Of a stretch of DNA of 45,750 bases, positions 1 through 45,750 are shown one piece after another (the stretch's first letter is position 1; the number at the start of each line of letters is the position of its first letter). The stretch spans positions 1 to 45,750 of the forward strand of contig JAUNNI010000017.1 of assembly GCA_030531555.1 (NCBI GenBank), given 5' to 3'. The DNA is from Eubacteriales bacterium (GTDB taxonomy: Bacteria; Bacillota; Clostridia; Lachnospirales; Lachnospiraceae). A program made the translations under genes and the position numbers. Below the pieces are notes generated by a model. It searched no databases. It was not told the DNA's origin and was given only the letters and a program-made list of their open reading frames with translations.

Positions 1-2506
1 TTTGTGTTAAATAAAGATACATCTTTTTGCTTCGAAGTTTTCCAGTTTCATCTGCAGACTCAATGATTTCTTTCCAATTTTTAGACTCATCTTTAATATT
101 TTTGTATAAGTCAAGCAATTGGCTCTTGCGTGATGCTTTTCTTCCTTTATCACCCTTTTCATCATCATGCCTTGTCATTTCAATGAATACTCGATCTGGA
201 GCTTCTCCCATTAACTTTTCAACTTCTTTGATGATACCTAGTGTTTGCCATATCATTTTTTTAACTGGTGCAGAGAAATAATATTCATCCAACATATCTA
301 TCATCGCATCTTTTAATGATGAGAATGCCTTATCTTCTTTTTCTTTCAATTCGGATGCATATGTAAATCGATCAGAAAGAAGTTCCATTAGATTACAGTT
401 CGTTTCCCACAATGCCTGCTTAATGGACATGATTTCTCCTGTTTCTTTATTACATCCTTGAAGTAATAGAAATTCTTTTGATAATCTTCCCCAGTCTTTG
501 AATTTCATTCCTGTAATTCTTTTCAGCTGTGCTTCTGTTATTTCAGGATAATGTTCTTTTATGTTTTCAATTAACAACTCTTTGGAATCACCATACACAG
601 TACACCAGAAAATAATATCCTCTGTTCTCTTCTTTCCATAATCTGTGTCGATTTCTTCCCCAAAAATAGTTTGGAATTTTCCATAGGAAGTTAAAGAACT
701 ATTGATATTAATATCAATACCACTTATTTGACTCTCTTCAATTATCAATCCTCTGGATTCTAGATATTTGGCCAGTTTTTTCTTAGTTACTTTTTTTCCT
801 TTTTTGAATAATGTATTGTAAATATCTTGCTTTAATTCAACAGTAATTTTTTCATTATCAATCTTTAGATTATTGATTTCATTTAATACACAATACGATT
901 CATAAAGCAAAGAAGTTTTTGGTAGTACTCGTTCCCCATTAATATAAGTGCACATACGAACCATATTTGAAATAAACTGTTCCGAAGTCTTTTTCATATC
1001 GATTTTATCTTTAATATTCCAAGGAAGAACCTGTCCTTTTTCTTTTCGTACAACCCAACCATTTCCACCATTTTTTTTGCTATTTTCAGAAACTGGTCCG
1101 ACATAATATGGAACTTGGAATGTGAATATTTTTAAAATACGATCCGCAACAGAAAGACCACTTTCATCCACATCATTAAGGAATGGCAGATACTCTTTTG
1201 CATTCTTTAAAATTGCCTTCATTTCTTTTTCATGAACTTGATAAGGAATTACACCGTTAGATGGACTAAGCTGTTTAGGCATAAATCTCTCAATTTCTAT
1301 CTCATGAAGTACATATGTCACTCTTTCATCACTTTTAGGCATTTTATCAACAATTTTCTTTGTTGTTGCATAGAAATCATCTCTCTTACGTCCTTTCATA
1401 TTGCGTCTATGTTTTGAATTCTCATCTTCAGAATATAACTTGTCATGACTCACAGAATTCACATAGGCACTATATGACCCATTTTCCTCACTTCGGAACA
1501 TTTTGTTATATTGTTCCTCTGTTCCATACTCTTTCATTAATTTCTTCAGAATTTTTAAATCCTTCCCATGTTTCTCATAATCTTCTATACGAGCTTCGGA
1601 AAGATAATCAAATCCTCGAAGTATACCAGATAATGATCCAATATCATATACTTGTTTCATAGCGGTAACAATGTCAAAAAGATCATCTCCAATTGCAGCA
1701 TGAATAGAAGGTTCTTTTTCATCATATCCAAATGATGAAAATTCAATATCTATTTTTTCTGTTAATTCTTCTAAGCCAAAGAGTACCTTTGCATCTCCCT
1801 TTAATCCACATATGGTTTTGACAAATGCCATTTCTCTTTTCTGTTTTTTGGATATTCCAAAAAGTTCTGCTAATTTTTCTGCCTTTGCACTTTTAGAATA
1901 ATCCCTCTTGCTTAAAATCAACTCAATTTCTGAGGCATCCACTTGTGGAAAACAAAGTTCTAATTCTTTGTCGAGTAATTCAGTAAAATTATAATATGCC
2001 TCAGTCATGTTCATATTTCCTTCAGAAGAAGTACCTGCATTTAAAAAATGACCTCGATGCTTATACATATTTAATAACGCTAAGAATACTTCCCTCACAT
2101 CGTGGGGTTCCTTGCTATGTATTAATTCTTTACGAAGATGGAATATTGTAGGATATTTTTCAAAATATTCTTTATCTGCAAACAATGCATTTGATGTTTT
2201 TACAGAATCATCTTTGTCTTCTAAATGATATTTACTATTCTCTAATCGAGCATAAAAATTAGGATCCACTGCTTCGATTGCATCCGCAAAATAGTTCTTC
2301 AATAACCCTATTCGTACTTGTTCACGCTGACGTCTTCTTCTACTTACTCGAAAAGTTCTTCTTTCTGCGGAGGTTTTAGCTTCTTCGAACTCCCTTACTC
2401 CCCACAAATCCTTTCCTTTTTTCCGAATTAATCTATATTCTTCATCGGTAACTGCCCATCCTACAGTGCTTGTTCCCATATCTAATCCTAAATAATATTT
2501 TCCCAT
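1..2506 (-). CDS. cas9: CRISPR-associated endonuclease Cas9, type II-A-like, N-terminal 835 codons (3' end outside window)
   Basis: RNA-guided DNA endonuclease of a type II CRISPR system. Translating leftward from the ATG at 2504-2506 gives 835 codons with no stop, running off the window edge. The start has GGAGG 8 nt upstream. Seen directly: RuvC-I motif GLDMGTSTVGWAV (about residues 6-18), an Arg-rich bridge helix (RRTFRVSRRRRQ, about 48-60), a recognition lobe, a stretch ending in GNGWVVRKEKG...PWN near residue 490, and RuvC-II with DRVFIEMTR, its acidic Glu near residue 776. The last visible residues fall just before the expected HNH domain; HNH, RuvC-III and the PAM-interacting domain are off-window. 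RuvC-II sits close to its place in SpCas9 (E762), so a full length near 1.3-1.4 thousand residues is inferred. The gene looks AT-richer than its neighbours, compatible with transfer. A tracrRNA gene lies directly upstream in the opposite direction. Confidence 0.96.
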   Translation of the reverse strand, partial: MGKYYLGLDMGTSTVGWAVTDEEYRLIRKKGKDLWGVREFEEAKTSAERRTFRVSRRRRQREQVRIGLLKNYFADAIEAVDPNFYARLENSKYHLEDKDDSVKTSNALFADKEYFEKYPTIFHLRKELIHSKEPHDVREVFLALLNMYKHRGHFLNAGTSSEGNMNMTEAYYNFTELLDKELELCFPQVDASEIELILSKRDYSKSAKAEKLAELFGISKKQKREMAFVKTICGLKGDAKVLFGLEELTEKIDIEFSSFGYDEKEPSIHAAIGDDLFDIVTAMKQVYDIGSLSGILRGFDYLSEARIEDYEKHGKDLKILKKLMKEYGTEEQYNKMFRSEENGSYSAYVNSVSHDKLYSEDENSKHRRNMKGRKRDDFYATTKKIVDKMPKSDERVTYVLHEIEIERFMPKQLSPSNGVIPYQVHEKEMKAILKNAKEYLPFLNDVDESGLSVADRILKIFTFQVPYYVGPVSENSKKNGGNGWVVRKEKGQVLPWNIKDKIDMKKTSEQFISNMVRMCTYINGERVLPKTSLLYESYCVLNEINNLKIDNEKITVELKQDIYNTLFKKGKKVTKKKLAKYLESRGLIIEESQISGIDININSSLTSYGKFQTIFGEEIDTDYGKKRTEDIIFWCTVYGDSKELLIENIKEHYPEITEAQLKRITGMKFKDWGRLSKEFLLLQGCNKETGEIMSIKQALWETNCNLMELLSDRFTYASELKEKEDKAFSSLKDAMIDMLDEYYFSAPVKKMIWQTLGIIKEVEKLMGEAPDRVFIEMTRHDDEKGDKGRKASRKSQLLDLYKNIKDESKNWKEIIESADETGKLRSKKMYLYLTQ

Positions 2507-2528
2507 CTCAATTTCCTCCGAAATAATT

Positions 2529-2556
2529 TGTATATTTATTCATTGACGTTGTACAA
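2529..2556 (-). promoter_or_regulatory. Predicted cas9 promoter
   Basis: On the minus strand TTGTAC (2551-2556) and TATACA (2529-2534) are separated by 16 nt and point toward cas9, whose start is 23 nt beyond the -10. It physically interleaves with the divergent tracrRNA promoter. This is a consensus match by eye only. Confidence 0.5.
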
Positions 2557-2571
2557 AAATAATGCTATCCT
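2543..2571 (+). promoter_or_regulatory. Predicted tracrRNA promoter
   Basis: TTGACG (2543-2548), a 17-nt spacer and TATCCT (2566-2571) predict a start near 2578, just before the anti-repeat. The -35 lies between the two boxes of the divergent cas9 promoter, so the two polymerases would compete for the same DNA. Confidence 0.6.
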
Positions 2572-2577
2572 TTAAGA

Positions 2578-2680
2578 GAATTAACAAGGCGAGTTCAAAT
2601 AAGGTTTATCCGACATCGTCATTAAGACGCTACATGGTGTAGCATTCAAAGTCATGAGTTATCATGGCTTTTCTTTTTTG
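2578..2680 (+). ncRNA. tracrRNA of the type II CRISPR system
   Basis: This is the trans-activating RNA that pairs with crRNA repeats and loads Cas9. The anti-repeat ends in GGCGAGTTCAAATAAGG, the typical anti-repeat/nexus transition (compare AAGTTAAAATAAGG in S. pyogenes), followed by TTTATCCG. Three hairpins follow: CGTC-ATTAA-GACG (2617-2629), GCTACA-TGG-TGTAGC (2629-2643, sharing one base with the first) and GTCATGA-GTTA-TCATGGC (2651-2668), then a T-rich tract (2669-2679). Size is about 100 nt. The anti-repeat predicts a CRISPR repeat beginning near GTTTGAACTCGCC. The position upstream of and divergent from cas9 fits type II-A loci. The exact 5' end is inferred from the promoter. Confidence 0.85.
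2651..2679 (+). terminator. Rho-independent terminator ending the tracrRNA
   Basis: A 7-bp stem (one G-T pair), a GTTA loop and the tail TTTTCTTTTTT form both the last tracrRNA hairpin and its terminator. Confidence 0.8.
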
Positions 2681-2761
2681 TAATTATAGCACATTTCTCT
2701 GTCCCATAATTGTCACTCTGAATCTTGTTTAAACTATTTAAATAAACTATTATATGCAAAA

Positions 2762-2799
2762 ACACCCTATGTTCTATGCTCCCACATTACATAAGGTGT
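2762..2799 (-). terminator. Terminator after the small zinc-ribbon gene
   Basis: Inverted repeat ACACCCTATGT (2762-2772) / ACATAAGGTGT (2789-2799), 11 bp with one G-T pair. Read leftward the stem is followed by TTTTTGC, so it most likely ends the leftward transcript. The rightward tail CTTTATT is weaker. Confidence 0.65.
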
Positions 2800-2829
2800 C
2801 TTTATTCAAAAATAATACTTTATCCACAT

Positions 2830-3063
2830 TTATCCCAAATCTGCGTGTGGTTTTCCACAATTTGGACAAAAGTTAGTACGAAATGTGGTTCCACATTCAC
2901 AAACACATTCTTTTCGTTCTTTTTTTGGTGGAGCCGCTGTAACATTTTCATCCTCAACAATCGTTGCCATACCACTTCCTGTTGTCATCGTCACCCAGCT
3001 ACTATCTACCTCTTCCGGTTTCAATAAAGGGTTAATTACTCCCATAGTATCTTTTTCATTCAT
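2830..3063 (-). CDS. Small zinc-ribbon protein, 77 aa, function unknown
   Basis: The start is set at MNEKDTMG because AGAGGAGG lies 7 nt upstream; an in-frame ATG eight codons earlier has no such site. The N-terminal half is acidic and low in structure (KPEEVDSSWVTM), and the C-terminus carries a four-Cys cluster (CECG...CPNCGKPH) that resembles a zinc ribbon, giving probable Zn binding. There is no signal peptide or membrane segment. It has its own downstream terminator. cutC lies about 70 nt upstream on the same strand, so the two may be cotranscribed. I recognise no specific family; roles in protein or nucleic-acid binding are possible but unsupported. Confidence 0.7.
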   Translation of the reverse strand: MNEKDTMGVINPLLKPEEVDSSWVTMTTGSGMATIVEDENVTAAPPKKERKECVCECGTTFRTNFCPNCGKPHADLG

Positions 3064-3132
3064 CGCGCGCCTCCTCTTCTGTATCACATTTCATCGCTTC
3101 TCATGCTACATCCTGTTCTAGCATCTACCGTT

Positions 3133-3918
3133 TTATATTTTTTCCACGCTCTCCACGAACGCTTTCACATCCTCCGCATGGGTAATCTTGAAAACATCTT
3201 CTGGTGGATAGATTTCTTTTCCATCTGGTCCTGCCACGCTACCACCAAAATAAATCTCTTCATTTCCATCACAACTTCTGTCATAATGTTCCCGACTCAT
3301 AGCTGCATGAAGCATATCTACTCCAGATTGTTGCAAAACCCACTTGGTATTATCTGCAGTAATTCCACAGCCAGGGAGAATTTCGATGCGTCCATTGGCG
3401 TACTCTACCATTTCTCGAATCGTGTCGATGCCTTCAGGTACCGTCGGCTTCTTTCCACTGGTGAGGATTCTTGTGATTCCAAGTTCGATCAGTATATCCA
3501 AGGCTTCTTTCCAGTCTGGGACCACATCGATGGCACGATGGAAAACTGCCGGGTGATCTCCGATTACTTCCATCATTTTCTGGCAACGTTCCCTGTCCAC
3601 TCTTCCATCTTCATGTAAAAAACCAAAAACGATGCCATCTGCACCATGCTCCAAAAGCAGTTTTGCATCTTCTAACATAACCTGAAATTCTGTCTCGGTA
3701 TAACAGAATCCGCCTTCTCTTGGGCGCACCATACACATCACCGGAAAGTCAGGTGCCACTTTTTTCACGGTTCGCAATGCACCGATAGTTGGAGTGATAC
3801 CACCCAAAAACAAATTGGAATTCAATTCCACACGATCCGCACCACCACGCCATGCTGCAATAGCATCCTCAGCACTTCCACAACATATTTCAATGATTAC
3901 TTTCTTATTTTCTTCCAT
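3133..3918 (-). CDS. cutC: CutC family protein (copper homeostasis protein CutC)
   Basis: The TIM-barrel CutC family was originally linked to copper tolerance; its actual biochemical role is unclear. The 261-residue product matches the usual size. Visible family features are the opening VIIEICCGSAEDAIAAWRGGADRVELN, the LGGITPT segment, the VMVRPR-type strand (CMVRPREGGF), FHRAIDVVPD and the LPGCGIT segment. The start is placed at MEENKKVII because GGAGG lies 8 nt upstream, although the frame stays open 15 codons further. No other copper gene (CopA, CopZ, CsoR) is adjacent, so context does not support a copper-specific role. Family assignment is firm; function is uncertain. Confidence 0.9.
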   Translation of the reverse strand: MEENKKVIIEICCGSAEDAIAAWRGGADRVELNSNLFLGGITPTIGALRTVKKVAPDFPVMCMVRPREGGFCYTETEFQVMLEDAKLLLEHGADGIVFGFLHEDGRVDRERCQKMMEVIGDHPAVFHRAIDVVPDWKEALDILIELGITRILTSGKKPTVPEGIDTIREMVEYANGRIEILPGCGITADNTKWVLQQSGVDMLHAAMSREHYDRSCDGNEEIYFGGSVAGPDGKEIYPPEDVFKITHAEDVKAFVESVEKI

Positions 3919-4054
3919 TTTCCAGGCCTCCATACTATATTTCATTACAATCGATGAAACCAATTCTTCAATTTCTAAGCTTTCCTGTCATTTCCTTTAT
4001 TATATCATCATTTTAGTCTATAATGAAAACAAATGAATCAAGGAGGACATACAT

Positions 4055-4594
4055 ATGGGATGTTTATACTTTGTTCGTCATGGACAGTCAGAATGGAATG
4101 TGGCAGATAAAATCTGTGGTTCCACAGATAGTCCTCTGACCGAATTGGGACACAAGCAGGCGATAGAGACTGGAAAAGCTATATTGGACCAGGGAATCAA
4201 AGCTAATTACATCATTTATTCCCCATTGAGCAGAGCCATGGATACCGCCCTTCACATTTCAGAGATGACGGGAATTCCTGCGAAAGCAGAGCCTCGTATT
4301 ATGGAACAGAATTTTGGTAAATGGGAAGGCACCAGCCCAAGAAATAGCCTGGAATTTCGCAAAGATAAGACCAATTTCATCAACAGCTTTGGAAATGGAG
4401 AATCCATGTTCCGCATGGCACAGCGTATCTACAATGTTATTGACGAGATCATCGCCGATGAAGATCACACTTATATCATGGTTGCCCACAACGGAATCGC
4501 ACGTTTTGTAAATTCTTATTTTCACAATATGGAAAATCAGGAATTTGCTGATTTTTCCGTAAAAAACTGCCAGGTCAACAAGTTTGAGTGGTAA
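4055..4594 (+). CDS. Histidine phosphatase family protein (phosphoglycerate-mutase-like)
   Basis: A 179-residue single-domain member of the histidine phosphatase superfamily. The catalytic signature FVRHGQSEWN is at residues 6-15, with His9 as the predicted phospho-acceptor. The second conserved His is in VAHNGIAR near residue 147. The segment YSPLSRAMDTA matches the usual SPLxRAxxTA substrate-pocket motif. The start follows AAGGAGG with good spacing. It is probably a broad-specificity phosphatase rather than a glycolytic mutase, because it is shorter than dPGM (about 230-250 aa). The substrate is unknown. A -10-like TATAAT lies at 4019-4024. Confidence 0.9.
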   Translation: MGCLYFVRHGQSEWNVADKICGSTDSPLTELGHKQAIETGKAILDQGIKANYIIYSPLSRAMDTALHISEMTGIPAKAEPRIMEQNFGKWEGTSPRNSLEFRKDKTNFINSFGNGESMFRMAQRIYNVIDEIIADEDHTYIMVAHNGIARFVNSYFHNMENQEFADFSVKNCQVNKFEW

Positions 4595-4703
4595 TCTATA
4601 CTATTTAAACACAGATTATCATATATGAAAACTTGTGATAAATCACATCCAATGTTATTCTACGAGTATCGTTTCTACGTATAAATCATTGGAGGTGATT
4701 TTT

Positions 4704-5579
4704 TTGGCTACTTTTTTACAAATTTTACATTACTTTCTCATATACGCTTTCCTGGGTTGGGTAGTTGAAGTTGTCTACCACGTAGTATGTCAGGGTGTGA
4801 TTGTAAACCGCGGTTTCTTAAATGGACCTTTATGCCCAATCTATGGATTTGGTATGTTACTATGTCTGGGACTTTTGCTTCCACTTTCCGATAATTTACT
4901 GATTCTATTCCTGGGTGGTATGTTTCTAACCACATCCATTGAATTATTTGGTGGATGGATTCTGGAAAAGCTCTTCCACATGCGTTGGTGGGATTACTCC
5001 GACCAGCCATATAATCTGCATGGTTATATCTGTCCGAAGTTTTCTTTGGCTTGGGGCGTTGGTGTTGTTTTTGCAGTTCGCATTGTACATACCATCGTTT
5101 ATGATATCAGCCAGCTTATTTTTGCACTTCATTTACAGATCTTTCTTATCCCTGTCTTCGTTCTTTTCTTCATCGACTTGGCAGGAACCATAGCAAGCAT
5201 TTTGAAATTACAGAATGAGCTGAAGCATTTGAGTCATTTAACACGTGAGGTAAGGGCTTTCAGTGATAATCTGACAGACGTCATTGCCAACAAAACATTA
5301 GATACCGAACAGAAAATCGATGCATCCCGAGTACAGGTGGCCCTTGGCCGAGCAGAAGGCAAAGAGTACATTAACCGACGCAGACAAGAACTGGAAAAGG
5401 AAATCCTGGATCGAAAGAGCAAAATTCAGCAGATTGGTGCTAAAATGCATGCTCATAAATTCTTTGGTTATGGACGAATTCTGGAAGCTTATCCACATAT
5501 GAAATTGGGCAAAACAGGTGTGAATCTCAAGGAAACTGTTGATATGTTGACAGAAGCATTTGAAAAAATGAATTTTTAA
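4704..5579 (+). CDS. Putative ABC-transporter permease-like membrane protein (PF06541 / CmpB type)
   Basis: The N-terminal half is very hydrophobic with four to five predicted membrane segments and motifs typical of PF06541: FLGWVVEVVYH, RGFLNGPLCPIYGFG, ELFGGWILEKLF and WWDYSDQPYNLHGYICPKFSLAWG. The C-terminal ~120 residues are hydrophilic and probably coiled coil (RRQELEKEILDRKSKIQQ). I chose the TTG at 4704 because GGAGGTGA lies immediately upstream and the preceding in-frame residues from 4635 look like leader; this gives 291 aa. The family name is a domain label only: no ATPase is nearby and the substrate is unknown. Its stop overlaps that of the convergent MATE gene by 4 nt. Confidence 0.8.
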   Translation: MATFLQILHYFLIYAFLGWVVEVVYHVVCQGVIVNRGFLNGPLCPIYGFGMLLCLGLLLPLSDNLLILFLGGMFLTTSIELFGGWILEKLFHMRWWDYSDQPYNLHGYICPKFSLAWGVGVVFAVRIVHTIVYDISQLIFALHLQIFLIPVFVLFFIDLAGTIASILKLQNELKHLSHLTREVRAFSDNLTDVIANKTLDTEQKIDASRVQVALGRAEGKEYINRRRQELEKEILDRKSKIQQIGAKMHAHKFFGYGRILEAYPHMKLGKTGVNLKETVDMLTEAFEKMNF

Positions 5580-6940
5580 GCATCTTCTTTCGGCAAGCGC
5601 TTTAAGTACCACATCAACATAATCACAGATGGAATGATGCTGATCACATAGGATAATGGCTGTGCCTCCTGGATGCCGGCAAGCCCTCTCACATTTGCTA
5701 AGATCACAAGAAGTGGAATGAATAATACCCCACTTCGAAGGGAGGACATGATGGAAGCTTGCAATCGGTAACCGGTACTTTGCAGCATCATTTCCACCAC
5801 TGTGCCAAATGGCATAAATGCCAATGACGCAATATGAAGATTGAGGGCACGGATTCCAATGCGGATTACTTCCGGATCATCTCGGAAGAGGGCAATCAAG
5901 GTATTGGCGTTCAATAATACTCCCACGCAAGCACACAGAATCAATACTTCGGACATGATTCCTGTATGCAAAGCCGCTTTTCGAACGCGGGAATACTTCT
6001 TTGCCCCATAATTAAAGGCACTGATTGGCTGAAAGCCCTGACCGATTCCCAGAGCAAATGAGAAGACAAACATGGCAATTCTGGAAACGATACTCATGGC
6101 TGCCACCGCTGCATCTCCATAGAGACCAGCTTCTTTGTTCAAAATCATGGTTGCCACACTGGCCAGAGCCTGGCGAATCAAACTTGGAAAACCAGTGGCG
6201 CAGATATCCCCTATGAGAGCTGGAGAAAGGGATACATTTGCCAGAGACAACTTGGACTGGGTTTTTCCGATGATAAAAATACTAAGCAGGATAAAAAAGC
6301 TAATGTACTGACTGAGTGCTGTGGATAAGCCCGCACCGGCAATTCCCATGTTAAAACGGAACATGAAAATCGGGTCACCAGCCATGTTCAAGATGGATCC
6401 AGCCAGCATACCAATCATGCCGAGGGAAGCTTTTCCTTCATAACGAAGCATATTGTTCATCACAAAGCTACACATGGTAGCTGGCGCCGCAATCAGGATA
6501 TATGTAATATAGGTTTTGGCATATGGGGCGATGGTCTTGGTACTACCAAGCAAATAAACCAGCGGATTGATGAATAAGATTCCCAAAATCAGGATCACGA
6601 TACCGCAGGCGAAGGCGCAGAAGAAACCTGTGGAAGCCGTGCGACTGGCACCCTCATAATCTTTCTGCCCTAATTTTCTCGATAAAATACTTCCGGAACC
6701 CTGTCCAAACATGAAGGCCAGAGCCTGAAGAATGGCCATGAAACCGAATACAACTCCAACCGCTCCACTGGCACTGGTACCCAGCTGACCAACGAAAGCA
6801 GTATCTACCATGTTATAGATACTGGTAATCAGCATGCTTATGATGGTCGGAATGGATAAAGTGACAATCAGTTTGGGAACCGGGGTTTCCGTCATTTTTT
6901 TATATTGTGCTTCTCTTTTTGAATTGTTCTCCTGAGACAT
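5576..6940 (-). CDS. MATE family efflux transporter
   Basis: A 454-residue multi-antiporter with about 12 predicted membrane helices. Family marks include the opening TPVPKLIVTLSIPTIISMLI, the NMVDTAFVGQLG motif after the first helix, and pseudo-symmetric halves with AFNYGAKKYSRVRKA at the start of the second half (compare the QNxGAgxy motif). It likely exports a cationic drug or metabolite by Na+ or H+ exchange. The start is supported by AAAGGAG 6 nt upstream. A TTGACA-17-TAAAAT promoter lies 60-100 nt upstream. The 3' end overlaps the convergent neighbour. The substrate cannot be read from sequence. Confidence 0.93.
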   Translation of the reverse strand: MSQENNSKREAQYKKMTETPVPKLIVTLSIPTIISMLITSIYNMVDTAFVGQLGTSASGAVGVVFGFMAILQALAFMFGQGSGSILSRKLGQKDYEGASRTASTGFFCAFACGIVILILGILFINPLVYLLGSTKTIAPYAKTYITYILIAAPATMCSFVMNNMLRYEGKASLGMIGMLAGSILNMAGDPIFMFRFNMGIAGAGLSTALSQYISFFILLSIFIIGKTQSKLSLANVSLSPALIGDICATGFPSLIRQALASVATMILNKEAGLYGDAAVAAMSIVSRIAMFVFSFALGIGQGFQPISAFNYGAKKYSRVRKAALHTGIMSEVLILCACVGVLLNANTLIALFRDDPEVIRIGIRALNLHIASLAFMPFGTVVEMMLQSTGYRLQASIMSSLRSGVLFIPLLVILANVRGLAGIQEAQPLSYVISIIPSVIMLMWYLKRLPKEDA

Positions 6941-7010
6941 AGAATCTCCTTTCTGAATAACATGGCTTAATTTTCAACCCATATTCTCATTTTCTAATAC
7001 TCTTATTATC

Positions 7011-7039
7011 ATTTTACTATTCTACATTTATTTTGTCAA
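7011..7039 (-). promoter_or_regulatory. Predicted promoter of the MATE gene at 5576-6940
   Basis: On the minus strand TTGACA (7034-7039), a 17-nt spacer and TAAAAT (7011-7016) give a near-consensus sigma-A promoter and a leader of about 65 nt. The rest of 6941-7218 is AT-rich and I see no gene in it. Confidence 0.75.
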
Positions 7040-7154
7040 AATGAAGTCTATCATATCCAATCTCATCTATAAAAAATAATCATTGAATTTTATTATATAT
7101 TCCTTCCTGTCAAACTATCTGAATTTATTATATAAATATTGTTTACTCCTTACA

Positions 7155-7183
7155 TTGAGAAAAATTTCCATTTCTTCTATATT
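7155..7183 (+). promoter_or_regulatory. Predicted promoter of the GH32 gene
   Basis: TTGAGA (7155-7160), a 17-nt spacer and TATATT (7178-7183). The predicted start near 7190 gives a leader of about 30 nt ahead of AGGAGG and the ATG at 7219. No clear sugar-repressor palindrome was identified. Confidence 0.7.
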
Positions 7184-7218
7184 AAACTACTGTAAAAATA
7201 CTAGGAGGAACTCTTTTC

Positions 7219-8550
7219 ATGGATACTTTACATTTAAAAGCACCAGGAAGTTGGTTAAATGATCCAAATGGATTCATCTATTATAAAGGACAATATCATT
7301 TATTCTATCAGCATTTCCCATTTGCAACCCGCTGGGGAACCATGCATTGGGGTCATGCAGTCAGTGACGATTTAGTCCATTGGGAGCACCTTGGCGTTGC
7401 GATCTTCCCAACCAAACATTTCGATAAAGACGGTATTTTCTCTGGAAGTGCCTTGGAAGTCGACGGAGATATGTATCTCTACTACACTGGCGTAAAATAC
7501 TATGCCTCCGAAGCGGATAACTGTCATATTTCCCTCAATGACGTATATGAATGTAACCAGGCAATGATTACATCGAAAGACGGCATTCATTTTAACAATT
7601 ATGATGACAAAAAGCTTCTCATCCCTGTAATTTACGATGATAACATCGCTTACTATAATCACACCCGCGATCCAAAATTATGGAAAGATGGCGACACTTA
7701 CTATATGGTTCTTGGCAGCACCTACAAGATGGAAATTGGCCGTATCATTGTTTGCACAAGTAAGGATGCCATTCATTGGGATATCCGTACCGTGAAAGAA
7801 GACAAGAAATTTGGTCGTATCTTAGAGTGTCCGGACTACTTCGAAGTAAATGGTCAGCAGCTTCTTCTTATCTCCCCAATGTATATTGTTCCAGAGAGCG
7901 AAGGTTACACTGCCCAATCCATGATTGGAACCGTAGAATTCGACCCGGAAAGCTGTGAATTCAAAAAACTTGGGGATTTTGAGTTTATCGATCACGGAAG
8001 AGATATCTACGCAACCCAGAGTTGTGTCGACGAAGAAGGACGCCGCGTCATGGTTGTATGGGTTCGTATGCCAAAAGACGCAGAAAATCCATGGGAAGAA
8101 AAGCCTTGGAACGGAATGATGTGCATCCCAAGAGTCATTGACTACATAGACGATACCGTTTATTACCGCATCCATCCAAATGTAATGAAATACTTCAACA
8201 AGAAGTTAAGCTCCGAAGAAGTAAAAACCTTCCATGCCAACCAGAAGGATCCATGGATGATGCAAACTACGATTACAAACGGTCAGAAACTGAACATTGC
8301 TGGTTTCAAGCTTTGGATGGAAGACGATGCCATCCATACTGACCGAAGCGATGTTTTTGTGGAAGACACCAACCTTCACAAGACCTTCGCATTACCTGCT
8401 TACGCAAAAGAATACAAACTCACCATCATCGTAGAGCCAAATGTCATTGAGGTTTATGTTGATGATGGAAAACATGTCCTCACCAACACGGTATACGATT
8501 TGAAAGATATCCTTACCGGAGAAGTGGGAGAAATCTATATTGGCGAATAA
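7219..8550 (+). CDS. Glycoside hydrolase family 32 protein (beta-fructosidase / sucrose-6-phosphate hydrolase type)
   Basis: Hydrolyses beta-fructosidic bonds in sucrose, sucrose-6-phosphate or fructo-oligosaccharides. GH32 motifs are in order: WLNDPNG at 12-18 (Asp15, nucleophile), FSGSA at 74-78, TRDPKLW at 149-155 (Asp151, transition-state stabiliser) and ECPD at 203-206 (Glu203, acid/base). A five-bladed propeller is expected to about residue 300, followed by a C-terminal beta-sandwich. There is no signal peptide, so the enzyme is intracellular. Length 443 aa is slightly short for the family. It stands alone: no PTS, sugar permease or fructokinase adjoins it, so the substrate must be imported by something encoded elsewhere. 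The start follows AGGAGGAAC. Confidence 0.94.
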   Translation: MDTLHLKAPGSWLNDPNGFIYYKGQYHLFYQHFPFATRWGTMHWGHAVSDDLVHWEHLGVAIFPTKHFDKDGIFSGSALEVDGDMYLYYTGVKYYASEADNCHISLNDVYECNQAMITSKDGIHFNNYDDKKLLIPVIYDDNIAYYNHTRDPKLWKDGDTYYMVLGSTYKMEIGRIIVCTSKDAIHWDIRTVKEDKKFGRILECPDYFEVNGQQLLLISPMYIVPESEGYTAQSMIGTVEFDPESCEFKKLGDFEFIDHGRDIYATQSCVDEEGRRVMVVWVRMPKDAENPWEEKPWNGMMCIPRVIDYIDDTVYYRIHPNVMKYFNKKLSSEEVKTFHANQKDPWMMQTTITNGQKLNIAGFKLWMEDDAIHTDRSDVFVEDTNLHKTFALPAYAKEYKLTIIVEPNVIEVYVDDGKHVLTNTVYDLKDILTGEVGEIYIGE

Positions 8551-8603
8551 AAAGGGGTTGTCGCAATAAAGCGGCTTTCGAATGTCCCTGAAAATCGCTA
8601 AAA
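8549..8603 (+). repeat. Dispersed intergenic repeat, copy 1
   Basis: It begins AAAAAGGGGTTGTCGC at the GH32 stop codon and continues through GCGGCTTTCGAATGTCCC and TGAAAATCGCTAAAA. The second half (8571-8603) recurs at 23943-23975 with one mismatch in 33 nt. The first 16 nt recur at 45696-45711 with one mismatch. Copies sit at gene 3' ends. No coding capacity. Confidence 0.75.
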
Positions 8604-8606
8604 AAA

Positions 8607-8663
8607 GTCGCAGAAACGCCTTCGCCATCCCTTTTAAGGGATGTGCGAAGGCGTTTCTGCGAC
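8607..8663. terminator. Long perfect hairpin between convergent genes
   Basis: Arms 8607-8625 and 8645-8663 are 19-nt perfect complements (GTCGCAGAAACGCCTTCGC and its reverse complement). An inner ATCCC-TTTTAA-GGGAT stem extends the structure to about 24 bp. It lies between the GH32 gene and the convergent YdcF gene and could stop both transcripts, but T tracts are short, so a simple intrinsic terminator is not certain. Confidence 0.65.
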
Positions 8664-8676
8664 AGTTCCTTTAAAT

Positions 8677-10143
8677 CTAGCTAAACACAAATATAACAGT
8701 CACCAAAAATACCACCGTTGGTACAAACATCAACACGATGGATTTCCATTTGTAAGAAAGCATACCAATCAGCTCCCTCACATAGGCATTTGGCCAGAAG
8801 TACCATTTGGTATGACTTCCCATACCGTCCGCCTCAAATCCAACCTGTCTGGAGATGATTCCGCTTCGGAATACATGATAGTTTGTGGTGGAGAAGACCG
8901 CTTTTGCATTCTCCCCAATGATCTTTTTGGAAAAATCCATGTTCTGTCTTGTATTTTTTGACTGATCTTCGATCATAATCTGTTCCGGCTCGATTCCCTG
9001 CTCTAAAAGATAACGTTTCATGGCCTCAGCTTCCGAGATTATCTCATTTTTCCCCTGTCCGCCAGAAGGAACAAAAATTGCTTTTTTTCCAGTGGCCTCC
9101 AACTGCTCTTTGTAGAAACGGATTGCTCGATCCACACGTCCACGAAGGAGCGGGAACAGGGTTCCATCTTTTCGAATCATGCAGCCAAGAATCACAATAT
9201 AATCTTTGTCAAAAACAGGCTTCTTTAAGGCAGCCCTGGTTCCACAGATGATGGCGCCGATTAAAAAGCACTCCAGAATAGCATATGCTGTGGACAAGAT
9301 TGCCATAAAAGAGGACCAAAGATTAACCTGGAATTCAGAACCACTGATCGGAATCAGATTCAAAAGGAAATAGAACAACATCCCACCCAGCATAACGAAA
9401 GCCAGTAGACTTCCCAGCACATTGGTAAATCGAAATCTTTCATGACGAATCAAGCTGATATTGCTGATCATGAGAGAAACTGCAAACACCAAAACCAGAG
9501 GGAAAGTAAGAAGCATAAAATAATCTGGTGCATTCATAATCGTACCGTAGACATTTATCATGAAGCTTTCATTGATATAATCATAGACAAGGATGACTGC
9601 TATGAGAGAAACCCAAAGTGCCAAACCGATGCAGAAAATGGAATGGTAGCTGAAAACCAACTCTTTTTGAGCTTTGAAATACCCAACCCAAAGCAAAAGA
9701 GCAAAGGCAAAGACCATAACAATAATACATATATGATTGATACGATAATTGGAAAAGTTACCGGTTGACTGATCCAGAATCCATCCATCTTTTCTCACAT
9801 AAAACATCTCGTAGGTAATCAATTCTCCGGACTCTTTCGATAGAACCTCCATTGAGACATCTCCTTGGCCCTTTCCAGTGGCCTCCAGCGTCATATAAAG
9901 AGAATTTCCCTGCCAATCCATGGATTTTACAGACAAAAGATCTGCCGGTTCCATGGTAAATATGAAATCATCCAGCTTTGCATCTGCAGAAATCCCCATA
10001 TTTTCAGCATTGCTCAGAGAAAATGTAGTTTCCCTTAATTCTTTTGATTTCCTATGACGAACTACCGTGCAGGCAAGAATAAAGCAGCCCAGAATCACCA
10101 GACTCCATATCATAAACCATCGTAAAAATTTCTTTTCTTTCAT
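8677..10143 (-). CDS. Multi-pass membrane protein with C-terminal YdcF/DUF218 (SanA/ElyC-like) domain
   Basis: 488 residues. One N-terminal membrane anchor (about 10-26) precedes an extracytoplasmic ~110-residue segment, then five or six more helices (about 135-305). The C-terminal domain (about 315-465) is DUF218-like: YIVILGCMIRKDGTLFPLLRGRVDRAI, VPSGGQG, ISEAEAMKRYLLEQGI, IEDQSKNTRQNMDFS and FSTTNYHVFRSG. A last hydrophobic stretch lies at the C-terminus. Family members act in envelope integrity and polyprenyl-phosphate-related processes, but no exact reaction is settled. It is the last gene in the leftward TIR cluster, separated by 106 nt that contain an inverted repeat, so it may have its own promoter. 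The start is backed by AGGAG 5 nt upstream. Confidence 0.85.
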   Translation of the reverse strand: MKEKKFLRWFMIWSLVILGCFILACTVVRHRKSKELRETTFSLSNAENMGISADAKLDDFIFTMEPADLLSVKSMDWQGNSLYMTLEATGKGQGDVSMEVLSKESGELITYEMFYVRKDGWILDQSTGNFSNYRINHICIIVMVFAFALLLWVGYFKAQKELVFSYHSIFCIGLALWVSLIAVILVYDYINESFMINVYGTIMNAPDYFMLLTFPLVLVFAVSLMISNISLIRHERFRFTNVLGSLLAFVMLGGMLFYFLLNLIPISGSEFQVNLWSSFMAILSTAYAILECFLIGAIICGTRAALKKPVFDKDYIVILGCMIRKDGTLFPLLRGRVDRAIRFYKEQLEATGKKAIFVPSGGQGKNEIISEAEAMKRYLLEQGIEPEQIMIEDQSKNTRQNMDFSKKIIGENAKAVFSTTNYHVFRSGIISRQVGFEADGMGSHTKWYFWPNAYVRELIGMLSYKWKSIVLMFVPTVVFLVTVIFVFS

Positions 10144-10159
10144 AAATTCTCCTATACAT

Positions 10160-10222
10160 CTTCAATATATTTTCTATAGTATAATATGTTCTAGCATACC
10201 ATTTTTCCAAAATATATTGAAG
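10160..10222. repeat. 14-bp perfect inverted repeat upstream of the YdcF gene
   Basis: CTTCAATATATTTT (10160-10173) and AAAATATATTGAAG (10209-10222) are exact reverse complements separated by 35 nt. The spacer holds TATA-like elements on both strands. It may be a spaced operator for the membrane YdcF gene or an AT-rich cruciform; there is no T-tail, so a terminator is less likely. Confidence 0.6.
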
Positions 10223-10249
10223 GTATTATTTTTGCTAATATATTCCATC

Positions 10250-11281
10250 CTATGATTTCTTACGGAACATATCTTTCAGCTTCATATATCGAAGCTTGAT
10301 GGAAGACCAACGATTCTCCATGTCATTGAGCTTAATTCCCATTGCTTCAAGTAAAGACTCATCTTCCGTCTGCTGGAAACAGTCGTAAGCCCGATCTACT
10401 TTTCCAAACATCATATAAGCGCGGCCTTCCATGAGCAAATATCCTTCATACTCACTTTTCTCATAGGCTTTATGAAGATGCATGGCACCGTCATCCACAT
10501 ATCCTTTGCTTACCAGCAAAAGACCTTTTAGTGCAAGCAGATCCGATGCCTCCGGCTCCAGCTGTAAGGCCTTATTCATCTGTTTTAGACCTTCTTTCAC
10601 AAATCCCAGATGATAGCAGGCCAAAGCCTGATAATAATAGCCGTCTGGATCTTTTCGATCTTTTTCGCACAGCTTTTTGGCATAAGCCTCCAAAGTCTTC
10701 AAATCACGGATATCCTGACATTCTTCCGCAGTCACAAGGCCCGCCCATTGCTCACAGGCCGCTTTACAGGAGGATATATCTTTCATTGCCGCTGGAATGG
10801 TATGAGTCTCTGCAGTATGATATCGCATCATTCGATTTTTTCCACCATACTCATTCATCAATCTCCGTAATGGAGCAAATCTTGCATCCTCCTCTTCGAT
10901 TACCTCATAAATATAACTTTTCACAAACCATCGAACCGTGGTGGTCTGAGCCTCCTCGGGAAGCCAGATTACATCACTGGAGTATGCCCGGATATTTCCT
11001 TCTAAGAAAAGAGATGGAGTATACATTTGGTTCCAGATTTCTGCTTTTTGATACCAGCCGATCACCTGGGCACGATCATCTTCTACCCTGGCGAAGACAA
11101 CAGGAACATCATGAAGCTCCTGTGTACTCACCGTTGCTTCATAAAATGTGGATAAATCAATGGCTTCGCCATCAGATTTTTCCCTGGAACGACTCGATGC
11201 ATAGCAGAAACCGGCATAATCAAAGAATTCATTGAATGCCAGACTATTTTCGTTTTCTATTTTCACCAGCAAAATTGCCAT
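10250..11281 (-). CDS. TPR-repeat protein of the TIR cluster, function unknown
   Basis: 343 residues from the ATG at 11281, chosen because AGGGAG lies 7 nt upstream; the frame is open five codons further. The stop of the preceding lipoprotein gene is one nucleotide before this start (TGA-T-ATG), so translation is probably coupled. The first ~160 residues form an unknown domain containing VVFARVEDDRAQVIGWYQKAEIW; the pattern of a strand followed by GWY resembles modules seen in some nuclease-associated proteins, but I cannot assign it. From about residue 200, tetratricopeptide-like repeats follow (DPDGYYYQALACYHLGF, ALQLEPEASDLLALKG, YLLMEGRAYMMFGKVDRAYDCF). No signal peptide or membrane helix is seen, so it is cytosolic. 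It may be a scaffold linked to the cytosolic TIR domain (inference). Confidence 0.75.
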   Translation of the reverse strand: MAILLVKIENENSLAFNEFFDYAGFCYASSRSREKSDGEAIDLSTFYEATVSTQELHDVPVVFARVEDDRAQVIGWYQKAEIWNQMYTPSLFLEGNIRAYSSDVIWLPEEAQTTTVRWFVKSYIYEVIEEEDARFAPLRRLMNEYGGKNRMMRYHTAETHTIPAAMKDISSCKAACEQWAGLVTAEECQDIRDLKTLEAYAKKLCEKDRKDPDGYYYQALACYHLGFVKEGLKQMNKALQLEPEASDLLALKGLLLVSKGYVDDGAMHLHKAYEKSEYEGYLLMEGRAYMMFGKVDRAYDCFQQTEDESLLEAMGIKLNDMENRWSSIKLRYMKLKDMFRKKS

Positions 11282-11282
11282 A

Positions 11283-13097
11283 TCATTCTCCCTCATCCAT
11301 ATCTATCTCAAGATAACGGTTTTCATATTTTCTCGCCTCAGCAAAAATACCTTCCTCACGGGCAGCCGCATAAAATGCATCTTTCCAATCATCCATCCTG
11401 CCGCCATGACAATTCAGATATATATTACATTTTAATGGTATATTTTCAGGATTGGATTCAAAAGAGTAGTATCCAATCCTTACCCTGAACTGCTCCTCGC
11501 CCATCAAAGGCTCACAAGGATAGAATATCATGGTCATTCTATCTTTCGCATCCATAAATTCCGTATAAGCCGCCAGATCCCTGGCCAGCTCTTCTACCTT
11601 AAGTTCCTCTGGATCAAGATGAAGTTTAACGGAAAATCTATGATACATATAGCTGATGTTAAAGCTTGCTTCTGGATATTTTTTTCGAATCTCTTCTTGC
11701 AAAGCCTCCCGATTCGTAAGATCCGGCAGTGGAAGTTCAAAGATTTCACTGTTGCCAGTCCCTGTATCATCCGCATAATAAGTCAGCTCGATATCATAAG
11801 GAAGTTTTTCTCCTGTAAGGATTTTTTCCAGGAAACGGGCATACGGATTGTCTCTGGTAAATGTATTGTATTCCCCAGAAGAAAAACAAAACTGATCAAA
11901 TACCATACTTCCCTGAGGCTTCTCCTCCAATATTTTTTTTGCAATTGGAAAATCCCCTATCATAAAGTAGTTTTCCTTGGAGAAAGAATCATTATAATAA
12001 TCACTAAAACGAGCCATGATCTTACCCTGATCTAAGTTCGTCTCCAGAGTAAGGCTCGTATCAGAAACCTGAATCTTCTGATCGTCATAGATTCCATATG
12101 AATTGGAACAAAGGGCGCTCATGAGCCCCTCATTGACCTGCCCTTTGATATCAAGACTAAGGATTCCATCTGTATTTTGTGAAAGTTCGTATTCCATGGC
12201 AAGCTCATCCAGCCTTGACCGAAAGACTTCCATCATCTTATTTTTTTCATTGAGGTAAGGAATATATCCATTTTTCGGACCAAAAACAAAGTGGTAGTAT
12301 CCATCTTTCCATTCCTTATCCTCATAAAATATCTTATAAGAATAAGGAGCCTTAAGTCTTTCATGGCTCATGCTATAGAGGATATACTCCTTATCCATTT
12401 CTGATGATTGGGAACAGTCGATTCGAAGCGTATCCTGGTCCATCTTGGTCAATACATTTTGGGTTCCTCTTGCTACCACAAGATCACTATACTTTGTCTG
12501 AAGTTTCTTTATCTCTTTTTGGGCTTGCTGGGTGAAAATTATCTCAAGATAAGTATTTTCCAGCGAGCTCAAGTCATCAATAACTGGAATTTCGTCCCTG
12601 GTTTCCTCTGCAATCGCTTGCGAGCTCTCCTCGGATTCTTCCCCTTCTTCCTGCACATTTACCATTTCCATACTTTCAATATCCGATGGCTGTATTTTTC
12701 TCAGTTCGAAAAAATCGCTCGTATAATTTGAAATTCCAAGAAAATTCTTTGATACCATTTTGCCGATGGAATACCCTCTGCAATCACAAAGATAATCTTC
12801 CACAAAAGCCTCTACACCCATCTCCTGGCAAACTGATTCATCAAAATGAAGCTCAATGATATCCTCTTTTTTCTCTAGCGTATATTTCCCCTTCCCAGCA
12901 TAATCATCCAGTCTTTCTTTCAGAAGATTGAAATCATGGGGATTCTGATTTCCAGATAAAATCACTTTGTAGGCAGCTCGTTCTACCGAAGCTTCCTGTT
13001 TTTGAGAATCTGAAGCTCCACAGGCGCAAAGAAGCATAGATAGCAGGCTTAGACAGAGCAAAATAAATGATATGGCAAATGATTTTTTATTCTTCAT
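11283..13097 (-). CDS. Large lipoprotein of the TIR cluster, function unknown
   Basis: 604 residues. The N-terminus is a type II signal peptide (KKSFAISFILLCLSLLSMLL) with lipobox LCAC; Cys26 is the likely lipidated residue. The mature protein would sit on the outer face of the membrane. The rest is acidic and rich in alternating strand/helix segments without a family I recognise; several sections look alike (repeated short beta-alpha segments such as YAGKGKYTLEKKEDIIELHF and LAMEYELSQNTDGILSLDI), suggesting repeated small alpha/beta domains. The gene overlaps the upstream TIR gene by 11 nt and abuts the TPR gene downstream. The tight packing argues that the three products work together. The start follows GGAGA with 9-nt spacing. 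Confidence 0.85.
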   Translation of the reverse strand: MKNKKSFAISFILLCLSLLSMLLCACGASDSQKQEASVERAAYKVILSGNQNPHDFNLLKERLDDYAGKGKYTLEKKEDIIELHFDESVCQEMGVEAFVEDYLCDCRGYSIGKMVSKNFLGISNYTSDFFELRKIQPSDIESMEMVNVQEEGEESEESSQAIAEETRDEIPVIDDLSSLENTYLEIIFTQQAQKEIKKLQTKYSDLVVARGTQNVLTKMDQDTLRIDCSQSSEMDKEYILYSMSHERLKAPYSYKIFYEDKEWKDGYYHFVFGPKNGYIPYLNEKNKMMEVFRSRLDELAMEYELSQNTDGILSLDIKGQVNEGLMSALCSNSYGIYDDQKIQVSDTSLTLETNLDQGKIMARFSDYYNDSFSKENYFMIGDFPIAKKILEEKPQGSMVFDQFCFSSGEYNTFTRDNPYARFLEKILTGEKLPYDIELTYYADDTGTGNSEIFELPLPDLTNREALQEEIRKKYPEASFNISYMYHRFSVKLHLDPEELKVEELARDLAAYTEFMDAKDRMTMIFYPCEPLMGEEQFRVRIGYYSFESNPENIPLKCNIYLNCHGGRMDDWKDAFYAAAREEGIFAEARKYENRYLEIDMDEGE

Positions 13098-16000
13098 TTT
13101 TTGCTCTCTCCTTTCCCATGGTAATCATATCTTCATAAGAATACCGATCAAAGTAGCCCAGATGGCAGGTCTTTTCTGAAACATTTTTATCAATAGTGTA
13201 AATTCTACCGGTCTCAGCATCGATATCATAGGCACAATTCGCCTGATAAAGTAAGCCAAAATTGGACTCTTCCAGATAAATTTCACACATCGCATTACTT
13301 TTCTTACCCAATTGGATTTTAGTACTTGCAAATACAATATCCAGAACCGGTTTTGTGGTCTTTCCGGCATCATAAGAGAACGTATCATAATGGAACATAG
13401 CTGCCTTTAAGCTTTCGCCGTAGGAAGGAAGATCGATATCATTTACAATCACTCCATCTGATAGTCTACACTGATACAGTTTATCAAAGGCTAGATAATA
13501 AAGGTATTTTCCTTCTGGATCAATGCTGATTCCGCCCAAAAGATCTATTAAATTTTCTTCTTCCCCAATCTTTCTTTCATAATCCACATGGCAGATATTT
13601 GCTCCTGACATATCATAAACATGAATACCACTTTGTTCTGCCGTAGCAATATATTTGCCATCCTCACTCTCTGTCAGAGTGAATTCTTCCATATCATTAT
13701 TCTGATAAATATAATCTGATATATCGATATCAAAAAGATTTTCTCCGCTTTTGGCTTCTATTGCGTGTAACTTCGCATACTTTTTATCTAAAATATAAAA
13801 AATCAGATTCTTTTTGGAAGAAATCACTTGGATGTCATAAGAGATTTTTACCGGAATATTGATAATTTCCGTTTTTCTTGTCTTCAAATCGCTCTTTACA
13901 ATACGAATTCCATGATCCAAATTGGAATAATGACAAGTATAAAGGGAGCCCTGATCATAAAGAATCTGCTTCCCATTGATTTGATCTTTTGAAAGGAATA
14001 TTTGCTTCACCTTCTTTTTATAAGACTTTAAATCAATACTTACCTGGTAGGCCGCATATTTTGCTGTATCGTTATAACTTTTATAACATACAAGAAAGGA
14101 TGCTTTATTATCCTCCAAAGACAGCAGAGAAATATCTTTTACCAATTCATCATCGCTCTTTGCAAAAAACGCCTCATACTCTTTTTCCTTTTCTGTCAAT
14201 CCATCACGCAGGATGGCATAGCGATCTCTTCCGATATCATCTGCAGGTGTTAAAGCAGTTTTCTCCTCCTCAGCAGATCTAGGAAGAATATCTTCTTCTT
14301 TAAAAGCAATGGTTTTTCCATTCTTTTTATCTCTGGCAATAAAAGCAAAGTGATTTTTGCCCCATTGATACTCAAACTGATAAAGAGCCACTCGAAAATC
14401 ATCATTGGATAACTCAGAAATTTTGTCCAGCCCATTTTCATCATAAGAAGCTTGTTCTTCATGTACAATATTAGGGTCTGCCAAAGCTGCCATATACTTC
14501 AATATACGGTTTTCTTCCGTTTGCAAATAATAAGTTTTGTCCTCATCACTACATGCGTTGTATATGGTTGATGGGTAATTACTCCAATGCATCAGACCAT
14601 AGATCTGGCTTTGATCCGCCTCGGAAAAGTTCAAAATTTCATCGGTAGCAAGGAACATAACCCCCTTGGAAGTCATAACTCGAATAAGATCATCTTCCCA
14701 GGTGATCATCCTCACTGCACCTTCCAGCGGATATTCACGGATCACAGAGCCGTCAGAAAGATTCATTTCCATAAGAGCATGTCCATAATAAGCGATTATT
14801 TTCTCCCGGTTCTTTCCTTCTCCGAATTTTATCCCATAATTCACGCCCGGCATGGTTCTGCCAAATGTTTTCTTCCATCGAACCTTCTCTGTCTTTAAAT
14901 CAAATAAGCTGATGGTAAAAGAAACCTCTTTTTTATCGGAAACGCTCTCCTGTGCCATAACGATACTGTCTCCATCCGGAGAAAAACTGCCACCGGCAAT
15001 ACTATCTTCTAAGGCATAAGTATCTGCAATCTTATTGATTTCCGTATCAAAAAGCACCAGCATCTGTTTCCGATCTTTGGAATAATAAGTCAGAAGAAGT
15101 TTTTTTCCATCATCGGAAACACTGTTGAATTTTAAATTCATAAAATAGTTATCCAGATCAAGCGCGATTTCCTCTTTCTCTTCTCCATTTTCCGTATCTA
15201 TGACAAAAAGCCTGGTCGTATCGGAATCGATTACATATGCCCTATTCGCATCCTGGAAAATCGTATAATCAAAGAAATTAAGAAAGGACTTTTTCCATAC
15301 GATTTCCCCTTTGGCATAATCATAGCAGACAAGGTTTTTCCTATCCTTCAAAAGCACCTTGGTTTGACCCATCAACTGCAATTCGTTGAATACCCCTGAA
15401 GTATCACTTTTAGCATAGGTATAAATATATTTTTCTTCCATGCTTTTCGTATCAATTACATGGGTATGCAAGTCATCTGTTACTAAAAGAAAATGATCAT
15501 CATTCCCCATTGTAACATCATTAATTTTACTGTCATTGTCATACATGGCTGTACATTCATCATCACCATTTACCGTGTAACTGGTTTTGTACATGTTCGT
15601 CGTCTCGGTCAAAAGCTTGGCTGCAGGCGTATAAAATGGTCTCTCCCTCATGATAGAATCCTTAGATTGCGGATCTGGAAGTGCCTGTAAAAGGTATTTC
15701 GATGCCGTATAATAATCATCACTTTCGATATAATCTCCAGCCTCCTTGGTCAGAATCTTGGACTCACTGAGAAGCTGTTCCATGAAAGCCTTTCTATCCT
15801 GAATATTCTGTCGGATCACATAAACAGTGAATGCAGACAGCAAAATAAAGGCAGTTATAGAAGCAAAGAGAATACGTTGGAGACGGTATTTTTTATTTCT
15901 CTGGATCAGCTCGTCATATTGACAATACAAAACAGGCGCAATAATCCTGTAAACCTCAGACTCCAGCTTCTTTAAGGTCTCTTTTTTGCTGGCCGATCTG

Positions 16001-16401
16001 ATATCTGCAGCAAATGGTTCCCCCTCTTCGAGCAGTCTCAAAGGAAATGCCTCCTCCGGCTCACCATCAATGAGAATTGGCAAAATATTCTGAGGAGAAT
16101 GGTACTTTAGGAAAGTATCCACTTCTTTGGCAACCCAGGCAGACTGTCTGGAAGCCCTAGAACACAAAACAACCAAAAACTCTGAATTTTTCAGCTGTTC
16201 TTCAATCTCCGCTGCCAGATTATATCCCACAGAAAGTTCTTCCTGGTCTCGAAACACCCTGTTAATCTTCTTTTTACCATGCGTTTTCTGTATTTCACGA
16301 GGCACTTTATAGTGCTCTAATTTCTTCTGCAACCCCTGAGCAACTGCACTGTCTACCTCAGCATGTTTATAACTTATAAAAACATCATATTTATAGCTCA
16401 T
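13087..16401 (-). CDS. TIR domain - single transmembrane helix - propeller-like sensor protein
   Basis: 1104 residues. Residues 1-150 form a TIR domain: opening strand YDVFISYKHAE, VFRDQEELSVG in the region before helix B, FLVVLCSRASRQSAWVAKEVDTF with Trp89 and Glu93 at the position of the catalytic Glu in NAD-cleaving TIR enzymes. A basic stretch (NKKYRLQR) precedes one hydrophobic helix at about 178-196, so by the positive-inside rule TIR is cytosolic and the remaining ~900 residues are outside. That part has repeated strand motifs (FVIDTENGEEKEEIALDL, SFSPDGDSIVMAQES, VYDMSGANICHVDY) typical of WD40/PQQ-like beta-propellers, probably two. TIR proteins in bacteria act in signalling and phage defence; this one resembles a receptor. 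It is the first gene of a leftward operon with a lipoprotein and a TPR protein. RBS AGAGG precedes the ATG. Confidence 0.88.
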   Translation of the reverse strand: MSYKYDVFISYKHAEVDSAVAQGLQKKLEHYKVPREIQKTHGKKKINRVFRDQEELSVGYNLAAEIEEQLKNSEFLVVLCSRASRQSAWVAKEVDTFLKYHSPQNILPILIDGEPEEAFPLRLLEEGEPFAADIRSASKKETLKKLESEVYRIIAPVLYCQYDELIQRNKKYRLQRILFASITAFILLSAFTVYVIRQNIQDRKAFMEQLLSESKILTKEAGDYIESDDYYTASKYLLQALPDPQSKDSIMRERPFYTPAAKLLTETTNMYKTSYTVNGDDECTAMYDNDSKINDVTMGNDDHFLLVTDDLHTHVIDTKSMEEKYIYTYAKSDTSGVFNELQLMGQTKVLLKDRKNLVCYDYAKGEIVWKKSFLNFFDYTIFQDANRAYVIDSDTTRLFVIDTENGEEKEEIALDLDNYFMNLKFNSVSDDGKKLLLTYYSKDRKQMLVLFDTEINKIADTYALEDSIAGGSFSPDGDSIVMAQESVSDKKEVSFTISLFDLKTEKVRWKKTFGRTMPGVNYGIKFGEGKNREKIIAYYGHALMEMNLSDGSVIREYPLEGAVRMITWEDDLIRVMTSKGVMFLATDEILNFSEADQSQIYGLMHWSNYPSTIYNACSDEDKTYYLQTEENRILKYMAALADPNIVHEEQASYDENGLDKISELSNDDFRVALYQFEYQWGKNHFAFIARDKKNGKTIAFKEEDILPRSAEEEKTALTPADDIGRDRYAILRDGLTEKEKEYEAFFAKSDDELVKDISLLSLEDNKASFLVCYKSYNDTAKYAAYQVSIDLKSYKKKVKQIFLSKDQINGKQILYDQGSLYTCHYSNLDHGIRIVKSDLKTRKTEIINIPVKISYDIQVISSKKNLIFYILDKKYAKLHAIEAKSGENLFDIDISDYIYQNNDMEEFTLTESEDGKYIATAEQSGIHVYDMSGANICHVDYERKIGEEENLIDLLGGISIDPEGKYLYYLAFDKLYQCRLSDGVIVNDIDLPSYGESLKAAMFHYDTFSYDAGKTTKPVLDIVFASTKIQLGKKSNAMCEIYLEESNFGLLYQANCAYDIDAETGRIYTIDKNVSEKTCHLGYFDRYSYEDMITMGKERAKNEE

Positions 16402-16417
16402 TTTTAACCTCTAACGT

Positions 16418-16423
16418 ATTATA
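16418..16423 (-). promoter_or_regulatory. Candidate -10 box of the TIR operon
   Basis: TATAAT on the minus strand. No good -35 is found at 16-18 nt (TACATG is weak), and the implied leader would be only about 10 nt. Treat as tentative. The stretch 16424-16540 otherwise shows nothing recognisable. Confidence 0.35.
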
Positions 16424-16540
16424 AAATGTAAACACTTCACCATGTATAGTACATTTTCTATTTTACGATAATTATTATGATTTTTCTATTAAGAATTCCA
16501 TGAGGCTTTGTTATAATAAAGGAATCAATTCGAGCAAATA

Positions 16541-16580
16541 AAAACACCACGATTTCCAATTAGAAAACCATGGTGTTTTA
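16541..16580 (-). terminator. Terminator after the feo operon
   Basis: AAAACACCA (16541-16549) pairs with TGGTGTTTT (16571-16579), extended by an imperfect inner stem. Read leftward the stem ends in GGTGTTTTTATTT. It lies between the last feo gene and the TIR operon. Confidence 0.65.
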
Positions 16581-16598
16581 TAAAATAAGTGCCTAAAA

Positions 16599-16745
16599 TC
16601 ATGCCTTTTTACTGCCACATTTCGGGCAGGATCCGGAAGATGGGCAGCCAATACATTTTCTGCCTTTCTTCTTTTCCTTCCATATGTAATAGCAGGCAGA
16701 TCCAACAACAACAATTAAGATTACTCCAACAATAATATCTGCCAT
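16599..16745 (-). CDS. FeoB-associated Cys-rich small membrane protein (P12/PF12669 type), 48 aa
   Basis: A short gene directly downstream of feoB, with AAGGAG 7 nt before its ATG. The product starts with one membrane helix (ADIIVGVILIVVVGSACYYIW), then a Lys-rich linker (KEKKKGRK) and a cytosolic tail with four Cys (CIGCPSSGSCPKCG). This arrangement is that of the FeoB-associated cysteine-rich proteins common in Firmicutes and Bacteroidetes feo operons, thought to assist ferrous iron uptake, possibly by passing or sensing Fe2+. The 15-nt gap to feoB and the terminator downstream indicate it is the third gene of the feo operon. Confidence 0.9.
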   Translation of the reverse strand: MADIIVGVILIVVVGSACYYIWKEKKKGRKCIGCPSSGSCPKCGSKKA

Positions 16746-16760
16746 ATATTCTCCTTTTTC

Positions 16761-18746
16761 CTAAGCATATTTTGCATCGAATTCTCGATTGGTACGAAGG
16801 ATTAATCCAACAATCACTGCCGCAAACACAGCAACTGCGATGAGTCCTGGTAAGAAGCCTGCTCCAAGAGCACCTGTTGTGATTAAAGTTCCCACCTGGA
16901 ATACCAGGAAGCCAACGGTGAATCCTGTGGCCAGCTGTAAACAGATCGCTCCTAAGAGCCATTTTCCGCTCTGTAATTCGGAATTCAAAGCACCTAATGC
17001 TGCAAAACAAGGTGGAGTGTAAAGGTTAAACATCAGATAAGCTAATGCAGCAACCTTTGTCAGTCCCATGACTGCTGCTACGGAATTGCCGCTGCCAATC
17101 AGTTCCAATTCTTCGGTATCAATAAAGTTGGTAATGGCATAAACTGTTGCGATGGTACCAACCACATTTTCTTTGGCGATAAATCCTGTGATTGCTGCCG
17201 CTGCCAGCTGCCAGGCTGCAACTCCAACCACTGGAACCAAGAGGACAGCGAATGGAGAGGAAATTGCTGCAAGGATGGATGTATGTTCCATTCCTTCTTC
17301 CACCACATGGAAATGAGTATCAAAGGACTGCATAATCTGAACAACGGTGTTACAAACAAGAATGATGGTACCTGCTTTGATAATGTAGGATTTTCCACGT
17401 TCTAACATGGAAGCTACTGCGAATTTCAAGCTTGGAACCTTGTATTCTGGAAGCTCAATGATGAAGAATGATTTTCTGTATTTCATTCCTGTGATTGCCT
17501 TGATCAGTAAAGCACCCAAAAGAATTAAAAGAATTCCAACAAAATACATGAGCGGGCCAACCCATTTGGCATCTTCAAAAAATGCGCCGGCAAATAAAGC
17601 GATTACCGGAAGCTTCGCACCACATGGCATATAAGTTGCCAGCATAGCGGAGCTTCTTCTTTCTCTTTCATTTCGAATGGTACGGCAAGCCATGATGGCA
17701 GGGATTCCACAACCGGTACCAATGATCATTGGAATTACGGTTTTTCCGGAAAGACCAACACGTTTAAAAATAGGGTCAAGTACAACGGTAGCACGTGACA
17801 TATAACCACAATCTTCCAATAAGGCAATTAAGAAATACATTACCATAACCAGTGGAAGGAAACCAACAACGGCACCAACACCACCGATAATACCATCCAC
17901 AAGCAATGCATATAAAAGTGGGTTTGCATCTGCCATCATCTCGCCAACCCAACCCTGGAAGGCTTCAATCCATCCAACCAGAATATCTGCAAGCCAGGTT
18001 CCGAGAGTGGACTGTGAGATATAAAATACCAGGAACATAATTCCGGCAAAAATCAAAAGACCAGATACCGGATGGGTTAAAACTGCATCGATGGCATCTC
18101 CTTTATTTTTCTCTTTGGTGAGAACCTTACGACTTTCCACCTCTTTTACGATTCCATTTACAAATTCAAATCGTTTGCGGTCTGCCTTTTCTACTTCCGC
18201 CTTATCATGAAGATTGATTTTCTCCTGAACATATGGCGCTTTCTGTGAACTTCCAGCTATTTCAACCGCTTTGCGAACCACCTCTGTCAAACCTTCACTG
18301 GATGTGGAGATTGTTTCAATAACTGGGCAACCTAATTTTTCTGCCAGTTTCTCTTTCTGGATTTTCGTTCCTTTTTTCTCATTGATATCACTTTTATTGA
18401 GAGCAACTACCACCGGAATTCCCAATTCCAGGAGCTGAGTGGTGAAAAATAAGCTTCGACTCAGATTCGTTGCATCCACAATATTGATAATGACATCCGG
18501 ATTCTCATTTTTTACATAGGCACTGGTAATACTTTCTTCAGAAGTAAATGGGGACATGGAATAAGCACCTGGAAGGTCAACCGCAATCACTTCCTGCCCT
18601 CCATTATAATATGTCTTTTTGATCATACTTTCTTTCCTGTCGACGGTAACACCCGCCCAGTTCCCGATTTTTTCTTTTCGACCAGTCAATGCGTTATACA
18701 TCGTGGTCTTTCCACTATTGGGATTCCCTGTCAACGCAATTCTCAT
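16761..18746 (-). CDS. feoB: Ferrous iron transport protein B
   Basis: GTP-driven Fe2+ importer of the cytoplasmic membrane. 661 residues. The N-terminal G domain shows G1 GNPNSGKTT (7-15), G3 DLPG (57-60) and G4 NKSD (117-120). A helical spacer domain follows to about residue 215. The C-terminal part has two Gate-like halves with many membrane helices: the first around VVGFLPLVMVMYFLIALLEDCGYMSRA and GTGCGIPAIMACRTI with its Cys, the second around FIAKENVVGTIATVY. The length is at the lower end for the family but all conserved blocks are present. The start follows AAGGAGGC. It sits between feoA and the Cys-rich small protein. An iron-type operator lies 40 nt upstream. Confidence 0.96.
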   Translation of the reverse strand: MRIALTGNPNSGKTTMYNALTGRKEKIGNWAGVTVDRKESMIKKTYYNGGQEVIAVDLPGAYSMSPFTSEESITSAYVKNENPDVIINIVDATNLSRSLFFTTQLLELGIPVVVALNKSDINEKKGTKIQKEKLAEKLGCPVIETISTSSEGLTEVVRKAVEIAGSSQKAPYVQEKINLHDKAEVEKADRKRFEFVNGIVKEVESRKVLTKEKNKGDAIDAVLTHPVSGLLIFAGIMFLVFYISQSTLGTWLADILVGWIEAFQGWVGEMMADANPLLYALLVDGIIGGVGAVVGFLPLVMVMYFLIALLEDCGYMSRATVVLDPIFKRVGLSGKTVIPMIIGTGCGIPAIMACRTIRNERERRSSAMLATYMPCGAKLPVIALFAGAFFEDAKWVGPLMYFVGILLILLGALLIKAITGMKYRKSFFIIELPEYKVPSLKFAVASMLERGKSYIIKAGTIILVCNTVVQIMQSFDTHFHVVEEGMEHTSILAAISSPFAVLLVPVVGVAAWQLAAAAITGFIAKENVVGTIATVYAITNFIDTEELELIGSGNSVAAVMGLTKVAALAYLMFNLYTPPCFAALGALNSELQSGKWLLGAICLQLATGFTVGFLVFQVGTLITTGALGAGFLPGLIAVAVFAAVIVGLILRTNREFDAKYA

Positions 18747-18786
18747 TTTATTGCCTCCTTATATTTCATTTGTTTAAACTTACTGT

Positions 18787-18804
18787 TGTTAGTTGTATCT
18801 AACA
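18787..18804. promoter_or_regulatory. Probable iron-repressor operator upstream of feoB
   Basis: TGTTAG-TTGTAT-CTAACA is a dyad with perfect 6-nt arms and a 6-nt spacer. The arms are identical to those of the operator in front of feoA at 19169-19186. The TTAG...CTAA form suggests a DtxR/IdeR-type metal repressor (inference); the repressor is not in the window. Confidence 0.7.
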
Positions 18805-18810
18805 TCAAGA

Positions 18811-18841
18811 GTAAAAAATAAAACTACTTTACTTCGTAGTT
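18811..18841 (-). terminator. Hairpin between feoA and feoB (possible attenuator)
   Basis: AACTAC/GTAGTT stem (18822-18827 with 18836-18841), read leftward, followed by the tail TTATTTTTTAC. It could partly stop transcription between feoA and feoB, with feoB also driven from a start near the second operator. Confidence 0.5.
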
Positions 18842-18859
18842 AACACTGCCAATCCCTTG

Positions 18860-19084
18860 CTAGATTTCAATCGCTCTGGCTAAGTCCATATCAATATTAT
18901 ATCTTGCGTCTTTCACAGAGATCACACAACTGTTTCTTTTCTGAGAAACGACCGTAATGCTTTCACCGCTATAACAGCCTAAAGAAAATAAAAAACTCTT
19001 TAACTCCTCATCGTCTGTGATGATTTCTTTCACGATATAATATTCTCCAATCTTTGCCTGTGACAAATCCATATTTCCTATCAT
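18860..19084 (-). CDS. feoA: FeoA family protein
   Basis: A 74-residue SH3-like protein (FeoA domain), a small cytosolic partner that modulates FeoB. The fold pattern is visible: LSQAKIGEYYIVKEI, then LFSLGCYSGESITVVSQ (the usual LxxLGxxPGxxIxV segment with the Pro replaced), then NSCVISVKDARYNIDMDLARAIEI. The start is ambiguous between the ATG at 19084 (AGGA 4 nt upstream) and that at 19072 (MDLSQ, preceded by AAAGGATGATAGGA); the second matches how most family members begin. The gene is transcribed leftward ahead of feoB from a promoter whose -10 overlaps the operator at 19169-19186. Confidence 0.9.
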   Translation of the reverse strand: MIGNMDLSQAKIGEYYIVKEIITDDEELKSFLFSLGCYSGESITVVSQKRNSCVISVKDARYNIDMDLARAIEI

Positions 19085-19168
19085 CCTTTCCTAAAATTGT
19101 AATGGATAAAAACAATGGCATACTTTCTTTCAAATTTCTACAACACAAAATTAGTTGTACTAAACATG

Positions 19169-19186
19169 TGTTAGTATTATCTAACA
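19169..19186. promoter_or_regulatory. Probable iron-repressor operator at the feoA promoter
   Basis: TGTTAG-TATTAT-CTAACA, same arms as the site before feoB. It covers the predicted feoA -10 hexamer. It is flanked by related half-elements TTAGTTGTACTAA (19151-19163) and, on the minus strand, TTAGTTGTATTAA (19197-19209), so several repressor dimers may bind. Confidence 0.75.
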
Positions 19187-19204
19187 AACACAAGTTTAAT
19201 ACAA
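19176..19204 (-). promoter_or_regulatory. Predicted feoA promoter
   Basis: On the minus strand TTGTAT (19199-19204), 17 nt, then GATAAT (19176-19181). The -10 lies inside the operator, so a metal-bound repressor would block polymerase. Confidence 0.6.
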
Positions 19205-19233
19205 CTAATTATTTCTGTCAATCTTTAATTTTG

Positions 19234-19279
19234 AAAAAATTTCACAAAATGTTTCTCCAAATTTTATTGTTTTGTGAAA
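19234..19279 (-). terminator. Terminator of the PrsW/RyR operon
   Basis: TTTCACAAAA / TTTTGTGAAA 10-bp stem (19270-19279 with 19240-19249), read leftward, followed by TTTTTT (19239-19234). The right arm overlaps the last codons of the transglutaminase gene. Confidence 0.8.
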
Positions 19280-21150
19280 ATCAAATTCCAAAAATCAGGT
19301 TTTTGCCAATACCAATACCTGGAACCATCAAGAGATTTCGAAGCAGAAAATCCTCCATTCTGAATCGACTTCACTGCCTTTTTATAAGCCGCCGCTGTTG
19401 CAAAATGAACCTCCTTCAGAGGCTTCTTCTGCTTTGCGAGAAGATTATCCAGTTTATCTGGTGTATAATCATCCAGTACATATTTATGCCATTTGAAATA
19501 ATTAAACTTGGTTCCCTTTGCGGTTGGCTGTTTCATATTGGTATAGTTATCTTTTGCTTTATGATCTTTGCTCATGGAGGAAGTTGTTTTCATACAATAG
19601 GTATGACTCGCATCCTTATTTTTTCCATCTGTATCAAGATCATCCCATGTAACATCAACCCAATATTTATCACCAGCCAATTGCACGCAATTCCAACCGT
19701 GGGCTCCCATATCTCCTGGTTTGCCGGCAACTCCTTTTACATAATCACATTTAATCCCTAATTCCTGCATAATCAGCTGGAAGGCTTTGGCATAACCGGC
19801 ACAAACGGCTCTTTTCTGTACCAGACATCCATAGGCAGAATAAATCAGCTCATCAAATGGGTCATGAATTGATTGTTTGCAAGATGCCAATCGATCATGA
19901 TCATAGATACAGTTGTTGCTGATGTAATCATGAACATACTCAATCTGCTCGATTTTGCTTTTTTTCTTTTTAGCTTCTTTGACGATTTTTTTCACTGCTT
20001 TATTGAGTTTTTGCTTCGCTGCTTTCTTATCTAAAGTTTGATTCCAATAAGAATAATTGGAAATCGTCAGAGTCATCGTATAGCTATCAAGCCCTCTATA
20101 ACTGGCATTGATTGCCCCACCATCAACCCAATAATATTTTGGATTTTCCAGATGGAAGGCATGAACGCCACACCAGATGGTATCCCAATTAAGAACAGGA
20201 GCTGCAATTTCAAAAGTTCCGCTCATATTTCCTTTTGGAACATCCTCTTTCAAGAAATTATAGACACACAATCCATTTAAATCCAGCTGGTTATAATAGA
20301 ATCCATCGTATTTTCTATAATCAGCAGCTGTCTTAACTACAACCGCTTTTAAACTCATTGGCGCAATAACCGTGGACAGAATTACAGCAGAAAGAAGGGT
20401 TGCAATGACAGTATCCTTCGCTGCTTTTTGGCGTATAATGATGACACCGATCACACAAAGAATCACTGTCACGATTTCATACAGATATCCTCCTTTCAAG
20501 GAAGCATAACGATTGAAAAAGCTGTAGATTGCATGAATAAGGATTGGTACAATCAGCTCATATGGAAGAGCAATTCCCTTTTCACCCTTTTCTTTCTTAG
20601 CAATACTTCTTTTATGCCACGTGGTATAAAAACATCCCATGATAACACCAAGGAACAAATGGGCTGGAATACAGGCAATTGCACGAAGTAAAACACTGCC
20701 GAAACCACCACTTTTAACATAGCGGAAGGCTTCCACAAGACCAAAGCCAAGATATAAGATAACAGCATAAACCATGCCATCAAAACTATAGTTAAAATTC
20801 TTGTTTTTATGGGTCAGAAGACATAAAACTATGGCCCTGATCATTTCTTCTATCAGTGCAAGCACCAAAGCACAAGCTAAGAAATGGGCGATTCGTACAC
20901 TCTCTGAACGATAGAACTGCAAACCATTTCCATCAAAGCTCATATATGGCAGAAAAAGCTGGTCCACTCCTCCTACCAAAACATGTTCCAGGACTGCAGC
21001 CATTGCATAGCAGATCATACCTGCTGCAAATAAAATGGCAAGTAAGGAAATCGGTTCTTTTTCAATGGTATCTTTTCTATAAATATAGATGCATAAGTAA
21101 GCAGTCATCACCAAAAGGATGATGGATGCCGGTATAGAGGTAAGATTCAT
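19264..21150 (-). CDS. PrsW-like intramembrane protease fused to an extracytoplasmic transglutaminase-like domain
   Basis: 628 residues. The N-terminal ~270 residues contain about eight membrane helices with PrsW-type motifs: a paired Glu (Glu101-Glu102 in LALIEEMIRA, where the usual Lys of EExxK is Arg), FGLVE with Glu140, His164 in IPAHLFLG and His206 in ILIHAIYSFF. PrsW members are glutamic-type intramembrane proteases, in Bacillus cleaving an anti-sigma factor. The C-terminal half has a transglutaminase-like Cys-His-Asp triad: Cys450 (RAVCAGYAKAFQ), His484 (GAHGWNCVQL) and Asp499 (YWVDVTWDD). The domain follows the last helix; its side of the membrane depends on helix number, but it is probably outside, where it could cut or link peptides. 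It is the second gene of an operon, 24 nt after the RyR gene, and ends in its own terminator. Confidence 0.85.
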   Translation of the reverse strand: MNLTSIPASIILLVMTAYLCIYIYRKDTIEKEPISLLAILFAAGMICYAMAAVLEHVLVGGVDQLFLPYMSFDGNGLQFYRSESVRIAHFLACALVLALIEEMIRAIVLCLLTHKNKNFNYSFDGMVYAVILYLGFGLVEAFRYVKSGGFGSVLLRAIACIPAHLFLGVIMGCFYTTWHKRSIAKKEKGEKGIALPYELIVPILIHAIYSFFNRYASLKGGYLYEIVTVILCVIGVIIIRQKAAKDTVIATLLSAVILSTVIAPMSLKAVVVKTAADYRKYDGFYYNQLDLNGLCVYNFLKEDVPKGNMSGTFEIAAPVLNWDTIWCGVHAFHLENPKYYWVDGGAINASYRGLDSYTMTLTISNYSYWNQTLDKKAAKQKLNKAVKKIVKEAKKKKSKIEQIEYVHDYISNNCIYDHDRLASCKQSIHDPFDELIYSAYGCLVQKRAVCAGYAKAFQLIMQELGIKCDYVKGVAGKPGDMGAHGWNCVQLAGDKYWVDVTWDDLDTDGKNKDASHTYCMKTTSSMSKDHKAKDNYTNMKQPTAKGTKFNYFKWHKYVLDDYTPDKLDNLLAKQKKPLKEVHFATAAAYKKAVKSIQNGGFSASKSLDGSRYWYWQKPDFWNLIFTKQ

Positions 21151-21174
21151 ATTTCCTTCCTTTCAATACTCCTT

Positions 21175-23256
21175 CTAATTTTCTTCCATCAGATTCTTGA
21201 TATTATTGATATCAAGCTGTTTAAAGTCAGATAGAACTTCCATCTTTGGTTTTTCTGTATTCTCACCTGCAGCCTTCCATTTCAAAAGAGCGTAGAAATA
21301 CTCTGCTTTTGCAACCGTAGATGCCAGAGGATAATAAACATCCCAACGTTCATCCAAAGCATCCCAATCTACCAGACAAGTATGAAGACCGCCAAAACCA
21401 TTCGGATCCAGCTCTTTTCTTACATATTTGCACGCTTTCTGTATGCGATTCAATGCTTCTTCGCCTTCTTCCAGAGAGAATGCTTCCTTTTCCAGACTAT
21501 TCACATCTTCTTCGATGGTCGCTAAGGCTTCATCCACACGCTTTTTGAATTCTTCCATAGGCATTGGAACCACACCCATGGAATAAGAAAATGCATTCCA
21601 ACGGATATGTTCCATCTGAGAAAGTTTTTCTAAAAGCAGCTCATTCTCATTCAAGATCTTTGTCATGACTTTCTTTGGATTCTTTTCCTTGGCATCGATT
21701 CCTGCTGCCTTATACATGGCTGGAATAAATGTTGCCGATGCATCACAGCTTAATCGGTTAGAATAGTCATTTTCATACCAGCTGGCCTCATAGAAGGCTT
21801 CCTGCTTTTTCAAATCATTTGGATAGAGGGACTTCGCTTTCCCTTTCACATAAACTTTATGGATTTCCTTTGCTCCAGCATCCAAAGTTCCTTCCCAGAG
21901 ATCGGTTGGGTCTGGAATTGAAATGGTAAGATCTGGTTGATCATAGAAAATGATTTCTCTCTTGGTGCAAGTGGCGATAACCATATCTTTGCGATAATTG
22001 CTGTTTTTTCTATTTCGGAAGAAACGGATTTGGGAAGCCACTTCCTGATTTTTCGCATCCTCTCCCATACAGATTGCAATATAATTGATGCTTTCCCTGC
22101 TCTCATGAAGAAGCTTGAAAAAGCTTTCCGAAAAGGCATCCATCTCTAAAAATTCTATTTCGTAATGAGCAAGCATTTCCTTGTGAATGGATAAAAATGC
22201 TCCCGCTTTGTCTCGATAATTCTTATCAATTACCTGAATTTTTGTCTTCTTTCCAACAAACTGGCTGTTGCGAATGAATTCGCAAAGGACACTCTGCCCC
22301 ACCTGACCAAAACCAAGAATCATGGCCGAGAAGGCATTGTTTGCTTCTCCATTTTCATCAAATGTTACAAGGTCCCAAGGTGCCACGGTCTTCACCAGCA
22401 TTTTAGCTGTCATATTTTTATAAGAACAGATATCTGCCTGGAGGTAATATCCATCTTTTTGTCTTCCCGTCAGGAAAGAAAATTCCTGCTCATCCTCACA
22501 GATAACCGTCATGGTCACATTCATATAATTCACATCTTTATGATCCATGCCCTTCAGAACTTTTTCCAGGAAACTCTTTGTTTTTGAATCATTTTCTCCG
22601 GAAGCAAATAACTTAATCACTTTCTGCTCTGTCTTATCGACTCCAAGTTTTTTCAGCCACTGGCCTTCTGGATCCACCTGATCATCTTCCCAGACAATCC
22701 CGCCCAGATTGTCGATTTTTTCCTGCATTTTATCACTTTGGCACTCTCCGATAAATACAGGATAAATATCATTATCCTTACAGATTTTTTCTGCAAGCTT
22801 AAGCTGGGTCGCATTGTTCGGATAAAATACAACGATTTCTCTTCTCCAGCCAATCACCTTTCCACGAAGGAAACGGATAAAACGTTTTCCAAGCGCTCCC
22901 AACACCACCGCAGCGGTAAAATACATGGCAGACAGCACAGCAAGCCAATAGAAGACCTGCATCCACGCACGCTCTGCAAACCATGGAGCACTACTCATTA
23001 AAGAAGAATAAGAATCACTTCCCTTAAACATGGAAATCGTATCACTAACCGCCTGAATGGCCACGATAAACATTTCTCCAGCGGAATGAATCCCGGTTCC
23101 ATAACCAAGACCATAGAATATCAGTCCAACAAAACCTGCAAAAACAACGGCACAACTATTAAACTTTCGCAGTTCCTTTGGCTTTAAAATCAACGTTAAT
23201 GCCATGGCCAGCATCAATGCAAAGGTTGCTAATAACGTTAAAATCGGATATGTCAT
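21175..23256 (-). CDS. Membrane protein with TrkA-N-like Rossmann and RyR-type domains
   Basis: 693 residues from the ATG at 23256, which has AAAGGA 8 nt upstream; an ATG three codons earlier sits directly on the Shine-Dalgarno. Three hydrophobic segments occupy the first ~135 residues, with a short helix between the second and third; no TVGYG potassium filter is present. A first alpha/beta domain follows (REIVVFYPNNATQLKLAEKI), then a Rossmann core with GFGQVGQSV (about residues 315-323 from the earlier ATG), as in TrkA-N/RCK regulators. Near the C-terminus MEHIRWNAFSYSMGVVP and, ~80 residues on, GGLHTCLVDWDALDERW match the two halves of bacterial RyR domains, proposed ligand sensors. The product may be a ligand-gated membrane channel or regulator (inference). 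It leads an operon with the PrsW-transglutaminase gene and is divergent from an HTH regulator. Confidence 0.8.
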   Translation of the reverse strand: MTYPILTLLATFALMLAMALTLILKPKELRKFNSCAVVFAGFVGLIFYGLGYGTGIHSAGEMFIVAIQAVSDTISMFKGSDSYSSLMSSAPWFAERAWMQVFYWLAVLSAMYFTAAVVLGALGKRFIRFLRGKVIGWRREIVVFYPNNATQLKLAEKICKDNDIYPVFIGECQSDKMQEKIDNLGGIVWEDDQVDPEGQWLKKLGVDKTEQKVIKLFASGENDSKTKSFLEKVLKGMDHKDVNYMNVTMTVICEDEQEFSFLTGRQKDGYYLQADICSYKNMTAKMLVKTVAPWDLVTFDENGEANNAFSAMILGFGQVGQSVLCEFIRNSQFVGKKTKIQVIDKNYRDKAGAFLSIHKEMLAHYEIEFLEMDAFSESFFKLLHESRESINYIAICMGEDAKNQEVASQIRFFRNRKNSNYRKDMVIATCTKREIIFYDQPDLTISIPDPTDLWEGTLDAGAKEIHKVYVKGKAKSLYPNDLKKQEAFYEASWYENDYSNRLSCDASATFIPAMYKAAGIDAKEKNPKKVMTKILNENELLLEKLSQMEHIRWNAFSYSMGVVPMPMEEFKKRVDEALATIEEDVNSLEKEAFSLEEGEEALNRIQKACKYVRKELDPNGFGGLHTCLVDWDALDERWDVYYPLASTVAKAEYFYALLKWKAAGENTEKPKMEVLSDFKQLDINNIKNLMEEN

Positions 23257-23339
23257 ATTTTCCATCCTTTCTCTGTCTCATTCTTATCATTGATAGGAAT
23301 CTCTTCCCTAGATTCTACCACAGATTACCACAATGTTTC

Positions 23340-23368
23340 TTGTGATATTCCTACAAACACAGTATAAT
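23340..23368 (+). promoter_or_regulatory. Predicted promoter of the HTH regulator
   Basis: TTGTGA (23340-23345), 17 nt, TATAAT (23363-23368). The -35 overlaps the right arm of a small dyad CACAATGTTTCTTGTG (23329-23344), a candidate operator. Confidence 0.65.
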
Positions 23369-23389
23369 AAAATAACAACATATTGACAA
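23361..23389 (-). promoter_or_regulatory. Predicted promoter of the RyR/PrsW operon
   Basis: On the minus strand TTGTCA (23384-23389), 17 nt, TATACT (23361-23366). Its -10 shares bases 23363-23366 with the opposite promoter, so the two starts should exclude each other. Confidence 0.65.
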
Positions 23390-23417
23390 TAAAAATAACC
23401 CATAAGGAGTGATATAT

Positions 23418-23939
23418 TTGGGCAAAAAATCTACCCGTGAGAACAAAAACATCTATCAGATTAGCAGAGAATATCAGGGCTTAACCAGAGAAAAAGCCAG
23501 TGATTTGATGGTTGGCGTTTCTCCTGCTCGTATCGAAAAAATTGAATATGAAACACTAACACCAGCCCCTTATGATGTGGTACAGATGGCGGAAGCTTAC
23601 AAAAGACCGGATTTATGCAATTATTATTGTTCTCATCAGTGTGAAATCGGAGAAAAATACGTTCCAGAAATTGAAATTGCGGATCTTTCCAGTATTATTT
23701 TGGAAACCATCGCCAGTTTAGATGAAATCAATCCACTGACAGGAAGGCTGATTCAAATCACCCGAGATGGTAAGATTACCGACGATGAGATTAAGGATTT
23801 TGCTTTAATCAGCAGCAAATTGGATGAGATTTCTCTCGCCATCAATGCGCTGAATTTATGGGTGGATAAAACTGCTGTTGAACATAAACTTAACAGAGAG
23901 CTTCTCGCTCTGGAAAAAGAAAAATTGAAGAAAAAATAA
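23418..23939 (+). CDS. Helix-turn-helix (XRE-like) transcriptional regulator
   Basis: 173 residues from TTG at 23418, chosen because AAGGAG lies 7 nt upstream; a GTG at 23409 lies inside the Shine-Dalgarno. The N-terminal ~60 residues read as an XRE-type helix-turn-helix (YQISREYQGLTREKASDLMVGVSPARIEKIEY). A short Cys/His-containing stretch follows (LCNYYCSHQCEIG), then a helical C-terminal part (LTGRLIQITRDGKITDDEIKDFALISSKLDEI) with a Lys-rich tail. The Cys-His-Cys set could bind metal or respond to redox state (inference). It faces the RyR/PrsW operon with overlapping promoters, so it most likely controls that operon and itself. Confidence 0.8.
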   Translation: MGKKSTRENKNIYQISREYQGLTREKASDLMVGVSPARIEKIEYETLTPAPYDVVQMAEAYKRPDLCNYYCSHQCEIGEKYVPEIEIADLSSIILETIASLDEINPLTGRLIQITRDGKITDDEIKDFALISSKLDEISLAINALNLWVDKTAVEHKLNRELLALEKEKLKKK

Positions 23940-23942
23940 AAA

Positions 23943-23975
23943 GCGACTTTCGAATGTCCCTGAAAATCGCTAAAA
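23943..23975 (+). repeat. Dispersed intergenic repeat, copy 2 (partial)
   Basis: GCGACTTTCGAATGTCCC followed by TGAAAATCGCTAAAA; 32 of 33 nt match 8571-8603. It starts 3 nt after the HTH gene stop and lacks the leading AAAAAGGGG segment of copy 1. Confidence 0.75.
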
Positions 23976-23982
23976 CTGACCG

Positions 23983-24030
23983 AAAGGGTAAGAGATTTTT
24001 AATTACAAGAATCCCTTATCCTTTTATATT
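23983..24030 (+). terminator. Terminator after the HTH gene
   Basis: Arms 23983-23997 and 24010-24024 pair over 14 of 15 positions (one G-T pair, one mismatch) and are followed by TTATATTAT. The remainder of 24031-24320 holds only the Ig-like remnant at 24077-24181 and no other gene that I can see. Confidence 0.6.
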
Positions 24031-24076
24031 ATCATGCCCGGCTAAAAAGTGAACGTACGGTTATAATAAATCTGTT

Positions 24077-24181
24077 CTATCTCACTCTTACATGGATTTT
24101 CACTTTTTTCGTAGCTGCCTTATATTTGCTGCTTTCCGCCGCTTTCACTTCCTCAGAAACTACAAATTCTAAGGAATGCAT
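24077..24181 (-). pseudogene. 34-codon remnant resembling the end of an Ig-like surface domain
   Basis: The short frame starts MHSLEFVVSEEVKAAESS and ends SKYKAATKKVKIHVRVR, with AAGGAG upstream. The stretch KYKAATKKVKIHV resembles the last strand of bacterial Ig-like domains, such as DYKAAIQRITVTV near residue 2312-2324 of the giant protein at 38421-45683. It could be a degraded piece of a surface-protein gene or a real small peptide; the RBS makes translation possible. Confidence 0.45.
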
Positions 24182-24320
24182 AGCATAATCTCCTTTCTTT
24201 CTAGAAAATATTTTGATGATGTTTTATAATATGATTATCCATTTCAATCGAGAACTCCATATTGTTCTTGATGAGAGATGCGAGCTGTATTTTATTTAAA
24301 CAGGAAAGGAAGTGTATCCT

Positions 24321-25148
24321 ATGAAAATGAAGAAACAACTAACAATCTTAATGGCTCTTCTACTCTGCCTCTCATTATTTACCGCTTGCCAGAATAAAGA
24401 TAAGCCGACACCAGGCACAGAAGCCACGGACACCGAATACTACGGAAATTCCATTAACTTTGTTGATGGCAGCACCAGCTTTGATTTCCCAGTGGAAGAT
24501 TTTGACAAGGAAATCACCCTTCCTGAAAGTAAAAACACAAATCCTGAGGAAGGTACTTTCCAGGGCTGGATCGTGGAAGCCAGTGTTTATCAGCCTGGGG
24601 ACACCATCGTCGCTGATGAAATGACATTTGTTACTGCACTTCGTTCGGATCCAAATGCAGGAACCTTGCTCTGCCTCGATAAAGAAAAAGGAACCTACTT
24701 CTTACAAGCATACTCTGGGGAAATGGAAATTAGTACTCCATATACCGAATTTGATTATGAAGCAACGGAAAAACCTGAGGATGGATCAGAAGATAATTTC
24801 TTTGATTACTGGGTGGATGATGCCGGAAATAAATACGAAGGTTGCGATTCCATCACCATAAAAAATGATGATGTTCTGATTTTAACTTCCGTATACAGCA
24901 CAGATCTTTCCAACGCTTATCGAGTGGATGTCTATTACAATACCGGTGATTCCGAATTGGATCAGGATTATCATCGTTATGTCAAAAAGGGATTCTTCCT
25001 CCCACTTATGCTCATGTTCGAACCAGCAGGATACCACTTTGACGGCTGGTATGACGCCCCAGAAGGTGGCAATTTATTAGCACAGGATATGGATAACTAC
25101 ACGCCTAAGGAAGATACTAAGATCTATGGACATTGGACCAAAAAATAA
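24321..25148 (+). CDS. Lipoprotein with InlB-type (Listeria-Bacteroides) repeats
   Basis: 275 residues from ATG 24321, with AGGAAG 8 nt upstream. A lipoprotein signal peptide (QLTILMALLLCLSLFTAC) places the lipidated Cys at residue 23. The mature protein contains beta-grasp repeats of the InlB B type: an N-terminal one ending EGTFQGWIVEASVYQPGDTIVADEMTF and a clear C-terminal one, GYHFDGWYDAPEGGNLL...YGHWTKK. Such repeats are common in surface-exposed Firmicutes proteins, often for binding or as spacers. The function is unknown. The last 72 nt overlap the 3' end of the convergent lipase-like gene, an unusually long overlap. Confidence 0.82.
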   Translation: MKMKKQLTILMALLLCLSLFTACQNKDKPTPGTEATDTEYYGNSINFVDGSTSFDFPVEDFDKEITLPESKNTNPEEGTFQGWIVEASVYQPGDTIVADEMTFVTALRSDPNAGTLLCLDKEKGTYFLQAYSGEMEISTPYTEFDYEATEKPEDGSEDNFFDYWVDDAGNKYEGCDSITIKNDDVLILTSVYSTDLSNAYRVDVYYNTGDSELDQDYHRYVKKGFFLPLMLMFEPAGYHFDGWYDAPEGGNLLAQDMDNYTPKEDTKIYGHWTKK

Positions 25149-26054
25149 TCCATAAAATCGTTCTTTCTGGAATGGGAAATGATCACTAAAAAGATCACCA
25201 TCATCTACAACATTATAGATTGTTTTATATGCCTTTTTTCCTGGCTTATTATCAAATTTTGGGGTATTAAAGGCATAGGTAAAGCTTTTCACCTTCTTAT
25301 TTTCTTCCATTTTGGCACCAAGGATATTGGCAATCACACCACCTTTGGAATGTCCCGTCAAAAGAACGATGGATTTACGAGCAGGATTTCCGTATTTTTT
25401 CATGAAATTTTCAAGGAATTCATTGGTGCGTTCTGCAGCAATACTCAATCCCTTCTGCTGGTTTTTTTCTGTCCATTCTGGATGTTTACCAGTCAAAGTT
25501 TCATAAGCAGAAGTATCTGCACCTAAATCAAAACAGCTAAGCCAATCTGAAGAAGAAAAACATCCACGGGCAACACATACGAAAATATCATATTTGTTAT
25601 CTACATTTTCATGGGCCAATAAAAAAGTAGAACTATCATTGGTATCATAGGAATATTTCTTTTCTTTATATGTCTCAATATATTCTACCTCGGTAAAGCC
25701 CAGTTTTTTCAAAAGAGTGGTATGGGTATACTGTGAGGCATCTTCTCCATCTACCAACACTCGATTCTGCTTTCCGTTGGCCAGATCTTTATCTCTGAAA
25801 TAAGAATCCGCACAAAGCAATGCGGAAAGACCAGCTATGGTTTTATCATACTTTTTATTGTTGGAATGAATCAAAAGGTCTGGTCCATAAGTAAGCTCCG
25901 TTTTAATTGGCTGACCAGCGCCACCAAAGATTGTTCCCTCGACCGTAACAGGGATTGTTGAAGTCTTTGTATTACTTTTGAATCCTGTTAAACTTCCAAA
26001 GACCAAAACAAAAGCCAAAAGAAAGGCCAGCGTTTTTTTCCATCCTCTCATCAT
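25077..26054 (-). CDS. Secreted lipase-like alpha/beta hydrolase (lipase class 3 type), possibly C-terminally altered
   Basis: 325 residues. A signal-peptide-like N-terminus (RGWKKTLAFLLAFVLVFGSLTGF) indicates export. The nucleophile elbow is GHSKGGVIANILGAKM (Ser within GHSKG), preceded by a strand KSIVLLTG; YNVVDDGDLFSDHFPF carries the likely catalytic Asp region as in class 3 lipases, and a final His would be expected shortly after. The predicted tail (FYGLFFGPMSIDLSIFLRRVVIHILC) is read from DNA that also encodes the C-terminus of the convergent lipoprotein, so it does not look like native lipase sequence. The gene has probably lost its original 3' end. The candidate His in that tail is not persuasive, so activity is doubtful. 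RBS GAGGAGG precedes the ATG. Confidence 0.75.
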   Translation of the reverse strand: MMRGWKKTLAFLLAFVLVFGSLTGFKSNTKTSTIPVTVEGTIFGGAGQPIKTELTYGPDLLIHSNNKKYDKTIAGLSALLCADSYFRDKDLANGKQNRVLVDGEDASQYTHTTLLKKLGFTEVEYIETYKEKKYSYDTNDSSTFLLAHENVDNKYDIFVCVARGCFSSSDWLSCFDLGADTSAYETLTGKHPEWTEKNQQKGLSIAAERTNEFLENFMKKYGNPARKSIVLLTGHSKGGVIANILGAKMEENKKVKSFTYAFNTPKFDNKPGKKAYKTIYNVVDDGDLFSDHFPFQKERFYGLFFGPMSIDLSIFLRRVVIHILC

Positions 26055-26265
26055 TTTCTTTTCCTCCTCTTTCTAAAATAAAAATTTTTAAAATATATAC
26101 TTATTATTACGTTTTCGAAGATAAAAAGTCTACAATTATATATCCTATTTTGATAAAATGAGAAATGAGAATGAGAAATATATTGGTGTAATTATTATCC
26201 CCTTATGTTTCGATTTACGTATATCTATCTATTCTTTGAAAATAATAGTTGCAGGAGGTATGATT

Positions 26266-27180
26266 ATGAATCATCAAAAACGTAGGATAGAGAACACAGA
26301 CTCTTCTGGTTTTGTCCTCTTATCTGATATCATTCCAGATGCTATTTTAGATATACGTTATTATACAACATTCAATTTTCTTGGGGAACGCGTCGATGGA
26401 TATGAAGAACCCGTGGCGCTTATGACCAAAGAGGCAGCTCTTGCCCTTAAAAAGGTAAGTGATGCAGCGATAGAGAAAGGCTACCGTCTCAAAATATTCG
26501 ATACCTATCGTCCACAATGTGCCGTTGATCATTTTGTTCGATGGGCAGATAAAACCCGCGAGCTGGCTATGAAGGATTATTTTTATCCAAATATAAATAA
26601 AGATCGCCTCTTTGATGAGGGATTCGTCGCTTTAAAATCCGGGCATTCTCGTGGATCAACCGTAGACCTTACTCTTTTTGATATGGCTACACAAAAAGAT
26701 ATCGATGTTGGTGGCACATTTGACTACTTCGGAATGCTTTCCTGGGCAGAAAATACAGAATCCATCACGGAGGAACAGGCTGCAAACAGAAAAATGTTAC
26801 GAGAATTGATGATCTCTCATGGATTCCATCCACTGGCAGAGGAATGGTGGCATTTCACTTTGGATAATGAGCCTTATCCTGATACCTATTTTACCTTCCC
26901 GGTAAATTCTCACCAGGTAAAACAGTCCGTAACATTTTCCAGTAAACTGGACAGTGACCCGGAATTCCGTTTACGTTTCTTTGATCTTATGATGAATATG
27001 AATGAAGAAAACAGAAAAACCCTGGAAGAAGCCGCCCAGAAAGTCATTCAGCATTCTTTAACTGAATTCCGTAGTTTTGCTGAAAAAGAAAATGTTACAT
27101 TAGACGAGGAAAAAATAAATACCGCAGTCAATACATTTATACATACCATAAATGGCTTGATCAAAGACGTTGCGAACTAA
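26266..27180 (+). CDS. D-alanyl-D-alanine dipeptidase family protein (VanX/DdpX type)
   Basis: 304 residues from ATG 26266, supported by AGGAGG 7 nt upstream. The zinc dipeptidase motifs are complete: YRP with Arg82, SGHSRGSTVDL with His127 and Asp134, and EEWWHF with Glu193 (catalytic) and His196. Members cleave D-Ala-D-Ala, for wall recycling or as part of glycopeptide resistance. No vanH/vanA/vanS genes are near, so it is more likely a housekeeping or stress enzyme. A C-terminal helical extension of about 90 residues, beyond the usual catalytic domain, is unassigned (DPEFRLRFFDLMMNMN...). No signal peptide. It lies 33 nt upstream of the phosphatase/kinase sensor gene and is probably in the same operon. 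Confidence 0.88.
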   Translation: MNHQKRRIENTDSSGFVLLSDIIPDAILDIRYYTTFNFLGERVDGYEEPVALMTKEAALALKKVSDAAIEKGYRLKIFDTYRPQCAVDHFVRWADKTRELAMKDYFYPNINKDRLFDEGFVALKSGHSRGSTVDLTLFDMATQKDIDVGGTFDYFGMLSWAENTESITEEQAANRKMLRELMISHGFHPLAEEWWHFTLDNEPYPDTYFTFPVNSHQVKQSVTFSSKLDSDPEFRLRFFDLMMNMNEENRKTLEEAAQKVIQHSLTEFRSFAEKENVTLDEEKINTAVNTFIHTINGLIKDVAN

Positions 27181-27213
27181 GAAATGATTACATAAAACAT
27201 GGGGGATTGAAGA

Positions 27214-30042
27214 ATGAATGCATACATAAAACTTGGAATTACCGCTTTGCTCCCTGTCATCCTTTCTGTCATATTCTACCTCTTAGATCGAAAGAGTAGA
27301 TTTCGACAAATCGATGACCGAAGCAAACAAATCATATGGGGAATCTCATTTGGTCTTCTTGCTATTGTCGGCAATGAATGGAGTATCGCCATAGATGGCG
27401 CTCTTGTTAATTGCCGCGATGCTGCTGTTATTTCTGCCGGACTGTTTTTCGGGGGGCCTGCAGGTATTATCGCCGGTGTGATCGGTGGTGTAGAACGTTG
27501 GATCGCTGTGGCCTGGGGTGCAGGCTATTACACACGACTTGCCTGTAGTGTTTCCACCATTTTAGCCGGTATTTTCTCAGCAGCGCTTAGAAAACACATG
27601 TTCCAAAACCAAAAACCTAGCTGGCCACTGTCTGCAGGTGTAGGGCTTGTCTTTGAAGTGTTCCATCTTACTATGGTATTCCTTACCAATTTGGATACTC
27701 CAAATCGATGCATGGATATTATTCGAGCATGTACCGGACCAATGATCATTGGCAATACTCTTTCTGTCATGTTCTCATCCTTAATCCTATATATTTTAAT
27801 GCTGCGACAAGGTGAGCTTAAAAAAGAGAACAACCAGCCACTTCCAATCTCAAAATCGATTCAAAGATGGTTATTGGGAGCCATTATCACTGCTTTTGTT
27901 GCCACAACAAGCTTTCTCTGGGTCCTTCAGACTCAGACAGCCTATCTACAGGGCAACAAATTACTGACTATGGCACTGGATGAAACAATAGCAGATATTC
28001 AAGATACTTCAGATGCCCATCTATTATTAATTGCAAAACGACTGAAAGAAAATATTAAAACAGACGAAGATTATGATAATCTGGCTGCTGTGGCAAAAAG
28101 CCACGGGATTGCTGAGATTAATATCATAAACAGCGAAGGAATCATCGTGAAAAGTACCAACGAAAGTTTTATCGGATATGATATGGCATCCGGTTCCCAA
28201 TCCTCCGAATTCTTATGTCTTTTAAAAGATCAGGAAACCTTCGTTCAGCCTTATGGTACTATCTCAATCAATTCCCATATTTCCCGTAAATATGCCGGAA
28301 TCAAATACAAAGATGGATTTATCCAGGTTGGTTATGACGCCAACCAATTCCAGGTCAATATCGCGCAAGATATCATCAATATTACAAAAAACAGACACGT
28401 AGGGCAAACTGGTCGTGTTCTGATCACTGATCAAAATAATACGATTGTTAGTGCCCCTGGCGATATGAGCTTATTATCTGTGCAGGAAATCGTAAGCAAT
28501 GAATATCTTCCTATCGAAGATATGACACTCCATTTAGAAGTAAATGATTGCAGATATTGGATTCGTCATAGCTCCGTTGAAGGATATACCATTATTTCTG
28601 TATTACCTGAAGACGAAGTAATGCAAATGAAAGACATGTCTTTGTACATCAATAGCTTCCTTGAAGTCCTTATCTTTGCATTACTGTTTGGATTAATCTA
28701 CATTTTGATCAATCATTTTGTAGTAAATAAAGTCCAGCGCATTAACACTTCATTAACCAAGATTGCCAGCGGAGATTTGGATGAAGTCGTCGATGAAAGA
28801 AGCAACAAAGAATTCTCCTCCCTCTCCGATGATATTAACTCAACGGTAAACACCTTGAAACAATACATCGATGAAGCATCCAAACGACTGGATCAGGAAC
28901 TGGAATTGGCGAAAAATATTCAGATATCCGCCCTTCCAAGTGTCTTCCCAGCTTTTCCAAAAAGAAAAGATCTCGACATATTTGCTTCTATGGATGCTGC
29001 CAAATTAGTCGGCGGAGATTTCTATGACTTCTATATGACAAACAACGATATCCTAAACTTCCTTGTGGCAGACGTATCTGGCAAAGGAATTCCGGCAGCC
29101 ATGTTTATGATGCGTGCAAAAACTGAACTGAAAAGTCTGACAGAGGCAGACTTAAGCCTGGCCGATATCTTTACCCGAGGCAATAACAATCTCTGTCAGG
29201 GAAATGACGCCGGTATGTTCGTTACCGTATGGCAAGGTGCCATCAATCTCACAACCGGTCTCGTTCAGTATGCCAACGCAGGACATAACCCTCCAGTGGT
29301 TCGCCACGGAGATGGAAACTTCGAATTCCTGAAAACTCGCCCTGGATTTATCCTGGCTGGTATGGATGGAATCCAATACAAAACGCAGGAACTTCAGTTA
29401 TCTCCTGGAGACATCATTTACCTCTACACCGATGGTGTCACAGAAGCCATGAACTCTTCCAAAGAGCTTTACGGAAATGACAGATTACTTAACGCCCTCA
29501 ATCATGCAAGCTTTGAAAATATGCAGGAGCTTTGCCAGTGTGTAAAATTCGATGTTGATGCATTTGTTGGGGATGCGCCACAATTTGATGATATTACTAT
29601 GGTAGCCTTTCAGTATATCGGCCTTCCTCCGGTTCCTTCCATTCATTTTGAAGAAGCAAATATCGATGATATCCAAAAAGTAACCGAATTTGTGGAAAAA
29701 GAGCTGAAAACAATGGGTTGCCCAAGAAAATCCATCATTCAGATCAAGGTAGCCATCGATGAAATATTCAGTAATATCCTCCACTATGGCTATCCAAACA
29801 AGAAAGGACCGGTTACGGTAGATGTTATTGAACGTGAAGATCCACATTCCGTATACATCCGCTTCTCTGACCATGGAATTCCATATAATCCAATCAAGGC
29901 AGAAGACCCAGATGTCACTCTTTCCGCAGAAGAACGAGAAATCGGTGGTCTCGGTATCTATCTGGTGAAACAATCCATGGATGATATGAAGTACAAATAT
30001 GAAAACGGACAGAATATCCTCACGATCCAGAAAATTATTTAA
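27214..30042 (+). CDS. Membrane sensor with LytS-type helices, Cache-like domain, HAMP, SpoIIE-type PP2C phosphatase and RsbW-like kinase domain
   Basis: 942 residues. Residues 1-200 form a 5TMR_LYT-type membrane unit (NCRDAAVISAGLFFGGPAG, GGVERW). A further helix near 212-232, an extracytoplasmic Cache-like sensor to about 485, a helix near 490-515 and a HAMP linker (RINTSLTKIASGDLDEVVDE) follow. The phosphatase at about 585-790 has LVGGDFYDF (metal-binding Asp602), VADVSGKGIPAAMFM and the FDDITMVAF end motif. The last ~140 residues are an HATPase of the anti-sigma-factor kinase type: IKVAIDEIFSNILHYGY (N box), DHGIPYNP and GGLGIYLVKQ. It holds both opposing activities of a partner switch, acting on a STAS protein such as the next gene. 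It starts after GGGGGAT. No sigma factor is nearby. Confidence 0.9.
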   Translation: MNAYIKLGITALLPVILSVIFYLLDRKSRFRQIDDRSKQIIWGISFGLLAIVGNEWSIAIDGALVNCRDAAVISAGLFFGGPAGIIAGVIGGVERWIAVAWGAGYYTRLACSVSTILAGIFSAALRKHMFQNQKPSWPLSAGVGLVFEVFHLTMVFLTNLDTPNRCMDIIRACTGPMIIGNTLSVMFSSLILYILMLRQGELKKENNQPLPISKSIQRWLLGAIITAFVATTSFLWVLQTQTAYLQGNKLLTMALDETIADIQDTSDAHLLLIAKRLKENIKTDEDYDNLAAVAKSHGIAEINIINSEGIIVKSTNESFIGYDMASGSQSSEFLCLLKDQETFVQPYGTISINSHISRKYAGIKYKDGFIQVGYDANQFQVNIAQDIINITKNRHVGQTGRVLITDQNNTIVSAPGDMSLLSVQEIVSNEYLPIEDMTLHLEVNDCRYWIRHSSVEGYTIISVLPEDEVMQMKDMSLYINSFLEVLIFALLFGLIYILINHFVVNKVQRINTSLTKIASGDLDEVVDERSNKEFSSLSDDINSTVNTLKQYIDEASKRLDQELELAKNIQISALPSVFPAFPKRKDLDIFASMDAAKLVGGDFYDFYMTNNDILNFLVADVSGKGIPAAMFMMRAKTELKSLTEADLSLADIFTRGNNNLCQGNDAGMFVTVWQGAINLTTGLVQYANAGHNPPVVRHGDGNFEFLKTRPGFILAGMDGIQYKTQELQLSPGDIIYLYTDGVTEAMNSSKELYGNDRLLNALNHASFENMQELCQCVKFDVDAFVGDAPQFDDITMVAFQYIGLPPVPSIHFEEANIDDIQKVTEFVEKELKTMGCPRKSIIQIKVAIDEIFSNILHYGYPNKKGPVTVDVIEREDPHSVYIRFSDHGIPYNPIKAEDPDVTLSAEEREIGGLGIYLVKQSMDDMKYKYENGQNILTIQKII

Positions 30043-30112
30043 ATGTTCAAAATAGTCATTGGATGTTACAATACAATAAGGATTTGATCGATTGAAAAAG
30101 GAGAAATAAATC

Positions 30113-31264
30113 ATGAAAAATTATGTTGAAGACGGAACACTCATTATCTCTTTACAGGGAAATGTTGATACAAGCAATGCAGAAGCAGTTGAAAAAGAAT
30201 TAAATGATATCGTAGCTGCAGTGGCACACCAGGAGATCACTCTGGATATTGAAGATGTTGAGTACATTTCATCCGCCGGACTCCGTGTTATCTTAAGATT
30301 ATTAAAAGCAGAACATGATGTAAAGATCATCAATGCTTCTTCCGATGTTTACGAAATTCTGGATATGACCGGATTTACTTCCATGATGGATGTCTCCAAA
30401 GCATATCGTAAGCTTTCCGTTGACGGATGTGATATCATCGGAAAAGGTTCCAACGGAACCGTATATCGCTATTCCGAAGATATCGTTATTAAGGTTTATC
30501 ACAACAATGATGCCCTTCCAGATATCCACAGAGAACGTGAACTGGCAAGAACCGCTTTCATCCTTGGTGTTAATACCGCTATTCCTTACGATGTAGTAAA
30601 AGTTGATGATAAATACGGTTCTGTATTCGAGCTCTTAAGCGCAAAATCTCTGACAAAACTCATTCAGGAAAACCCAGATAAAAAGGAAGAATACGTACAT
30701 ATCTTCACAGATATGCTGAAAAGCATTCATAAAACACATGTTAAAGCTGGCATCCTTCCTAGTATCAGAGAAACCTATCTGGATTATGCAAATTTCTTAA
30801 AAGATCACCTCGAAGCAGCTTATGCGGATAAGTTATATAAACTGATTGAAGCTGTTCCAGAAGCAGATACCATGATTCACGGCGATTACCACACAAACAA
30901 CGTTCACTATGCCAATAATGAATCCATCCTCATCGATATGGATACCTTAGCAGTGGGCAATCCTGTTTTTGAATTCGCCAGCATCTTTAATGCTTACCAC
31001 GGTTTTGCTTTGATTAATCCAAATGCTATTTTTGAATTCCTTGGCATGGATTCCGACCTTTGTGATTATACCTATGACCAGCTGATGAAAGAATACTTCG
31101 CTACGGATGATTACAGCATCTACGACGATCGTTGCCAGTTACTTGGTTATACTCGTCTGCTTCGCCGTACAATTCGCAGACAGCCAGAGTTAACAGATAA
31201 GATTGAACAGATGAAGGGTATCATTTACGAACTGTTAGATCGTACGGATTCCCTTGCAATGTAA
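30113..31264 (+). CDS. STAS domain (anti-sigma-factor antagonist) fused to an aminoglycoside-phosphotransferase-like kinase domain
   Basis: 383 residues. Residues 1-100 are a SpoIIAA/RsbV-type STAS domain, with the phospho-acceptor region YISSAGLRVI (Ser53/Ser54). From about residue 108 a protein-kinase-like fold of the APH type follows: IGKGSNGTVYRYSEDIVIKVY (nucleotide loop and Lys), IHGDYHTNNV (His256-Gly257-Asp258, catalytic) and LIDMDTL (Asp275/Asp277, metal). A STAS domain linked to this kinase is unusual: the upstream protein could switch its phosphorylation state, and the kinase would be the output rather than a sigma factor (inference). It lies 70 nt after that gene and shares its strand. 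The Shine-Dalgarno is AAAGGAG. The kinase substrate is unknown. A strong palindromic terminator follows. Confidence 0.88.
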   Translation: MKNYVEDGTLIISLQGNVDTSNAEAVEKELNDIVAAVAHQEITLDIEDVEYISSAGLRVILRLLKAEHDVKIINASSDVYEILDMTGFTSMMDVSKAYRKLSVDGCDIIGKGSNGTVYRYSEDIVIKVYHNNDALPDIHRERELARTAFILGVNTAIPYDVVKVDDKYGSVFELLSAKSLTKLIQENPDKKEEYVHIFTDMLKSIHKTHVKAGILPSIRETYLDYANFLKDHLEAAYADKLYKLIEAVPEADTMIHGDYHTNNVHYANNESILIDMDTLAVGNPVFEFASIFNAYHGFALINPNAIFEFLGMDSDLCDYTYDQLMKEYFATDDYSIYDDRCQLLGYTRLLRRTIRRQPELTDKIEQMKGIIYELLDRTDSLAM

Positions 31265-31279
31265 AAAGCGCAAATGCGC

Positions 31280-31323
31280 AAAAAGAAATGTCACAGTAAC
31301 GCGTTACTGTGACATTTCTTTTT
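31280..31323. terminator. 44-nt perfect palindrome, bidirectional terminator
   Basis: The palindrome is centred on ACGCGT, with arms of 22 nt (right arm CGTTACTGTGACATTTCTTT plus TT). It has A-rich left and T-rich right ends, so it can stop both the STAS-kinase gene and the convergent pspC gene. A smaller GCGCAAATGCGC hairpin lies just before it. Confidence 0.85.
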
Positions 31324-31334
31324 ATAAAACATAT

Positions 31335-31535
31335 TTAATAAATATCTGGATAATCATTTTTAGGAATAATAATCGCTGCTGCAATATAAGCTAACAAACC
31401 AATTCCTGTTGTCAAGCTTAATAACACTGCTCCAAGTCTTACTAATGTAGGATCAATATCGAAGTATTCTGCGATACCGCCACATACACCACAGATCATT
31501 TTGTTTTCTACAGATTTGTATAATCTCTTTTCCAT
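31335..31535 (-). CDS. PspC domain-containing protein
   Basis: 66 residues. The start MEKRLYKS is supported by AGAGG 9 nt upstream; the frame is open further but has no such site. The N-terminal motif NKMICGVCGGIAEYFDIDPTLVRL is diagnostic of PspC, followed by one hydrophobic segment (AVLLSLTTGIGLLAYIAAAIII) and a short polar tail. PspC proteins link to envelope-stress responses; in Firmicutes they are often single small proteins of unknown partner. It is convergent to the STAS-kinase gene. Whether it senses membrane stress here cannot be seen. Confidence 0.92.
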   Translation of the reverse strand: MEKRLYKSVENKMICGVCGGIAEYFDIDPTLVRLGAVLLSLTTGIGLLAYIAAAIIIPKNDYPDIY

Positions 31536-31709
31536 AACGTAATACCTCTTTATTTCTTTCGTTTTTGTTAATACTATCTTACCAAAAATTCCTATCTTAA
31601 AAAACCCATAATTCAATCAAATAAAGTATCTTAATTCACTTTTTCCTAGGAATAGAACATGCAAAAGTCTCACTATGCTATAATGAAGATGGGAAACACA
31701 CTAGAAGAT

Positions 31710-31747
31710 TAAATATAAACACGAGGGATTTTAAATAATTCCTCGTG
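31710..31747 (-). terminator. Terminator of the second MATE gene
   Basis: CACGAGG (31720-31726) and CCTCGTG (31741-31747) form a 7-bp stem whose loop holds the gene's stop codon. Read leftward the tail is TTTATATTTA. Confidence 0.6.
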
Positions 31748-33077
31748 CTTTCTTTTTAAGTGATATATAAAATCCAATACAGATTAAAATTGATAAAAAT
31801 GACCCGATCGGCGCTGCCAGCCCCATCGGATAGAGGGTATCGGCAAAAAGCTTACTTGCAAGATAAGCACCTGGTACGCGGATGAATACCACAGAAATAA
31901 TATTGTGGATAAATGAAATCTCGGATCTCTGAATTCCACAAAAATATCCGCTAAAGCAGAAATGAACCGCTGCCAGCATACAATCAATCGTATAGGCTCT
32001 CAGATATCCACTTGCCTTTAGCAGGATTTCAGGCTCTCTGCGGAAGATTCCAATCAAAGGCTCTGGAAGGAACTGTCCGCATAGGAAACAGAGAAATCCC
32101 CAGGAAACGGTAACAAACAAACCAAACCGCAGACAGTCTTTGGCTCGGTCCCAGCGTCCGGCGCCGACATTTTGCGCCGTAACCGCAGAAATTGCTGACA
32201 AGAAGGCAGATGGAACGAGAAAAAGAAAACAGATAATCTTCTCTACGATTCCAACACTCACCGAATCAATGAGTCCACGACTATTAGCAATAACCGTGAT
32301 TACAAGAAAGGCAATCTGAATCAGCCCATCCTGCATGGCAATTGGAAAACCAACTTTTAAGATGGAGCGAATTGCGCTGATTTCAGGAAGAAAATCCTCC
32401 TTTTCAATACGAAATCCAATTCCCCTCTTTTTAAGATAAGCCAAGGAAATCACAACACTGCACGCCTGCCCAATGATCGTACCAAAAGCCGCGCCAGATG
32501 CTCCCATTCCAAAACTTCCGATAAAAAGAAAATCAATCACAATATTTACAATACAGGCAATGAAGACGAAAACCAGTGGACTCTTAGAATCCCCAATTCC
32601 GCGATATATGCTACTAATAACATTGTATGCAATAATAAATGGAATGCCGGCAAAGCATATTTGAAGATAACGGGTAGTTTCCTGCACGGCTTCCGCCGGA
32701 GTCATGAGGATGGATACCACATTTCCTGTGAAAATGGATAAAATCAAGGTTAAAACTGCTGCCAGCCCGGCAAAAAGAATTACGGTATTTCCTGTAATCT
32801 TTCTGGCCCGCACATCATCCTTGGAGCCAATACAATGTCCGATTCCCACAGTGGTTCCCATGGCCAGACCAACGATCATTACTGTCATCATATGCGTTGC
32901 CTGGCTACCGATGGACACGGCAGTGGATGTTTCAGATCCATTATAAAGTCCAACGACAAACATGTCTGCCAGTCCATAAAATGTTTGAAGAAAACACGAC
33001 AGAAGATAAGGTAAAACAAAGCGAAGCATGGTTTTCTGTATGTTCCCGGTGGTTAAATCATAAGTTTTTTGTTTCAT
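31731..33077 (-). CDS. MATE family efflux transporter (second copy type)
   Basis: 448 residues with about 12 helices. Family motifs are TIQ/NIQKTMLRFVLPYLL at the N-terminus, FYGLADMFVVGLYNG after the first helix and VTAQNVGAGRWDRAKD at the start of the second half. It differs clearly from the exporter at 5576-6940 and is not a recent duplicate. It probably exports a drug or metabolite using an ion gradient. RBS AAAGGA precedes ATG 33077, and its upstream neighbour on the same strand (metallophosphoesterase) ends 34 nt before, so the two may be cotranscribed. Confidence 0.93.
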   Translation of the reverse strand: MKQKTYDLTTGNIQKTMLRFVLPYLLSCFLQTFYGLADMFVVGLYNGSETSTAVSIGSQATHMMTVMIVGLAMGTTVGIGHCIGSKDDVRARKITGNTVILFAGLAAVLTLILSIFTGNVVSILMTPAEAVQETTRYLQICFAGIPFIIAYNVISSIYRGIGDSKSPLVFVFIACIVNIVIDFLFIGSFGMGASGAAFGTIIGQACSVVISLAYLKKRGIGFRIEKEDFLPEISAIRSILKVGFPIAMQDGLIQIAFLVITVIANSRGLIDSVSVGIVEKIICFLFLVPSAFLSAISAVTAQNVGAGRWDRAKDCLRFGLFVTVSWGFLCFLCGQFLPEPLIGIFRREPEILLKASGYLRAYTIDCMLAAVHFCFSGYFCGIQRSEISFIHNIISVVFIRVPGAYLASKLFADTLYPMGLAAPIGSFLSILICIGFYISLKKKARGII

Positions 33078-33111
33078 TTATTCATTCCTTTAATTTTCAT
33101 AAAGTACCTTT

Positions 33112-34209
33112 CTATTTTAATAAGTTAATGACGAAATATTCTGAGAAGCATCCCGTTTTGAATTTTAAAGCCCAATCAGAAATACCCGATGACACAATGA
33201 AATTCGTCAGATTTCTTTTGGCATATCCATAGGTCATATCATTGACGCCAAGCCATTCTCCCGCTTTTAGAATCGGAATCATCTGTCCTCCATGGGTATG
33301 GCCAGAAATTACCAGATCTACTTTGCACTCTTCCTCCGCATCATAATCATTTGGCTGGTGGTCTAACACCACAACGCAGGCATCCTCCGATATTTCTTGC
33401 ATTATTTCCTTCATGGACATACGGTTGCTCTCGCTGGCATCCTGCCTTCCGCATAAATACAGATTTTTATCTAGATTTACGGTCTCATCCTCTAAAACAA
33501 TCACCTTATTTTTCTTAAGACACTGTGCCAATTCCTCTTTTCCATAGCCACGGTGTTCTTTGCCATAATATCCGGCGTCGTGATTGCCGTAAACATAATA
33601 AACACCATACTTGGTTTTCAAATGAGACAAGGCCTCACAAGCTCCCACCATATCTTCATAACTGCTATCATCATCCACAAAATCCCCTGCAATCACCACA
33701 AGGTCGGGATTCTCCTGATTCATTTTCTCAATATATTTTTTGAATTGATCGGCATGGAAAGTGGCTCCGATATGAGAATCACTGAAACCTACAATCTTAA
33801 TTGCATCAAGCTCCGTTACATGTTCTGTTTTGATGTCATAAGTGGTTCGAAATACATGATGAGCGAAAAACATACCAACGGCAAGATAGCAGACAGTGAC
33901 CACCAGAGCCAACCTGCCGGCATGATATTTCTCAAATTTTTTTCTGCGAAGTTTCTGAATCACGGTAAAAATCAATTCAAAAATCATCCAGAAAACCAAA
34001 AGGTGTATGAAGGAAGCCATCATATTCCATGGACCTCCCCAATATGTCAAAGCTGACAGTATAAAAATCCACAGAATGGCAGAAAGCACAAGTGCCATCT
34101 TTTTATGTTTCCATTGTTTCAATAGAGAAAATTTCGTTGTTTTTAATACGATAAATGAAAATCCAAGAAGCGTGGCCAAGAACATGCCACCTAAAATTAA
34201 AAACCACAT
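33112..34209 (-). CDS. Membrane-anchored metallophosphoesterase (YkuE/YaeI type)
   Basis: 365 residues. Four predicted helices in the first ~125 residues (ILGGMFLATLLGFSFIVL; MALVLSAILWIFILSALTYW; a third near 70-88; LALVVTVCYLAVGMFFAHHVF) precede a calcineurin-like catalytic domain. Metal and phosphate motifs are in order: GFSDSHIG, VIAGDFVDD, YGNHDAGY and SGHTHGGQ. Family members are two-metal phosphohydrolases, some linked to UDP-glucose or lipid phosphates; the substrate here is unknown. The catalytic domain side depends on helix count. AAAGGA precedes the ATG. Confidence 0.92.
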   Translation of the reverse strand: MWFLILGGMFLATLLGFSFIVLKTTKFSLLKQWKHKKMALVLSAILWIFILSALTYWGGPWNMMASFIHLLVFWMIFELIFTVIQKLRRKKFEKYHAGRLALVVTVCYLAVGMFFAHHVFRTTYDIKTEHVTELDAIKIVGFSDSHIGATFHADQFKKYIEKMNQENPDLVVIAGDFVDDDSSYEDMVGACEALSHLKTKYGVYYVYGNHDAGYYGKEHRGYGKEELAQCLKKNKVIVLEDETVNLDKNLYLCGRQDASESNRMSMKEIMQEISEDACVVVLDHQPNDYDAEEECKVDLVISGHTHGGQMIPILKAGEWLGVNDMTYGYAKRNLTNFIVSSGISDWALKFKTGCFSEYFVINLLK

Positions 34210-34263
34210 TTTATATTCCTTTCCAATTCTACATTCTTCTAACTATTTCTGAATATAATAATA

Positions 34264-34284
34264 GCACCATCGAAAGGATGGTGC
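34264..34284. terminator. 8-bp hairpin with GAAAG loop between the Lrp and metallophosphoesterase genes
   Basis: GCACCATC-GAAAG-GATGGTGC is a perfect stem. Read leftward the tail is TATTATTATATT, weakly T-rich, so it may end the Lrp transcript inefficiently. Confidence 0.5.
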
Positions 34285-34342
34285 ATGTAAAAATTTGGTA
34301 TATCATGTGATAATTGTAATTCGCATTGATTTGTCTTTGCCA

Positions 34343-34789
34343 TTAGCAGGATATCTTCTCAAACAACTCCCTCACCGCATACCATCCTGGCTCGTTTTTA
34401 GGATTCGTCGCATAGAGGGCATTCATGCATAACTGTAAGTTTCTTGAATGAGAGACAAACCCTGTAGCATGAAGTGCACATTCTCCGCTAACACCGTAGA
34501 TTTGACGAATGTATTTTTCTCTGGATAACTTCTCCACCACGTCTTCGTAGCTTTCCGGAGTGGTTTCGATGTCAATCATAAAACGGACTCCATCAGGTAC
34601 ACATGTTGGATTAATTATGGTGTGATAGCCCTGAATTATGCCCATTTTTTCCAGATGGTCCATACGTTTTTTCACGGAAATTCTTGAGATTCCTACCTGT
34701 TCTCCAATCTCAGAATAAGTTAAGCGTGCATTTTCTTGGATCACTTCGAGAATCTTGTTATCAAGTTCATCTAGTCCTTCGATATACAT
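34343..34789 (-). CDS. Lrp/AsnC family transcriptional regulator
   Basis: 148 residues, the usual family length. The N-terminal winged helix-turn-helix is clear (LDELDNKILEVIQENARLTYSEIGEQVGISRISVKKRMDHLEKMGIIQGYHTII) and the C-terminal RAM domain follows (RFMIDIETTPESYEDVVEKL...IYGVSGECALHATGF). The protein probably senses an amino acid or small molecule as an oligomer. It is transcribed away from the ECF transporter operon; a perfect inverted repeat (34873-34902) lies between them and is a candidate binding site. The start follows GGAGG with 6-nt spacing. Confidence 0.93.
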   Translation of the reverse strand: MYIEGLDELDNKILEVIQENARLTYSEIGEQVGISRISVKKRMDHLEKMGIIQGYHTIINPTCVPDGVRFMIDIETTPESYEDVVEKLSREKYIRQIYGVSGECALHATGFVSHSRNLQLCMNALYATNPKNEPGWYAVRELFEKISC

Positions 34790-34872
34790 AGGATTCCTCC
34801 TTTATATACAGATGTCGACTTCTGTTATGAATATTTTAGCAAGGAAATGAGTTGGAGACAATATTTGCAAAA

Positions 34873-34902
34873 ACAAAATGTAACACATCAATTACATTTT
34901 GT
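34873..34902. promoter_or_regulatory. 11-bp inverted repeat between Lrp and ECF genes, candidate operator
   Basis: ACAAAATGTAA (34873-34883) and TTACATTTTGT (34892-34902) are perfect complements with an 8-nt gap. It lies 84 nt upstream of the Lrp start and about 100 nt upstream of the ECF promoter. There is no T tract and no terminator role is apparent. Confidence 0.55.
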
Positions 34903-35004
34903 GTATGTATGATTACTTCACAGAAGCAAATGGTCATTCAAAATTTTCGCAACTTTTCTTCCAATATACCATATATTATAAAAAATTACTTTCTAATTAC
35001 TTTC

Positions 35005-35032
35005 TTGAAAAATACTCTTCATTTGCTATAAT
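35005..35032 (+). promoter_or_regulatory. Predicted promoter of the ECF operon
   Basis: TTGAAA (35005-35010), 16 nt, TGC-TATAAT (35027-35032) with an extended -10 TG. The leader is about 27 nt. I found no riboswitch-like fold in it. Confidence 0.75.
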
Positions 35033-35065
35033 AAAACCATAAAAAATATAGGAGAGTGAAACGTA

Positions 35066-35614
35066 GTGAAAAAAAATTCAGTAAAATCTATTGTTGCAAT
35101 CGGTATCGGCGCAGCCCTTTTCTTCGTGCTTGGCCGTTTTGTTGCAATCCCAAGTCCTGTTCCTAACACAAACATTTCCATCCAATATGGCTTACTGGCA
35201 TTCATGTCTGTAGTATTCGGACCAATCGAAGGCCTTCTGATCGGTTTTATCGGTCATGCATTGATTGACTTCAGCTACGGTTGGGGCGTTTGGTGGAGCT
35301 GGGTTATCGCATCCGGCGTATTCGGTATCCTCATGGGATTATTAGGTATGATCCTCCGAATCGGAAGAAAAGATTTTGGTAAGGCTGATATCATCAAGTT
35401 TAATGTGGCACAGATTATTTCCCATATTATCTGCTGGGGAATCGTTGCACCAGCCCTTGATATCGTTATTTACGCTGAGCCAATCGAGAAACTGTTTGCA
35501 CAGGGTCTTGTATCTGCAGTTGCTAATATCGTTACTACTGCAATCGTTGGAACCATGCTTCTTGCTGCATACTTAGCTACCAAACCTAAAAAAGGCAGTC
35601 TGAAGGAAGAGTAA
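35066..35614 (+). CDS. ECF transporter S component, UPF0397 family
   Basis: 182 residues, start GTG at 35066 with AGGAGAG about 9 nt upstream. The N-terminus KKNSVKSIVAIGIGAALFFVLGRFVAIPSPVPNTNISIQYG and FGPIEGLLIGFIGHALIDFSYGWGVWWSW are typical of UPF0397 (ECF substrate-binding subunits), with five to six membrane helices. The S component binds a vitamin or similar nutrient and is powered by the EcfA-EcfA'-EcfT module encoded directly downstream. The ligand of this subfamily is not known with certainty. A hairpin in the gap to the ATPase gene may lower expression of the energising module. Confidence 0.92.
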   Translation: MKKNSVKSIVAIGIGAALFFVLGRFVAIPSPVPNTNISIQYGLLAFMSVVFGPIEGLLIGFIGHALIDFSYGWGVWWSWVIASGVFGILMGLLGMILRIGRKDFGKADIIKFNVAQIISHIICWGIVAPALDIVIYAEPIEKLFAQGLVSAVANIVTTAIVGTMLLAAYLATKPKKGSLKEE

Positions 35615-35678
35615 AAAAGCACACAGGATTGAAAAAGGTAGATTAAACCTTTTCCTGATATGAATAGCAAGATCAGAG

Positions 35679-35705
35679 GCGGGGAGCATATCCCCGCTTT
35701 TCTTC
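35679..35705 (+). terminator. GC-rich hairpin between EcfS and EcfA genes (partial terminator)
   Basis: GCGGGGA-GCATA-TCCCCGC followed by TTTTCTT. It is a good intrinsic terminator shape inside an apparent operon, so readthrough must be partial unless an unrecognised promoter lies at 35706-35760. Confidence 0.75.
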
Positions 35706-35769
35706 ACTCACCGAATATTTAGAAGAAACGAATTGGCGTTTTTTAAAAAATATAGAAAGGAAATGATCC

Positions 35770-37479
35770 ATGACAGATCCTATTCTCAAGTTTGAGCATT
35801 TTGGATTTCAATATGATGCTCAGGCAGAGCCTACTTTATACGACATCAATTTTACGGTTGCCCGTGGCGAGAAGATTCTCATTGCCGGTCCTTCCGGCTG
35901 TGGCAAATCTACCCTCGCCCACTGCATTAACGGTTTGATTCCTTATTCTTATAAAGGGGAATCCACCGGACGGGTTACCATTTACGATAAAGAAATCAAA
36001 AAAATGAGTCTTTTTGACATCTCCCGCACCGTCGGTACGGTTCTTCAGGACTCCGATGGTCAGTTTATCGGGCTGACTGTGGCGGAAGATATCGCATTTG
36101 CCCTGGAAAATGATGTGGTCACCGAACCAGATCTTCACCAACGTGTCCTTCGTGCCGCCAAAGCCGTCAACATCCAGGATTTCTTAAAGCATGCTCCAAG
36201 CGAGCTTTCCGGAGGACAAAAACAACGTGTTGCCTTGGCAGGTGTTATGGTGGAGGATGTTGACATCCTGCTTTTCGATGAACCTCTTGCCAACCTGGAC
36301 CCAGCCACTGGAAAACAAGCCATCGATCTGATTGACCAGCTCCATAAAGAAACTGGTGCCGCCGTTGTCATCATCGAACACCGCCTGGAAGACGTACTTT
36401 ACCGCCACGTGGACCGCGTGGTTCTTATGGGTTCCGGTCGAATCATTTCCGATGGTTCCCCAGATGAGCTTCTCAGCAGTAACAGCCTGGTAGAATACGG
36501 TATCCGAGAACCACTCTATATCACTGCTTTAAAATATGCCGGCGTAACCATCACTCCAGACATGACTCCATGGAATATCGACACCATAAAGCTTGATGAC
36601 AGCCAGAAACAAAAGGTAAGAGCCTGGTTTGAAGGCCAAGTAAGTCCTTCCAGGGAGCAATTCGGAGATGTGCTTTTCCATGCAAATGAGATTCAATTTT
36701 CCTACGGCAATAAAAGAAAAGCTTTAAACAATATTACCGCCAAGATCCACAAAGGCGAATTCCTGGCCATTGCCGGAACAAACGGTGCCGGCAAATCCAC
36801 ATTTGCCAAGGTAATCTGTGGATTTGAAAATCCTCAAAAAGGAACTATGACTTTTGATGGAATCGATTTAAAAACACTTTCCATCAAAGAACGAGCCGAC
36901 CACATCGGTTACGTAATGCAAAACCCAAATCAAATGATTTCGAAAATTATGATTTATGACGAAGTTGCTCTGGGCCTTCGCACCAGAGGGGTAGCGGAAG
37001 ATGAAATCAAGGAGCGCGTAGAAGAAGCCCTTAAGATCTGCGGCCTCTGGCCTTTTAGAAACTGGCCGGTATCTGCGCTCAGCTATGGACAGAAAAAACG
37101 TGTTACCATCGCTTCCATCCTTGTTTTAAAACCAGAAATCATGATTCTGGACGAGCCAACTGCCGGTCAGGACTACCGCCATTACACAGAAATCATGGAC
37201 TTCCTGACAGAACTCAACAGTCTCGGAATCACTGTCATCGTCATCACCCATGACATGCACCTGATGCTGGAATACTCCCGTCGCGCTCTGGTTTTTTCCG
37301 ATGGAAAAATCATTGCAAATGCAGACGCTGCCTCTATTCTCACAGATCAGGAAGTCATCCGTAATGCAAATCTTAAGGAAACTTCCCTCTACCATCTGGC
37401 TAATCTTTGCGGTATCGCTGACGGAACTGCTTTCGTCCGCCGCTTCATCCATTACGAAAGAGAGTGTGTACGCCCATGA
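35770..37479 (+). CDS. ECF transporter ATPase, two ABC domains fused (EcfA-EcfA')
   Basis: 569 residues with two nucleotide-binding domains in one chain. Domain 1: Walker A GPSGCGKST (about 41-49), signature LSGGQKQR, Walker B ILLFDEPLANLDP. Domain 2 from about residue 305: Walker A GTNGAGKST, signature LSYGQKKR (Gly-to-Tyr change), Walker B IMILDEPTAGQD. Together they form the ATP-hydrolysing pair of an energy-coupling-factor importer. The fused form is like YkoD/CbiO-duplicate proteins. The start follows AAAGGAAATGATCC. The stop overlaps the start of the EcfT gene as ATGA, giving translational coupling. Confidence 0.95.
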   Translation: MTDPILKFEHFGFQYDAQAEPTLYDINFTVARGEKILIAGPSGCGKSTLAHCINGLIPYSYKGESTGRVTIYDKEIKKMSLFDISRTVGTVLQDSDGQFIGLTVAEDIAFALENDVVTEPDLHQRVLRAAKAVNIQDFLKHAPSELSGGQKQRVALAGVMVEDVDILLFDEPLANLDPATGKQAIDLIDQLHKETGAAVVIIEHRLEDVLYRHVDRVVLMGSGRIISDGSPDELLSSNSLVEYGIREPLYITALKYAGVTITPDMTPWNIDTIKLDDSQKQKVRAWFEGQVSPSREQFGDVLFHANEIQFSYGNKRKALNNITAKIHKGEFLAIAGTNGAGKSTFAKVICGFENPQKGTMTFDGIDLKTLSIKERADHIGYVMQNPNQMISKIMIYDEVALGLRTRGVAEDEIKERVEEALKICGLWPFRNWPVSALSYGQKKRVTIASILVLKPEIMILDEPTAGQDYRHYTEIMDFLTELNSLGITVIVITHDMHLMLEYSRRALVFSDGKIIANADAASILTDQEVIRNANLKETSLYHLANLCGIADGTAFVRRFIHYERECVRP

Positions 37480-38303
37480 TCAACATTTTCAACTATATTG
37501 ATCGGGAGTCTCCGATCCATCGACTGACAGGAGCCACAAAACTGGTTTGTCTGATTTTCCTGACACTGGCCGCCATGACCACCTACGACACCCGACTGCT
37601 GGTGGCACTGCCTTTAGTAAGTATTGCTTTATTTGCCATTTCGGGCATCAAATTAAAAGATGTATCCTTTATGCTGGCATTCACCATGGTTTTCATGGTC
37701 TTAAATAACGTGCTTGTCTTCCTTTTTGCCCCTCAGCACGGGGTGGAGCTTTATGGCACAAAACACGTATTGTTGGTCTTGACCAGCCGTTACACCATCA
37801 CGGCAGAACAGCTTTTCTACCACCTGAATCTGGTGCTCAAATACCTGTGCACCATCCCAGTGGTACTGCTCTTCGTGTCCACCACCAATCCAAGTGAGTT
37901 TGCCGCATCTCTAAACCGTATCGGCATCAAATACTCCATCGCCTACTCCGTGGCCCTTGCTCTTCGCTATATTCCTGATATTCAGCAGGAATACCACGAA
38001 ATCTCCCAGGCTCAGCAGGCGAGAGGGATTGAGATGAGCAAAAAAGAAAACATCGTAAAACGATTAAAATCCGCCAGCGCCATCCTGATTCCGTTGATTC
38101 TTTCCAGCATGGACCGCATCGAAACCATATCCAATGCCATGGAACTTCGCGGATTCGGCAAAAATAAAAAAAGAACCTGGTACATGGGCCGTCGCTTCCG
38201 TGCGGCAGATATCCTGGCCATGGTTTCTAGTATATTAGTTTTTGCATTGGCACTCTATCTGAACTTTAGAAATGGGTCCAGATTTTGGAATCCATTTGGA
38301 TAA
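37476..38303 (+). CDS. ECF transporter transmembrane component (EcfT)
   Basis: 275 residues from ATG 37476, overlapping the ATPase stop by 4 nt. The N-terminus NIFNYIDRESPIHRLTGATKLVCLI is typical, with five to six helices. The two cytosolic coupling motifs are present: QAQQARGIE and AMELRGFG (xRG pairs that dock onto the ATPases). It is the third and last gene of the ECF operon. With the UPF0397 S component it would form a complete dedicated importer. Confidence 0.93.
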   Translation: MINIFNYIDRESPIHRLTGATKLVCLIFLTLAAMTTYDTRLLVALPLVSIALFAISGIKLKDVSFMLAFTMVFMVLNNVLVFLFAPQHGVELYGTKHVLLVLTSRYTITAEQLFYHLNLVLKYLCTIPVVLLFVSTTNPSEFAASLNRIGIKYSIAYSVALALRYIPDIQQEYHEISQAQQARGIEMSKKENIVKRLKSASAILIPLILSSMDRIETISNAMELRGFGKNKKRTWYMGRRFRAADILAMVSSILVFALALYLNFRNGSRFWNPFG

Positions 38304-38420
38304 ACGATAAAAGGAAATCTCCCAAAATATCATTTGTTTATTTTATAATTTTTGTATACAATATTTATATAAATACATCTTGTTCTCGTTTTAATAAATT
38401 ACAATGAAGGGAGGAAAGAA

Positions 38421-41400
38421 ATGAGAAAACTGAAACACATTTTCTTATGCGCAATTATGGTTCTTCTGTGGATGGTTCTTCCTGGAACTGCTATGGTTGC
38501 TCATGCAGAAAATAAAGAAGATTCGAACATCTTATATGAAGTGAAAGATGTCACGGATTACGAAAAAAGTCCGCAAGTGGAAAAGAAAACCACGAAGGAC
38601 ATTAAAACGATGGCAGATGATGCCATCAAAGATTCCGGTACTCTAGGTAGCAACGTACAATGGAAATTGTACGAGAACGGATTGCTTGAGATCACCGGTA
38701 GTGGTGCCATGGAAACAAATGCCTTCCAAAGTGAAAGTAGTCTTACAATAGAGGGGATTCCTTGGTATTCTTATGCCTCTTCCATTGAGGAAGTTAAAGT
38801 AGGAGAAGGAATCACCTATCTGGGTGATGCATCTTTTTACAATTGCAAAAGATTAACAAAAGTATCTCTCCCAAGTACATTAAAGACTATTGGCTATTGG
38901 GCCTTCTATGAATGTACCATGCTGGAGAATCTTGAGATTCCATCTTCCGTCACAGAAATTAAGCTGGCATCCTTTATCGATGCCCCTTTGAAAGAGATTG
39001 TGATTCCGGATGGTGTTACTGTGATTGAAAAGTATACTTTCCAAGGATGTAAAAATTTAAAAAAGGTACATTTTCCTGCTTCACTTACTACAATCCAGAA
39101 ATCTGCCTTTGTAGAATGTAGTGGATTAAAAGGTCTTTTACTTTTACCAGATACAGTAACCACCATAGAAGATAGTGCTTTTTCCAAAACAGGATATGGT
39201 GCTGCTTATTTTGGTTATCGCTTATCTCAGCTTGGCAGCAAAATATTTAACTCCGTTTCTTCTTTAAAATACGTTACTTTTACAAGTAGCTGTCCTACAT
39301 TTTCAGATACAACATTTTCAGGAAATACCTTTACCGCATATTATCCAGAGTCCATTACTTCCTGGACAGAGGAAAAAAGAACTGATTATGGTGGAACAAT
39401 CACATGGAAAATATATGATGGTTCTTCCATTGCCAATGGAGACTATGGTGATAATATCCATTGGAGTATTGATTTAAACGGAATGATAATTTTAAGTGGT
39501 AGCGGAGATTTGCCTACTAATTCGTCTAGTAGTTCCATCCCTTGGTATACTATCAGAAATACCATTAAAAAAGTTGTTGTTACAGATGGGATTACTAGTT
39601 TAAATTCTTTTGCTTTTTATGGCTGTGAAAATCTGGAACAGGTCATTTTGGCAGATTCCGTTAATAAATTATCTACTTCTGTATTCGAAGGTTGTATTTC
39701 TCTTAAAAAAGTAGATTTCTTAAATAAAGTTTCTGATCTGGGATCCTCTGTGTTTGAAGATTGTAGTGGATTAACAAGTGCAACCATTCCAGACACTGTT
39801 ACATCCTGTTCGTCCTATCTATTTGCAAATTGCAGTTCTTTGCAAACAGTTTCTTTAGGAAGTGGAATAAACAGCTTCTCCACAAGTACTTTTAACAATT
39901 GTGATAAGCTGACTTCTATTTCTGTTTCTAGCGAAAACACTTCCTACTCTTCGGTAAATGGTCTTCTTTGCAATAAAGCAGCAACCACATTGATTGCCAT
40001 TCCAAAAGGATTGACAGAAGTAATCGTCCCTGAAGGAATAAAATCAATAGCAACTTATGTAATCTACTCAAGTAAACAGTTGGAAAAGGTATCACTTCCG
40101 GCTTCCTTAACATCAATTAGTTCCGATAATTTCACAAGATGTCCAAAGCTGAGTCAGATTATTGTAGATCCTTCCAACCAATCCTTTGTGACCCATAATA
40201 ATATGTTATTTAATTATGGAAAAACTGTATTATACGCCGTCACTAATCAAGCGGTTCGTCTTGTTGCTTCAGATTTTCCATCTACTATGACAACGATTCG
40301 AGACGATTGCTTTTATTATAATGACACTCTGACTTCCATAGAGATTCCATCCAGTGTCACTAAGATTTCTTCCTATGCTTTTTACTACTGTGAATCACTG
40401 GAAAACTTAAAATTATCAGAGGGGCTAAAAACCATTGATTACTATGCATTTTATTATTGTAAATCTTTAAAAAGCATATCGATACCAGATAGTGTAACAT
40501 CGTTGGGAGTCGATGCTTTCTATGGTTGTTATAAACTAAACAGTATAACATTGGGGAACGGTTTAACAACTCTCCCTAACTATGTATTTAGTAATTGCAG
40601 CTCACTAAATAAAATTATCATTCCTGCTACAATCACTAACTGTGGTAGTTCAGTATTTAGCTCCTGTTCTTCTTTGGAAGACATTGTTTTTCTGGGTGAT
40701 TTACCAGAGTGTCCTTCCAAAATACTCAGTAGTAGCATGAAAACCAAGATTTATTATCCATCAGATAATACTTCCTGGAACGAAGTAGAGGCAACAAAAT
40801 TTGGAGATGCTGCCATTTTATGCCCATATTCAAATGGAGATTATGGCTCCGCTATACAGCAGAACCACATCGTAATCCCAGGCGGATTTTCCGATGTTGG
40901 TTGTTATGACTTAGGCGCCTGTGATTTCTCCTATACTTCTTCGTCAACATTTTTCCGTCAATATGTGGTAAAAGAAGCGGGCGGAATCTACTTCTTAAAT
41001 GGAGGAAAGCTTCTTTTCCTCAATGAAAGCACTGGTATCATGACCACTTTATCGAATTTTGGTTCGATTAATGCCTGTTATGAAGCCGACGGAATCCTGT
41101 ATCTTGCCTACAGCAATCATATCTATCGCTATGATTTGAAAAAGAATACAGAGTTGAATACCATTACCCTTAATTCTGTCAATGATATTTCAGCAATCGG
41201 TGTAGATTCACAAAATCGGTATTACATTTCCTATAGTCTTGATAGCCGATACGTTGTAGTTCTTTATGATCAGGAAGGCAATAAATTATCTCAAATGTAT
41301 GTCCCTGATCGTGTGTACAGCTTTGATGGATTTGATTCAACTACCGGACGATTCTATATGGAATCCATGGTAAATTACTATTCCTGGGGATATGATCATT

Positions 41401-44400
41401 ATGGTCACGGCCTCACCATGGGAAAAACAACAGGAAACACTATCACTTATATAGATACCAGTAATTCATTCTTAGAATCTGGCCTCATAAGCCAATCCTT
41501 TGATTGTATTGAATATCTGTGTCAGAATAGTGCATACCTTCATCAGGTCAGCGCAGAAATTCTGGATGGACGTTATATGGTAACCACAAGTAACTTGTTG
41601 AACCGAGTACTTCTCATCGATTCCAACAATTACGAACTTAAGTGGTCTCTCGATCGCAAGCTAGATACTCAATCATTAAACAACTATTATTATGATACAA
41701 CCAGTGTAGGGGTTAGAGCTCTGTTAAACCCAAAACATGATACCATTTACGTTGCAAGTAACGACAGTACCATCGAAGAATATGATCTGAAAACAAAGGA
41801 TAATCTTTATTCCTACAAAACTTCCCATCCGGTCTTTGCCCTTTATTCTCTGGGAGATTATTTCATCGCCATAGAGAAAGATGGAACGAATTTCTATCTT
41901 GAGAAAATCAGCTATAAAGATCCTGAACAGATTCAGTTCACTGGAAATCCTACTATGAAAGTGGGAGAAACTCAGCATTTGAAAATAAATACCGGTTATC
42001 GTTCCTTAACTAGCAGCGATCCTTCTGTGGCATCCATAGACCAAGCTGGTAATGTCGCTGCATGGAAAGCAGGAACGACTACCATCACTTTAGAAGCTAC
42101 GGATCATCGTACAGCCACTTTCTCCATTCAGGTAATTGGAAACTCTACAAGCGAAGTAACCGATTCCAACCATAAAGTTTCTGGAACGATTTCCAACAAT
42201 ATATCTGACAATAATTACACGGTATGGTCATCTCCGATGAATTCCTATCTGACAGAAAATACAGATGGAAGCTACATGCGAGTGGAATACATAGCAAATA
42301 CAGGCGTAGTCATTGAAAACTACGGAACAGACTGGACACTCAAATCCACGAAAACACTATTACCTGAGCTTCCAATCTTTGGCGGCTTTTACAGTGGAAC
42401 AGATGCCAACTACCTTGTATATGGTCAGAAGAATGAATCAGATAGTGATGATGTAGAAGTCATCCGTATCGTGAAATATTCAAAAACATGGAATCGTATC
42501 AGTGCAAGCTCTATTAAGGGCGCAAATACTTACATTCCTTTTGATGCCGGCTGTGTCCGCATGATGGAAACCGCAGGAAAATTATATCTATACACCTGCC
42601 ATGAAATGTATGCCAAATCCGATGGAGTACATCATCAGGCCAATATGACTTTTGTTGTCGACGAATCGAATATGTCTATCTTAGACTCCTATTACGATGT
42701 CATGAATATTGCGCAAGCTGGCTACGTTAGTCATTCTTTCAATCAGTTTATCCAAACCGATGGTACTTCCGTATATCGTGTTGACCACGGTGACGCAGGA
42801 CCTAGAGCCGTATCAATTACAAAATGTGCGGTTGATGGAAAAGTGAGTGATGTACGATATATTCTGGCTCATAAAATTAATGGAAATAGTGGTGCAAATG
42901 CAACCGGCGTATCTGTTGGTGGATTCGAATTATCTACAACACATTGTCTTGTGGCTGGTAACTCCGTAGATATGACAGATTCATCCAATTATTCTGCTTC
43001 GGGAAAGAGAAATATTTTCCTGGCAATTGCCAATAAAAATCTGACAAAAACTTCTACCGTATGGCTTACAGATTACGATTCATCCAGTAATATTACTGTT
43101 CGTACTCCTCAGATGGTCAGATTATCTTCCGAACATTTCCTTGTCATGTGGGAAGAATATAATACCAGTTCCCGATTCGTCACAACTAAATTTGTTACGG
43201 TAGACGCAGAAGGAAATAAGAAATCTGAACATACCTCTACAAGAATGCGACTTTCCGATTGTCAGCCTATTGTCACAAGCAAAGGCCATGTGGTATGGTA
43301 CGTCTCTGATGGAAATGAACTGAAGTTCCATCAGCTTAATCCATTTGACTTAAGACAGGGAACAACTGTGGATTTCACTCGTTGTGATGTTTCTTTAAGT
43401 CTTGGAGCTGACATCAGCACCACCATAACCACTCCTTACACAGGAAATGAAATCAAGCCAAATGTTACGGTAAAAGATGATACCAGAGTATTAAGTCCAT
43501 CAGAAGAATACGATGTAACTTATGAGAATAATATCAATGCCGGAACAGCTTATGTGGTAATTACAGGACAAGGAGAATACAAAGGTATCATCCGCAAACC
43601 ATTTATCATTGCAAAAATACCACAGACTCTGATTGTCAGTCCGACAATGCTCAATGTAGTAAAAGATGACAGCGGTACAATTAGTGTGACAGGAGTTGGT
43701 GATATTACAGCAAGTAGTGCAAACAGTAATATCCTTTCCATTAATGCTGGTGTAAGCGAAGATGGAAAAACTATATTTACTTATAAAGGATTATCGACGG
43801 GATCAACCACTATTACCATTCAGGCAACCGGTGATCAAAATCATGATGCAGCAAGTCAAACAATCACTGCAAAGGTAATTCCTACTGCCACTCTAATTGC
43901 GAATGCAGCCATCAATTTAAGCCAAACTTCTTACATCTATGATGGCAACTTAAAACAACCTAATGTCACAGTCATTTACGGAGGACAGACTTTAGTAATA
44001 AACAGAGACTATCTACTCTCCTATGATAATAATCTAAAACCAGGAACTGCCAATGTAACCATATCCGGTATTGGCGACTACACAGGAAGTGTAACAAAAA
44101 CTTTTACCATCAGTAAGGCATCACAAACCATCACTAGCTCACCTCTTACAATCAGTGTAATAAAAGGAAATACTGGCACATTTACCGTAAATGCTTTTGG
44201 AACCATAACTGTCAGTATCCAAGATACAGACATTTTATCCATGACAAAAGATTCTGACGGAAATGGCAATGCTGTCTTCCATTACACTGGCCTGGCATAT
44301 GGTGAAACAACTGTAACCATAAATGCTTCTGGAGATGAAACTCATACCGCAGCAAGCAAATCCATTACTGCTCACGTAATTCCATCCCAGACAGATATGA

Positions 44401-45683
44401 GTTCAGCAAACGTTACACTTTCTCAGAATTCCTATGTTTACGATGGAAATGAAAAGAAACCTGACGTGACGGTCGTTTATGCTGGAAACACACTAATTAG
44501 AGATACACATTACACCGTTACTTATAGCAATTGTAAGAACGCAGGAAGTGCAAAAGCTACAATTGAAGGTATTGGTCAGTATACAGGAAGCATTGAGAAA
44601 ACATATACCATCACACCTCGCTCTATTACAAATGCACAACTAATCTTTTTAGATATTGGTCCTATCCTGGAAGATGGTGTATTTGATATATGGGGAGTGG
44701 TCGATGGAAATACACTTTTAACAAAGTACACAGACTATTCTTCTTCTAGTGCCAGCAGTACTTATTCCGGTGATTACTGCTCATATCTCACAGTTCATTT
44801 AACTGGAAGAGGAAATTATACTGGTACCGTGTCACAAACAATCCATCCAATCTCTTCCAAAGCAGTTCTGTATTCTGCAAAAACTGGTCCAACAGGTACC
44901 ACTTTAAACTGGAAAAAAGAAACTGGTGCGGTTGGATATAATATTTACCGTGTCAAAGGATCACAGATTACAAAACTACTGACCACAAATAAAAATTCCA
45001 TCACAAGCTGGACCGATCCGGAGGTTAAAAATTACAATGCAGGATATAGCTACTACATTGAGTCCTATATCATTACTGCACAAGGTATGAAAATTTCCAG
45101 ACCATCTGACATTGTAAGAACAGTGGCCCTTGAGAAGAAAACCAATGTGATCAGAGCATCCAATAAGGCTTTAGAATATAGCCCTTACAGTCGTAATATC
45201 TCTGTCGGTGCATCCTGTAGTGGCGGAGCAAGATTAACTTATTCCACAAATAACAGTAACATTGCTGTAAATGCTTCTGGCATTATCACTGTCAATGCAA
45301 AATACGTGGGAAGTGCAACGATTACAATCCAGTCTGCAGAAACCAGCGATTATAAAGCAGCGATCCAAAGAATCACTGTAACTGTCATTCCAAGTAAAAC
45401 AACCCTCGCTTCTGTTTCCAATGTAAAAGGTAAGAAGATGTTGGTAAAATGGAAGAAGAACGTATCTGGTGGCGGCTACCAGATCCAATACGCGAAAAAT
45501 TCCAGATTCACCAGTGGACTTAAGACAGTAAATGTGACGAAGAACACAGTTGTTAAAAAGACCATCGCAAAACTTGCAAAAAGTAAGAAATATTATGTAA
45601 GAATCCGAACCTATAAAAACGTCGGAGGAAAAACATACTATTCCAACTGGAGTGTAACAAAAGCAGTAAAAATCAAAAAATAA
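38421..45683 (+). CDS. Giant secreted repeat protein: BspA-type LRRs, propeller-like regions, Ig-like repeats and FnIII
   Basis: 2420 residues. Signal peptide (LKHIFLCAIMVLLWMVLPGTAMVAHA). Two units open with NVQWKLYENGLLEITGSGAM- or NIHWSIDLNGMIILSGSGDL-like segments, each followed by BspA-type leucine-rich repeats (pattern xFxxCxxLxxIxLPxxVxxI, residues about 120-310 and 385-780). Propeller-like stretches follow at about 810-1165 and 1250-1650, split by a Big_2-like Ig domain (KVGETQHLKI...AAWKAGTTTITLEA). Residues about 1670-2070 hold three copies of a YxGNxxKPxVTV...GxGxYxGxxxKxFxI unit alternating with Ig-like units. The C-terminus has an FnIII-like unit (about 2144), an Ig-like unit and a last FnIII-like unit. 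No LPXTG, SLH or GW anchor is seen, so it is shed or bound non-covalently. It is likely an adhesin or host-polymer binding protein. GGGAGGAAAG precedes the start. Confidence 0.88.
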   Translation: MRKLKHIFLCAIMVLLWMVLPGTAMVAHAENKEDSNILYEVKDVTDYEKSPQVEKKTTKDIKTMADDAIKDSGTLGSNVQWKLYENGLLEITGSGAMETNAFQSESSLTIEGIPWYSYASSIEEVKVGEGITYLGDASFYNCKRLTKVSLPSTLKTIGYWAFYECTMLENLEIPSSVTEIKLASFIDAPLKEIVIPDGVTVIEKYTFQGCKNLKKVHFPASLTTIQKSAFVECSGLKGLLLLPDTVTTIEDSAFSKTGYGAAYFGYRLSQLGSKIFNSVSSLKYVTFTSSCPTFSDTTFSGNTFTAYYPESITSWTEEKRTDYGGTITWKIYDGSSIANGDYGDNIHWSIDLNGMIILSGSGDLPTNSSSSSIPWYTIRNTIKKVVVTDGITSLNSFAFYGCENLEQVILADSVNKLSTSVFEGCISLKKVDFLNKVSDLGSSVFEDCSGLTSATIPDTVTSCSSYLFANCSSLQTVSLGSGINSFSTSTFNNCDKLTSISVSSENTSYSSVNGLLCNKAATTLIAIPKGLTEVIVPEGIKSIATYVIYSSKQLEKVSLPASLTSISSDNFTRCPKLSQIIVDPSNQSFVTHNNMLFNYGKTVLYAVTNQAVRLVASDFPSTMTTIRDDCFYYNDTLTSIEIPSSVTKISSYAFYYCESLENLKLSEGLKTIDYYAFYYCKSLKSISIPDSVTSLGVDAFYGCYKLNSITLGNGLTTLPNYVFSNCSSLNKIIIPATITNCGSSVFSSCSSLEDIVFLGDLPECPSKILSSSMKTKIYYPSDNTSWNEVEATKFGDAAILCPYSNGDYGSAIQQNHIVIPGGFSDVGCYDLGACDFSYTSSSTFFRQYVVKEAGGIYFLNGGKLLFLNESTGIMTTLSNFGSINACYEADGILYLAYSNHIYRYDLKKNTELNTITLNSVNDISAIGVDSQNRYYISYSLDSRYVVVLYDQEGNKLSQMYVPDRVYSFDGFDSTTGRFYMESMVNYYSWGYDHYGHGLTMGKTTGNTITYIDTSNSFLESGLISQSFDCIEYLCQNSAYLHQVSAEILDGRYMVTTSNLLNRVLLIDSNNYELKWSLDRKLDTQSLNNYYYDTTSVGVRALLNPKHDTIYVASNDSTIEEYDLKTKDNLYSYKTSHPVFALYSLGDYFIAIEKDGTNFYLEKISYKDPEQIQFTGNPTMKVGETQHLKINTGYRSLTSSDPSVASIDQAGNVAAWKAGTTTITLEATDHRTATFSIQVIGNSTSEVTDSNHKVSGTISNNISDNNYTVWSSPMNSYLTENTDGSYMRVEYIANTGVVIENYGTDWTLKSTKTLLPELPIFGGFYSGTDANYLVYGQKNESDSDDVEVIRIVKYSKTWNRISASSIKGANTYIPFDAGCVRMMETAGKLYLYTCHEMYAKSDGVHHQANMTFVVDESNMSILDSYYDVMNIAQAGYVSHSFNQFIQTDGTSVYRVDHGDAGPRAVSITKCAVDGKVSDVRYILAHKINGNSGANATGVSVGGFELSTTHCLVAGNSVDMTDSSNYSASGKRNIFLAIANKNLTKTSTVWLTDYDSSSNITVRTPQMVRLSSEHFLVMWEEYNTSSRFVTTKFVTVDAEGNKKSEHTSTRMRLSDCQPIVTSKGHVVWYVSDGNELKFHQLNPFDLRQGTTVDFTRCDVSLSLGADISTTITTPYTGNEIKPNVTVKDDTRVLSPSEEYDVTYENNINAGTAYVVITGQGEYKGIIRKPFIIAKIPQTLIVSPTMLNVVKDDSGTISVTGVGDITASSANSNILSINAGVSEDGKTIFTYKGLSTGSTTITIQATGDQNHDAASQTITAKVIPTATLIANAAINLSQTSYIYDGNLKQPNVTVIYGGQTLVINRDYLLSYDNNLKPGTANVTISGIGDYTGSVTKTFTISKASQTITSSPLTISVIKGNTGTFTVNAFGTITVSIQDTDILSMTKDSDGNGNAVFHYTGLAYGETTVTINASGDETHTAASKSITAHVIPSQTDMSSANVTLSQNSYVYDGNEKKPDVTVVYAGNTLIRDTHYTVTYSNCKNAGSAKATIEGIGQYTGSIEKTYTITPRSITNAQLIFLDIGPILEDGVFDIWGVVDGNTLLTKYTDYSSSSASSTYSGDYCSYLTVHLTGRGNYTGTVSQTIHPISSKAVLYSAKTGPTGTTLNWKKETGAVGYNIYRVKGSQITKLLTTNKNSITSWTDPEVKNYNAGYSYYIESYIITAQGMKISRPSDIVRTVALEKKTNVIRASNKALEYSPYSRNISVGASCSGGARLTYSTNNSNIAVNASGIITVNAKYVGSATITIQSAETSDYKAAIQRITVTVIPSKTTLASVSNVKGKKMLVKWKKNVSGGGYQIQYAKNSRFTSGLKTVNVTKNTVVKKTIAKLAKSKKYYVRIRTYKNVGGKTYYSNWSVTKAVKIKK

Positions 45684-45695
45684 ATGAAAGCATAG

Positions 45696-45750
45696 AAAAA
45701 GGGGCTGTCGCTAAATAGCTAAAAAACAGCTTCGAAACACTTCTAATGGA
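45696..45750 (+). repeat. Dispersed intergenic repeat, copy 3 (cut by window edge)
   Basis: AAAAAGGGGCTGTCGC matches 8549-8564 in 15 of 16 nt and lies 13 nt after the giant gene's stop. It is followed by GCTAAAAAACAGCTTCGAA, which keeps the TTCGAA core of the other copies. It continues out of the window. Confidence 0.6.

Follow-up and report, generated by a model that had tools for sequence, protein, structure and literature searches.

TIR-based bacterial immunity, to our knowledge, senses infection inside the cell. Among described systems, Thoeris and the Toll and Toll-like receptors come closest to the locus reported here, which we also compared with TIR-STING and TIR-SAVED proteins. Two further close comparisons are available: PMC13232231 reports on RyR-domain proteins encoded by phages, which act on the 2'/3'cADPR made by TIR proteins either by binding or by cleavage, with H75, W78, H100 and D117 as the ligand residues of RyDEP, and PMC9503650 describes SLATT two-helix effectors, where a TIR gene adjoins a membrane protein proposed to respond to nucleotide. 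The literature that we searched, which mostly excluded subscription papers, yielded no account of a TIR-helix-repeat receptor in bacteria that has an RyR protein as its partner.

We report the analysis of 45,750 nt of DNA (hereafter the window) from Eubacteriales bacterium (Lachnospiraceae), assembly GCA_030531555.1, contig JAUNNI010000017.1, positions 1 to 45,750 of the forward strand. The features under discussion are:

10250..11296, minus strand: TPR protein, 348 aa, co-directional with its neighbours, TPR_2 over the Pfam cut-off
11283..13097, minus strand: lipoprotein, 604 aa, overlapping the TIR gene by 11 nt
13087..16401, minus strand: receptor-like TIR protein, 1104 aa, with TIR at aa 7-135, helix at 177-195 and a WD40-type propeller
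15997..16383, minus strand: TIR_2 domain with Trp89 and Glu93 (Pfam TIR_2 position; residues from the alignment)
16541..16579, minus strand: terminator-like hairpin, its stem of 17 pairs, standing between the TIR gene and FeoB unit
19264..21150, minus strand: fusion protein of a PrsW-type protease and a transglutaminase-like domain; its gene follows the RyR gene after 24 nt
21175..23265, minus strand: RyR-domain membrane protein of the RyR-A class, 696 aa, with a C-terminal RyR-like stretch

Re-reading of the sequence bore out the gene coordinates, the gene order and the 11-nt overlap between the TIR and lipoprotein genes given in the initial annotation; the lipoprotein and TPR genes overlap by 14 nt when counted from the first ATG or are separated by 1 nt, as initially annotated, when counted from Met6. 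The RyR-A gene lies on the strand of the TIR gene, 4.8 kb upstream, and between the two stand the PrsW-transglutaminase gene, FeoB, the small partner gene of FeoB and the terminator. Since the terminator-like hairpin, which has the longest stem among 16 such sites in the region (11.1 expected), separates the FeoB unit from the TIR gene, the latter probably starts its own transcript. By eye, the small ORF at 16599-16745 behind FeoB resembles an FeoB-associated Cys-rich protein and is followed by a strong terminator-like hairpin; an ORF of 2420 aa lies near the end of the window (38421-45683).

The window TIR protein matches the Pfam models TIR_2 (6e-13) and ThsB_TIR (7.3e-10), both over the cut-off, and TIR (1.4e-7). 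The ThsB_TIR match is one likeness to Thoeris, and another is the separate candidate partner, whose kind of domain can bind isomers of cADPR. The PADLOC ThsB model reaches only 0.0039, the window TIR protein is membrane-anchored with a WD40 ectodomain and the candidate partner is an RyR membrane protein. PADLOC identified no ThsA-type effector among seven window proteins, the RyR protein included, and for this reason we do not file the system as Thoeris. Neither a STING nor a SAVED domain appeared in the Pfam scan of the TIR protein, and where PADLOC matches SAVED_TIR, the match is limited to the TIR stretch at aa 6-111. We file the TIR/RyR system as a variant of TIR nucleotide signalling.

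The initial annotation had placed Trp89 and Glu93 at the NADase position and called for a check against alignments. Both residues are invariant in all 25 aligned proteins; the alignment does not include nine of the 34 loci, which have N-terminal extensions or a frame break or were left aside. Glu93 aligns with the Glu of the WCLDEL stretch of the plant TIR 3jrn in a weak match (E 0.012). The catalytic Glu expected of TIR NADases is thus conserved, and NAD+ cleavage itself is predicted from this pattern. One might suppose instead that the TIR serves only as a scaffold, Trp and Glu being structural and signalling passing through TIR-TIR contacts independently of NAD+ chemistry; the invariance of Glu93 and its alignment with the Glu of TIR NADases speak against this, as does the binding of ADP-ribose products by RyR partners in the single studied case (PMC13232231), and we regard it as very improbable.

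The propeller call was also upheld. PQQ_2 exceeds the Pfam cut-off on the window TIR protein, and a profile of the 25 relatives, with 584 PDB matches at an E limit of 0.01, finds the WD40 protein 2ymu at E 7.4e-49, with its best stretch at profile positions 296-496. The C-terminal ~500 residues lie outside the best-matching PDB and propeller stretches.

A single membrane helix with a basic flank had likewise been proposed after the TIR, and this is what we find: the window helix at 177-195 has a mean Kyte-Doolittle value of 2.25, and a hydrophobic stretch follows the TIR in all 28 proteins measured, at 1.7 or more in 24 and at 1.43-1.60 in the four lowest. The N flank of the helix is net positive in 27/28, and in 20/28 it exceeds the C flank in positive charge, which we grade as a moderate signal for topology; in the relatives L066 and L126 a second hydrophobic stretch lies just ahead of the helix. 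Cys content (1.14% before the helix and 1.10% after it in the window protein, against 1.99% in the exported lipoprotein) does not separate the two sides. We infer a cytosolic TIR and an outside propeller from the topology of one helix and from the need of the TIR for NAD+.

This arrangement of a putatively cytosolic TIR, a single helix and repeats on the far side resembles that of Toll and Toll-like receptors. The TIR of the window protein is N-terminal, however, so that the ectodomain-helix-TIR order of those receptors is reversed; furthermore, the catalytic Glu is conserved here and the candidate partner is an RyR protein, not an adaptor or kinase chain. Repeats of several kinds stand behind the single helix in the TIR proteins whose genes adjoin RyR genes: WD40 in L125, L126 and L132 (by the family model), LRR in L137 (LRR_4, 8.7e-25), L138 (1.8e-30) and L108 (1.4e-10), TPR in L136 (2.4e-22), Sel1 in L096 (4e-64) and MORN repeats in L105 (7e-79). 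The idea of Toll logic in reversed domain order, already voiced in the initial annotation, gains weight because relatives of the same arrangement (L137, L138 and L108) bear LRRs behind the helix. We tentatively suggest that these proteins may form a bacterial class of Toll-like receptors, in which a cytosolic TIR, a helix and an exchangeable ectodomain (WD40, LRR, TPR, Sel1 or MORN) would pass an ADP-ribose-type nucleotide to RyR membrane proteins, some of them K+ channels; we would put this somewhat below an even chance. Long N-terminal extensions were seen in L049, L060, L062, L063 and L073, and in the same genus a protein kinase-TIR-helix-propeller fusion occurs (L098:6056-10429; Pkinase 1.7e-22, TIR_2 3.8e-8). 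Locus L097 encodes a 1334-aa protein (11875-15879) with a kinase domain (4e-13) and an RyR-like motif, together with small proteins that look WXG100-like by eye.

We read the neighbours of 34 TIR-family loci (the window, L044-L074, L097 and L098) from greedily chosen ORFs, in stretches of unequal length of which some stop at contig ends; a gene may be lost under this scheme to a longer ORF on the opposite strand, as was a TPR relative in L075. The TIR, lipoprotein and TPR genes had been taken for one unit, with conservation of their order as the check, and in this the initial annotation does not hold. Among the 34 loci the TPR gene adjoins a TIR gene only in the window; the TPR protein has three strong relatives in 200 family genomes, none beside a TIR gene, those in G058 and G025 lying on contigs other than that of the TIR gene and G067 having no TIR gene. 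HMM and phmmer searches of greedily called ORFs, a procedure in which misses are possible, placed a lipoprotein next to the TIR gene in the window and at the second copy in the same genome, but at none of the other 32/34 loci. Since the TIR relatives generally lack lipoprotein and TPR neighbours, we reject the three-gene operon as a conserved unit and find it unsupported as the functional one. The occurrence of homologues without these partners, named beforehand as a finding that would count against the unit, is thus borne out in part, and some backing for the lipoprotein remains in the second TIR copy of the same genome.

The lipoprotein has a lipobox, LLCA-C, that is read from the sequence. 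Among 24 genomes of the genus and 200 of the family, a search at E 1e-3 retrieved no protein but itself, and this search also missed its paralogue in its own genome. A lipoprotein gene likewise overlaps the second TIR gene of the genome (C14, L044), and the two lipoproteins share 20.5% identity over 380 residues in a weak BLAST match. Their mature parts give a Smith-Waterman score of 101 against 45.8 +/- 7.0 for shuffles (0/300 reach it), and the best other protein among the controls, two families of lipobox proteins, scores 59. The TIR and lipoprotein thus form a real, lineage-local pair. Some 13 kb from this second TIR gene, at L099:17575-19588, lies a pair that by eye is K+ uptake-like, of the KtrB/KtrA type.

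Such pairing could mean that TIR and lipoprotein are self-contained, the lipoprotein being an external co-receptor or ligand trap, the TIR killing by NAD+ depletion in a scheme free of any second-messenger partner, and the RyR gene belonging to another pathway. The gene overlaps, the homology of the two lipoproteins and the FeoB gene and terminator standing between the RyR and TIR genes all favour such an arrangement; we nevertheless judge it unlikely, given the 32 loci at which no lipoprotein partner was seen among the called ORFs and the recurrent linkage of RyR-A and TIR genes described below.

The RyR-A protein has hydrophobic stretches at residues 8, 35 and 104, a weak likeness to TrkA_N at aa 315-417 (0.056, under the cut-off) and an RyR-like stretch at its end; it is homologous to the protein at L045 759-2582 (3e-56). 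The Pfam RyR model (PF02026) does not reach the protein at E 1, and a search of G000 at E 0.01 missed it as well. Nonetheless, when the window protein is withheld from the building of an RyR model, that model scores it at 3.5e-10 (best of 500 shuffles 0.14), and a model that also omits its three closest relatives scores it at 1.1e-5 (best of 500 shuffles 0.77); two of 17 far relatives lacking the motif were set aside in this analysis. E552, H553, R555, W556 and H628 are invariant in ten of ten RyR proteins, forming an E-H-x-R-W motif with a second His. Against the PDB, the profile of the ten proteins matches 6uhi (4.7e-14) and the Bacteroides RyR 3nrt (1.6e-6). A weaker match, to a Kv pore (0.003), presumably stems from the K+ channel proteins in the profile.

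In our own mapping, which takes the ligand residues from PMC13232231, H553 and W556 match the H-x-x-W spacing of H75 and W78, and H628 would fit H100. The H-x-x-W motif and second His appear to be common to the window RyR, phage RyDEP, Bacteroides 3nrt and the animal RyR repeat. The window protein differs from these in that its RyR domain is fused to a membrane and weakly RCK-like body and is linked to a host TIR, and is not a phage countermeasure. From the SLATT effectors of PMC9503650 it differs in having an RyR domain and weakly RCK-like body in place of SLATT.

RyR-A relatives occur in 4 of the 200 family genomes, with a TIR gene near in 4/4: the distance is 4.8 kb in the window and 9.7 kb in G004, the genes are one gene apart in G058, and in G190 the TIR gene, at 56 nt from the RyR-A gene, is a different one that encodes Sel1 repeats. 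With a profile of five RyR-A proteins, a search at 1e-10 of 392 genomes drawn from the order gave matches in 26, and for the linkage count only places at E 1e-80 or better were used (n=20). Eleven of the 20 have a Pfam TIR_2 gene within 10 kb and nine have none; without the window the count is 10/19 where about 0.42 would be expected (P 2.3e-12, a value that treats the places as independent and the TIR genes as randomly spread). At least one linked place occurs in 8/10 genera, counting G058, which comes from the search of the 200 family genomes and not from the 392-genome draw and is excluded from the 11/20. The rows dropped below the threshold were G028, G381, G501, G304, G389, G397, G351 and G549:C1; G028 and G549:C1, the only two inspected, adjoin a TIR match.

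Plasmids offer an independent check on this linkage. In 72,556 plasmid records the sole RyR-A relative is in Butyrivibrio fibrisolvens pNP243, 320 nt directly downstream of a TIR-helix-propeller gene, and the sole relative of the L072-type RyR is in Fusobacterium vincentii NZ_CP084075, 3 nt directly downstream of another such gene; these two records are also the top two plasmid matches for the TIR protein. In the other direction, an RyR neighbour was seen in the stretch read at only 8/34 TIR-TM loci, and only 6/35 Pfam RyR rows in the 200 genomes lie within 15 kb of a TIR-TM match. The TPR gene had been named as the cytosolic partner of the TIR protein; the best cross-genome support falls instead to the RyR-A membrane protein, which the initial annotation did not include, and gene linkage makes it the better-supported candidate partner over the lipoprotein and TPR genes.

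The K+ selectivity filter T[VIL]G[YF]G[DNE] is absent from the window RyR-A protein and present in the partners L045, L095, L107, L109 and L119. Gene orders vary, being K+ channel-RyR, TIR, RyR-A in L126 and TIR, RyR-A, K+ channel-RyR in L136. A K+ channel-RyR protein was considered as the partner in the window genome and set aside, none being detected there. At L108:5391-9532 the TIR-helix-LRR gene lies 1 nt from that of an HD/RelA_SpoT-RyR protein, an instance of RyR linked to alarmone-type enzymes.

At 14/34 loci (L046, L047, L050-L057, L059, L064, L065 and L069) a DHH/DHHA1 phosphoesterase of ~500 aa stands beside the TIR-TM-propeller gene, one of these loci having an RyR neighbour too, and 15/32 of the strongest DHH copies have a TIR-TM match at a distance of 10 kb or less, which in G125 is a weak TIR match. 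In those other lineages the DHH protein could remove the TIR signal. It was rejected as the partner of the window TIR, the window genome containing no match.

TIR-helix-propeller relatives are present in 27/200 family genomes and 3/24 of the genus, the window's own genome included in both. Searches with the TIR protein gave no match among 50,697 phage records, and viral contigs yielded no relative; 11 distant plasmid records match it, none covering 80% of the query, and a further contig scan gave three distant matches to the TIR part only. A phage or plasmid origin for the window TIR was therefore discarded.

The missing phage and viral-contig matches are also in keeping with a housekeeping circuit of envelope or ion balance in place of immunity, in which a TIR-made nucleotide would tune the flow of K+ or other ions, or proteolysis at the envelope, under surface stress. 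The PrsW-transglutaminase gene 24 nt from the RyR gene, the K+ channel-RyR proteins at some loci and the neighbourhood of the window, which shows transport and metabolic genes and no defence island, point the same way, whereas conflict sits better with the patchy presence across the family and genus and with repeat ectodomains that are exchangeable. We regard housekeeping as a possible account, if one that we hold only tentatively.

The reading that we prefer, to which we give a probability of about 0.5, is that a cue at the outside or envelope leads through TIR clustering and NAD+ cleavage at Glu93 to a response of the RyR protein at the membrane. The TIR protein would be a membrane receptor whose propeller, in its inferred outside location, senses a trigger outside the cell or at the envelope, and the lipoprotein would be a lineage-specific helper of this sensing. 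Sensing would cluster the TIR domains on the cytosolic side; there Glu93, if the predicted NADase activity is real, would cleave NAD+ to yield a signal whose identity we take to be of the ADP-ribose type. The RyR domain of the 21175-23265 protein would bind this signal and change the state of the membrane part, and the ensuing change in ion or membrane balance, through a putative channel activity, would perhaps stop the growth of the attacked cell. A defence role against phage is plausible by analogy with other members of the TIR class. This reading builds on the domains, the conserved Glu, Trp and RyR residues and the recurrent neighbourhood of the two protein classes. Several findings weigh against it: the genes and terminator that separate TIR and RyR-A in the window, the nine RyR-A places lacking a TIR_2 gene within 10 kb, the low counts of RyR neighbours at TIR-TM loci and of TIR-TM matches near Pfam RyR rows, the failure of the Pfam RyR model to reach the window protein, its TrkA_N score under the cut-off and missing K+ filter, the lack of a detected K+ channel-RyR protein in the genome, and a Cys content as high behind the helix as in the TIR part.

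The TIR/RyR gene neighbourhood suggests a bacterial outside-in alarm circuit. If this is true, Toll-type reception and RyR-type ligand gating, two themes of animal biology, would be joined in one bacterial circuit, and an outward-looking TIR that hands a nucleotide to an RyR protein would provide a direct test of the sensing of TIR signals at the membrane. It would also help to test if the sensing of TIR products is an ancient role of the RyR domain, as PMC13232231 asks for the animal RyR.
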